This document shows, one piece after another, positions 1 through 34,058 of a DNA stretch of 34,058 nucleotides; positions within the stretch are counted from its first letter, which is position 1, and each line of letters starts with the position of its first letter. The stretch spans positions 1 through 34,058 of the forward strand of contig CALZIK010000097.1 in NCBI GenBank assembly GCA_945787635.1, given 5' to 3'. The notes under the pieces were generated by a model, which was not told the origin of the DNA, did no database searches, and saw only the letters and a list, made by a program, of their open reading frames with translations. The stretch comes from Thermoanaerobaculia bacterium. GTDB taxonomy: Bacteria; Acidobacteriota; Thermoanaerobaculia; Multivoradales; JAHEKO01. A program made the position numbers and the translations under genes.

Positions 1-644
1 ACGATCAGGTCGACGTCGCCTTCGAGCTCCGCGATCGAGCGTTCGATCGCCCGCGCCGGGTCTTCGAAGTCGAGTTCCTCGACGAACGACGGCAGCACCA
101 CGCTGCGCGCATCCTGCCCGATGATCCCGATCACCCCGAGGCGCACTCCATCTCGCTCGATGATCGCGTGAGGCTGCGAGAACGGGATCTCGGTGCCCTT
201 GTAGAAGATATTGGCGCCGAGCGACGGAAAGGAGACCCGAAACATCTGCCTGCGGAAGTTCTCCCAGCCGTAGTCGAACTCGTGGTTACCGATTCCCAGA
301 GCGTCATAGCCCATGGTGGCCATCATCTCCATGAGCGCCTCGCCCTTGGTGAGCTTCGAGAGCATGCCGGTGAACATGTCACCCGAGTCGAACAGAAAGA
401 CCGGCACTCCGCGCTCGGACTCGCGAGCGCGAATCGTCTCGACCAGGGTCATGATCTCGGCCGCGCCACCCAGATGCGGCGGCGGATCCCCGTCGAGCCA
501 ATACGCGGGAATCGGGTCGATGGCGCTGTGAAAGTCGTTGGTCGAGAGAATCACGATCTCGCGGATCTCCGCGGTGGCCGGCCCGGCGGCCAGCAGACCG
601 AGACAACCGACAGTGACGAATCGGCGCAGGCTCGGTAGGTTCAT
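1..644 (-). CDS. 5'-nucleotidase-like exported metallophosphoesterase (partial, C-terminus beyond left edge)
   Basis: About 214 codons are visible before the window edge. The ATG at 644 is preceded by GGAG about 10 bases upstream. Residues 1-26 look like a signal peptide (basic start, hydrophobic run, Ala-x-Ala before EIRE). The mature part opens with ILSTNDFHS, the metal-binding motif of UshA-type 5'-nucleotidases (ILHTNDxHS). It continues with FDSGDMFTG and GNHEFDYGW, the expected Asp and Asn-His metal ligands. Known members hydrolyse nucleotides or related phosphoesters in the periplasm with a dinuclear metal centre. The C-terminal substrate-binding domain is not in the window, so the substrate is unknown. 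The reading frame is open to base 1. Confidence 0.9.
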   Translation of the reverse strand, partial: MNLPSLRRFVTVGCLGLLAAGPATAEIREIVILSTNDFHSAIDPIPAYWLDGDPPPHLGGAAEIMTLVETIRARESERGVPVFLFDSGDMFTGMLSKLTKGEALMEMMATMGYDALGIGNHEFDYGWENFRRQMFRVSFPSLGANIFYKGTEIPFSQPHAIIERDGVRLGVIGIIGQDARSVVLPSFVEELDFEDPARAIERSIAELEGDVDLI

Positions 645-709
645 TTTGAGGATCTCCACTCGGTTGCTCGTTTTCAGGGAGCGCCGAAGATATCAGCCGG
701 CACCTCACC

Positions 710-1126
710 CTATTCCCCGAGTGGGGGCACCTCTGGCTCTCCAACACTCCACACCGCCCGATCGAACCGCTCGATCAGCGAGCCCATCTTCTCCATGACC
801 GGCTCGAACCGGCCGCTCTCACTGAGAGCATCGAGGTCCGCTTGCCGTGCCGCCGCGTCCGGGTACTCACACTCCCAGATGACATCCGGCAGCGCGTCCG
901 ACTCACCCAGGCGCCGCAACACTCGCCCCACGAAAAGGCCCAAGCTTGCCCGGACTTCGCTGGCGTGGAGTCTGTGGCGGTAGACCTCCTCCGCCAACCC
1001 ATCTTTGGCCCAGTAATAGTTCTGCACCACGATCGAACTGCCAACGGGTTCCGGCGGTTCTTCGGCGGCGAGGACCTGCGTGGCCGCAAGCACGGCGAGC
1101 GTCAGGCAAAGGGATCTTCTCGACAT
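710..1126 (-). CDS. small exported protein, possible dimeric alpha/beta-barrel fold
   Basis: This 138-residue protein starts at the ATG at 1126, which has GGGAGG about 10 bases upstream. An in-frame ATG at 1153 lacks a ribosome site. Residues 1-20 form a signal peptide ending near VLAAEE. The mature part (VVQNYYWAKDGLAEE, then a long helix, then VIWECEYPDAAARQADL and a C-terminal helix with a strand) resembles NIPSNAP/ABM-type ferredoxin-like proteins in strand and helix order. That similarity is by eye only; no enzyme motif is visible. It lies 65 bases upstream of the nucleotidase start on the same strand, so co-transcription is possible. The similarly sized exported protein at 8060-8446 may have the same fold. 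Confidence 0.75.
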   Translation of the reverse strand: MSRRSLCLTLAVLAATQVLAAEEPPEPVGSSIVVQNYYWAKDGLAEEVYRHRLHASEVRASLGLFVGRVLRRLGESDALPDVIWECEYPDAAARQADLDALSESGRFEPVMEKMGSLIERFDRAVWSVGEPEVPPLGE

Positions 1127-1262
1127 CCAGGACACCTCCCTGAGATCTTTCACTCAACTCGTTTCGCGACAAAAGAATAACAACCACCCGTTAGGGGAGT
1201 ACTATCTGCCGAAGGACCCACACGCCGAACCTAGTTAGCCGAGACTCGCAAGGAGCCTGCAA

Positions 1263-2135
1263 ATGCAACTCAGCGCGCCGAACCACCTCCGTTGCCCGAC
1301 TCGAATCGCATTCCTCGCGGTTGCGTCGGTTCTAGCCACGATCGTCGGATGCGGCACTACTCACGAAACCACGCATTCATCAGCTCCGGCTGCCCCGTCA
1401 GCCGCTACCGCCGCGGATCAAAGCTCGCCACAGCGGATGGCGAGCGCGCCTCCGATTGTCCAACAGATGATCGAAGCTCACGGCGGAATGGAAGCTTGGG
1501 CATCTGCGCCTTCGGTCTATTTCGAGGATCTCTGGGGCCCGGGGCCGATCTGGTCTCGGATTCAGGTCGAGCAGGGGAATCGTCGCGCGCTGATCGACTA
1601 TCCAGGTACGGAGATGCGCATGGGCTGGAACGGGGAACAGGCTTGGTCCGCGAACTGGGAGGCTCCCTATCCGCCTCGATTCTTCGCCTTGCTGAACTAC
1701 TATTTCTTGAACCTTCCGTGGCTCACGCTCGATCCGGGTGTCGTGCTGGAGGAGACCGGAACGACGATTCTTCCGGGCGACCCGGTCGAATACCGCACGG
1801 TCAAGATGACCTTCGAGGACGGCGTCGGCGACACTCCGGACGACTACTACGACTTGCTGATCCACCCCGAAACGCATCGGCTCCACGCCAATCGCTATAT
1901 CGTGACCTACAGTTCGATCCTCCCCGAGGGCGTGGAGCACACGCCGGAGCACCTGCTGGTCTACGACACCTCGGCGACTGTCGATGGGCTGGTCGTACCG
2001 ACCGCTTTCACGATCTACGAAGACGGCGAGGTCTACGCGACATGTCAGATTCGCAACTGGTCGTTTCAAAAGCCATTCGACGAATCGCGACTGGAGATGC
2101 CTGCGGAGGCCGTGATCGACGAGTCCCAACCGTAA
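1263..2135 (+). CDS. exported lipoprotein, LolA/LolB-like fold suspected
   Basis: This 290-residue protein has AAGGAG seven bases before the ATG. Residues 14-30 are a lipoprotein signal (hydrophobic run ending ATIVGC, lipid-attachment Cys30), followed by a Thr/Ser/Ala/Pro-rich linker to about residue 55. The globular part begins with PPIVQQMIEAHGGMEAW. This helix, with alternating strands, is common in outer-membrane lipoprotein-sorting-like (LolA/LolB fold) and DUF6503-type proteins. No catalytic residues are evident. Expected location is a membrane-anchored periplasmic protein. The gene stands alone between a divergent neighbour and a convergent one. The family assignment is tentative; the lipoprotein call is firm. 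Confidence 0.85.
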   Translation: MQLSAPNHLRCPTRIAFLAVASVLATIVGCGTTHETTHSSAPAAPSAATAADQSSPQRMASAPPIVQQMIEAHGGMEAWASAPSVYFEDLWGPGPIWSRIQVEQGNRRALIDYPGTEMRMGWNGEQAWSANWEAPYPPRFFALLNYYFLNLPWLTLDPGVVLEETGTTILPGDPVEYRTVKMTFEDGVGDTPDDYYDLLIHPETHRLHANRYIVTYSSILPEGVEHTPEHLLVYDTSATVDGLVVPTAFTIYEDGEVYATCQIRNWSFQKPFDESRLEMPAEAVIDESQP

Positions 2136-2251
2136 ACCAAGCCTGACTGAGGATTCCTCTCGATGGCCAAGGGAGATTCATCCTTCCAGCGGTTGCGCGA
2201 CCAGCGAACGCGTCACCGGCCGCGGTCGCGGCCTACTAGCGCTCTAGTCTC

Positions 2252-2965
2252 TCACCGACCACCGCGCACAGGCCAGACGTACTCGCTCAAGCTCTTGCCG
2301 CCGGGGCCGTAGTTGCCGTCTGCCCAGAGAATGATCCACGCTTGCCTCGGGTCGCGAACCACCGTCGTCGAAGTCCAGTAGAAGGAAAACTCGCTTTGGA
2401 CACCGGTAAATGGGTGAGACGGCGGCAACGGGGGGTTTGCCTGGCTGTAGTCCACCAGGCTGTGCATCTCTTGCAGATTCGGAAGACGCCATTGTCCGGC
2501 CAGCGAGCCGTCCGTCAACCCACAGCTTCCCGATGAGAGAGCCTCGGCGTCCGCGAGAGCCTCCGTCCAGGTTCTCATCCCGAAACAGTTCGCCGACTCG
2601 AGCCAAACCAGTCCGGTAAGGTCGTCGATCACCGTTCCGTCACCCAGCGCGGTAAACCGGGGGGCCGGCCAATCGACACCGGCCTGAGTCTCTCCATCGT
2701 GACCCGTTCCGGGGCAGGAGACCAGGTTGCCCGCGGTGTCCCAGCAGGCCTGTTGTCCGGTGTCCGCCACCGGCGCGAGGCCCGACGCGCCAAACGCCGT
2801 CGTCTGCACCGTGCCGTCGGGGAACTTAAAGCCTCCGATCGTCGATTCGATCACGCCGTCGGCAGTCAACGTCGACTGAGCCCGGAGGAAAACCGCCGTC
2901 GCCAAAGTGAGGAGAGCAGCGCACGAGAGCGCGACTTTCAATCTGCGCGAACGAAGGCCGCTCAT
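2252..2965 (-). CDS. exported DUF1566 (Lcl C-terminal) protein, second of a tandem pair
   Basis: The ATG at 2965 overlaps the TGA of the preceding gene (ATGA), so translation is probably coupled; the longer frame upstream is only the neighbour read out of frame. The protein is 237 residues. Residues 1-31 are a signal peptide (basic start, VALSCAALLTLATAVFLRAQ). A short segment IGGFKFPDGTVQTTAF follows, of the kind seen near beta-helical or tail-fibre-like stalks. The DUF1566 domain then runs to the end, with DLTGLVWLESANCFG, QWRLPNLQEMHSLVDYSQ and FYWTSTTVV. DUF1566 proteins are exported or surface-attached with no known activity. It is a clear paralogue of the gene just upstream. Confidence 0.88.
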   Translation of the reverse strand: MSGLRSRRLKVALSCAALLTLATAVFLRAQSTLTADGVIESTIGGFKFPDGTVQTTAFGASGLAPVADTGQQACWDTAGNLVSCPGTGHDGETQAGVDWPAPRFTALGDGTVIDDLTGLVWLESANCFGMRTWTEALADAEALSSGSCGLTDGSLAGQWRLPNLQEMHSLVDYSQANPPLPPSHPFTGVQSEFSFYWTSTTVVRDPRQAWIILWADGNYGPGGKSLSEYVWPVRGGR

Positions 2966-3693
2966 GGAACGCTCCGGACCGGCCAGACGACAGCACCTCC
3001 TGCCTTCAGCCACTGAATACTGTTGCCCTGCCCGAAGATCAGCGCCCAGTAGTACTCCGGAGCCGAAACGACGGTCGAGGAGGTTCCATAAAAGGAGGTG
3101 GTTACGCCAACGAAGGGATGGCTCGCTGGCAGAGGCGGATCGGTCTGGCTTAGATCCAAGAGACTCACGAGTTCCTTGATGTTCGGCACGCGCCACTGTC
3201 CCGGCGTCGAGCCGTCGGTCAGGCCGCACTGACCATCCGCCAGTGCGGCCGCGGCGGCGAGCGCGTCGGCCCAGTTCATGGCGCCGAAACAGTTGGCCGC
3301 TTCAAGCCACAAGAGCCCGGTCAGCTCGTCGGTGATCGTGCCATCCCCGTTGTCCGAGAAGCGGGGCGTCGGCCAGTCCACTCCCGCCTGCGTCTCGCCG
3401 TCCTGCCCGGTGCCCGTGCACGAGATCGGATCTCCTGAGACATCCCAGCAGGCCTGCTGCCCCGTGTCGCCGATCGGCGCCGGGGCGGCGGCCGTCATCT
3501 GCACCGAGCCGTCGGGGAACTTGAGCCCTCCGGAACCCGACTCGACCAGTCCTTGATTGGAGACCGCGTGTGGCGGCAGAGCCGCGGTCGCCAGAAGCCA
3601 GACCGCGGCAAAGGCGGTCAGCGCATGACCGGCGACGGGTGACCGCAGCCTCGCACCTTCCCTCCGGTTTCGTACGGTCCTTTGGGTTGCCAT
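2962..3693 (-). CDS. exported DUF1566 (Lcl C-terminal) protein, first of a tandem pair
   Basis: This 243-residue protein has GAGG about 10 bases before the ATG at 3693. An N-terminal export signal covers roughly residues 20-45 after a basic stretch. GGLKFPDGSVQMTA follows, and then the DUF1566 domain: ELTGLLWLEAANCFG, QWRVPNIKELVSLLDLSQ and a C-terminal VVWPVRSVP. Matching blocks (DTGQQACWD, GDGT, TGLxWLExANCFG, CGLTDGS, PxLPxSHPFxGV) occur in the same order in the downstream gene, so this is a tandem duplication. Four-base stop/start overlap with the second copy. It starts 54 bases after the LytTR regulator stop on the same strand and may belong to the same transcript. Confidence 0.88.
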   Translation of the reverse strand: MATQRTVRNRREGARLRSPVAGHALTAFAAVWLLATAALPPHAVSNQGLVESGSGGLKFPDGSVQMTAAAPAPIGDTGQQACWDVSGDPISCTGTGQDGETQAGVDWPTPRFSDNGDGTITDELTGLLWLEAANCFGAMNWADALAAAAALADGQCGLTDGSTPGQWRVPNIKELVSLLDLSQTDPPLPASHPFVGVTTSFYGTSSTVVSAPEYYWALIFGQGNSIQWLKAGGAVVWPVRSVP

Positions 3694-3747
3694 GGTTTCC
3701 TCAAGAAAGTGTACACCCCGCCCGGTGGCGCTCCATTCGTTGCCCTG

Positions 3748-4527
3748 TCAGCCCCCCGGCACTTCGTCTCGAGGGGCATTTTCTGCTGAGGGGACAATCT
3801 GCGGGCGTTCGCTCTGGGATACGCGTATCTGCTTGCCATCGCGGAGCTTGACCAAGGGGTCACCGTCCTCGGTCAGTTGAATCTCGGCGATCTCACTGGT
3901 GCGCACCAGGATGGAGTGGATCCGCACGAAATCATCGGCGAACCGTTCGGTCAGCACATCCAGATCCGCTTTGAGCAGGTGCGTGCGGTCGTCCAGGTGC
4001 AATCGTGCGAACGTGCCGGCGCCCTCGACCCAGCGGATGTCGTCGAGATCCACGAAGTGCGTCTTGCCGGCGTTGCGAACCGGGATGCGCCGCTCCTTCG
4101 AGCCCTCTTCGTCCGCGGCCAGCATGCGAACGAGACGACGGCGAACCCCGGCGAGCGCTCGCCTCTCGGTCTGGCGCAAGGCCCGCGCGAAAGCGGTGTG
4201 GAAGCGCTCTTCGTCCAGCGGCAGAAGCAGATAGTTGATCGCATGGACTTCGAGGACGCGTAAGATCGCACTGTCAAACTCGGTGAGGACAACCACGGAT
4301 GGCATTGCCTCTGGCCCGACCTCGCTGACCACGCCGAAAGCACCCGAATCGGGCATCTGGGCGTCGAGAAGGACCACCGAAGGCTCGTGCTCGCGCATGT
4401 CGAGCAAGGTCTGAGCTCCACTCGAGCACTCGGCGACCAGCTCAACGGACGCATACCCGGCCAGCAGCTCGCGGACACGCTCTCGCACGGGCGCCTTGTG
4501 AACGGAAAGAAGGACGGTGTACGGCAT
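3748..4527 (-). CDS. LytTR-family response regulator with degenerate receiver domain
   Basis: This 259-residue protein starts at the ATG at 4527, which shares one base with the stop of the upstream oxidoreductase (TGATG). An alternative TTG start at 4554 would add nine residues. Residues 1-115 have the receiver fold with the phospho-acceptor Asp55 (VVLLDAQMPD) and Thr82. The usual acidic pair after strand 1 is replaced by Val9-His10-Lys11, and the conserved Lys before Pro103 is Leu102. Residues 140-240 form a LytTR DNA-binding domain (IPVRNAGKTHFVDLDDIRWVEG, FVRIHSILVRTSEI). Because the Mg-binding acids and the Lys are missing, ordinary phosphorylation is doubtful. No histidine kinase is adjacent. 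DNA binding is family knowledge; the target is unknown. Confidence 0.9.
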   Translation of the reverse strand: MPYTVLLSVHKAPVRERVRELLAGYASVELVAECSSGAQTLLDMREHEPSVVLLDAQMPDSGAFGVVSEVGPEAMPSVVVLTEFDSAILRVLEVHAINYLLLPLDEERFHTAFARALRQTERRALAGVRRRLVRMLAADEEGSKERRIPVRNAGKTHFVDLDDIRWVEGAGTFARLHLDDRTHLLKADLDVLTERFADDFVRIHSILVRTSEIAEIQLTEDGDPLVKLRDGKQIRVSQSERPQIVPSAENAPRDEVPGG

Positions 4528-5546
4528 CACGGAGCGATGATGATCTTCCCGCAAGCGCGTCCCGTTTGCAGGTAGAGCATGGCTTCGGCCACTTCCTCGA
4601 GCGGATAGGTCCGGTCGATGGGGGGCGTGAGCTTCCCCGTCTCGAGCAACTCTGCCAAGTGAACCATGCTGTCCTTGATGTTCGGGTTCGGAATCGAAGG
4701 GTCTCGCTTCGGCAGGTGGCTCACGAAGAGGCTGATCGCCATGAGACCCAGCATACGTGGCACGCTTCCGAGAACGCGACCCTGGGCGTCCCCAAAATGA
4801 TCGTGACCGATGACGAGGTAGATCCCATTGGCCGTGAGCGCGCGTTTGCAGCCCCGGAGCGACAGGTTCGAAGCGACATCGAAGATGAGATCGTAACGCT
4901 CGCCGGACTGGGCAAAATCCTCCCGGGTGTAGTCGACGACGTGGTCGGCGCCCAGCGAGAGGACCATCTCCGTCTTCTCCGTGCTGTCTACTCCGGTCAC
5001 ACGCGCACCCCGCGCTTTGGCGATCTGAACAGCAATGGTGCCCACACCGCCGCCGGCACCGTTGATCAGCACATTCTGACCCGGCCGGATCCGTCGACCA
5101 CCCCCCGTGTTGAGCAGCGCAATGAATCCGGACGTGGGAACGGAGGCGGCCTGCTCGAAGGAAACGTGCTCGGGCTTGCTCGCCAGTGCGTCCTGGGGCA
5201 CCGAGACGTGCTCGGCAAACGCGCCGCCGTTTCGCCAGGCAAGCTCCGTACGCGTCGCGCCGAACACCTCGTTGCCGGGCGCGAACCGAGTCACGTTCTT
5301 GCCGACCGCCTCGACGACCCCCGCCACGTCCATGCCCGGGACCGGGTCCTTGGGCCTCAACACGCCACCGAACATCAGCCGCAGGAGGTAGGGCCGGCCG
5401 GTCACGGCATGCCAGATGTCCGGATGCACGCAGGACGCCCGAACTCGAACGAGCACATCGTCATCGCCAACCTGCGGCTCGTCGATCTCTCGGAGTTCGA
5501 GAACCTCCTCGGGAGGACCGTACCGGTCTTGGACGATCGCCTTCAT
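4527..5546 (-). CDS. NAD(P)-dependent MDR oxidoreductase (quinone reductase/alcohol dehydrogenase-like)
   Basis: This 339-residue protein has the usual length for the medium-chain dehydrogenase/reductase superfamily. The start follows a weak GAGG. The N-terminal GroES-like domain shows LRVRAS-type strands and PGMDVAGVVEAVG. The Rossmann domain carries the cofactor loop GAGGGVGTIAVQIAKARGA near residue 165, followed by GADHVVDY. The structural-zinc cysteine cluster of classical alcohol dehydrogenases is absent, so a zinc-free quinone/enone reductase type is likely. C-terminal PLEEVAEAMLYLQTGRACGKIII is typical. Translation is probably coupled to the downstream regulator through TGATG overlap. 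The substrate cannot be read from the sequence. Confidence 0.92.
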   Translation of the reverse strand: MKAIVQDRYGPPEEVLELREIDEPQVGDDDVLVRVRASCVHPDIWHAVTGRPYLLRLMFGGVLRPKDPVPGMDVAGVVEAVGKNVTRFAPGNEVFGATRTELAWRNGGAFAEHVSVPQDALASKPEHVSFEQAASVPTSGFIALLNTGGGRRIRPGQNVLINGAGGGVGTIAVQIAKARGARVTGVDSTEKTEMVLSLGADHVVDYTREDFAQSGERYDLIFDVASNLSLRGCKRALTANGIYLVIGHDHFGDAQGRVLGSVPRMLGLMAISLFVSHLPKRDPSIPNPNIKDSMVHLAELLETGKLTPPIDRTYPLEEVAEAMLYLQTGRACGKIIIAP

Positions 5547-5724
5547 TCGTCTACCTCGGGTGCATTCTCCCTCAGAACGAGTGCGGCGCCCGTACTGGGT
5601 GCCTAGCCGGCGGAAGTCAATGGCCTGCTCACCATCGATATCGAGAGCTGGCTGCAGTGGCTCTCCTCGCCACCTTCCAGCCCGACGCTCGAAGAAGAAG
5701 CAGTTCCAAACCGGGTCTTGTTCG

Positions 5725-5765
5725 AAAAAGAGCGGCGAGGAATCTCGCCGGATTCCTCGCCGCTC
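5725..5765 (-). terminator. intrinsic terminator of the VOC gene
   Basis: A perfect 15-base inverted repeat has arms at 5730-5744 and 5751-5765 (GAGCGGCGAGGAATC and its complement) with a six-base loop. Read on the minus strand, the stem is followed directly by TTTTT (5729-5725). It lies 19 bases after the stop of the VOC gene. Stem, short loop and U-run together are a textbook Rho-independent terminator. It also separates this gene from the oxidoreductase cluster downstream. Confidence 0.9.
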
Positions 5766-5783
5766 TCCGTGCTGCTCGGTCGT

Positions 5784-6572
5784 CTAGCCGGACTGCCCCG
5801 GACCGGGCGTATGCAGCGCGAAGGCCGCTCCCTGAGGATCCATCGCTTGGAGAATCCTGCCTCCGCCCGGGACCTCCATCGGACCGTTCAGAATCTGGCC
5901 ACCGAGCTCGGTGATCTTCCCGGCCGCGGCGTCCACATCGGGCACGTCGACGTAGTAGAGCCAGGCCGAGACCGGCACCTCGGCCGGCTTGTTGAACATG
6001 CCGCCCATCGGCCCGGCGCCGCGCCCGTACATCTGGTACACACCCGCGTCACCCATGTCCATCGCATCGGTCTTTTGCCAACCGAAGAGCTTCTGGTAGA
6101 AGCCGAACGCCGCTTCGTAGTCCTCAGCCATTAGCTCGTGCCAGCCGACCTCGCCCAGCGTCGCCGGGCCCTCGTGGCCCGGCACCTTTCCCGCCGGCGT
6201 GAAGACGGCAAAGACCGCTCCCTGCGGATCGGCCAGGACCGCGAACCGGCCAACGGTCGGGATATCCATCGGCTCGACGCAGGCCGTGCCACCCAGTTTC
6301 TTGGCCTCGGCCACCGACGCGTCGGCATCGGGCACCGCAACGTAGCCGAGCCAGTGCGACGGCGCACCACTCTGTTTCGCCTCGTCGGGAAGCTGCATGA
6401 CACCGCCAATCGGCGCTTCGCCGTTTTTCCACATGGTGTAGGGCTTCTCGCCGCCGGCCCAGACTTCCGTTCCCCAGCCGATCAGCTGGGTGTAGAAATC
6501 CTGGCCGCCGGCCGGGTCTTCGGTCATCAGGTCGAACCAGACGAAGCGACCCTTGGGGAATTCTTCAGACAT
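5784..6572 (-). CDS. two-domain VOC (glyoxalase/bleomycin-resistance) family protein
   Basis: This 262-residue protein has AGGAG seven bases before the ATG at 6572. Two vicinal-oxygen-chelate modules are visible. The first (about residues 8-128) opens GRFVWFDLMTEDPAGGQDFY and ends FAVLADPQGAVFAVF. The second (about 138-255) opens VGWHELMAEDYEAAFGFYQ and ends ILQAMDPQGAAFALH. Both halves share the FYxxLxGW helix and the DPQGAxFA strand, so this is an internal duplication. Relatives include metal-dependent isomerases, dioxygenases and binding proteins, and the specific reaction cannot be inferred. A possible promoter lies upstream and an intrinsic terminator downstream, so it is probably transcribed alone. 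No signal peptide is seen; expected location is the cytoplasm. Confidence 0.92.
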   Translation of the reverse strand: MSEEFPKGRFVWFDLMTEDPAGGQDFYTQLIGWGTEVWAGGEKPYTMWKNGEAPIGGVMQLPDEAKQSGAPSHWLGYVAVPDADASVAEAKKLGGTACVEPMDIPTVGRFAVLADPQGAVFAVFTPAGKVPGHEGPATLGEVGWHELMAEDYEAAFGFYQKLFGWQKTDAMDMGDAGVYQMYGRGAGPMGGMFNKPAEVPVSAWLYYVDVPDVDAAAGKITELGGQILNGPMEVPGGGRILQAMDPQGAAFALHTPGPGQSG

Positions 6573-6922
6573 TGCTTCTCCTCTTGGTTTGTTGGTTTTC
6601 CTCGCGATACGTCGACAACTACGGATTGTTGACTGAATAGTTTACGCTTTATTTTCGCTTTCCTCAACTAGCCCATGCTCTTGCCACGCAATTGTCCTGT
6701 CTTCAAGAAGATCCTCGAGACCTTTGGCGGCACCGTCACCTCGTTCCAGTTCGTTCTCTGCCGAGACAAATAGAAGCCGCCCCGGCGCATCCCTGTAGGA
6801 TGCCTTTTCGGGAGCCCTGACCGAATGGCTGATTGGAGCGATGCGCTGGAGAACCGTGAGTCTCTCCGTCCGGGCGCTCTGGCTATTCTCCGAGTTGAAT
6901 CGCAGGTTTCCGAGCGAGCTCC
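6573..6922. other. divergent intergenic region, no gene seen
   Basis: The 350 bases lie between the divergent VOC and methyltransferase genes. The part nearest the VOC gene is AT-rich and holds the possible promoter. Short frames in the rest show no ribosome site, domain or composition expected of a gene. I see no repeat element here. Confidence 0.5.
6639..6667 (-). promoter_or_regulatory. possible sigma70-type promoter for the VOC gene
   Basis: On the minus strand TTGAGG (6667-6662) and TAAACT (6644-6639) are separated by 17 bases, each matching four of six consensus positions. The surrounding 70 bases are much richer in A and T than the rest of the window. The leader would be about 60 bases. 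This is pattern matching only. Confidence 0.35.
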
Positions 6923-7579
6923 ATGAAGGCCTTCGAGACTCTGGACCGGGTCACGACCCCGGACGGGCGGGAGCTCACGCTCCACCGGCGGGGCCGCGAC
7001 TACTTCGTATATCTCGATGGCGACGAGCTGATGTCGAGCCGAGCCCCCGGCACCGAGAAGGCGCTGGCCGAGATCACATGCCGCGACCTCGGCGGTCGGC
7101 CACGGGTCCTCGTCGGCGGCCTGGGACTCGGCTTCACGCTCCGGGCGGCGCTCGACGTGCTGCCCCCGGGTGCCAAGGTCGTCGTCGCCGAGGTGTTCGC
7201 GACCGTCATCAAGTGGAACCGCACCTATCTCGCCGATCTCCAAGGTGACGCCCTCACCGACCGACGCACGACCATCACGCACGGCGACGTGTGGGATCTG
7301 GCGCGCAAGGAGGGGCCCTGGGATGCGATCCTCCTCGACGTCGACAACGGTCCCGCGGCTTGGTGCCTCGAATCGAACGGCCGGCTCTATAGCCAGGCGG
7401 GCTTGCTCCAGATCCAGGCCGCTCTCGCGCCTGGAGGTGTGGTCGCCTTCTGGTCGGCGGACTCCGACGCCCGCTTCGTGAAGACGCTGCACAAGTGCGG
7501 CTTCGATGCGCGCAGTCAAGCCGTGAGGGCGCGAGCCGGACGGGGCGCCCGCAACACGATCTTCGTGGCCCGCCTCTAG
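6923..7579 (+). CDS. spermidine-synthase-like SAM-dependent methyltransferase fold protein
   Basis: This 218-residue protein matches the short spermidine-synthase-like proteins. Residues 1-35 form a small beta domain (ELTLHRRGRDYFVYLDGDELMSS). The nucleotide-binding loop VLVGGLGLGFTLRAAL is near residue 60, followed by VVVAEVFATVIKWN (ribose-binding acid), THGDVWDL and DAILLDVDNGP. The C-terminal strand hairpin ends RNTIFVARL. True spermidine synthases keep an Asp-rich polyamine pocket, which I cannot identify here, so the substrate is open. The ribosome site is weak. A longer frame on the opposite strand is composed of shadow codons. It has no close plus-strand neighbour. Confidence 0.88.
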   Translation: MKAFETLDRVTTPDGRELTLHRRGRDYFVYLDGDELMSSRAPGTEKALAEITCRDLGGRPRVLVGGLGLGFTLRAALDVLPPGAKVVVAEVFATVIKWNRTYLADLQGDALTDRRTTITHGDVWDLARKEGPWDAILLDVDNGPAAWCLESNGRLYSQAGLLQIQAALAPGGVVAFWSADSDARFVKTLHKCGFDARSQAVRARAGRGARNTIFVARL

Positions 7580-7621
7580 CTCGGGCTGCTGGAGAAATCG
7601 AGGTGGCGCCGGCTCAAGTGC

Positions 7622-7912
7622 TCAGGACGAGTGCTTCTCGGGTTCGTTCGCGCGCCGGTCGCGACTGATCTTCGGAGGATCGCTGAAGTAGCGATGCCGC
7701 AGCTCGGTGTCGGGGTCTCGGATTTGGAAGCCCAGCGGATCGGCCTCGAAATCCGGGATGCCGGCGAGGCGGTTGGCGAGCCGCTCCCGAAGCCATGACA
7801 GGACCTCGACGACCACTATCACCAAGACCACCCCGAAGCCCAACCAGCCCACGAAGCGGATGGCATGAGACGCCCAGTTGAAATCACCGAGCGCCTCGGC
7901 GTATGCGATCAT
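7622..7912 (-). CDS. small single-pass membrane protein, unknown function
   Basis: This 96-residue frame has one strong hydrophobic segment (about residues 17-40, FVGWLGFGVVLVIVVVEVLSW). A polar, charged C-terminal tail (LRERLANRLAG to NEPEKHSS) follows. Topology should be one inner-membrane helix with a cytoplasmic tail. There is no convincing ribosome site before the ATG at 7912, so start and reality are less certain than for other genes. It is followed on its 5' side by a GGCACCTC element and then the small exported protein gene. No family recognised. Confidence 0.6.
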   Translation of the reverse strand: MIAYAEALGDFNWASHAIRFVGWLGFGVVLVIVVVEVLSWLRERLANRLAGIPDFEADPLGFQIRDPDTELRHRYFSDPPKISRDRRANEPEKHSS

Positions 7913-7970
7913 GCGGTCACGCCGTTTCTACCCTCAACAAGTCCACACCGCTTGGGATCCTGTACCTTCA

Positions 7971-8045
7971 GGAGTCCTTTGGCACCTCTTTCTGAAGCAC
8001 CCGACCCCATCCTCTGGCACCTCTTGGCCCTCTTGGCTGGAGGCG
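7971..8045 (+). repeat. GGCACCTC element, divergent copy pair
   Basis: Two related units lie between the stop of the 8060-8446 gene and the start of the small membrane protein. They read TCCTTTGGCACCTCTTTCTG and TCCTCTGGCACCTCTTGG, and the second is followed by a shortened copy CCTCTTGGCTGG. They share the GGCACCTC core with the arrays at 23347, 24727, 26825 and 27628 but not the CAAGAA lead. I read this as an old or diverged member. Confidence 0.6.
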
Positions 8046-8059
8046 TCGGCCACTAGGGC

Positions 8060-8446
8060 CTAGTACGTGTCGTAGCCCTTCCGGACCGTGAGCGGCTTGG
8101 TGCACTGGTCGAAGCGCGCCTGCAGCTTCGCCGGCACGCTCGAGGCGTCCATCTGGGCGTCACGCCACGCGTCCCATGCTCGGCCGAAGGTTTCGGCGTT
8201 CTTGCTTCGACCGACCCAGACCATCGTCCCGAGTTGCTCACTCTGTAGCGGAACGGCAATCTCGGTTCGGTAGCCGTAGTCGGCGGCCCACTTGTTGAAG
8301 TCGCCGATGATCGCCAGGTAGTCGGGGAAGCTGCAGTCTTCCTTGAGTTGGACATAGATGACATCCAAGTGGTCCGCTTGGGCCGCGACCGGGGCTAAAA
8401 GTACCGTCAGAAAAGCCGTCAGAACCAGTAGTTTCTTCAACTTCAC
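8060..8446 (-). CDS. small exported protein, unknown function
   Basis: This 128-residue protein has a classic signal peptide (KLKKLLVLTAFLTVLLAPVAAQA, cleavage near residue 24). The mature region begins HLDVIYVQLKEDCSFPDYLAIIGDFN and contains MVWVGRSKNAETFGRAWDAWR. This strand-helix-strand order resembles small dimeric alpha/beta-barrel proteins, by eye only. The two mature cysteines (in KEDCSF and DQCTKP) could form a disulfide. The GTG at 8446 sits only one base after AAGGAG. A TTG two codons further in (8440) has a better seven-base spacing and may be the true start. Expected location is the periplasm. Its 3' end abuts a GGCACCTC repeat element. Confidence 0.78.
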   Translation of the reverse strand: MKLKKLLVLTAFLTVLLAPVAAQADHLDVIYVQLKEDCSFPDYLAIIGDFNKWAADYGYRTEIAVPLQSEQLGTMVWVGRSKNAETFGRAWDAWRDAQMDASSVPAKLQARFDQCTKPLTVRKGYDTY

Positions 8447-8685
8447 ACTCCTTCTTGTGGTGCGTTCAGGCAGGGCGCGACTTGGAATCGCTCACTCCCC
8501 CGCCTCTATTAAGAGATGCATTAATCTAGCGCAGGGCAGCCGGCGGAGCAAGCGCCGCGTCGCCCTGTCTTGGGGTTCGAAAACCCGGCTCGGGCCCTCA
8601 TCCTTCACGAGCGCCCCATGCTAGCCTTCCGAGTCTCCCGCGAACGCGATCGGCGCACTCTCGAACCACCTCTCGGAGGTCCCCC

Positions 8686-10287
8686 ATGGCGACGTTTCTC
8701 ACTCGACGACTCGTGCAAGGTACTGCGGGACTCGCTCTCGTCACGCTCCTCGCCGCGACGCCCACCCTGGCGCAGGACAAGAACAAGCCCGAGGGCAAAG
8801 ACGAGATGGCGCAGGCCAAAGAAGAACCCGAGCTCCCCGAGCGCAAGCTCCCACCCGACATGGCCCTTACCAAGGAGGCTCAGGTCACGATCCGCGGGAA
8901 GCGAGTTCCGTATCGCGTGACCACGGGCACGCAGCCGGTCTATGGCGAGGACGGCGGCACGATCGCCGCCCTCCACTACACTTACTACCAGCGCACCGAC
9001 GTCCCCGACACCAGTCGCCGGCCGCTTTTCATCTCCTTCAACGGCGGACCGGGCTCGGGGTCGCTTTGGATGCACCTCGGCTACACCAGCCCGAAGCAGT
9101 TGGTGATCGACGACGAGGGTTTTCCCATCCAGCCCTACGGAGTGCGCGACAACCCGCACTCGATTCTCGACGTCGCCGACATCGTCTACGTCAATCCGGC
9201 CAACACCGGCTTTTCGCGAGTACTCGACGACGAGATCGACCGCAAGGTCTTCTTCGGCGTCGAAGCGGACATCACTTATCTCGCCGACTGGATCGATGTC
9301 TTCGTGTCGCGAATCGGGCGCTGGCGCTCGCCCAAGTACCTGATCGGCGAAAGCTACGGCACGACGCGGGTCTCGGGCCTGGCCGGGGAGCTCCAGAATC
9401 GCCACTGGATGTATTTGAACGGCGTGATCCTGGTCTCGCCCACCGGCCTGGGGATGGAAGCCGAAGGGCCCGCGCCCCGGTCTCCGGTTCTCAAACTCCC
9501 CTACTACGCGGCCGCGGCCCATTACCACGGGAAGCTCTCCGAGGAGCTTCAGAGCCTCGAGCTCCAGGAGCTTCTCGCCGAGGCCGAGCGCTTCACTCTG
9601 GACGACTACCTGCCCGCCCTCTCTCGGGGCGCCTTTCTTCCCGAAGAACGCAAGCTCGAGATCGCCCGCGGAGTCGCGCGATTCTCAGGCCTCTCGGAGC
9701 GCTTCGTCTTGGATCACAACCTTGCCGTGCCGGCGAGCGCGTTCTGGAAGGAGCTTCTGCGCGACGAGGGCTACACGATCGGGCGACTCGACTCGCGCTA
9801 TCTCGGAGTCGATCGAAAAGCCGCCGGGGAAAGTTACGACTACCCGCCCGAGCTCACCTCCTGGAATCACGCCTTTGCGCCCGCCATCAACCACTACCTG
9901 CGCGAGGAGCTCGAGTTCGAAACCGACCTCCAGTACTACCTCTTCGGTCCGGTTCGGCCCTGGGAGGGCCGCAACGAGCACGACGTGGCCGAGGAGCTGC
10001 GCCGAGCGATGGCCCAGAATCCCTTTCTCAAGGTGATGGTGCAGTCCGGCTACTACGACGGAGCCACCGACTACTTCACCGCCAAGTACGTGCTCTGGAA
10101 CCTCGACCGAAGTGGACGCCTGACCGACCGGATGCGCTTCGAGGGCTACGAGTCCGGCCATATGATGTACCTGCGCAACGAGGACCTGGCCTCGTCGAAC
10201 CAGCACATCCGCGAGTTCATCGAGACGTCGACCCCGGCCGAGGGGGAGGCCGCCAAATACCGGAGAGTCAACGACGGGGGCGAGTGA
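8686..10287 (+). CDS. exported S10-family serine carboxypeptidase
   Basis: This 533-residue protein has GGAGG nine bases before the ATG. The signal peptide is residues 1-29 (cleavage after TLAQ or so), followed by a charged linker rich in Lys, Glu and Pro. The alpha/beta-hydrolase core shows FNGGPGSGSLWMH (oxyanion and substrate loop) and IGESYGTTR with nucleophile Ser223. Candidate Asp458 lies in SGYYDGATDYF and His492 in YESGHMMY. This is the order and spacing of bacterial S10 peptidases, which remove C-terminal residues from peptides. It is expected to act in the periplasm or outside the cell. The stop overlaps the next gene's GTG by four bases, so the pair is probably co-translated. Confidence 0.93.
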   Translation: MATFLTRRLVQGTAGLALVTLLAATPTLAQDKNKPEGKDEMAQAKEEPELPERKLPPDMALTKEAQVTIRGKRVPYRVTTGTQPVYGEDGGTIAALHYTYYQRTDVPDTSRRPLFISFNGGPGSGSLWMHLGYTSPKQLVIDDEGFPIQPYGVRDNPHSILDVADIVYVNPANTGFSRVLDDEIDRKVFFGVEADITYLADWIDVFVSRIGRWRSPKYLIGESYGTTRVSGLAGELQNRHWMYLNGVILVSPTGLGMEAEGPAPRSPVLKLPYYAAAAHYHGKLSEELQSLELQELLAEAERFTLDDYLPALSRGAFLPEERKLEIARGVARFSGLSERFVLDHNLAVPASAFWKELLRDEGYTIGRLDSRYLGVDRKAAGESYDYPPELTSWNHAFAPAINHYLREELEFETDLQYYLFGPVRPWEGRNEHDVAEELRRAMAQNPFLKVMVQSGYYDGATDYFTAKYVLWNLDRSGRLTDRMRFEGYESGHMMYLRNEDLASSNQHIREFIETSTPAEGEAAKYRRVNDGGE

Positions 10288-11819
10288 GGCGTTTGGCGGC
10301 CAAACCTCCACACCCCGCCTCCGACCTCCTGCGCGACCTCTCACTGCTGATCCGGTCGCGCTACGGGCTCATCTTTCTGCGCACCGTCGAAGAGGACCGG
10401 GCCGAGATCCTGCTGCGCTACCTAGCCGACTCGATGAGCGTCGCGCTGTTCGTCTGGCGACGTTCCAAGGGCCTCAAGCGCTCGGGCCTCGATCGTGAGA
10501 TCTACGAGACCAAGGACCTGATCAAAGCCCTGGCGCATGCCGAACGGAGCGAGCAGCCGGCGATCTATCAGTTTCGCGTCCACGAGTCGGATTTCGAAGA
10601 TCCCACCTCGATCGAGCACCTGCGCGACGCCGCCGAGCCGTTTCAAAGTCGACCGGGAGCCCTGGTACTGACCGGCCCCGATGTCGAGGTACCGCGGCGA
10701 CTCCAAGCACAGAGCGCTCTACTCCACTTGCCGCCTCCGGCTCCGCAGGACTTCCAAGAGCTGATTCGGCACATTCTCCGAGACCTTTCACAGCGTATGA
10801 AGGTCGACTACACCCTCTCGAGGGAGGAGCTCAAGCAAGTGCTCAACGGCCTCCAGGGCCTGACGCTCATGGAAGCGGAAAAAGTGTTGACCAAAGCGAT
10901 CATCGAGGACGGCAAGCTCTCGATCGACGACCTACAGGGCATCATCGACGCCAAGCGCGATGTCGTCGAAGAGGACGGTGTGCTCGAGTACTTTCCGATC
11001 GAGGAGAGCTTGGCCGAGATCGCCGGCCTGGACGCTCTCAAATCATGGCTGCGCCAGCGTCAGCAGCTGCTTTTGAACCCGAGCGGCGCAGAACGCTACA
11101 ACTTGACCTTTCCGAAGGGCATCCTGTTGGTCGGAGTTCCCGGGTGTGGCAAGAGCCTGTCCGCCAAAGCGGTGGCGACGGAATGGAGCTTGCCGCTCTT
11201 GCGACTCGACCCGTCGCGTCTCTACAACAAATACATCGGTGAGACCGAAAAAAACTTCCGGCGCGCAGTGGCCACGGCCGAGCGGATCGCGCCGGTGATT
11301 CTGTGGATCGACGAACTGGAGAAAGCTTTCGCGAGTGGCGGCGACGAGGACGGCGGCGTCTCAACGCGTGTTTTTGGGACGTTCTTGTCCTGGATGCAGG
11401 ACCGCGAGGCGCCGGTCTTCGTGGTCGCCACCGCGAACGATGTCCACCGACTGCCGCCGGAACTGTTGCGCAAAGGCCGCTTCGACGAGATCTTCTTCGT
11501 GGACCTTCCCGACCCGGCCTGCCGACGCCAGATCTTGGCCATTCACCTTGCCAAACGCGGTCAAGAGCCGACCGGGTTCGACCTCGAGCAGCTGGCCGCA
11601 GAAACTCACGACTTCAGCGGCGCCGAGCTCGAGCAGGCCGTGGTCGCAGCCCTGTTCACGGCATTCGCGGCCGAGCGCGAGCTCGACGGCGAGCTGCTGC
11701 TCGCCGAAATCCGCGCCACTCGGCCGCTCGCTCAGACGATGGCGGAAAAAATCGAAGGTCTGCGCGCTTGGGCGGCCGGCCGCGTTCGCAGCGCGCAGTC
11801 GGAGGGCCCGGCCGGCTAG
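10284..11819 (+). CDS. Ycf46-type AAA+ ATPase
   Basis: This 511-residue protein starts at the GTG at 10284, which overlaps the peptidase stop (GTGA). The frame is open further upstream, but that part is an out-of-frame reading of the peptidase. The N-terminal half (about 1-240) is the helical region typical of Ycf46-like proteins (LLIRSRYGLIFLRTVEEDRAEILL, MEAEKVLTKAIIEDGKLSIDD). The AAA+ module has Walker A GVPGCGKS (Lys290), Walker B ILWIDELEKAF (Asp343, Glu344), sensor 1 VVATAND, and RKGRFDEIF supplying the arginine finger. C-terminal DFSGAELEQAV is the AAA lid. The partner and substrate are unknown in the family. No membrane segment; expected location is the cytoplasm. Confidence 0.92.
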   Translation: MRRLAAKPPHPASDLLRDLSLLIRSRYGLIFLRTVEEDRAEILLRYLADSMSVALFVWRRSKGLKRSGLDREIYETKDLIKALAHAERSEQPAIYQFRVHESDFEDPTSIEHLRDAAEPFQSRPGALVLTGPDVEVPRRLQAQSALLHLPPPAPQDFQELIRHILRDLSQRMKVDYTLSREELKQVLNGLQGLTLMEAEKVLTKAIIEDGKLSIDDLQGIIDAKRDVVEEDGVLEYFPIEESLAEIAGLDALKSWLRQRQQLLLNPSGAERYNLTFPKGILLVGVPGCGKSLSAKAVATEWSLPLLRLDPSRLYNKYIGETEKNFRRAVATAERIAPVILWIDELEKAFASGGDEDGGVSTRVFGTFLSWMQDREAPVFVVATANDVHRLPPELLRKGRFDEIFFVDLPDPACRRQILAIHLAKRGQEPTGFDLEQLAAETHDFSGAELEQAVVAALFTAFAAERELDGELLLAEIRATRPLAQTMAEKIEGLRAWAAGRVRSAQSEGPAG

Positions 11820-11913
11820 AGGGCTGGCATCCAGGAGCGCGCCAAGCCCGGCTGGATGCACAGTACGGTCTCTACGTACGAAACTGAGTGAGCTTCATTG
11901 AAACCTTTGCTTT

Positions 11914-11945
11914 CCGTGGTCGTTTAAGCCATGTAACGACCACGG
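11914..11945 (+). promoter_or_regulatory. perfect hairpin in the leader of the DUF5916 gene
   Basis: An 11-base perfect inverted repeat has arms at 11914-11924 and 11935-11945 (CCGTGGTCGTT and its complement) with a ten-base loop. It ends seven bases before GGGAG, which serves the ATG at 11963. No U-run follows, so it is not an obvious terminator. It could be an operator, an RNA stability element or a translation-control stem. Inference only. Confidence 0.55.
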
Positions 11946-11962
11946 TAGTAGTAGGGAGACAA

Positions 11963-14599
11963 ATGAAGGCTCTTCCCATCGTCACAGCACTGCCCTTCTT
12001 GTGGCTGACCGCCGTTCCGGGCTGGTCGCAGGACGAGGTCGAGAAGCGCTCATACGAGGCTGCGCGGGTCACCGACGCGCCACCGGTCGTCGACGGGCGG
12101 CTCGAGGATCCGGTCTGGGACACGGTCGAGTGGTCCGGGGGGTTCGTTCAGCGACGGCCCATCGATGGCATCCCCCCAAGCTTCGATTCGCGGTTCAAAG
12201 TGGTCTATGACGACGACGCTCTCTACTTCGCATTCCACCTGCACGATGACCCGACCAAGGTGACCAAGCAGCTCGCCCGCCGCGACTGGTTCCCGGGCGA
12301 CTGGATCGAGGTCAACATCGATAGCCTGTTCGACCGCCGAACGGCCTTTTCGTTCACCTTCAGCCTGTCCGGGACTCGCGGCGACGAATTCATTTCGAAC
12401 GACGGCGACAACTGGGACTCCAACTGGGACCCGGTGTGGACCGGGGCGGCCGAGGTCAGCGCCGATGGCTGGACGGCCGAGACACGGATTCCGTTGAGCC
12501 AGCTCCGTTTCAGCGCCGCCGAGGAACAGGTCTGGGGCCTTCAAGTCCAGCGCCGGCTCTATCGGCTCGAAGAGCGCTCCACCTGGCAGCGAATACCCAA
12601 CGATCGGACCGGATGGGTCAGCAATTTCGGCGAGCTGCGCGGGCTGCGCAATCTGCAACCCAAACGGCGCATCGAGCTGCTGCCGTACGCCGTGACTTCG
12701 CGAGAGACCTTCGAGGCGGAGGCGGGCAATCCCTTCCGCGACGGGGAAACCACCGAGCTCGACGGAGGCATCGACGGCAAGATCGGCCTGACCAACAACC
12801 TGACACTCGATTTCACGGTCAATCCCGACTTCGGCCAGGTCGAGGCCGACCCCTCCCAGGTCAACCTCTCGGCCTTCGAGACCTTCTTCTCGGAACGGCG
12901 GCCGTTTTTCGTCGAAGGCAAGAACATTTTCGACCTGCGCCTGGCGCCGGCCTTCACGGGCGGCTCCTTCACCCGGGATCTTCTCTTCTACTCGCGGCGG
13001 ATCGGCCGCCAGCCGGGACACAGTCCGGACGTTCCCGACGATGCGTTCGCGGACGTCCCGCAAAACACCACGATCCTCGGCGCGTTCAAGCTTTCGGGCA
13101 AAACCGCTTCGGGCCTGTCGATCGGCCTGCTCGAGAGCTTCACGCCCAAGGAAGAAGCGACGATCGATCTCGAGGGCGAGCGCTCGAAGCTCACCGTCGA
13201 GCCCAAGACCAATTACTTCGTCGGCCGGCTGCAGCAGGACTTCCGCGATGGCGATCTGCTGCTGGGCGGAATCTTGACCGCCGTCAACCGCGACCTCGAA
13301 CCGCACTTGTCGGAGATGAGGGACTCCGCCTACTCCGGTGGCGTCGATTTCAGCGCCTACTTCCATGACCGCGACTACCGCCTCGAAGCGGCGATCTTCG
13401 GAAGCGAGATCCAGGGCAGCCCCGCGTCGATGTTGGAAGCGCAGCAGTCCTCGGCACGCTACTACCAGCGCCCCGACAACACCGCCAACTCGCTCGATCC
13501 CTCCCGCACGTCGCTTTCCGGCCACGCCGGATCGGTTCGCTTCGAGCGCACCGGCAACTCCGACTTGCGATTCCAAACCGGCGTCGCCTGGCGCTCGCCC
13601 GGTTTCGAGATCAACGACCTCGGGTTCATGAGAAGCGCCGACGAGATCAACCAGTTCACCTGGGTTGGCTGGCGCAAGCAGGACCCCTTCAGCATCTTCG
13701 ACCGCCTGAACGTCAACGGCAACCAGTGGCTCGACTGGGACTATGCCGGCAACTTCCTCGGCGCTCGGTACAACGTCAACAGCAATGCCGAGTTCAAGAA
13801 CAAGTACTCCGCCGGCTTCAGCCTCACCCGCCAGGAAAGCCGCGTCTCGAACACCGAGCTGCGCGGCGGCCCTTCCTCGAAGTGGCCGGGCTACTGGCAG
13901 CCCGAGGTCTGGGTCAACACCGACCGGCGCAGGAAGGTCAGCGGCGGCTTCGGCGCCTGGGGAACGAACGGCGACGAGGCGAGCCGTGATCAGCGTGAAG
14001 TGTGGGCCGACCTCGTCTATCGCCCCACCGACGCACTGCGACTCTCCTTGAGCTGGTCCCGAAACCGGGACCAGCCGGAGATGCAGTACGTCGGCACCCT
14101 CGACTTCGCATCCTCGGAACGGTACGTCTTCGGGAGTCTCGACCAGGAGACCACAGCGCTCACCGTGCGCATCGACTACTCGATCAACCCCAACATCACC
14201 GTTCAGTACTACGGACAGCCCTTCATCTCCACCGGTCGCTACAATCAGTTCAAGCGCATCACCGACCCCAGAGCCGTCGCCTATCGCGACCGGTTTCGGA
14301 GCTTTGGCGACAGCCAGATAGCCTTCGCCGAGGATGGCTATCACGTCGACGAGGACCTCGACGGAGCGGTCGACTACGTGATCGAGAACCCCGACTTCGA
14401 CGTTCGCGATTTCAACTCGAACCTGGTCGTGCGCTGGGAGTACAGTCCCGGATCCTCCATATTCCTGGTCTGGAACCAGACCCGCTCGAATGGCTCACTG
14501 CTCGACGATCGCGCCTTCAGCAACGGCTTGAGCGAGCTCTTCTCGAAACCTGCCAACAACGTGATCCTCATCAAGCTGAGCAAATGGCTCTCGCCCTGA
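11963..14599 (+). CDS. CBM9-like/DUF5916 exported protein, probable outer-membrane barrel
   Basis: This 878-residue protein has GGGAG nine bases before the ATG. The signal peptide covers residues 1-22 (ALPFLWLTAVPGWSQ). An N-terminal CBM9-type beta-sandwich runs from about 35 to 225 (PPVVDGRLEDPVWDTVEW, DDDALYFAFHLHD, RDWFPGDWIEVNIDS, ADGWTAETRIPLSQLRF). DUF5916 follows, with FTVNPDFGQVEADPSQVNLSAFETFFSERRPFFVEG as its best block. The rest is alternating hydrophobic and aromatic strands ending IKLSKWLSP, consistent with an outer-membrane barrel. DUF5916 proteins occur in Acidobacteriota, Bacteroidota and relatives, and their activity is not established. It stands alone with a 5' hairpin; the downstream gene is convergent. 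Confidence 0.93.
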   Translation: MKALPIVTALPFLWLTAVPGWSQDEVEKRSYEAARVTDAPPVVDGRLEDPVWDTVEWSGGFVQRRPIDGIPPSFDSRFKVVYDDDALYFAFHLHDDPTKVTKQLARRDWFPGDWIEVNIDSLFDRRTAFSFTFSLSGTRGDEFISNDGDNWDSNWDPVWTGAAEVSADGWTAETRIPLSQLRFSAAEEQVWGLQVQRRLYRLEERSTWQRIPNDRTGWVSNFGELRGLRNLQPKRRIELLPYAVTSRETFEAEAGNPFRDGETTELDGGIDGKIGLTNNLTLDFTVNPDFGQVEADPSQVNLSAFETFFSERRPFFVEGKNIFDLRLAPAFTGGSFTRDLLFYSRRIGRQPGHSPDVPDDAFADVPQNTTILGAFKLSGKTASGLSIGLLESFTPKEEATIDLEGERSKLTVEPKTNYFVGRLQQDFRDGDLLLGGILTAVNRDLEPHLSEMRDSAYSGGVDFSAYFHDRDYRLEAAIFGSEIQGSPASMLEAQQSSARYYQRPDNTANSLDPSRTSLSGHAGSVRFERTGNSDLRFQTGVAWRSPGFEINDLGFMRSADEINQFTWVGWRKQDPFSIFDRLNVNGNQWLDWDYAGNFLGARYNVNSNAEFKNKYSAGFSLTRQESRVSNTELRGGPSSKWPGYWQPEVWVNTDRRRKVSGGFGAWGTNGDEASRDQREVWADLVYRPTDALRLSLSWSRNRDQPEMQYVGTLDFASSERYVFGSLDQETTALTVRIDYSINPNITVQYYGQPFISTGRYNQFKRITDPRAVAYRDRFRSFGDSQIAFAEDGYHVDEDLDGAVDYVIENPDFDVRDFNSNLVVRWEYSPGSSIFLVWNQTRSNGSLLDDRAFSNGLSELFSKPANNVILIKLSKWLSP

Positions 14600-14769
14600 C
14601 AAGCAGTCATATTCATGAGCGGCCGTCGTGCCCAGTGTTGATATGCCAGGAATCATGGTCAACAGCGAGCCCGTCTTCGTTGGACACAGGACCGGGTCCT
14701 ACGACATCACATTCGACCTATCCCTCCATCCCGAGGAGACGGGGATCGCATTTCGTGGGCCGCTATCCC

Positions 14770-15411
14770 CTAGTCCAACTCGACCAAGATGTCGCCGATC
14801 TGCAGGTCGATATCGAGGCGAGCCGAACCGGAGCCATCGGTCCAACTGACTTCCTTGCCGACGAGCAAGGGCCGCCGCTGCCGGCCGTCGCTTCCGAAAG
14901 CGTGGATTTCGGCGTCCCCGATTCCGGCATCCAGTAAGACGGAATGAACGTCGGCCTGCGCCATGCGAACGCTGAGATCGCCGATCCACATATCCACCGC
15001 CAGGTCCTGACGGAGGTCTTCGACTTCGAGCTCACCGACGCCCATCTTGATGTCTACCGGGCTCATCCGTGGTACTCGAACGACCGCCTCGAAATCGATC
15101 CGCTTCGCCCTCCGCTTGTTGAGGCCTTCGAACACGAGCTCGACCCCGCCCTCCGAAGCTCTCGCCACCACCCGCAGCTCCTCGAGCTTGCGCACGCACC
15201 TGGGCTTTCCCTTACGACAGGTAGCCGTCAAATGCGCTTCGAGCTGGTCCTGATCCGTGCCGACAATACGCAGCTCGCCGGCCTTGAACTCCACTTTGAC
15301 GGGTTCATCCACCACCACAACCGGGTCGGACGCGAACTCCCTGGTCACCTCGTGGGCCGATAGCGGCGCGACGAGAAGGAGCGAAAGGCAGGAGAATACT
15401 CGCGTTTTCAT
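14770..15411 (-). CDS. exported DUF4097-like protein
   Basis: This 213-residue protein starts at the ATG at 15411, which has GGAGG five bases upstream; a GTG two codons earlier overlaps that site. The signal peptide is residues 1-18 (RVFSCLSLLLVAPLSAHE). The mature region is a succession of short strands with recurring pattern VEFKAGELRIVG, IKMGVGELEVEDL, MWIGDLSVRMAQ and DLQIGDILVEL. Such Gly-Asp/Glu-Leu turns are typical of DUF4097-like beta-helical or beta-roll proteins often found near envelope-stress genes. Two cysteines in the TCRKGKPRC segment may pair. No catalytic site is visible. It is convergent with the DUF5916 gene and shares orientation with the metalloprotease gene upstream. 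Confidence 0.82.
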   Translation of the reverse strand: MKTRVFSCLSLLLVAPLSAHEVTREFASDPVVVVDEPVKVEFKAGELRIVGTDQDQLEAHLTATCRKGKPRCVRKLEELRVVARASEGGVELVFEGLNKRRAKRIDFEAVVRVPRMSPVDIKMGVGELEVEDLRQDLAVDMWIGDLSVRMAQADVHSVLLDAGIGDAEIHAFGSDGRQRRPLLVGKEVSWTDGSGSARLDIDLQIGDILVELD

Positions 15412-15485
15412 GGCCACCTCCGGGCAAAAAGCACCATGCTCGACACTACGCCACCCGTCTGCGGGAAGTTTCGCTGTGATCGCCG

Positions 15486-17225
15486 TCAGGGCGAGTCCAT
15501 AAAACAGCCGATGTTGTTGTTGTAGATGAGGTCGCGGATCTTGTTCTCATACGTAGCATGGCTCTTGGCGCCGACCGCCGCTGACGATTTGCGCACGTCC
15601 AAGTAGTAGTCGACGTAGTCACAAAACCACAGCCCGGGGTCTTTGAACTCACCGCCGTACTTGGCTCGGTCGATATACATTTTTCGCAGGTTGTACCACA
15701 TGGAATACACGTCGGCCGCTGCGAAGTAGTCGCCTTTGCCGGCGAGGGACGTGTCGTCATCGTCTCGGCTGTCGTGCCAGTCGCAGAGGGCCTTGATGAT
15801 GTTGCCGCGCCACTGCGCCCCTTCCCCGAGCGGCCCATTGAGCGGCGTGTTGGCGTTGTCGTCGAAGCTCGAGCGATCGCAGCCCCGCGTCGGCTCGAAT
15901 ACCGCTCTCGAGATGTACTCCGCCCAGGCTTCCTTGAACGCTATCTGCCGAGAGACCGCCTTGGCGCTATCCCCGGCCGAAATACCCACGCCGTCGAAAC
16001 CATAGCCTCCGTCCCAGGCGCGCTGCATGATGATGTGACCGTACTCGTGGGCCGGCGTCGTACCGCTCACCCATTGCGGCGTCGCGATCGGAACGGGAAA
16101 CGTCTGGATTACGTTGCGCGACTCGAAGGTCGAGATGGCGACCTCGTCGGGTGCCCGCGCCGTCGCCGTCGAGCTCTTGTCCGACGGATAGTGAAACTCG
16201 ATCTCTCCGAACGTGTCCTTGTAAAAGGGGATCTCGCCGTCCCGATGAAGCACGAGCATCGAGTCCACGATCGAAGCGTAGTAGTTGGCCGCGATGGACA
16301 CGTCGTGGGCGGCCGTCGGATGCGTACCGGACGGGTTGAAGTTCATCCGCCCGACATCGATATTGGCTCCTGCACTGACCTTGACGCGGTTGCTGTTCGA
16401 AGCGCCCGGATGGTAGAGCGAGTAGGGGTCGCCATCCTCGTCGCGGATCGAAAAGCACCATTCGCCACAGTAGCGTGTCCGGACACTGAGCTTGATGGTC
16501 GTCTTTTTCAGCTTGTCGCTGTCACATGGGTCGTTGGTCGAGATCGTCGCCGAGAACGAGCCGTCGTAGGCCACGGCAACACTGGCTACGGTGTCTTCTT
16601 TCTTGCAGTCCCAGGCGGTCGGGCCGAAGAAGCCCTCATCGATCTCGATGACGTCGACGACCATGTACTTGGCACCGAGCCAGTTGGTGGAGCAGGCCGA
16701 GCCGTCGTCACGCACACCGTTGGGATCGCAGCGCTGGCCGACGTCGCCGTCCGGCTCCCGCCGGTCCGCAAAGAGACCGTGCTTGCGTCGGTCGTTGTAG
16801 AAGACGGTGCCGGTGATCGTTGCAGTGCTGCCGGAGCTTCGAGCGAGTTGGGCGGAGTCCCTTTCGACCAGCGCCTTTGCCTCCGCGAGCTTCGGATCAA
16901 CCACTCGCTTTTCGACGATCGCGGGCCCCGCGTCTTTGCGGGACGCTCGGTCCCTGGGTTCGACCTTGAAATCCTCGGCGGACACCTCTTGAACCTCCGG
17001 TTTCGGAGCCTTCGCGCGGACGACACCGTCTTGAGCTCGCAGCTCCGCAGAAGGCTCCGCTTCGACCTTTGCTTGGTTCGGCTGCCCGGAACGGCCGTTC
17101 TCGGCCGATCGCAGTAGCGAGCTGACCAACTCCTTTTCGGCAGCGGCCCGTCCAGCACCGGCCCACGCTCCCGAAGCCAGGACAACGAGAACGACGAGCA
17201 CACAGAATCTTCGAGTTCGATTCAT
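15486..17225 (-). CDS. secreted HEYGH zinc metalloprotease-like protein
   Basis: This 579-residue protein has GGAGG 11 bases before the ATG at 17225; an in-frame GTG one codon earlier is possible. The signal peptide is residues 1-25. A charged, low-complexity region runs to about 130. A beta-rich segment with many Asp and Asn residues and several paired cysteines follows (FYNDRRKHGLFADRREPDGD, GEWCFSIRDEDGD). The catalytic region has HEYGH (His393, Glu394, His397), and EAWAEY 35 residues later offers Glu432 as third zinc ligand, the gluzincin arrangement. The C-terminus carries Trp/Tyr-rich helices and ends with Cys. I do not recognise a named family. Activity is inferred from the motif spacing; substrate unknown. 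Confidence 0.85.
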   Translation of the reverse strand: MNRTRRFCVLVVLVVLASGAWAGAGRAAAEKELVSSLLRSAENGRSGQPNQAKVEAEPSAELRAQDGVVRAKAPKPEVQEVSAEDFKVEPRDRASRKDAGPAIVEKRVVDPKLAEAKALVERDSAQLARSSGSTATITGTVFYNDRRKHGLFADRREPDGDVGQRCDPNGVRDDGSACSTNWLGAKYMVVDVIEIDEGFFGPTAWDCKKEDTVASVAVAYDGSFSATISTNDPCDSDKLKKTTIKLSVRTRYCGEWCFSIRDEDGDPYSLYHPGASNSNRVKVSAGANIDVGRMNFNPSGTHPTAAHDVSIAANYYASIVDSMLVLHRDGEIPFYKDTFGEIEFHYPSDKSSTATARAPDEVAISTFESRNVIQTFPVPIATPQWVSGTTPAHEYGHIIMQRAWDGGYGFDGVGISAGDSAKAVSRQIAFKEAWAEYISRAVFEPTRGCDRSSFDDNANTPLNGPLGEGAQWRGNIIKALCDWHDSRDDDDTSLAGKGDYFAAADVYSMWYNLRKMYIDRAKYGGEFKDPGLWFCDYVDYYLDVRKSSAAVGAKSHATYENKIRDLIYNNNIGCFMDSP

Positions 17226-17385
17226 CACTTGGTTTGCCTCCTTCCAACTAGTTTCTAAGTACGCAGGGCCGTCCCACCGCAGAGATGGACGTTGCGTCTG
17301 AAAGACCTCAGCCCTCCGCTGATTCGTTGGAGGATTAGACGAACGTCGCGCTGATTTGTCTCACCGGCATGCCCCGGTGTAGTGG

Positions 17386-17416
17386 CGCCCCAAGAATCCT
17401 CTGGCACTCCAACGTA
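17386..17416 (+). repeat. possible degenerate GGCACCTC element
   Basis: The string CCAAGAATCCTCTGGCACTCC keeps the CAAGAA lead and a GGCAC core but lacks the full CACCTC, and no tag copy follows. It lies just after the decayed ASPIC gene's stop. The surrounding 17226-17432 stretch holds no other feature I can support. This is a weak call. Confidence 0.3.
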
Positions 17417-17432
17417 ACGCAGGGTGACTTGC

Positions 17433-17852
17433 TCACTGGACCTCTTGGCAAGCGCGCACCGCGCTGGAGAAGAACTTACCTTTCTGGACCCTCGAGATGA
17501 CGGCTGCCGCAATCAGCTCGTCGAGGGCGACCGTGACACAGCTCTTGTAGGCCTTGAAGGTGGGCCAGTCGCTGTCGAAGCTGCAGGGTATCTCCGGAAA
17601 GAGGACCTCGACGCCACTGAGGACGTTCTCCAAACGGTTCCGCACACCGTCCGGCCAAAGGACCTAGACCTGGCCCTTGTCGCCCCGGCCCAAGCCGAAT
17701 GTCCCCTCGAGACTGTCCTGCGAGGCGTAACTGGAGCCACCGATGACCGGCCGCAACACCGAGCTGCCGGACTCCGGGGTGAACCTCACCACAGCGCCGA
17801 TGTCATCTCGATTGACGGACCCACTCGAAGTCGTCAGCGGGAGCTGCGCTCC
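17433..17852 (-). pseudogene. remnant of an ASPIC/UnbV-domain (CRTAC-like) protein
   Basis: Reading the minus strand through a stop gives VNRDDIGAVVRFTPES, then IGGSSYASQDSLEGTFGLG, then (after the stop) VLWPDGVRNRLENV. This matches the ASPIC/UnbV domain pattern (NRxGIGARV..., GGSGYLSQxxxxxHFGLG, VxVxWPSGxxxxxxxV). An amber codon at 17666-17664 replaces the residue expected before VLWPDG. The frame then runs to a TGA at 17433. No start codon, signal sequence or FG-GAP region survives upstream, where the neighbouring phytase-like gene ends instead. The remnant is in the same frame as that gene's TAG stop, which may be chance. The downstream 70 codons are still open, so decay may be recent. Expected ancestor: a secreted FG-GAP/ASPIC protein. 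Confidence 0.8.
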
Positions 17853-17888
17853 CCGCCTACACCAGCAGTCGTTCGTCGGGACCGTTGC

Positions 17889-19052
17889 CTACTCCACCGA
17901 GTCGATTGTCAAGGCCAGCACGACGAATTGCGTGAACTGTCCAGCACTGAAGTTGTTGTCGCTGACGACCACCAGGCTCTGCCGCCCGTCAGGCAGGGCC
18001 GGGCCAAATGTCATTCCCTCAATATTGTCGATCGGAATACCGAGGTCGTCGAATTCGAACACCCGCCGCTGCGACACCGGGGTAAAAGCGATCGGTGAGC
18101 CGCCGTCAAACAGTGCGTCCGTGCCCAGCACATCGGTTGCACCGTCGGTCGAAATCTCGTTGATTACCACGACGTTGCCGGTGCCGCCGCCGAGGACTCC
18201 GCCGACCGAGAACGATCGCTCCATCACCAGCATGGTCCCGGCATCGTCGATCGGCAGAACTTCGACGATGCCGTTGACCCCGAAGATCGCCGACGGTTCC
18301 GCCCAAGGCGCCAACTCGTACACATACTCAGCGGTTGGTCGGCGCTTGCGCAGGTCGTACAGAAGGATGCGCGTGAGGCTGCCGTTGGTGAAGGTCGAGG
18401 CGGGACCGTCCTGAAACAGCGCTCCCTCGCCCGCCGTGACCAGGCTGCGCCCATCCGGCGTGACGTTCAGGCTTTCGAACGAAAGGTTGAATCTGACACC
18501 CATGTCGACGCCGTTCGAGATGTACTTGTCAGGGATGGGCAACGTGGCAGTGGTCCGTCCGTTGCGGTTGTAGCGCTTGATGAACGGATCGATGATCGGA
18601 TTCGCGAAGACGTTGCCCTCCGAGGACATGAAAAGGAAACCCTCGCGACCGAGCACGAACCCTTCCGGATCGAGACCGCCCGGCGGGAACGGTATCCTTC
18701 TCGTCTCGAACAGCTGGGTGACGGAAACGAACTCGACGTCTCCGTCATCGAGTGTTCCATCGGCCAGATCGATACCAACGGTATAGAACCGAACGGGATC
18801 TCCCGTCGGCCGGTTGCCCTGGTCGTCGGACAAGAGGTAGTAGTCGTCCCGGCCGGAGTCGAAGGTGATGCTCGAGAGGCCACCGATCTCGGTGCCGTCG
18901 AAGACCGTACCGGTCGGCACGACCACTTCCCCGACGAACTCGACGTCGACTACGGTCTGCGGGTGCCCTGCAGCCCACCCAGATGTGGAAACCGCCGGTG
19001 ACAAGAGCAAAGCTACCAGCGTCGCGACCTCAGACTTCTTCAGTTTCAGCAC
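17889..19052 (-). CDS. exported phytase-like (esterase-like activity of phytase) beta-propeller protein
   Basis: This 387-residue protein starts at a GTG at 19052 with AAAGGAG nine bases upstream; the longer open frame to 19385 lacks a ribosome site. The signal peptide covers residues 1-27 (SEVATLVALLLSPAVSTSGWAAG). The rest matches the phytase-like family: IGGLSSITFDSGRDDYYLLSDD at the start, LDPEGFVLGREGFLFMSSEG in the middle, NLSFESLNVTPDGRSLVTAGEG after that. IDNIEGMTFGPALPDGRQSLVVVSDNNF lies near the end. Conserved acids in SDD, DPEG and SDNN are those expected to bind metal. The family is secreted; its physiological substrate is not settled. The stop is followed in frame by the ASPIC remnant. 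Confidence 0.9.
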   Translation of the reverse strand: MLKLKKSEVATLVALLLSPAVSTSGWAAGHPQTVVDVEFVGEVVVPTGTVFDGTEIGGLSSITFDSGRDDYYLLSDDQGNRPTGDPVRFYTVGIDLADGTLDDGDVEFVSVTQLFETRRIPFPPGGLDPEGFVLGREGFLFMSSEGNVFANPIIDPFIKRYNRNGRTTATLPIPDKYISNGVDMGVRFNLSFESLNVTPDGRSLVTAGEGALFQDGPASTFTNGSLTRILLYDLRKRRPTAEYVYELAPWAEPSAIFGVNGIVEVLPIDDAGTMLVMERSFSVGGVLGGGTGNVVVINEISTDGATDVLGTDALFDGGSPIAFTPVSQRRVFEFDDLGIPIDNIEGMTFGPALPDGRQSLVVVSDNNFSAGQFTQFVVLALTIDSVE

Positions 19053-19264
19053 TTTTCGCAGCTCCTTTCCTGCTTCGAGCGGATTCGCTCGGCCAGATTC
19101 TTTGGTGACCGATAATCTCAGTCTACAAGCAAGGTCGGCGCCCCCGGGAGCAATCTTCCTATCCCGCTTCAGGTCACTTCTTCCAGTGCCCTCTTCCCGA
19201 TTACTCCTTCGATACCCTTCCGTATCACCAGAAGCCGCTCGATAGGGGCGAGGCTTCGCCCTGG

Positions 19265-19783
19265 TTAGCCTGTACGCTTCTTCCAGGGTTGCACCACGCC
19301 CAGGACCATGGCAAGGAGTCCCAAGACGAACTCGGGGAGCGCATAGGCGACGAGCCCGACCGTAAAGACGAAACCGGTCTCCCACTGCTTGCGGAAGTTC
19401 GTGATTCTCTTGTCGATCTCTTCCTCACTGGCTCCCGATTCCTCGAGCTGCCCGGTCCAAACCTCGGCAACGGTGTCCACCCAGGTCGGGTCGACGAAGT
19501 TGATGTAGACGAACATGTAGGTCTGGTACATCACGCGCGCCACGAAGATCATCACGAGGAGCAAGAGAGCCGCTTGCAGGAAGCGCGGCCGCGCACCCAG
19601 ACGTTTGGCGAAGGACTTGCCGGCGAGCACCGCGAAGACCACGACCAGCACCCAGGGCAGAATCCAGGTCCAGTTCGACAGACCCAGGCCGACCCAGGTC
19701 AAAACCTGGATCGTCAGCACAACGGCCGCGCCCAGGGCGAGGCCCCAGAAGAGATGGTGTTTGAGCTGGCCGGTCTCTTTCAT
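19265..19783 (-). CDS. DUF4199-like four-helix membrane protein
   Basis: This 172-residue protein has GAGGA about nine bases before the ATG at 19783. Four hydrophobic segments are visible: about residues 12-34, 38-56, 68-92 and 138-165. Between the third and fourth lies a polar stretch with EESGASEEEIDKRITNFRKQW. Two helices, a helix ending in VY, an E-rich loop with the MSEEEI-like motif and a last helix are the layout of DUF4199. Members are inner-membrane proteins of unknown function, commonest in Bacteroidota and Acidobacteriota. The family call rests on layout and the loop motif. The next gene on the strand starts more than 200 bases downstream. Confidence 0.8.
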   Translation of the reverse strand: MKETGQLKHHLFWGLALGAAVVLTIQVLTWVGLGLSNWTWILPWVLVVVFAVLAGKSFAKRLGARPRFLQAALLLLVMIFVARVMYQTYMFVYINFVDPTWVDTVAEVWTGQLEESGASEEEIDKRITNFRKQWETGFVFTVGLVAYALPEFVLGLLAMVLGVVQPWKKRTG

Positions 19784-20163
19784 TGAGCGTCCTCGTACGG
19801 CTAGGCGCCTAGCCAGTCGCGTCTCGTGAGCTTTGCCTTCACTATCCTCTACGAGCCTGAGAGCCCACGGTTCTCAATCGCCACGGAGAAGGGCCATTGC
19901 TCGCCTCGCGGAGCGGCAGAACCTCTGTTTCGGCACGAACATTCGGGCACCTTCTTCTCGAGAGCACTTCGAGCCGGGCCAGTTGCCGACCTGCCTACAC
20001 CTCTACCTGCCTCTACCTGGGGCCCCAAAACAGCACCTCTACCGGCAGGCACCTCTTCGGGCAGCACCTCTACCTGGGGCCAAGGCTCCGTCGCCCCACT
20101 ACCGAATCACCGCCCCAAGCAGGGTGAGAAGGCATGGGAGAGGTCCATCGCCCAAGCCGCGCT
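19784..20163. other. intergenic region dominated by a GGCACCTC-type array
   Basis: The 380 bases separate the multicopper oxidase stop from the DUF4199 start. The half nearest the oxidase is filled with repeat units. The other half has no gene, terminator or promoter I can defend. Short frames here read through the repeats and show repetitive Pro/Thr/Leu strings. Confidence 0.6.
19945..20090 (+). repeat. GCACCTC array with TACCTGG-type tag
   Basis: From about 19998 the units read CACCTCTACCTG, CCTCTACCTGG, GCACCTCTACCGG, GCACCTCTTCGG and GCACCTCTACCTGG, separated by a few bases or by a short GGGCCCC-containing stretch. A weak GGGCACCTTCTTC match at 19945 may be another unit. The tag (TACCTGG/TACCGG) differs from those of all other loci, while the CACCTC core is common. 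There is no intact GGTGGCACCTC head unit here, so this copy may have lost it. Confidence 0.7.
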
Positions 20164-21906
20164 CTAGTCTCCCCCAGGAAGCTCGCACGTCCGCGGCGGG
20201 GCGCTCGCCGCACGCGCATACGGAGGCGGTCCGGTCAGCGGCGCGCCGTGCCTGACCTCGACGTTTTGCATCATCCCGAGGTCCTCGTGCCCGAGGATGT
20301 GACAGTGGAGGACGTAGAGGCCGGCGAAACGTAGGAATCGGGTTCGGAAGGTGATGCTGCCGCCCTCCTCGAGACCGGAATTCTCGGTGCCCTCGACATT
20401 GACCACATCCTGCCAGCGCGGGTTCGCGACGTCGCGGCCGTTCTTCTTGACGACCCAGAAGGGGTTGACGTGAATGTGAAACGGGTGGTCCATGGGCGAT
20501 CGGTTGAAGACCGTCCATTCTTCGACCGCGCCCAGAGACACGAGCTGATCGATCCGGCCCTTGCCGTAGAGCTTGCAGTCGATCATCGGCCGAAAGGGAC
20601 CAAAGAGCACGTCGAAGTAGAGCTCGCGATACCCGGTCAATTCGTCGTCTTGCGGCGGCCGCAGGAACTCGGGATCGCGTGGTGAGGGCTGGGGGAGCCG
20701 GGACGGAAGGAGCATCACGGTCCCACCCGACTTGACGCGGACAATCGCTCGCACCGGGCTCTCCTTGCGGCCGGCGCGGAGGTCGAAGTCGCCGCCTCGG
20801 TCGTGACCGAGATCGAGCAGCACGTACTCGCCCGGCTCGTCGAACCTGACCAATAGGTCGGCCCGATTGCCCGGAGCCAGCAGGACATTGGAGACCTGCC
20901 GGATCTCGTCGAGGTAGATGCCGTCCATAGCGATGTGGTTGAGAGCGACGCAGCCCGGCGCGCCGGGCTGGGCGCAGTCCGCGTACTCGCCGCTCTCGCT
21001 CAAGTGAGCGACGGCCAGATTGAAGTAACCGTCGGCGCTCACCCCCGAATTGACGAAACGCCAGCGGCGGACTTCGCCCTGGGCGATCTCGATCACCGGC
21101 CGAACCTCGCCGTTGACCGTGAAGAGGTGGGTCGCCTCCGTCACCCCGAAGCGGAGCATCTGCTCGGTGAGCGCGAGGTCGGACTCCTTGAGAAGCTCCT
21201 GGAGGATCAAGACCTGGTCTTCGATACCCTCCATTTCCGGAGGCAACGTGTCCGGGTAGTCGTTGACGATGAGCGCACCGGCCATGCCGTTTTCCACCTG
21301 CAGACGAGTCGAGCCGTGCTTGTGAGGATGGTACCAGTGGGTCCCCGGTGGATGCCGGTGCCAGATGTTGAAAAGGTAATCGAACCGACTGAGCGGGCCG
21401 GCCTGCGGCGGAATCTCGAGCAGGACATCGTCGGACGGCGCCGTCGGCGAGATGTGGAGCCCGTGCGTGTGGAGATTCGTGGTGTTCGGGTCATGGAAAC
21501 AGTTGGGCAGCTCTCGGTCGGGGTCGGGAGGGTCGCAGGCGCCGGGGTTGGGATTGGCCGGCAGAGCGTTGACGAGCTCGACTTCGAGCGAGTCGCCGCC
21601 ATCGACCCGCAACTCGGGGCCCGGAATCTGCTGGTTGTAGGAACGGGTGTTGAGAACGAACGGTTCGAGCGGGTTGCCCCGCGCGTCGTTGATCGGGATC
21701 TCGACCCGGCCGGTCTCGATGCGCAGAGTCTCGGGCACCACATGCCTTGCCGGGTCCTCCCTCGTACCAGTCGTGCGAGCCACTTCTTGCTCTCTCTCGG
21801 GCGCTTGCCCGCAACCCACGACGCCGAGCGGCAGTACCGCTCCCGCCGCGAGAGCGGAGCTTCGTACCATGAACTCGCGACGGCTCGGCTTGCTGGACTC
21901 GATCAT
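20164..21906 (-). CDS. Tat-exported multicopper oxidase
   Basis: This 580-residue protein has AGGAGG eight bases before the ATG at 21906. The N-terminus carries the twin-arginine motif SRREFM (Arg9-Arg10), a weak hydrophobic stretch and VVGC (Cys32), so a Tat-exported lipoprotein is likely. All four copper motifs are intact: HTHGLH (146-151), HWYHPHKHG (190-198), HPFHIH (474-479) and HCHILGHEDLGMM (534-546). The last includes the type-1 Cys535. The family couples one-electron substrate oxidation to reduction of oxygen to water. The insert EYADCAQPGAPGC may form a disulfide. Whether the substrate is a metal ion, phenol or cuprous copper cannot be told; there is no Met-rich loop. The repeat array follows its stop. 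Confidence 0.95.
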   Translation of the reverse strand: MIESSKPSRREFMVRSSALAAGAVLPLGVVGCGQAPEREQEVARTTGTREDPARHVVPETLRIETGRVEIPINDARGNPLEPFVLNTRSYNQQIPGPELRVDGGDSLEVELVNALPANPNPGACDPPDPDRELPNCFHDPNTTNLHTHGLHISPTAPSDDVLLEIPPQAGPLSRFDYLFNIWHRHPPGTHWYHPHKHGSTRLQVENGMAGALIVNDYPDTLPPEMEGIEDQVLILQELLKESDLALTEQMLRFGVTEATHLFTVNGEVRPVIEIAQGEVRRWRFVNSGVSADGYFNLAVAHLSESGEYADCAQPGAPGCVALNHIAMDGIYLDEIRQVSNVLLAPGNRADLLVRFDEPGEYVLLDLGHDRGGDFDLRAGRKESPVRAIVRVKSGGTVMLLPSRLPQPSPRDPEFLRPPQDDELTGYRELYFDVLFGPFRPMIDCKLYGKGRIDQLVSLGAVEEWTVFNRSPMDHPFHIHVNPFWVVKKNGRDVANPRWQDVVNVEGTENSGLEEGGSITFRTRFLRFAGLYVLHCHILGHEDLGMMQNVEVRHGAPLTGPPPYARAASAPPRTCELPGGD

Positions 21907-22092
21907 CTGCGCGGCCTCCTCGAGGCGCTCGCGACGTTGCGGTTCTCACGCGCTTCAGTTCTCATCGTCGCCCTCCCTGTGTGTCTCTCCGACGGAGCGC
22001 TGAGCCCCGGATCGGTCCTGCTATCGGATTCGAATTGGCCGGACACTAGCACAAGGTCTGAGCGGGCGCCGCTGCCTCCCGGGCCAAAGAGA

Positions 22093-23322
22093 CTATCTGC
22101 GGAACGAATAGACGACGCCGGTCGACACTCCATCACGGCGTGCTTCCACGGTGGCGCCCACGAGAATCGAGGTGCTGGTGACGGCGACACTGTCACCGAA
22201 CGAGAAATTCGCCTCGAGCGGCTGGAGTTTCGCCGTCTCGATCCAATCGCCGTCTTGGCGCTCGAAAACGTAAGCCGAGCCGGAGCTCCCGCGCGAGAAC
22301 GGATCCTGCCCGCCGACAATCAGCGTCCTTCCCTTCTTGGCCAGGGCTCGTCCAAAATTGTTGACTCCCGGAAAGACGCTTCGGTCGCTCGGACGCAGCC
22401 TTGCAACACGACGTCCCTGGCGGTCGAAGACGGCCACCGAGTCGCTCGACGACGGTTGCCCCACACCGACGAAGATCTGGCCCCCACCGATCAGAGTCGT
22501 TGCGCCGAAACGCTCGACGCGGTCGAACCTCGGCTCGAGCATCCGGGAGAGCCGCACCCACCCGTCTGCGCCGAACTGAAACGCACTCACTACGTTCTGC
22601 GCCACCAGTTGATCGGCGAGGGTCACGAGCGAACGAGTAACCAAAAAGGGTCCGCGCAGTGAAAGTCCGATACCGAATCCCGCTGGGGTAAACGGGTCGG
22701 GCTCGTCCTCCCTGAGCGTCGACTCGTGCTTCCACTCATCCTCGCGGCGAAAGACGTAGACGGCGCCATTCCTGACCCGGTTCTCGTCCCTCGGTCCCGA
22801 CGAGGCGACAGCTATTCTGTCTCGGCTGACTGCCACAGCGCCAGCGAACTTCTTGACCTTCGCTTCCGGCGCAATGAGCTTGGCGACTTCCACCCATGAA
22901 CTCCCGACCCTCTCGTACACGTAGACGGCACCCTTTTCGACCCCATCGACCCTAGCCTTCGGCGCGCTGATCGCGATCGTGCTTCTGGCCACCGCCACCG
23001 CCCGGCCGAACTCCGCTCCTTTTGTCGGCACCGCCTCTCTCAGCCGATCTATCTCTACCCACTCACCCTGAATCCGGCGGAAGATGTAAGCCGAGCCTGA
23101 CCGAAGAGCATCTTCGTCGTCGCCAGGCGATCCGACGACCAGCCACCGGCCATCGGCAGAAAGACTGGCCCCGAAGTTGGCACCCTGGGTTGCTCGAGCC
23201 GAACTGAATCGACTCTCGAGCCGAATCTCGGCATGTCCGCCCACGGCGCCCAGAAGCACAGCCCAAAACGCGATCGCGCTACCAAGACGAAGCGACCACG
23301 TGCTGCTCAGATCCGCCTTCAT
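22093..23322 (-). CDS. exported FG-GAP repeat beta-propeller protein
   Basis: This 409-residue protein starts at the ATG at 23322; the upstream open frame to 23478 merely reads through the repeat array. The signal peptide is residues 1-30 (LRLGSAIAFWAVLLGAVGGHAE). Repeating blocks follow the FG-GAP pattern: GANFGASLSADGRWLVVGSPGDDED...GSAYIFRR, GAEFGRAVAVARSTIAISAPKA...GAVYVYERV, FAGAVAVSRDRIAVASSG...GAVYVFRRED, and further weaker blades to GVVYSFRR at the end. The expected fold is a seven-bladed integrin-alpha-like propeller with calcium loops in the DxDxD-type segments. No enzymatic site is seen. It lies head to head with the RAYT gene, with repeat elements between. Confidence 0.88.
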   Translation of the reverse strand: MKADLSSTWSLRLGSAIAFWAVLLGAVGGHAEIRLESRFSSARATQGANFGASLSADGRWLVVGSPGDDEDALRSGSAYIFRRIQGEWVEIDRLREAVPTKGAEFGRAVAVARSTIAISAPKARVDGVEKGAVYVYERVGSSWVEVAKLIAPEAKVKKFAGAVAVSRDRIAVASSGPRDENRVRNGAVYVFRREDEWKHESTLREDEPDPFTPAGFGIGLSLRGPFLVTRSLVTLADQLVAQNVVSAFQFGADGWVRLSRMLEPRFDRVERFGATTLIGGGQIFVGVGQPSSSDSVAVFDRQGRRVARLRPSDRSVFPGVNNFGRALAKKGRTLIVGGQDPFSRGSSGSAYVFERQDGDWIETAKLQPLEANFSFGDSVAVTSTSILVGATVEARRDGVSTGVVYSFRR

Positions 23323-23346
23323 TTCGAGGAACCTTTCCTGCACGGT

Positions 23347-23443
23347 GGAGCGGAGAAGAGGGTGGCACCTCTTCGGCCAGAGCCGGAGAAGAGGGTGGCA
23401 CCTCTTCCTCCCAGCACCTCTTCCTCCCACCTCTTCCTCCTGG
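23347..23443 (+). repeat. GGTGGCACCTC array with TTCCTCC tag, beside the RAYT gene
   Basis: Two full head units (23350-23376 and 23383-23411) share GGAGAAGAGGGTGGCACCTCTTC. The head can fold as GAAGAGG and CCTCTTC around a GTGGCA loop. The second head is followed by the tag TCCTCC and two shortened copies, GCACCTCTTCCTCC and CACCTCTTCCTCC, ending at 23443. The array sits 25 bases upstream of the FG-GAP gene's ATG. The remaining 23444-23671 holds one inverted copy and no gene of its own. Confidence 0.85.
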
Positions 23444-23610
23444 CTAAGAAACGCCGGAGTTCTATTCGGCTCGGCCACTCCTCAGGCCACCTAACGAGTT
23501 CCAGCCTGACCGGCACTGCCGGCTCTGCTGATGAGAGTCCTTCTGTTGAGGCCACCACTGAAACAGAGTCTACACTCGGCCCGGAGCACCGGAGCCGATG
23601 TCCGTGGTCG

Positions 23611-23641
23611 GAGGGAAAGAGGTGCCACTCTTTTCCGCAAG
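23611..23641 (-). repeat. inverted single copy of the GGTGGCACCTC element in front of the RAYT gene
   Basis: On the minus strand this reads CGGAAAAGAGTGGCACCTCTTT, with a seven- to eight-base inverted-repeat shape and one mismatch to the GGTGGCACC core. It has opposite orientation to the array at 23347 and ends 31 bases before the transposase ATG. The pair of opposed copies on the same side of the transposase resembles the REP arrangements seen around RAYT genes. Confidence 0.75.
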
Positions 23642-23671
23642 AAGACCCTCCTCCTTCGCGTCTTCTCTTGC

Positions 23672-24568
23672 ATGGCAAGGCGATTGCGCTTCATTCCAGA
23701 GGGAGGTGCCCTGGTCGAGGTCACCTGTCGAACAATCCACGGCCGCTTCCTCCTCAAACCCTCACGCCGCCTCAACCGGCTGATCCTCGGCGTCCTCGGC
23801 CGAGCCCAGCGTAAGCACGAGTTCCCCGTCATCAGCTACGTCTTCCTGTCAAACCACTACCACCTGCTCCTCTGGGCGGCAAACGCCCACAAGCTTGCCT
23901 CCTTCATGAACTTCTTCAATGCGAACCTCGCCAAAGAAGCCGGCAGACTTGCCAACTGGCGCGAGAAGTTCTGGAGCCGCAGATACCAGGCCATCGTCGT
24001 GAGCGACGAGCCCTCCGCTCAGATCAGACGACTCCACTACCTTCTCTCACACGGAGTCAAAGAGGGCTTTGTACGACGCCCTTCCGACTGGCCCGGCGTT
24101 CACGCCGTCCGCAACCACCTCGAAGCCAAACCGCAGCACGGAGTCTGGGTCAACCGCACCAAGGCCTACGCCGCTCGCATGCGCAGTGAGAAGCTCTCGA
24201 AAGACGACCTCGAGTCGACGGAAACCGTCACCCTCTCTCCCCTGCCCTGCTGGGCCCACCTCGACGAGGCTACCTACTGCCAGCGCGTCACTGAGCTCGT
24301 TGAGGTTATCAAGGACGCCGGCCAGGCAAACGATGCCGCCGTTGCCCTGCCGCATTCATCGCACGAGCACCCTCTCCATTCCAAGCGTTCTCCCGCCCCC
24401 CACTTCCACTGCGCCTCCAAGCGAGTTCGCCGTGAACTCTTCGAGGCCTACTGCTGGTTCGTAACGGCCTATCGAGACGCGACCGCCCGCCTGAGTCGAG
24501 GCGATCCCTCACCTGACTTCCCAGAAGGCTCCTTCCCGCCCTCTCTTCCCTACGTCGCACACGCCTGA
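23672..24568 (+). CDS. REP-associated tyrosine transposase (RAYT, Y1/HUH)
   Basis: This 298-residue protein starts at ATG 23672; the open frame back to 23531 crosses a repeat element. The Y1 domain shows RRLRFIPEGGALVEVTCRTIHGRF, then SYVFLSNHYHLLL with the HUH pair His62-Tyr63-His64. FWSRRYQAIVVSDE follows. RRLHYLLSHGVKEGFVRR is the helix expected to carry the catalytic tyrosine, most likely Tyr123. A C-terminal extension of about 150 residues contains a His/Ser-rich linker. RAYTs cleave and join single-stranded DNA at REP elements; they are single-copy and lack IS ends. All catalytic residues seem intact. It is flanked by copies of the CACCTC elements on both sides, which makes it the likely cognate enzyme. 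Confidence 0.9.
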   Translation: MARRLRFIPEGGALVEVTCRTIHGRFLLKPSRRLNRLILGVLGRAQRKHEFPVISYVFLSNHYHLLLWAANAHKLASFMNFFNANLAKEAGRLANWREKFWSRRYQAIVVSDEPSAQIRRLHYLLSHGVKEGFVRRPSDWPGVHAVRNHLEAKPQHGVWVNRTKAYAARMRSEKLSKDDLESTETVTLSPLPCWAHLDEATYCQRVTELVEVIKDAGQANDAAVALPHSSHEHPLHSKRSPAPHFHCASKRVRRELFEAYCWFVTAYRDATARLSRGDPSPDFPEGSFPPSLPYVAHA

Positions 24569-24726
24569 CGACGGCAAGAGCTGTCCTGCCGGCCAGGGAA
24601 TCAAGAAAATCCTGGGCAAAAACGAGGCAAGTCGCCGATTCGCTATGGGAATCTTGGCTTGGGCAGCCTAATTTCGCTTTTCGCCAGTGACTCGCTGGCT
24701 GGCTGAGCGACGAAGTTGCGTCCGTC

Positions 24727-24787
24727 TTCAAGAAAAGGGTGGCACCTCAGGTCAGCAGCACCTCAGGTCAGCACCTCAGGTCAGGAG
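24727..24787 (+). repeat. GGTGGCACCTC array with AGGTCAG tag
   Basis: A head unit CAAGAAAAGGGTGGCACCTC at 24729-24748 is followed by the tag AGGTCAG, then GCACCTCAGGTCAG and GCACCTCAGGTCAG (the first after CA). The head is nearly identical to those at 27631, 27670 and 27713, but the tag is different. The array lies between the RAYT stop and the convergent stop of the PQQ-type gene, 24 bases from the latter. Confidence 0.88.
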
Positions 24788-24810
24788 GCTGGTGGCCGCT
24801 CTGTCCGCGC

Positions 24811-26649
24811 TCAGCCGCTCGCCGGAAGCCGGAACGCGGCCATCTCCTGGTCATTGCGCACCAGGAGCAGATCGTCGACCAGCACCGGGTGGTTCCAGGT
24901 CTTGCCTTCGATCGCCGGGAAGCGCGCCAGCTCGTTGAATTTGTCGGGCGCCGCGGAGACCAGCGCGAGCTCACCCTTCTCCGACAAGACCAGCAACAGG
25001 TCCTGGTCCGGCAACAGGACCAGCTGGCCCTGCCCGTAGCGCCCGCCCTTCCACACCCGCGCGCCGTCTTCGAGGTTGATCGACGCCAGGCGGCCGCCGT
25101 CGAAGCCGTAGGCGTGACCCTCGTGAACCACGAAATCGTTGAAGTAGGGCTTCAAGCCGGTCGACGTCCAGCGTTCCTCGACCGTCCATTGCCCGGAGCC
25201 GCGCGCGACCGCGATGCGCCGCAAACCCACACTCTCGTTGGCACTGATCAAGAGATCGCCTTCTTCGGTGAGGGCCGGCTGGACGATCGGGTAGCCCTTC
25301 CATTCGTGTTCCCAGAGCACCGTGCCGTCGGCCGGCGCCACGCTGACCGCGCCGACCGAGCCCATCTGCACGACTTGCGCGACGCCGCCGATCGTCGCGA
25401 GATGGGGTGAGCTGTAGCCGTCGCCGCCGGCGGGTCCGTGCCAGCTCGGTTTTCCCGAAGACAGGTCGTAGGCGGCGAGCTTGCCGGCGGCGGCAACGAT
25501 GACGCGCTCACCGATCACGAGCGGCGAGCTCGAAAAGCCCCAGTAGGGAACCTCGACGTCGGTATCGGCAGCCACGTTGCGCGACCACAAGACCGCACCG
25601 CTTTTCGCGTCGAGCGCATTCAGGATCCCGGTCGCGCCGAAGGCGTAGAGGCGGCCGCCCGCTAGGCTCGGGGTTCCGCGCGGACCGGGTCCGCCCTGGG
25701 ACTCCCAGAAGCGGGCTTCGTCCCGGTGCCACCACACAGGCTCACCGGTGGTGGCGTCATAGCACGCGACGATCTCCTCTTCGCCGCGTTGCTCCTGGGT
25801 ATAGAGGCGGTTGCCGTCAACTGCAAAGGATGACCAGCCGGGACCGATCGGGCGGCTCCAAAGCTCTACCGGCGGCGAGGCGGACCAGTCGGTTGCGATG
25901 CGCGCGCCGTGCGCGACTCCGTCCCGGTCCGCGCCGCGAAAGCCGGGCCAGTCGGCGGTCATGACCACGGGCTCGCGAGGTACGGCGCTCTCGGCGGGCT
26001 CGGGGAGACTCTTCCCAACGTCTTTCGGATCCGCAGCGCTCTCGGTCTTCGCCGCTTCTGGAGGCTCTTCCGTCACTGATGAGCGGAACGGCGCGGGCGC
26101 GGCCGGCGGCTCATCCCCACCCTGCGCCAGCAGGCGCTCTTCCGCGGTCTGCGACCACCTCCAGGCGAATTGCGTGCCCGTGCCCATCGTGCCGTCCGAT
26201 CGAACGAGCGCAAAGCCTGCGCAGACGAGCAGGATCGTCGCCACCATGGTGACCAGGCGCGTCGTGTCGGAGAGCCGGCGGGTGACCACAGCCCAGGCGA
26301 CGAAGGCCATGCCCAGGACGGGCAGGGCATAGAAGAGAAAGAGCAGGCCCATTCCACCCTTGGCAACGGAAACGTGGAGAATCTTAGGTGTCGCGACCAA
26401 CGCCAGGGCGGTCAGAGCAACGGCGAGCAGGCGTTCGAGCCAGCGTGCTCGGCTGAAGAACAGCCACCAGAGCATCACCAGAAGACCCCCGACGGCGCCG
26501 CCCAGAGCACCGGTCATTCCCGCCTGGTTGCCCGGTACGAGGATCGGGACAATGAACCAGACCAGAAACACGAGCCCAGCGATCACCAGGCCCGGCCACA
26601 AGCGCAGCGGCTTCCTTGGATTTGGCTCGTCGGTTCGCGAGTTCGTCAT
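24811..26649 (-). CDS. membrane-anchored PQQ-type beta-propeller protein
   Basis: This 612-residue protein has AAGGGGG seven bases before the ATG at 26649. The N-terminal 165 residues hold five hydrophobic helices (LVIAGLVFLVWFIVPILV, ALGGAVGGLLVMLWWLFF, LAVALTALALVAT, LLFLFYALPVLGMAFVAW, LVTMVATILLVCAGFAL). A Pro/Ala/Glu-rich linker runs to about 235. The rest is a PQQ-like propeller: DWPGFRGADRDGV, IVACYDATTGEPVWWH, LNALDAKSGAVLWSR, LAAYDLSSGKPSWHG, VSVAPADGTVLWEHEWKG, INLEDGARVWKGG. Each blade ends in a D..G..xW turn. Such proteins often resemble BamB or quinoprotein dehydrogenases but the residues that bind PQQ are not evident, so a non-catalytic binding role is as likely. The propeller should face the periplasm. 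Confidence 0.9.
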   Translation of the reverse strand: MTNSRTDEPNPRKPLRLWPGLVIAGLVFLVWFIVPILVPGNQAGMTGALGGAVGGLLVMLWWLFFSRARWLERLLAVALTALALVATPKILHVSVAKGGMGLLFLFYALPVLGMAFVAWAVVTRRLSDTTRLVTMVATILLVCAGFALVRSDGTMGTGTQFAWRWSQTAEERLLAQGGDEPPAAPAPFRSSVTEEPPEAAKTESAADPKDVGKSLPEPAESAVPREPVVMTADWPGFRGADRDGVAHGARIATDWSASPPVELWSRPIGPGWSSFAVDGNRLYTQEQRGEEEIVACYDATTGEPVWWHRDEARFWESQGGPGPRGTPSLAGGRLYAFGATGILNALDAKSGAVLWSRNVAADTDVEVPYWGFSSSPLVIGERVIVAAAGKLAAYDLSSGKPSWHGPAGGDGYSSPHLATIGGVAQVVQMGSVGAVSVAPADGTVLWEHEWKGYPIVQPALTEEGDLLISANESVGLRRIAVARGSGQWTVEERWTSTGLKPYFNDFVVHEGHAYGFDGGRLASINLEDGARVWKGGRYGQGQLVLLPDQDLLLVLSEKGELALVSAAPDKFNELARFPAIEGKTWNHPVLVDDLLLVRNDQEMAAFRLPASG

Positions 26650-26824
26650 CTGCAGACCCCCTTCTCGAGTCTTCTTGGAGATCGACGTCTTGTCGAGGCC
26701 TAGCTCATCCTACGCGCTCCGGGGCCGGCGAGTTTCGTTTCTGACAAACCTGCCGGCACGCCCCGTCATGAATGGCACCTCCTGCCGCCCCCTCATGACC
26801 CGTCTATCGCGCCGCCTGCTTCTT

Positions 26825-26872
26825 CACAAGAGGGTGGCACCTCTCGTGGGCGCACCTCTCGTGGGTCACCGC
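26825..26872 (+). repeat. GGTGGCACCTC array with TCGTGGG tag
   Basis: The head CACAAGAGGGTGGCACCTC is followed by TCGTGGG, then GCACCTCTCGTGGG and a truncated TCACC. The array ends about ten bases from the stop of the 26880-27416 gene. An extra duplication GCTATTGGGCTATTGGG at 26871-26887 covers that stop codon. Confidence 0.85.
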
Positions 26873-26879
26873 TATTGGG

Positions 26880-27416
26880 CTATTGGGGGGTTCCTGTTCT
26901 TGGCAAACACCGCGGTGCGCTGTCGTAGCCATCGAAAAACTCGAAGTTGCCGGGGAGCAGATCCCCACCCTTGCGGATTTCGATCCAGGTCTCGGCGGAG
27001 CTGCCAGCCGCCATTCGATGGCTGATCGGAGGGAAGCGTTTGAAGAATCCGGCTATCTGCCCGAGTTCCGAGTCGATCACTTCCTCTGCCTTGATCTTCT
27101 TTCGAATGCTCTCGATGAGGTCTCCCTGGGGGTCCAAGTATCTCCTTTCGACCCGGATCTGGAAGGGAAACGGAGTCTGGCCACGGTTGAAAAAGCCTAC
27201 GAAGTAGCGCGCCTCGATCGTGGTCGGTATCGTAAAAAAATCCCGGTGAACAAGGATGTTCTGCCTCCGCGGTATGGTCATATCGAGTTGGAATTCGGCT
27301 TGCCTGAACTTCACGACGCCACTTTGCCGGTCGGAGCACAACCTGATGTCCGACCACGCCGGGACGGAGAGGCCGATGCCTCCAAGAACAAAACACAGAA
27401 TCCAAAGCCTCTTCAT
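26880..27416 (-). CDS. exported protein of unknown function
   Basis: This 178-residue protein starts at the ATG at 27416, with AAGGGGGG seven bases upstream; the longer frame to 27530 has no ribosome site. The signal peptide is residues 1-21 (KRLWILCFVLGGIGLSVPAWSD). The mature part begins IRLCSDRQSGVVKF and is a beta-rich domain with YFVGFFNRGQTPFPFQIRVERRYLDPQGDLIES, then a helix-containing segment. NRGQTPFPFQIRVERRYLDP is reminiscent of an immunoglobulin-like strand pair. I do not recognise a family. Its stop codon lies in a local duplication next to a repeat array. Upstream 100 bases hold no clear promoter. Confidence 0.75.
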   Translation of the reverse strand: MKRLWILCFVLGGIGLSVPAWSDIRLCSDRQSGVVKFRQAEFQLDMTIPRRQNILVHRDFFTIPTTIEARYFVGFFNRGQTPFPFQIRVERRYLDPQGDLIESIRKKIKAEEVIDSELGQIAGFFKRFPPISHRMAAGSSAETWIEIRKGGDLLPGNFEFFDGYDSAPRCLPRTGTPQ

Positions 27417-27627
27417 TGGCGACCCCCCTTTTTGCTGACTCGGTTTCTCGGATTCGTCGACGCCGCCGTCACATGAGGATTCCCTTCCGGAGGGCAGCCT
27501 TCGCAGGCGCCGCGCTCGCCTCGGGAACAATACAACGGGGTTCGTAAGTAACTTAACAAACTACGTACCCGCAGTCAATTGCGTGTCGCGCCTCCCCAAC
27601 AGAGCTGTTGCCTCGAGGGGGACGGGT

Positions 27628-27815
27628 GCTCAAGAAAAGGGTGGCACCTCCAGTCGGGGGGGCTCTGCTCAAGAAAAGGGTGGCACCTCCAGTCGGCAGT
27701 CGGGGGGGGGCTCAAGAAAAGGGTGGCACCTCCAGTCGGGCAGCACCTCCAGTCGGGCACCTCCAGTCGGCACCTCCAGTCGGCAGCACCTTTAGTGGTC
27801 ACCTCACCGGCAACG
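27628..27815 (+). repeat. longest GGTGGCACCTC array, CAGTCGG tag
   Basis: Three full heads (AAGAAAAGGGTGGCACCTC at 27632, 27671 and 27714) each carry the tag CAGTCGG. The third is followed by shortened copies: CAGCACCTCCAGTCGG, GCACCTCCAGTCGG and CACCTCCAGTCGG, then diverged CAGCACCTTTAGTGG and TCACCTCACCGG. Heads one and two are separated from their successors by G-runs of seven and nine bases. The array lies 19 bases from the stop of the BNR gene. The rest of 27417-27833 has an AT-rich stretch near 27540-27570 but no gene. Confidence 0.93.
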
Positions 27816-27833
27816 CGTGAGAACGCCGACGAT

Positions 27834-29117
27834 TCAGCGCAGTTTCATGGGCCAGCGCCGGTATCGCAACTTCCGAGGATTCTCTTGAAAGTCCGTGCCG
27901 CCGCCATAGACGATATGGGCGGTACCGGAGCACCGGCCGAAGCCATCCGGAACCGCGGCAAGACCAACGGCGAGGTTCCGGTCGCCTTCGGTGTGCTCTC
28001 GCAGTTGACTTCGTCGCCAGGTCCTTCCTTGATCGGTGCTCCGTGCGACCCAGAGGTTTCCGAAGTCCTGCCAGGCCGCATGGATGGTGTCGCCTGCCTT
28101 GGCTACCGCCGGGTACCAGGCGGTTCCCGGGCGCCGGTTGATCCGCGACTTCTCGGACCACACACCGTCTCTGTGCTTTTGGTAGTACAGATCGTGAGAG
28201 ACGTAGCCGTACTTGAAGGCCGTACCATGCCCCCACACCATCCCGAACGAGTCCCCGGACGGCAGGACCGCCACCGGCCAGACGAGATCACCGTCGTGGT
28301 ACTCGCCCGGCTTGGGCGTCTCTGCCCTCAAGCGCCCCGGGCTCTTGATCCAAGAGGCGCCATCGACACTGGTCCGGTGGAAGATGTTCTTTCTTCTCTC
28401 AGGAAATTTCGCAAACGAGATGTGGACCGGCGGCGCCAAGCCGGACGTGGGATCAAGCCCCAGCGCCGGCCATGACCCCTCACGAGCCGCGATCGGTCCG
28501 GGCCGATCACGAGTCCAGGTCGCGCCCTGATCGTGGCTCGAGGCGATGACGATTCGACTCCGACCGGCCGAGTGCGCTCTCCAGGCGACGTGGACATGCC
28601 GGCCACGCGACGCGATGAGCACCGGGCCGAACCGTCCCACCTGACTCGCCCGCGAGATCTTTCTCTTCTCGCTCCACATTTCGCCTCCGTCCCGGCTGTT
28701 CAGGTAGTGGGTTCTGGTTTTGTATGACCCGAGCAACCGTTCCTCCAGCCACGCGACATGAACGTCGTCACCCGAAGCTGCGATGGCCACGTCGTTGGGA
28801 ACCTCGCCGTAGCGTTCTGCTTGGTACTTGTCAGCACGTAGTTGAATTTCTACGAGCGTCTCGGCGGCACTCCAGGTGTCGCCGCAGTCTTCGCTCCGCG
28901 TGTACCGCAGCAACTGCTTGTCGTCGTGACGCGAAAACCACACGACGTGCACGGCGTTCCCCTCGGCCGCGACCTGCGCTGGGCGCTCGGCGATGTACCG
29001 AAGGATGTGTGGCGGCTCGCCCAGCGTCTGAGCCGGAGTCCAGGCCGAGAAACACGGTGGACTGGCCGCAAATGCCGCCAGGGTCAGAATCCAGACGCCG
29101 AGACATCGGTGCCTCAT
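27834..29117 (-). CDS. exported BNR/sialidase-type beta-propeller protein
   Basis: This 427-residue protein starts at the ATG at 29117 with AGGAGG about seven bases upstream; an earlier in-frame start at 29144 has no ribosome site. The signal peptide is residues 1-25 (LGVWILTLAAFAASPPCFSA). Five Asp-box motifs (SxDxGxTW) mark the blades: SEDCGDTW, SRDGGEMW, SHDQGATW, SVDGASW and STDQGRTW. Alternating strands such as VHVVWFSRHDD and VHVAWLEERL fit a six-bladed propeller. The catalytic Arg triad, Tyr and Glu of real sialidases cannot be confirmed, so a glycan-binding or non-catalytic role is possible. Expected location is the periplasm or outside. Its 3' end is beside the CAGTCGG array. Confidence 0.88.
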   Translation of the reverse strand: MRHRCLGVWILTLAAFAASPPCFSAWTPAQTLGEPPHILRYIAERPAQVAAEGNAVHVVWFSRHDDKQLLRYTRSEDCGDTWSAAETLVEIQLRADKYQAERYGEVPNDVAIAASGDDVHVAWLEERLLGSYKTRTHYLNSRDGGEMWSEKRKISRASQVGRFGPVLIASRGRHVHVAWRAHSAGRSRIVIASSHDQGATWTRDRPGPIAAREGSWPALGLDPTSGLAPPVHISFAKFPERRKNIFHRTSVDGASWIKSPGRLRAETPKPGEYHDGDLVWPVAVLPSGDSFGMVWGHGTAFKYGYVSHDLYYQKHRDGVWSEKSRINRRPGTAWYPAVAKAGDTIHAAWQDFGNLWVARSTDQGRTWRRSQLREHTEGDRNLAVGLAAVPDGFGRCSGTAHIVYGGGTDFQENPRKLRYRRWPMKLR

Positions 29118-29379
29118 GGGACCCTCCTGCGGAAAACCTAACACGACTCCCTTGCACTCGAGAACGGGGACACCACCTGGTCGGCGAGGATTCAGTTCGG
29201 TTCCGTGGGATGATGCGCGGAGATGACAGCCGGTTTCGAGTTCGTGTCATCCAGCACAGCACCTGGAATGAGGAGCAAACAACGCCGGAAGCCCTAGCGT
29301 AGGCTTCTGGAGTGACCGGATTCGCACTCCCTGTCACCGCTGGCGTCTCAGAAACGAGGTAAGAGAGCACGATGTCGTC
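29118..29379. other. divergent intergenic region
   Basis: The 262 bases lie between the BNR gene and the DinB gene, which point away from each other. A short hairpin GAAGCC/GGCTTC lies at 29288-29307, and a seven-base inverted repeat GATGACA/TGTCATC spans 29222-29251. Neither is strong enough to name as an operator. Promoters in both directions are expected here but I cannot place them. Confidence 0.4.
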
Positions 29380-29916
29380 ATGAACGGAGCAGCCTGGCTG
29401 GACGAGGTTCTCGCTCAATACCGATACCGGAAGAACCAGTGTGAGCGAGCGGTCGCTCAGGTGACCGAAGAACAGCTCTTCGAGACCGTCGGTGAGATCC
29501 CGCTATGCCTCGCAGCCCAGATGAAGCACATCGGCGGCAATCACCGCTCGCGCTGGCGGGACTTCTTGACCTCCGACGGCGAGAAGCCCGACCGCAATCG
29601 CGACGATGAGTTCGTTGTCGACGGCGAGACCCCGGATTCGATTCGAGCCCTTTGGAACGAGGGCTGGCGGATCACCGTCGAGGCCCTCGAGAGCCTCACG
29701 GCCCAGGATCTCGAAAAAACCGTGACCATCCGCGGCGAGCCGCACACCGTGGTCCGGGCCGTCCAGTGTAATCTGACACACCTCAGCTACCACACCGGCC
29801 AAATCGTCTCACTGGCGCGACACTTCGCCGGCGAGAGCTGGCAAACCCTCAGTATCGCGCCCGGGGAATCGGAGACCTACAACCGGCGAATGCGGGGCAA
29901 ATGGGGCAGTTGGTAA
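29380..29916 (+). CDS. DinB-like/DUF1572 four-helix protein
   Basis: This 178-residue protein matches the DinB-like putative metalloenzyme fold. It shows an N-terminal helix, IPLCLAAQMKHIGGNHRSRWRDFL with the first His pair, and LTHLSYHTGQIVSLARHF carrying the second His group. NHRSRWRD and HxxYHxGQ are the signatures of the DUF1572 branch. Such proteins bind a divalent metal by three His residues. Some transfer thiols; this branch has no proven reaction. No signal peptide; location should be cytoplasmic. The ribosome site before the ATG is poor. The next gene starts 18 bases after its stop, so the plus-strand run 29380-31588 may be an operon. Confidence 0.9.
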   Translation: MNGAAWLDEVLAQYRYRKNQCERAVAQVTEEQLFETVGEIPLCLAAQMKHIGGNHRSRWRDFLTSDGEKPDRNRDDEFVVDGETPDSIRALWNEGWRITVEALESLTAQDLEKTVTIRGEPHTVVRAVQCNLTHLSYHTGQIVSLARHFAGESWQTLSIAPGESETYNRRMRGKWGSW

Positions 29917-29934
29917 GGGAAAGGTACCTGGCAG

Positions 29935-30330
29935 ATGGCCGGCAGTGGCAAAGGCGCGCACTTTCGCATCATCGAGAGCCTCGGGCTCGACGCAGGCCGC
30001 TCGCTGCCGGCGTGGAAGAGCGAAGGCTGGGCTGACTACGAAGCCAGTCTGGCGGGAATCCGCCGCGATCCCGACTACGACCTGGCGCGGCGGGTCGACC
30101 TCCTGGACGACACCAGCTACTGGCGGAATCCACGGCTCAGGGCTCGCCGTTGCTACAGATGGCAGCTCCTGGTCGAATATCTCGTTGAGGTTCGAAGCTA
30201 CCGGTTCGAAGACCTGAGTAGGCCCTCGGTCACCGAATCCGAAACCTGGGCCCAGATGGTTGCCTGGCGTCGGGAAAACTCAAGCTCGACCGATAGACTG
30301 CTAGACGATCTCGCGCTCACGATTCAATGA
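29935..30330 (+). CDS. hypothetical protein in the DinB-like operon
   Basis: This 131-residue frame has AAGGGAAAGG upstream and lies 18 bases after the DinB-like stop. It is rich in Arg, Asp, Trp and Tyr (SEGWADYEASLAGIRRDPDYDLARRVDLLDDTSYWRNPRLRARR) and mainly helical. No membrane segment, signal or metal motif is seen, and I recognise no family. Its TGA overlaps the next gene's ATG (ATGA at 30327-30330). Position and overlap, rather than any domain, support it as a real gene. Confidence 0.65.
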   Translation: MAGSGKGAHFRIIESLGLDAGRSLPAWKSEGWADYEASLAGIRRDPDYDLARRVDLLDDTSYWRNPRLRARRCYRWQLLVEYLVEVRSYRFEDLSRPSVTESETWAQMVAWRRENSSSTDRLLDDLALTIQ

Positions 30331-30788
30331 GAACAGTTCACACTCTGGTCGGAATTCTCAGCGGCTGTCTGACTGTGGCGGCCTGCGCAATGAACGTTCC
30401 ATCGGAGTCGCCACCCGCCGCTGCGGCCATCCGTGCGGTGTTGGAAGAGGACAGCAAGCTGGGAGGCGTCCGGAATCACGCACCGGAGTCGATGCCGCTG
30501 GCAGAGGCGGTCCGAGCCTATGTGAGAAGCCTCGATGCAATCGACTTCGGAAACTGTCCTCCGGAATTCACAAGTGCTTTCAAGCGCCACCGAGATGCCT
30601 GGCATGAGTCAATCCGGTACCTCGAAGAGCACGACGAGATCCGCGGCGAGATGCACGACTTGTTCGATCGGATCCGTGGAGTCAGCGCAGACGCTCGAAC
30701 ACGGATCGAGGCCGTTGAGAAGAGCATCTGGGGCACGTGGGCCGAGGTCGAAGCGGCGGCCGAGCGACACGGCGGCGGCCCGAACTAG
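30327..30788 (+). CDS. small lipoprotein, unknown function
   Basis: This 153-residue protein is translationally coupled to its upstream neighbour by ATGA. Residues 1-20 form a lipoprotein signal (TLVGILSGCLTVAAC, lipid Cys20). The mature part is alpha-helical: a linker with Pro and Ala, then EAVRAYVRSLDAIDFGNCPPEFTSAFKRHRDAWHES and a final helix IEAVEKSIWGTWAEVEAAAERHG. The FGNCPPEFTxAFxxHxxAW stretch is well formed and would be the best search query. Function unknown. Expected anchored to a periplasmic membrane face. Confidence 0.75.
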   Translation: MRTVHTLVGILSGCLTVAACAMNVPSESPPAAAAIRAVLEEDSKLGGVRNHAPESMPLAEAVRAYVRSLDAIDFGNCPPEFTSAFKRHRDAWHESIRYLEEHDEIRGEMHDLFDRIRGVSADARTRIEAVEKSIWGTWAEVEAAAERHGGGPN

Positions 30789-30802
30789 AAAGAAGCACGA
30801 TT

Positions 30803-31588
30803 GTGTCCCCTCGACTTCGAAACTCGGGAGGCCCTGCGACCGTACCGTTGAGTGATGGCGACGCGCACGAGGCGAGCAAGAGAAATCAGTTGAAGAGAAT
30901 ACTGCTCGTCTGCGCCGTCGTCGTCGTAGCAGCCGTTGCACTTGCGCACTGGTACTTCAGTGATCGGGGCCGCTTCACCACCGAGCCCGAGTACACGGGC
31001 CTTGCCCGCACCGTTTCAGGCAATGACCTCGTCTCGGATCATGACCCGGCCGCCATCCTGCGTTTCGATCCGGCCTATCATTATATCGGTGGTCAGAAGT
31101 TCATTCTCTACGGCGTCGCCGACACCGAGCAGCATTTCTTTGTCGAGACCTCCGCTGACGACAAGCTCCAGAGTGTCTATTGGGTGCAGTATGAGGCCTA
31201 CCTGCCGAACAAGCGCTACACCTACGACTACGACGACTCACCTCTGCGCCTGGCGCTCGGGAGCTACGAGTTCTTTACCGACACGGAAGCGTTTTCCTTT
31301 GACCCCAACAAGAAGCGGCGGCGTGGCACGGACGGCGCAATGGCGCGACAATTTTTGGCCAGCAAAGGCTACTCCTATCCAAGCGAGGTCCTCTACGCGC
31401 GCCTGGTGTACCTGACCGATGAAGCGCGCAACAAGGAGCTCATGATCATCTTCATGGACGATCTCGCTCGCTACGGCGCCATCGCCGCAGAGCTCCAGGA
31501 AGACGGCGGCAACGCCGAACGCTGGCCCGAGTTCGAACAGGCGCATCTCGAGCGGATCGAGAACACGCTCGCGGTTCTTGCCCGTTAG
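30803..31588 (+). CDS. single-pass membrane protein, unknown function
   Basis: This protein of about 262 residues, taking the GTG at 30803 as start, follows the lipoprotein stop by 14 bases. Other starts are possible (a TTG at 30893 would put the membrane segment at the N-terminus). One hydrophobic helix (RILLVCAVVVVAAVALAHWYFS) anchors a globular domain. That domain has FDPAYHYIGGQKFILYGVADTEQHFFVE, VYWVQYEAYLPNKRYTYDYDDS and EARNKELMIIFMDDLARYGA. No catalytic motif is evident and no family is recognised, although the aromatic-rich beta region is distinctive. The N-terminal position suggests a periplasmic domain. Last gene of the 29380-31588 run. Confidence 0.72.
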   Translation: MSPRLRNSGGPATVPLSDGDAHEASKRNQLKRILLVCAVVVVAAVALAHWYFSDRGRFTTEPEYTGLARTVSGNDLVSDHDPAAILRFDPAYHYIGGQKFILYGVADTEQHFFVETSADDKLQSVYWVQYEAYLPNKRYTYDYDDSPLRLALGSYEFFTDTEAFSFDPNKKRRRGTDGAMARQFLASKGYSYPSEVLYARLVYLTDEARNKELMIIFMDDLARYGAIAAELQEDGGNAERWPEFEQAHLERIENTLAVLAR

Positions 31589-31600
31589 GAGCCTGTCCCC

Positions 31601-33901
31601 TTACTGGACTTCCGTCGTCACCGGAGTCAGCCGTACCGGCACGTGCTTGTGGTACGGCGTCTTGGCGAGTGGGTCGCAGTGGTCCGACGAGGTCAGGAAG
31701 TTGATGCGGGGACCGGTTGCGCGATCATCGCTCGCGTCCCCCGAGTCGCTCTGCCCGTAGCCGTGCGGCAGGGACAGGCAGCCCGGGCGGACCGTGTCGT
31801 CGGGCTGGATCACGACCTCGACCGAGCCCGCGCGCGACTCACAGACCGCGAGCTGACCAGTGGCGAGGCCGAGCCGCTCGGCGTCTTGGGGGTGGATACG
31901 CAGAGCGCCTTCGCGGTCCTGCCGCCGCCAGTCGGGATCCCGGTAGATCTGATTGGCGTTGTAGGACCGGCGCTCGCCGGAGGCCAGGATGAAGGGGTAC
32001 CGAGTGTCGACGTGAGGATCGGCGACCTCGCCTTCGAGCGCGCGAAGCTCGTCGAGCATCTCCGGGATCGCCAGCGCGATCCGGCCGTCTGCGTGCCGAA
32101 CGAGCTGCCAGCCTTCCTCGTAGGTGTGGGTACTGATCGGCACCGCGGTGTCGCTGTCGAGGATGGCTCGAAACAAGGCCTCGCCGTTTCGGTGCCCGGC
32201 GCGGCGCACCGGCTCGGCGTGGCGGCGGGCGTAGAACTGGCACGAGCCCCAGAGGACCGCCGCGCTCGCCGCGCCGTCCGGGAGAGCCCGGCCCAGCGAG
32301 GAATAAAGCACCAGGCTGGCGACCTTTTTCAAGGCCGGCCTGAGAGCGAGCGTCGCGACAAAGGCCTTCGGGAAGAGCCCCAGGGCCGGCATGCGTCGAT
32401 CGAGCCGGGCGATCGCTTCGAGCACAGGAAATCGCGTCGGCAGCTCGCCCATCGCCACCAGCAACCGACGGTAGATCTCGGGCTCGGGCAGCGTGTCGCC
32501 ACCTGGCTCGACGATCGGCCGGCGAAGATGAAAGTAGTTGGTCGGAAAGTCGAGGGTGAAGAACGTCGCTTCCCACTTCTCGTACTGTGACGGCGCCGGC
32601 AGAACGTAGTCGGCAAGGCGCACCGTTTCGGTGTCGGCGACGTCGATCGCAACCACCAGCTCGAGCTTCTCGAACGCGCGCTGATACGCGTTGGTGTCGG
32701 CCGCCGTCTGCATCGGATTCGAGCTGTCGACGATCAACGCGCGCACGCGCTCCGGATGATCGGTGTCGATTTCAGCGGGCAAGATGTTGGGCGGAAAGAA
32801 CTTCGAGATCTCACTCATGCCGGTCACGCGCGTGGTGGCGCCGCCGGCCCCGGGCTCACGCGAATGCCCGATCAGGGGTACCAGCTGGGTGTGCAGATTG
32901 TTGCCGCCCTCGTGACCGAAGTTGCCGGTCACCAGGCTGAGGAGCTTCTCGAGGTAGGTGTTGAGGGTCGAGTGCAGGCTGTGCTCGAGCCCGAGGTCGT
33001 GCCGGGTACATGCGGTCCGGGCGCCGGCGAATCCTCTCGCCACGCGGCGGAGCTCTTCGGCCTCGACACCCGAGCGCTCGGCGTAGTCCTCGACCGGCAC
33101 GCCTCTGAGGATCTCAAGCAGCTCCGCCGAGCCGCGGGTGCGCCGGTCCAGAAAGTCCCGATCCTCCAGACCGTCCTGCACGATGATCCCGAGCAGGGCC
33201 GCCAGCAGAAACGCGTCGGTGCCCGGCTTGACCGCGAGGTGGACGTCGGCGAACTCCGCTGTCTTCGTGCGCCGCGGGTCGATCACGACCAGAGTCCGGT
33301 TCGGGTCCTTGCCGATCTCCCGGATCACCTGGCGCGCGCGCGGAATGCCATGCGACTGCCATGGATTGGCGCCGATGATGATCACGTAGTCGCTTTGTTC
33401 GATGCCCTCGGTGACGTGGCAGGTCTGCCGGCCGAAGAGCCTGCCGTTGACCCAGAAGTCGCCGGTCTTTTCCTGCGCCAGCGAGTTGTAGATGTAGGGC
33501 GTGCCGAGCGCCGCGCGAAAGGGAACGGCGTAGGCGCCGCCCAGGTGATTGCCCTGGCCACCGCCGCCGTAATAGGCGATGGCGTGGCCGCCGTGGTCCG
33601 CTCGGATGTTTGCGAGCTTCGCGGCCACCTCGCGAATCGCGGTATCCCAGTCGATTCTCTCGAAGCCGCCGTCGGGCGTGCGGCGCAGCGGATGGGTCAG
33701 GCGTCCCGCGTGGTTCTGATAGTAGTCGAGCCGGGAAGCCTTCTGACAGAGATAGCCCATCGACGAGGGGTGCTCGCGATCACCGCGAATGCGCTTGAAG
33801 CGTCCATCTTCGACCTGAATCTCGATGCCGCAGTTCAGGCTGCACAGGTTGCAGGCGGTGGCCCGCCACTCGGCGTCGGGGTGGCTGATCGGCTCGGCCA
33901 T
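31601..33901 (-). CDS. molybdopterin-dependent oxidoreductase (FdhF/BisC-type)
   Basis: This 766-residue protein has a [4Fe-4S] motif at the N-terminus (Cys17, Cys20, Cys24, Cys52 in CNLCSLNCG and GYLCQKA), diagnostic of the catalytic subunit of formate-dehydrogenase/DMSO-reductase family enzymes. Later motifs are VIIIGANPWQSHG, VVIDPRRTKTAE, VTGNFGHEGGNNLH and LIVDSSNPMQT. The C-terminal bis-MGD domain includes FILASGERRSYNANQIYRD and LSLPHGYG. No Tat signal is seen, so it should be cytoplasmic. No electron-transfer or membrane subunit is adjacent. The usual Cys, selenocysteine or Ser metal ligand is not obvious in NSLAQEKTGDFWVNGRLFG. The substrate is unknown. The ribosome site is weak. Confidence 0.93.
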   Translation of the reverse strand: MAEPISHPDAEWRATACNLCSLNCGIEIQVEDGRFKRIRGDREHPSSMGYLCQKASRLDYYQNHAGRLTHPLRRTPDGGFERIDWDTAIREVAAKLANIRADHGGHAIAYYGGGGQGNHLGGAYAVPFRAALGTPYIYNSLAQEKTGDFWVNGRLFGRQTCHVTEGIEQSDYVIIIGANPWQSHGIPRARQVIREIGKDPNRTLVVIDPRRTKTAEFADVHLAVKPGTDAFLLAALLGIIVQDGLEDRDFLDRRTRGSAELLEILRGVPVEDYAERSGVEAEELRRVARGFAGARTACTRHDLGLEHSLHSTLNTYLEKLLSLVTGNFGHEGGNNLHTQLVPLIGHSREPGAGGATTRVTGMSEISKFFPPNILPAEIDTDHPERVRALIVDSSNPMQTAADTNAYQRAFEKLELVVAIDVADTETVRLADYVLPAPSQYEKWEATFFTLDFPTNYFHLRRPIVEPGGDTLPEPEIYRRLLVAMGELPTRFPVLEAIARLDRRMPALGLFPKAFVATLALRPALKKVASLVLYSSLGRALPDGAASAAVLWGSCQFYARRHAEPVRRAGHRNGEALFRAILDSDTAVPISTHTYEEGWQLVRHADGRIALAIPEMLDELRALEGEVADPHVDTRYPFILASGERRSYNANQIYRDPDWRRQDREGALRIHPQDAERLGLATGQLAVCESRAGSVEVVIQPDDTVRPGCLSLPHGYGQSDSGDASDDRATGPRINFLTSSDHCDPLAKTPYHKHVPVRLTPVTTEVQ

Positions 33902-33941
33902 GACTGGCGAGCTTAGCGTAGCCGGCGGTTTCGGCAGCCAT

Positions 33942-33988
33942 CCAAGAAGAGGCCGGCACCTCTAGCCGGCGCCCTCTAGCTTGGGGTC
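33942..33988 (+). repeat. GGCACCTC element with TAGCCGG-type tag
   Basis: The string CAAGAAGAGGCCGGCACCTC is followed by TAGCCGG and a shortened, diverged copy CGCCCTCTAGCTTGGGG. Lead and core match the other heads except that GGTGGCACC is GCCGGCACC. It lies between the divergent oxidoreductase and VOC genes, 41 bases upstream of the former. Confidence 0.75.
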
Positions 33989-34011
33989 GTGCTAACCTCG
34001 GCGCGGCACTC

Positions 34012-34058
34012 ATGCAGGTCCATTATCTCGAGATCGTTACACCAGATGTCGACGCCAC
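34012..34058 (+). CDS. VOC family protein, N-terminal fragment at right edge
   Basis: Only the first 15 codons are present: MQVHYLEIVTPDVDA, open to the edge. The start strand HYLEIVTPDVDA is the usual opening of vicinal-oxygen-chelate proteins (His followed by hydrophobic-Glu, then the D-P/D-A-x turn before FY). No strong ribosome site is visible. The call depends on this short motif and would need the following sequence. Confidence 0.55.
   Translation, partial: MQVHYLEIVTPDVDA

Follow-up and report, generated by a model that had tools for sequence, protein, structure and literature searches.

The route by which mobile IS200-like ancestors gave rise to REP elements and domesticated RAYTs has yet to be established. 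Classical RAYTs offer no view of the step from an insertion sequence to a REPtron, since they are said to have lost the ability to move. Bertels and Rainey (2011; PMC3116915), in the accessible text, regard RAYTs as single-copy genes that seem unable to mobilize themselves, and according to the accessible part of Corneloup (2021; PMC8266576), TnpA_REP cleaves between C and T. Tandem REP clusters that include flanking sequence are also on record in the excerpts of this literature. TIRtrons/TIRYT, as far as they are set out in the available portion of Rocco et al. (2013; PMC3733652), consist of a RAYT-like gene with inverted repeats (TIRs) at both ends and include one group from Acidobacteria; some TIRs form dispersed families, and some share a GGGGWSAS motif. 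In the available sections of Quentin et al. (2018; PMC6006769), the motif of TnpA-Y1 class 2 is Y---NP, and its subclass 2.3 comprises proteins of about 325 aa with NHYH and YVDLNP, which are present in several similar copies per genome and for which no REP was found; class 3 proteins (178 aa, with Y----Q) are accompanied by atypical repeats in Acidobacteria and are seen there as an intermediate between IS and REPtron.

The window analyzed here is the whole 34,058-nucleotide stretch of contig C97, one of the 203 contigs of a 4.36-Mb genome, and its features are collected in Table 1. We consider it likely that the RAYT gene in the window and the outward-facing heads flanking it make up a single IS-like transposable unit, about 1.1 kb long (1.0-1.4 kb in relatives), and that the encoded enzyme is a RAYT-fold Y1 HUH transposase. 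A sequence-only reading of this DNA had described a forward array upstream of the gene, an inverted copy about 31 bases before the ATG and an array after the stop, and this layout was found as described: the extended sequence of the inverted head stops about 31 bases 5' of the ATG, the forward array has its full heads at 23361 and 23394 with truncated copies behind them, and the array beyond the stop begins at 24722. The observation is thus confirmed, and its interpretation is partly supported. With at most one mismatch, the core GGTGGCACCTC occurs nine times in the window (0.77 expected, and nine reached in 0 of 100 shuffles), one of these matches, at 723, being probably due to chance; in the whole genome there are 19 GGTGGCACCTC sites and none of the reversed pattern, and some of the 19, isolated without the rest of the head, may be chance occurrences. 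The elements listed in the window (20033-33970) all lie on the plus strand except the RAYT's own upstream head.

Table 1. Coordinates of the RAYT gene, heads and arrays in the window
Feature	Sequence	Position	Strand	Basis or remark
RAYT/TnpA-Y1 gene, 298 aa, HYH + Y123, conserved C-terminal part		23672..24568	+	Pfam, NCBIfam, fold
Upstream head, inverted, outward-facing, left end of unit	..GGAAAAGAGTGGCACCTC; TTTCCCTCC	23611..23641	-	centred 23619-23629
Downstream head, right end of unit	..GTCTTCAAGAAAAGGGTGGCACCTC	24717..24748	+	homology with C20 derivative
Tag, three copies	AGGTCA(G), spacers GCAGCACCTC and GCACCTC	24749..24784	+	
Forward array	full heads 23351-23374 and 23384-23407, then two truncated CACCTC+TTCCTCC copies	23351..23440	+	
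Solo element	head with tag TCGTGGG and a single truncated copy	26817..26868	+	
Array	three full heads, tag CAGTCGG, at least three truncated copies	27624..27790	+	
Degenerate solo head		33936..33970	+	
Degenerate array	truncated copies without full head	20033..20080	+	absent from the sequence-only reading

The relatives of the RAYT protein align from the ATG at 23672 (the mechanical open reading frame starts at 23531), and the product contains H62-Y-H64 and Y123, the HUH histidines and candidate tyrosine that had been picked out from the open reading frame earlier. Pfam Y1_Tnp matched this protein at 27.1-27.5 bits (cut-off 23), and NCBIfam REP_Tyr_transpos matched it at about 47 bits (47.1-47.6), below the cut-off of 80; the remaining 80 proteins of alignment A1 probably also lie below this 80-bit cut-off (best E 2.8e-17). 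The named relatives in a protein search with the window RAYT were Acidobacteriota MAGs, and relatives are mostly 300-320 aa long. The HUH motif and the single catalytic tyrosine are well conserved, with H62, H64 and Y123 each retained in 106 of 107 relatives; in alignment A1, which contains 81 of the 107 proteins, these residues are invariant partly by choice, because L145 and L196, each without a catalytic residue, were excluded. The position Y+4 is occupied by Q in 59, H in 39, N in 6 and A in 3 of the 107 relatives (H in the window), the residue after it is G in 101, and the consensus of the tyrosine helix is Y-L-x-[QH]-G-x-K-E-x-L-V. About 150 conserved residues (WPG, LPCW, FPxGxFPP) follow C-terminal to the Y1 domain. 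When an AlphaFold2 model built from 81 relatives (pLDDT 93.7) was compared with solved structures, the predicted fold was nearest to 4er8, an E. coli-type TnpA_REP (rank 1; Z 15.4, rmsd 2.9, 157 aligned residues), and the transposases of IS608 and ISDra2 came next for the model (Z 9.6-8.5); in a profile search, ISDra2 TnpA ranked first (8e-8). The dN/dS values were 0.07-0.21 in 14 RAYT pairs, indicating that selection has maintained protein function in the copies. Set against the classes of Quentin et al. (2018; PMC6006769) as given in the available sections, the family has Y---[QH] and mostly 300-320 aa where class 3 has Y----Q and about 178 aa, lacks the YVDLNP of subclass 2.3 and has flanking repeats, and its tyrosine-helix motif matches none in the motif table of that paper.

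No other recombinase family was matched by 19 further window ORFs, a subset of those present, that were scanned with Pfam, in agreement with the earlier statement that the RAYT is the only recombinase in the window. The accompanying statement that the RAYT is single-copy held for the full-length gene, of which the genome has one, but remnants of the 5' end of the gene are present on contigs C20 and C30, and contig C112 has a second Y1 gene (L250:185-658, minus strand), which encodes 157 aa with an ordinary Y-VNNPV RAYT motif. Since this gene is present in the same genome, its product or another transposase could in principle move the heads; we regard this as highly improbable, because the heads flank the genes of the RAYT clade and match them gene by gene.

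The association between the enzyme and the element was analyzed with a RAYT collection of 114 rows representing 111 distinct places, all within the same class as the window; the duplicates L130, L178 and L181 are present in the position and flank-match counts and were removed from the identity, guide, folding and within-genome analyses. At E <= 1e-5, 77 of the 148 genomes of the class contained the RAYT family; 45 of them, all from one order, had a strong match (best E below 1e-50). In a sample of the phylum (396 genomes), 10 genomes had the clade at E <= 1e-30, and these too belong to that order. Around the 114 rows, TGGCACCT pointed outward in 44 cases versus 5 inward within 0-200 bp upstream of the RAYT start, and in 37 versus 0 within 200-300 bp downstream of the RAYT end, with 0-3 occurrences per 100 bp beyond 500 bp from the gene. 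Arrays, defined by the pattern TGGCACCT N(3-14) GCACCT with the reversed pattern as control, numbered 434 versus 56 for the control in the 45 clade genomes, 11 versus 23 in 27 order-mates without the clade, and 58 versus 120 in the other 76 genomes of the class (Mann-Whitney p 3e-11 for the 45 clade genomes against the 27 order-mates). This comparison across 148 genomes was the check that the sequence-only reading had proposed for a RAYT with cognate elements, and the arrays do track the clade. With no motif presumed, the upstream and downstream flanks of the same gene matched each other in inverted orientation with a score of 26.4, compared to 21.0 for mismatched flanks and 22.4 in direct orientation (n=98). 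Within one genome, the match to a RAYT's own flank (20.44) exceeded that to the flanks of other RAYTs (18.12; n=63, p 0.0056), and the match across loci increased with RAYT protein identity. The head types differ by RAYT lineage (GGGTGGCACCT, CGGCTGGCACCT, CGAAACGWGTGTCAYCT, GGTGCNNNGCACC, CCGAAAAGGGTGAGG and others), and the fixed GGTGGCACCTC core assumed earlier is not supported.

The numbers of RAYT genes and elements are not one to one. For instance, G021 combines 57 arrays with a single RAYT; in G054-G056, by contrast, 12-16 or more RAYTs are accompanied by only 2-3 array matches, partly because the heads of these genomes differ. Array matches in the absence of a strong RAYT of the clade were found in G039 and G047 (3 each), G110 (8, control 0), G416 (7, control 0) and G463 (34, control 0), and a few further genomes of the class had 3-6 matches with a control of similar size. 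Twelve of these exceptional places were inspected, seven in G110 and five in G463 (two of them overlapping). An element-rich genome without the clade would have spoken against the pairing, and G463, which has more matches than any other genome of the phylum sample without the clade, was the candidate for such a case; the five places inspected there proved to be microsatellites of the (TGGCACCTY)n type. Many 9-bp tandem repeats (TGGCACCTY) are spread across contigs of this genome (L260, L266, L275, L280, L281). In G110, three of the seven inspected places are copies of one dispersed repeat with a fixed CCGCC and belong to a different family of repeat. That repeat (CAAACAATGTCAARAATGGCACCTCCGCCGCACCT; L258, L270, L276), with its fixed tag, occurs in a genome from another family of the class without a strong clade RAYT. 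With these few exceptions the distribution of arrays and the matching of flanks support the conclusion, drawn at the level of sequence, that the enzyme and the element belong together.

In the relatives, the whole unit has several copies in one genome. We found 36 within-genome RAYT pairs in 12 genomes, with 75-93% identity over 850 bp or more (897-1426 bp), and in 35 of the 36 there was no homology past the unit. Upstream homology often stops at the head (..GGAAATCGGGTGGCACCT in G035, ..TCGGGTGGCACC in G023, ..CTGGCACCTC in G029), and homology between unit copies frequently ends at ..GGCACC(T). The downstream spacers often diverge although the gene and the heads are alike, so that in many pairs a sharp boundary can be given for the upstream end alone. 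In G056, three copies with 92% identity over 1.27 kb have both ends defined and unrelated flanks; the ends of this unit look like direct rather than inverted repeats (CCAATATTCGGCTGCC / TAATTGGCTGCC), which counts against the proposed transposable unit. The genome of the window itself contains, on C20, a 194-bp internally deleted derivative of the unit, in which the inverted head and the first RAYT codons (94.6% identity over 93 bp, the homology beginning at 23619 in the window) are followed by the deletion and then by the downstream head (93.8% over 32 bp); on either side the homology runs only as far as the head core, with different bases outside it. A 23-codon remnant of the RAYT 5' end on C30 (L002, G000:C30:59604-59738), beside an outward head with a tag array, is a second decayed derivative in this genome.

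The search for empty sites gave less clear results. G034, of the same genus as G035, is collinear with it on both sides of a G035 unit and has 79 bp in place of 3,065 bp; the longer stretch contains the unit, more heads and about 1.4 kb extra, and therefore represents a lineage-specific insertion or loss and not a clean empty site. Comparison of G056:C539 with G053-G055, which are collinear only in pieces, yielded no clean empty site, and none was obtained for the window copy, because its PQQ-type flank gene has paralogues and its FG-GAP gene was unmatched in the fetched flanks of relatives. A classical REPtron would explain the locus by a domesticated RAYT that does not move itself and by REPs beside it that are mobilized in trans, with the many RAYT copies of the relatives attributed to segmental duplication or transfer. 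The one full-length RAYT copy in the genome of the window, and the description of RAYTs as single-copy and immobile in the accessible text of Bertels and Rainey (2011; PMC3116915) and of the 2021 Genetics paper, agree with such an explanation, which is nevertheless improbable in view of the 35 pairs out of 36 that lack flank homology and end at heads, and of the deleted derivative with both ends on C20. From the sequences of these copies it can be stated that the RAYT units multiply as a whole, with the heads as unit ends and unrelated flanks around the copies. The sequence-only reading, which saw simply the known REPtron arrangement, was therefore too narrow in this respect. Lone heads are scattered in genomes where the RAYT clade is present. 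The solo heads of G021 (L197-L211) seem to be longer on the 5' side (about 45 nt, ..GTAA..CTG..AAACGACTTGCGAAGA..), and thus the mobile solo unit may exceed the head.

The tags that follow the heads were compared with the conserved part of the element. Because one set of 93 arrays had been chosen by identical 5-nt tags, tag identity was judged on arrays picked regardless of tags: the 5 nt after CACCT were identical between the first and second copy in 19/32, 23/33 and 30/45 arrays of three slightly overlapping sets, when shuffling expects about 0.7-1.0. In 40 heads of G021, the information content was 2.0 bits to the end of TGGCACCT, where the pattern was forced; of the ten preceding places, which were unforced or partly forced, most had 1.0-1.7 bits, and the value fell to 0.5 bits or lower directly after TGGCACCT, with a few places at 0.6. 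Tag positions 3-6 in this genome have a G-rich bias of about 0.6 bits each, for which we have no explanation. Since the G021 head is conserved to CACCT and the information drops immediately afterwards, the tag is local DNA and not cargo. A tag inside the mobile unit was ruled out for G021 by this drop and also for the C20 derivative. The sequences place the tags outside the mobile unit, as local flanking DNA.

In 99 of 132 pairs of consecutive array copies, 1 or 2 bases before CACCT were shared; after CACCT the shared stretch was 5-10 nt in 114 of 132, mostly 7-8, with a floor of 5 set by the selection for identical 5-nt tags. Therefore, the re-copied module consists of the 3' part of the head and a short piece of flank. 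The commonest array periods were 12-15 bp. At the unit ends, the tag recurred after the last full head in 29 of 93 cases, compared with 82 of 1110 random positions, and therefore most unit ends have no array by that measure. The arrays can also shrink to the tag alone, as indicated by L284:9251-9400, in which a G035 head precedes three copies of an 8-nt tag (CCATCTGC) that lack the CACCT part. The hairpins proposed earlier found no support in general: with DNA parameters, 94 heads folded no better than shuffled DNA (mean z 0.06 to -0.07 for 27-37 nt), and the mean z was near 0 for 27-, 37- and 57-nt head pieces with the strands tried. Single head copies, such as the one at 23384, can pair GAAGAGG with CCTCTTC. 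The bases before CACCT were GTGG in 43 of 93 arrays and CTGG in 29, and they lie within the core and not at a hairpin foot (GT[AG]G foot check). Guide pairing between the tag and the 5' part of the head was rejected as well, no excess being found (94 heads, 93 arrays), where shuffled sequences did as well or p was about 0.17.

For the unit as a transposon, we propose that the enzyme would nick single-stranded head DNA between CACC and T, become linked to the 5' end and join the unit or the head to new targets, in which case the bases after CACC would be target DNA, that is, the tag. The base after TGGCACC at unit ends was T in 70 of 94, which would fit the C-T cleavage of TnpA_REP; both catalysis at this position and the single-strand intermediates are inferred from such sequence features. 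More tentatively, re-nicking at the same site after insertion, or polymerase slippage there, might re-copy (G)GCACCT with 7-8 nt of flank in tandem and so give rise to the tag arrays. It is quite possible, if short of probable, that the arrays owe both their origin and their persistence to ordinary slippage of replication at a short repeat, with no part played by the enzyme. In favour of slippage are the small size and sharp limits of the re-copied module, the absence of the 5' half of the head from truncated copies, and the tandem REP clusters with flanks already described in the accessible literature. Against it, arrays do not exceed the control in genomes without the RAYT clade, and independent insertions in G035 (89% identity) already carry different tags, two of three upstream ends having repeats; both observations would also fit slippage that follows the heads. 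We regard as rather doubtful the stronger proposal that this Y1 lineage, besides being a self-mobile IS, produces REPs, and that its transposase generates the locus-specific arrays, repeatedly re-cutting and re-joining after each insertion the 3' part of its end with 7-8 nt of the adjacent host DNA. If it were true, every insertion could leave its own tag repeat, and the lineage would represent a still active stage between IS200/IS605 and domesticated REPtrons.

Compared with the TnpA_REP/RAYT REPtrons (4er8), the family of the window has the same HUH-Y1 fold, cognate repeats that bracket the gene and dispersed solo copies, but it differs in having Y---[QH]G instead of Y---NP, a conserved C-terminal part of ~150 aa, a multi-copy mobile unit, no stable hairpin, and locus tags. 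With IS200/IS605 (IS608, ISDra2) it is expected to share the Y1 chemistry, and it has the IS-like multi-copy behaviour; the Q at Y+4 is present in 59 of 107 relatives (H in 39 and in the window). Its ends are mostly inverted repeats without demonstrable subterminal hairpins when the terminal heads are folded, its protein is longer, and solo ends are scattered. TIRtrons are nearest by layout, as they also have a RAYT-like gene bracketed by inverted repeats; judged from the available part of their description (Rocco et al. 2013; PMC3733652), the ends read here are GGNTGGCACC types and not GGGGWSAS, and unit copying and tag arrays are absent from that part. A literature text search with GGTGGCACCT returned, among the papers listed, human or cloning work by title, and no description of this element was found in the literature searched on RAYT/REP or IS200/HUH tandem repeats in Acidobacteria. 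Because REPtron-like features (the RAYT fold, cognate ends and solo ends) are combined with an IS-like one (the unit multiplies), the system is best classed as a variant of the RAYT/TnpA-Y1 kind that behaves like an IS and produces REPs, and not as a new kind. It offers a RAYT-fold enzyme that is still multiplying as a unit, with head types matched per lineage, several of them in one genome, and with solo ends scattered. These natural pairs of enzyme and end make the step from IS to REPtron testable, and the arrays, which preserve flanking bases of each insertion, may help to trace where the enzyme cuts.

About 120 bp at 23485-23604, between the forward array and the RAYT, align with dispersed repeats on C50 and C42 of the same genome, and repeats of this type are also found in relatives, where three lie about 1.5 kb apart on G038:C198. 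Rfam gave no match in the window or in these repeats, whose form, CTAACG...GTTAGGCG, we take to resemble that of integron attC sites; the copy in the window lacks the right end, at the place where the RAYT unit begins.

Follow-up and report, generated by a model that had tools for sequence, protein, structure and literature searches.

Transposase locus and repeat arrays

The window, the whole stretch of DNA analysed here, is a contig of 34,058 bp from a genome of 4.36 Mb in 203 contigs, the same-order relatives of which are Acidobacteriota (Thermoanaerobaculia). It carries an intact Y1/HUH transposase gene of the RAYT/TIRYT type (23672..24568, + strand, 298 aa), recognized by the Pfam domain Y1_Tnp and its motifs. 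About 35 bp upstream of the start codon lies a slightly degenerate, inverted copy of a short repeat, CGGAAAAGAGTGGCACCTC on the − strand (23619..23637), and 162 bp 3′ of the stop codon lies a second copy, an exact match to AAGAAAAGGGTGGCACCTC on the + strand (24730..24748). This repeat, termed the head, is an end repeat of ~21 bp, YYNRMGAARAGGGTGGCACCTS, and is conserved over 106 head clusters, unlike the tags that follow it. Exact AAGAAAAGGGTGGCACCTC heads occur on the + strand at 24730, 27632, 27671 and 27714, with close variants at 23353, 23386, 26825 and 33944 (+) and at 23619-23637 (−). The layout of a locus is a head, (A)AGAARAGGGTGGCACCTC, a locus-specific tag and a series of shortened GCACCTC-tag units, and CACCTC is found 55 times in the window, compared with 22.9 expected and a maximum of 33 in 100 shuffles.

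The original prediction held that the shortened units carry exact copies of the tag, which is correct for the arrays that it placed at 24727, 26825 and 27628. The first of these (24742..24784, +) is composed of GCACCTCAGGTCAGCA, GCACCTCAGGTCA and GCACCTCAGGTCAG (16 nt, 13 nt and the last copy) with the tag AGGTCA(G), such that 24730-24784 holds three identical copies of AGGTCAG. The second (26825..26865, +) comprises the head CACAAGAGGGTGGCACCTC and GCACCTCTCGTGGG in duplicate, both copies having the identical tag TCGTGGG, and the third (27632..27783, +) consists of three full heads (27632, 27671 and 27714) and three truncated units with the tag CAGTCGG, after which a diverged head-distal unit, GCACCTTTAGTGG, occupies 27786..27798 (+). 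Exact copying does not extend to the other three arrays, where the tag varies. The array placed at 23347 (23353..23440, +) has two heads, GAGAAGAGGGTGGCACCTC, the first with the tag TTCGGCC and the second with TTCCTCC, and two more TTCCTCC units. The array placed at 33942 (33944..33990, +) has a degenerate head, AAGAAGAGGCCGGCACCTC (degenerate part AGGCCGGCACC), and two partly matching units (CCTCTAGC) that differ from each other (CTCTAGCCGG versus CTCTAGCTTGG). The array placed at 19945 has units that begin near 19997; it is a degenerate array without an intact head (19997..20074, +), with the units CACCTCTACCTG, CCTCTACCTGGGG, GCACCTCTACCGG, GCACCTCTTCGGG and GCACCTCTACCTGGGG and the tags TACCTG, TACCTGGGG, TACCGGCAG and TTCGGGCAG. 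One more array of this type, also degenerate (GGCACCTCTTTCTG ... GGCACCTCTTGGCCCTCTTGGC) and absent from the original prediction, is located at 7980-8037.

Identity of the transposase

The window transposase belongs to the Y1/HUH enzymes by its match to Pfam PF01797 (Y1_Tnp; 27.1 bits, cut-off 23, E = 4.9e-6). The HUH motif is NHYH at residues 61-64 and the candidate catalytic tyrosine is Y123; NH.H and the tyrosine are kept in 42 relatives. The C-terminal domain is likewise conserved in the 42 relatives (PLPCW, PAP.FHA, FP.G.F.P). The match to ISDra2 TnpA structures is weak (E = 0.006), the score against NCBIfam REP_Tyr_transpos (NF047646) of 47.6 bits falls below the 80-bit cut-off, and an AlphaFold model built from 3 sequences had a mean pLDDT of 45, too poor for use. 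The published TnpAY1 classification recognizes class 1 by Y---Q and class 2 by Y---NP, and found no REPs for subclasses 2.1 and 2.3 (PMC6006769). The window transposase differs from these classes in that its tyrosine motif is YLLSHG..KE (consensus in relatives Y.L..G.KE.LV), and the RAYT class 2 motif is absent; it may represent an unlisted subclass beside class 1 and class 2.

The arrangement of an inverted head just upstream of the gene and a second head 3′ in gene orientation is also present in three other genomes (G011, G013 and G022), with the upstream half alone in G008. Around 45 transposase genes, heads at ≤2 kb point outwards 21:5. A longer-range outward polarity, suspected from the window and G013, was rejected, as heads beyond 2 kb were divided 13:14. 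The transposase occurred in all 15 array-bearing genomes and arrays in none of 23 genomes without it (P = 0.0016), an association confounded by phylogeny through one large genus, and about 30 of the 45 transposase relatives examined had no head of this type alongside. Genome G022 contained more than 80 exact GGGTGGCACCT cores (L126-L142) and one transposase match, and because of this imbalance its heads appear to have been spread in trans. In this assembly, many contigs terminate at a head. Within the window's own genome, remnants of the transposase 5′ end lie beside heads at ~15000-15083 of L076 (contig C20) and ~9604-9713 of L264 (contig C30), evidence of decayed copies of the whole element.

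Tags are shared within loci and differ between loci

The claim of the original prediction that the tag is shared within a locus and differs between loci was borne out in part, though not in every locus that it listed. In loci retrieved by their head or transposase rather than by an array, drawn from 16 genomes of the order (Acidobacteriota, Thermoanaerobaculia), a second CACC was sought within 26 nt of the head without demanding that the tags match. Six-nucleotide tags were identical in 13 of 23 comparisons within loci and in 0 of 68 between loci of the same genome, and across all between-locus pairs none of 506 were identical (within versus between, P ~6e-10). Over the 106 head clusters, the information content from 3 nt after CACC onwards was 0.02-0.18 bit per position. 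Because tags are identical within loci and not between them, and carry near-zero positional information, they are local and not a motif; in sequence terms the tags behave as local flanking DNA. Two details of the tag had been drawn too narrowly. A fixed length of 6-8 bases does not hold, as duplicated units of 11-17 nt correspond to ~5-11 nt beyond GCACCT, and the CACCTC that precedes the tag is not invariant, being replaced by CACCTA, CACCTG or CACCGC at other loci (for example, an array on contig C20 of the window's own genome with the tag TATTCTCCTCT).

Variation between loci combined with conservation within them is also what a guide-like or templated variable region would display, the second explanation offered in the original prediction. 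Against this stand the shortness of the tags, their near-background composition and almost absent positional information, the lack of complementarity to the upstream flank (P = 0.75) and the lack of a link to any second site, such that a guide-like role has next to no probability. Pairing of the tag with upstream DNA as a hairpin, which looked plausible by eye at several loci, was rejected by the same test and by the folding comparison described below.

Sites lacking an array were sought in three comparisons. The intergenic DNA of the closest relatives compared (congeners G001 and G002) could not be aligned to the window, and no alignable empty site was obtained from G042 against G041 or from 10 orthologues set against a coding insertion in G023, where the array lies within a hypervariable protein linker. 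This last array (L093:8550-8680; contig C6, ~166.5 kb) is an in-frame head array within a PQQ-type beta-propeller gene and produces repeated ADEKGGTSS peptides in the linker that are absent from the 10 orthologues.

Duplications start at one bond and on one side of the head

Near heads, exact tandem duplications (8-45 bp) were denser than in the rest of those loci, by 13-fold in the transposase-fetched set and by 60-fold in the head-fetched set. The duplications have a fixed left edge. Among 27 simple two-copy duplications, the set used for the left-edge and microhomology tests, 21 were compatible with a left edge at GGTG^GCACC, where a uniform edge would predict 2.0; in loci not picked for arrays the proportion was 9 of 12. 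Five of the six exceptions started at +3, +6 or +8 and one was off by one. In these simple cases the duplicated unit measures 11-17 nt, and within single arrays unit lengths are mixed (12, 13, 15, 16 and 17 nt), with the junctions between units sometimes holding an over-run 'GCA' from the next unit. The duplications are also one-sided: among 85 isolated heads, 22 have one 3′ (outer side) and 2 have one 5′ (inner side). Some arrays repeat the whole head in units of 19-42 nt. The head-distal unit was more diverged than the inner units by 18:2, a ratio that drops to ~10:3 (P = 0.09) when units with 3 mismatches are removed.

Alternation of units was observed in G022 (L140:321-780, contig C392), where 16 units form alternating blocks of truncated units and full heads, all with the tag GACGGG, and larger blocks have been duplicated too.

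Slippage, the first of two multipliers named in the original prediction, is a rival explanation of the arrays. In such an explanation slippage or microhomology-driven template switching would occur at a weak hairpin, GGT-GGC-ACC, and the transposase would merely have spread the heads; the raised density of duplications at heads is what any hotspot would give, and in ~70% of junctions one or more nucleotides are shared, commonly G or GG. However, there was no excess of junction microhomology over random right ends (1.29 nt versus 1.19 ± 0.29, P = 0.37), and the same test rejected the suspicion, formed by eye, that microhomology sets the tag length. Slippage further fits poorly with a left edge restricted to one bond and with duplications confined largely to one side.

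Duplication depends on the head, and several controls separate this dependence from the structure of the DNA at the core. When GGTGGCACC followed an A-rich head, a duplication started at its centre in 35 of 148 cases, compared with 3 of 82 for the same 9-mer without the A-rich head (P = 3e-5), and the core on the opposite strand, GGTGCCACC, was duplicated in 1 of 224. Duplication from roughly this point persists at cores that break the symmetry (GCTGGCACC, GGTGGTACC and GGTGGGACC). The palindrome centre as a cause was ruled out by these mirror-strand, no-head and broken-palindrome controls. Single heads folded no better than shuffles (z −0.79 to +0.66), and only the double-head stretch at 23347 folded beyond them (z −1.97). 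Hairpins, palindromes and slippery sequences are disfavoured because none of them would act on one side in this manner or need the distant A-rich part. These data speak against both a hairpin effect and plain slippage, and slippage is judged an unlikely source of the arrays.

Proposed mechanism

The reading favoured here, with a probability of roughly one in two, is that the head is the end repeat of a Y1/HUH single-strand transposase and has spread as solo ends, that the tag is the adjoining host DNA and that the arrays arise by nicking, extension and resealing. Studied TnpA-REP enzymes catalyse with the HUH motif and tyrosine, cut single-stranded DNA adjacent to the repeat, yielding a 5′ phosphotyrosine and a 3′-OH, and transfer strands (PMC8266576). 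In the model, the transposase would nick GGTG^GCACC and keep the 5′ end covalently bound, a polymerase would extend the free 3′-OH (...GGTG) by a dozen or so nucleotides, copying GCACC and the adjacent flank, and the extended 3′ end would be resealed to the held 5′ end, which adds a single GCACC-tag. Further rounds at the head would build an array with a locus-specific tag. Such rounds would explain the mixed lengths of the units and the over-run 'GCA', and the greater divergence of distal units is predicted if new units arise at the head. The whole-head duplications count against this model, as they fall outside a simple scheme of nicking and extension, and so do the six duplications off this bond, the transposase relatives with no head alongside and the single transposase match among the many heads of G022. 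The sequence itself establishes the fixed left edge, the length range, the one-sidedness and the need for the head, whereas nicking by the transposase, filling of the unit by synthesis and the earlier presence of the tag as flank are inferred.

This reading retains the outline of the original prediction, in which an inserted head captures flanking bases that are then multiplied together with the core, and the arrays do lie near a RAYT-type transposase. Of its two multipliers, slippage is disfavoured by the single start bond, the absence of excess microhomology, the one-sidedness and the need for an A-rich head; RAYT joining is the better fit, short of proof. A more specific form, in which the transposase at solo ends acts as a site-specific local duplicator that nicks one bond, primes synthesis of 11-17 nt into the DNA outside and reseals without transposing, so that the ends would write tandem copies of their surroundings, is put forward tentatively, as less likely than not.

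Two other routes would also start from the same bond. In the first, a cut at GGTG^GCACC in one sister would be joined to a second cut of lower specificity, 11-17 nt beyond that position in the other, without any synthesis. Enzymes of the Y1 type cut both 5′ and 3′ of the REP and transfer strands in vitro (PMC8266576), and a fixed left edge with a variable right edge would be produced equally well; yet the right ends have no common sequence, unlike the CT/CA cuts of the studied enzymes, and the route would need unequal cuts in two separate molecules. This route is considered improbable, somewhat more so than slippage. In the second, GCACCT would be a host target motif, the mobile part would end at GGTG and GCACC-tag would be a duplicated target. 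The break does fall exactly at GGTG/GCACC, and in a few loci the head is bordered on either side by a tag-like unit, as on contig C20 near 15.4 kb. The extra copies, however, lie on a single side of the head (22 versus 2), and the transposase gene carries GGTGC/GCACC in inverted form at its two ends, the arrangement anticipated for an end repeat. A duplicated target is accordingly given only a slim chance.

With regard to the origin of REP-like clusters with flanking DNA, the units described here are short enough, and their start exact enough, for the sequence to point to one bond, one enzyme subfamily and a length range. Should transposase-driven nicking, extension and resealing prove true, a domesticated-looking transposase would be able to generate tandem repeats specific to each locus, mostly between genes but at times within coding sequence.

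Relation to known systems

Terminal-inverted-repeat-associated tyrosine transposases (TIRYTs, forming TIRtrons) were described by Di Nocera et al. 2013 (PMC3733652). The likeness includes a Y1/HUH transposase between inverted end repeats, no GTAG hairpin, end repeats that are in some cases dispersed and in dimers or clusters, and an acidobacterial group (K. versatilis and others). The window transposase gene is similarly flanked by inverted, non-REP ends (23619-23637, − strand; 24730-24748, + strand). The end motif is different, being GGGTGGCACC and not GGGGWSAS, though GGGGWSAS is not a strict requirement because the same study reports it for some TIRs only. Since inverted heads flank the gene and single heads have no stable REP hairpin, the system is best filed as TIRYT-type rather than as a REPtron, that is, as a RAYT/TIRYT-type system without the REP hairpin.

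A REP is defined by GT[AG]G at the base of a stable hairpin, which was not found here, although GTGG is present within GGGTGGCACC, and the units are truncated direct copies rather than the two inverted REPs that form the unit of a REPIN cluster. An inverted pair of heads was seen only in G007, where two inverted heads lie ~10 bp apart in a REPIN-like arrangement (L165; contig C265, 7167-7214). According to Bertels and Rainey 2011 (PMC3116915) and PMC3733652, REP/REPIN tandem clusters include flanking DNA and adjoin the transposase, and the sharing of flank within an array is thus not new. In those clusters whole REPINs or REPs (tens to >100 bp) are repeated with their flanks, whereas the unit here is 11-17 nt, contains the outer half of the end only and has no hairpin. 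The excerpts of PMC3733652 contained no description for TIRYTs of arrays of half-end plus flank from one fixed bond. Similarly, half-end units, one shared start bond and the 11-17-nt range were found nowhere in the open-licence literature consulted, an absence that is weak evidence.

Sampling and distribution

About half of the loci examined were fetched because they bear an array, and the unbiased subset is given separately where it was computed. Genome-wide counts are pattern searches. The genomes compared are fragmented metagenome assemblies, and an assembly artefact behind the arrays is unlikely because a typical read is longer than an array and the arrays were seen again in many assemblies made independently. 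A genome-wide scan for head arrays, using a pattern of 18 fixed bases and a variable gap, returned matches in many phyla, for which ~100 chance matches in 257 Gb are estimated here. Of the repeated arrays preceded by an A-rich head, nearly all were acidobacterial, with the one exception of L311 from 'bacterium Gpa_5', and the wide taxonomic spread suggested by the scan was rejected on both counts. A different dispersed repeat of ~40-90 bp was observed ~300 bp from a head in G042 (L160:9738-9787, contig C274), and many copies of it are present in G041 and G042.
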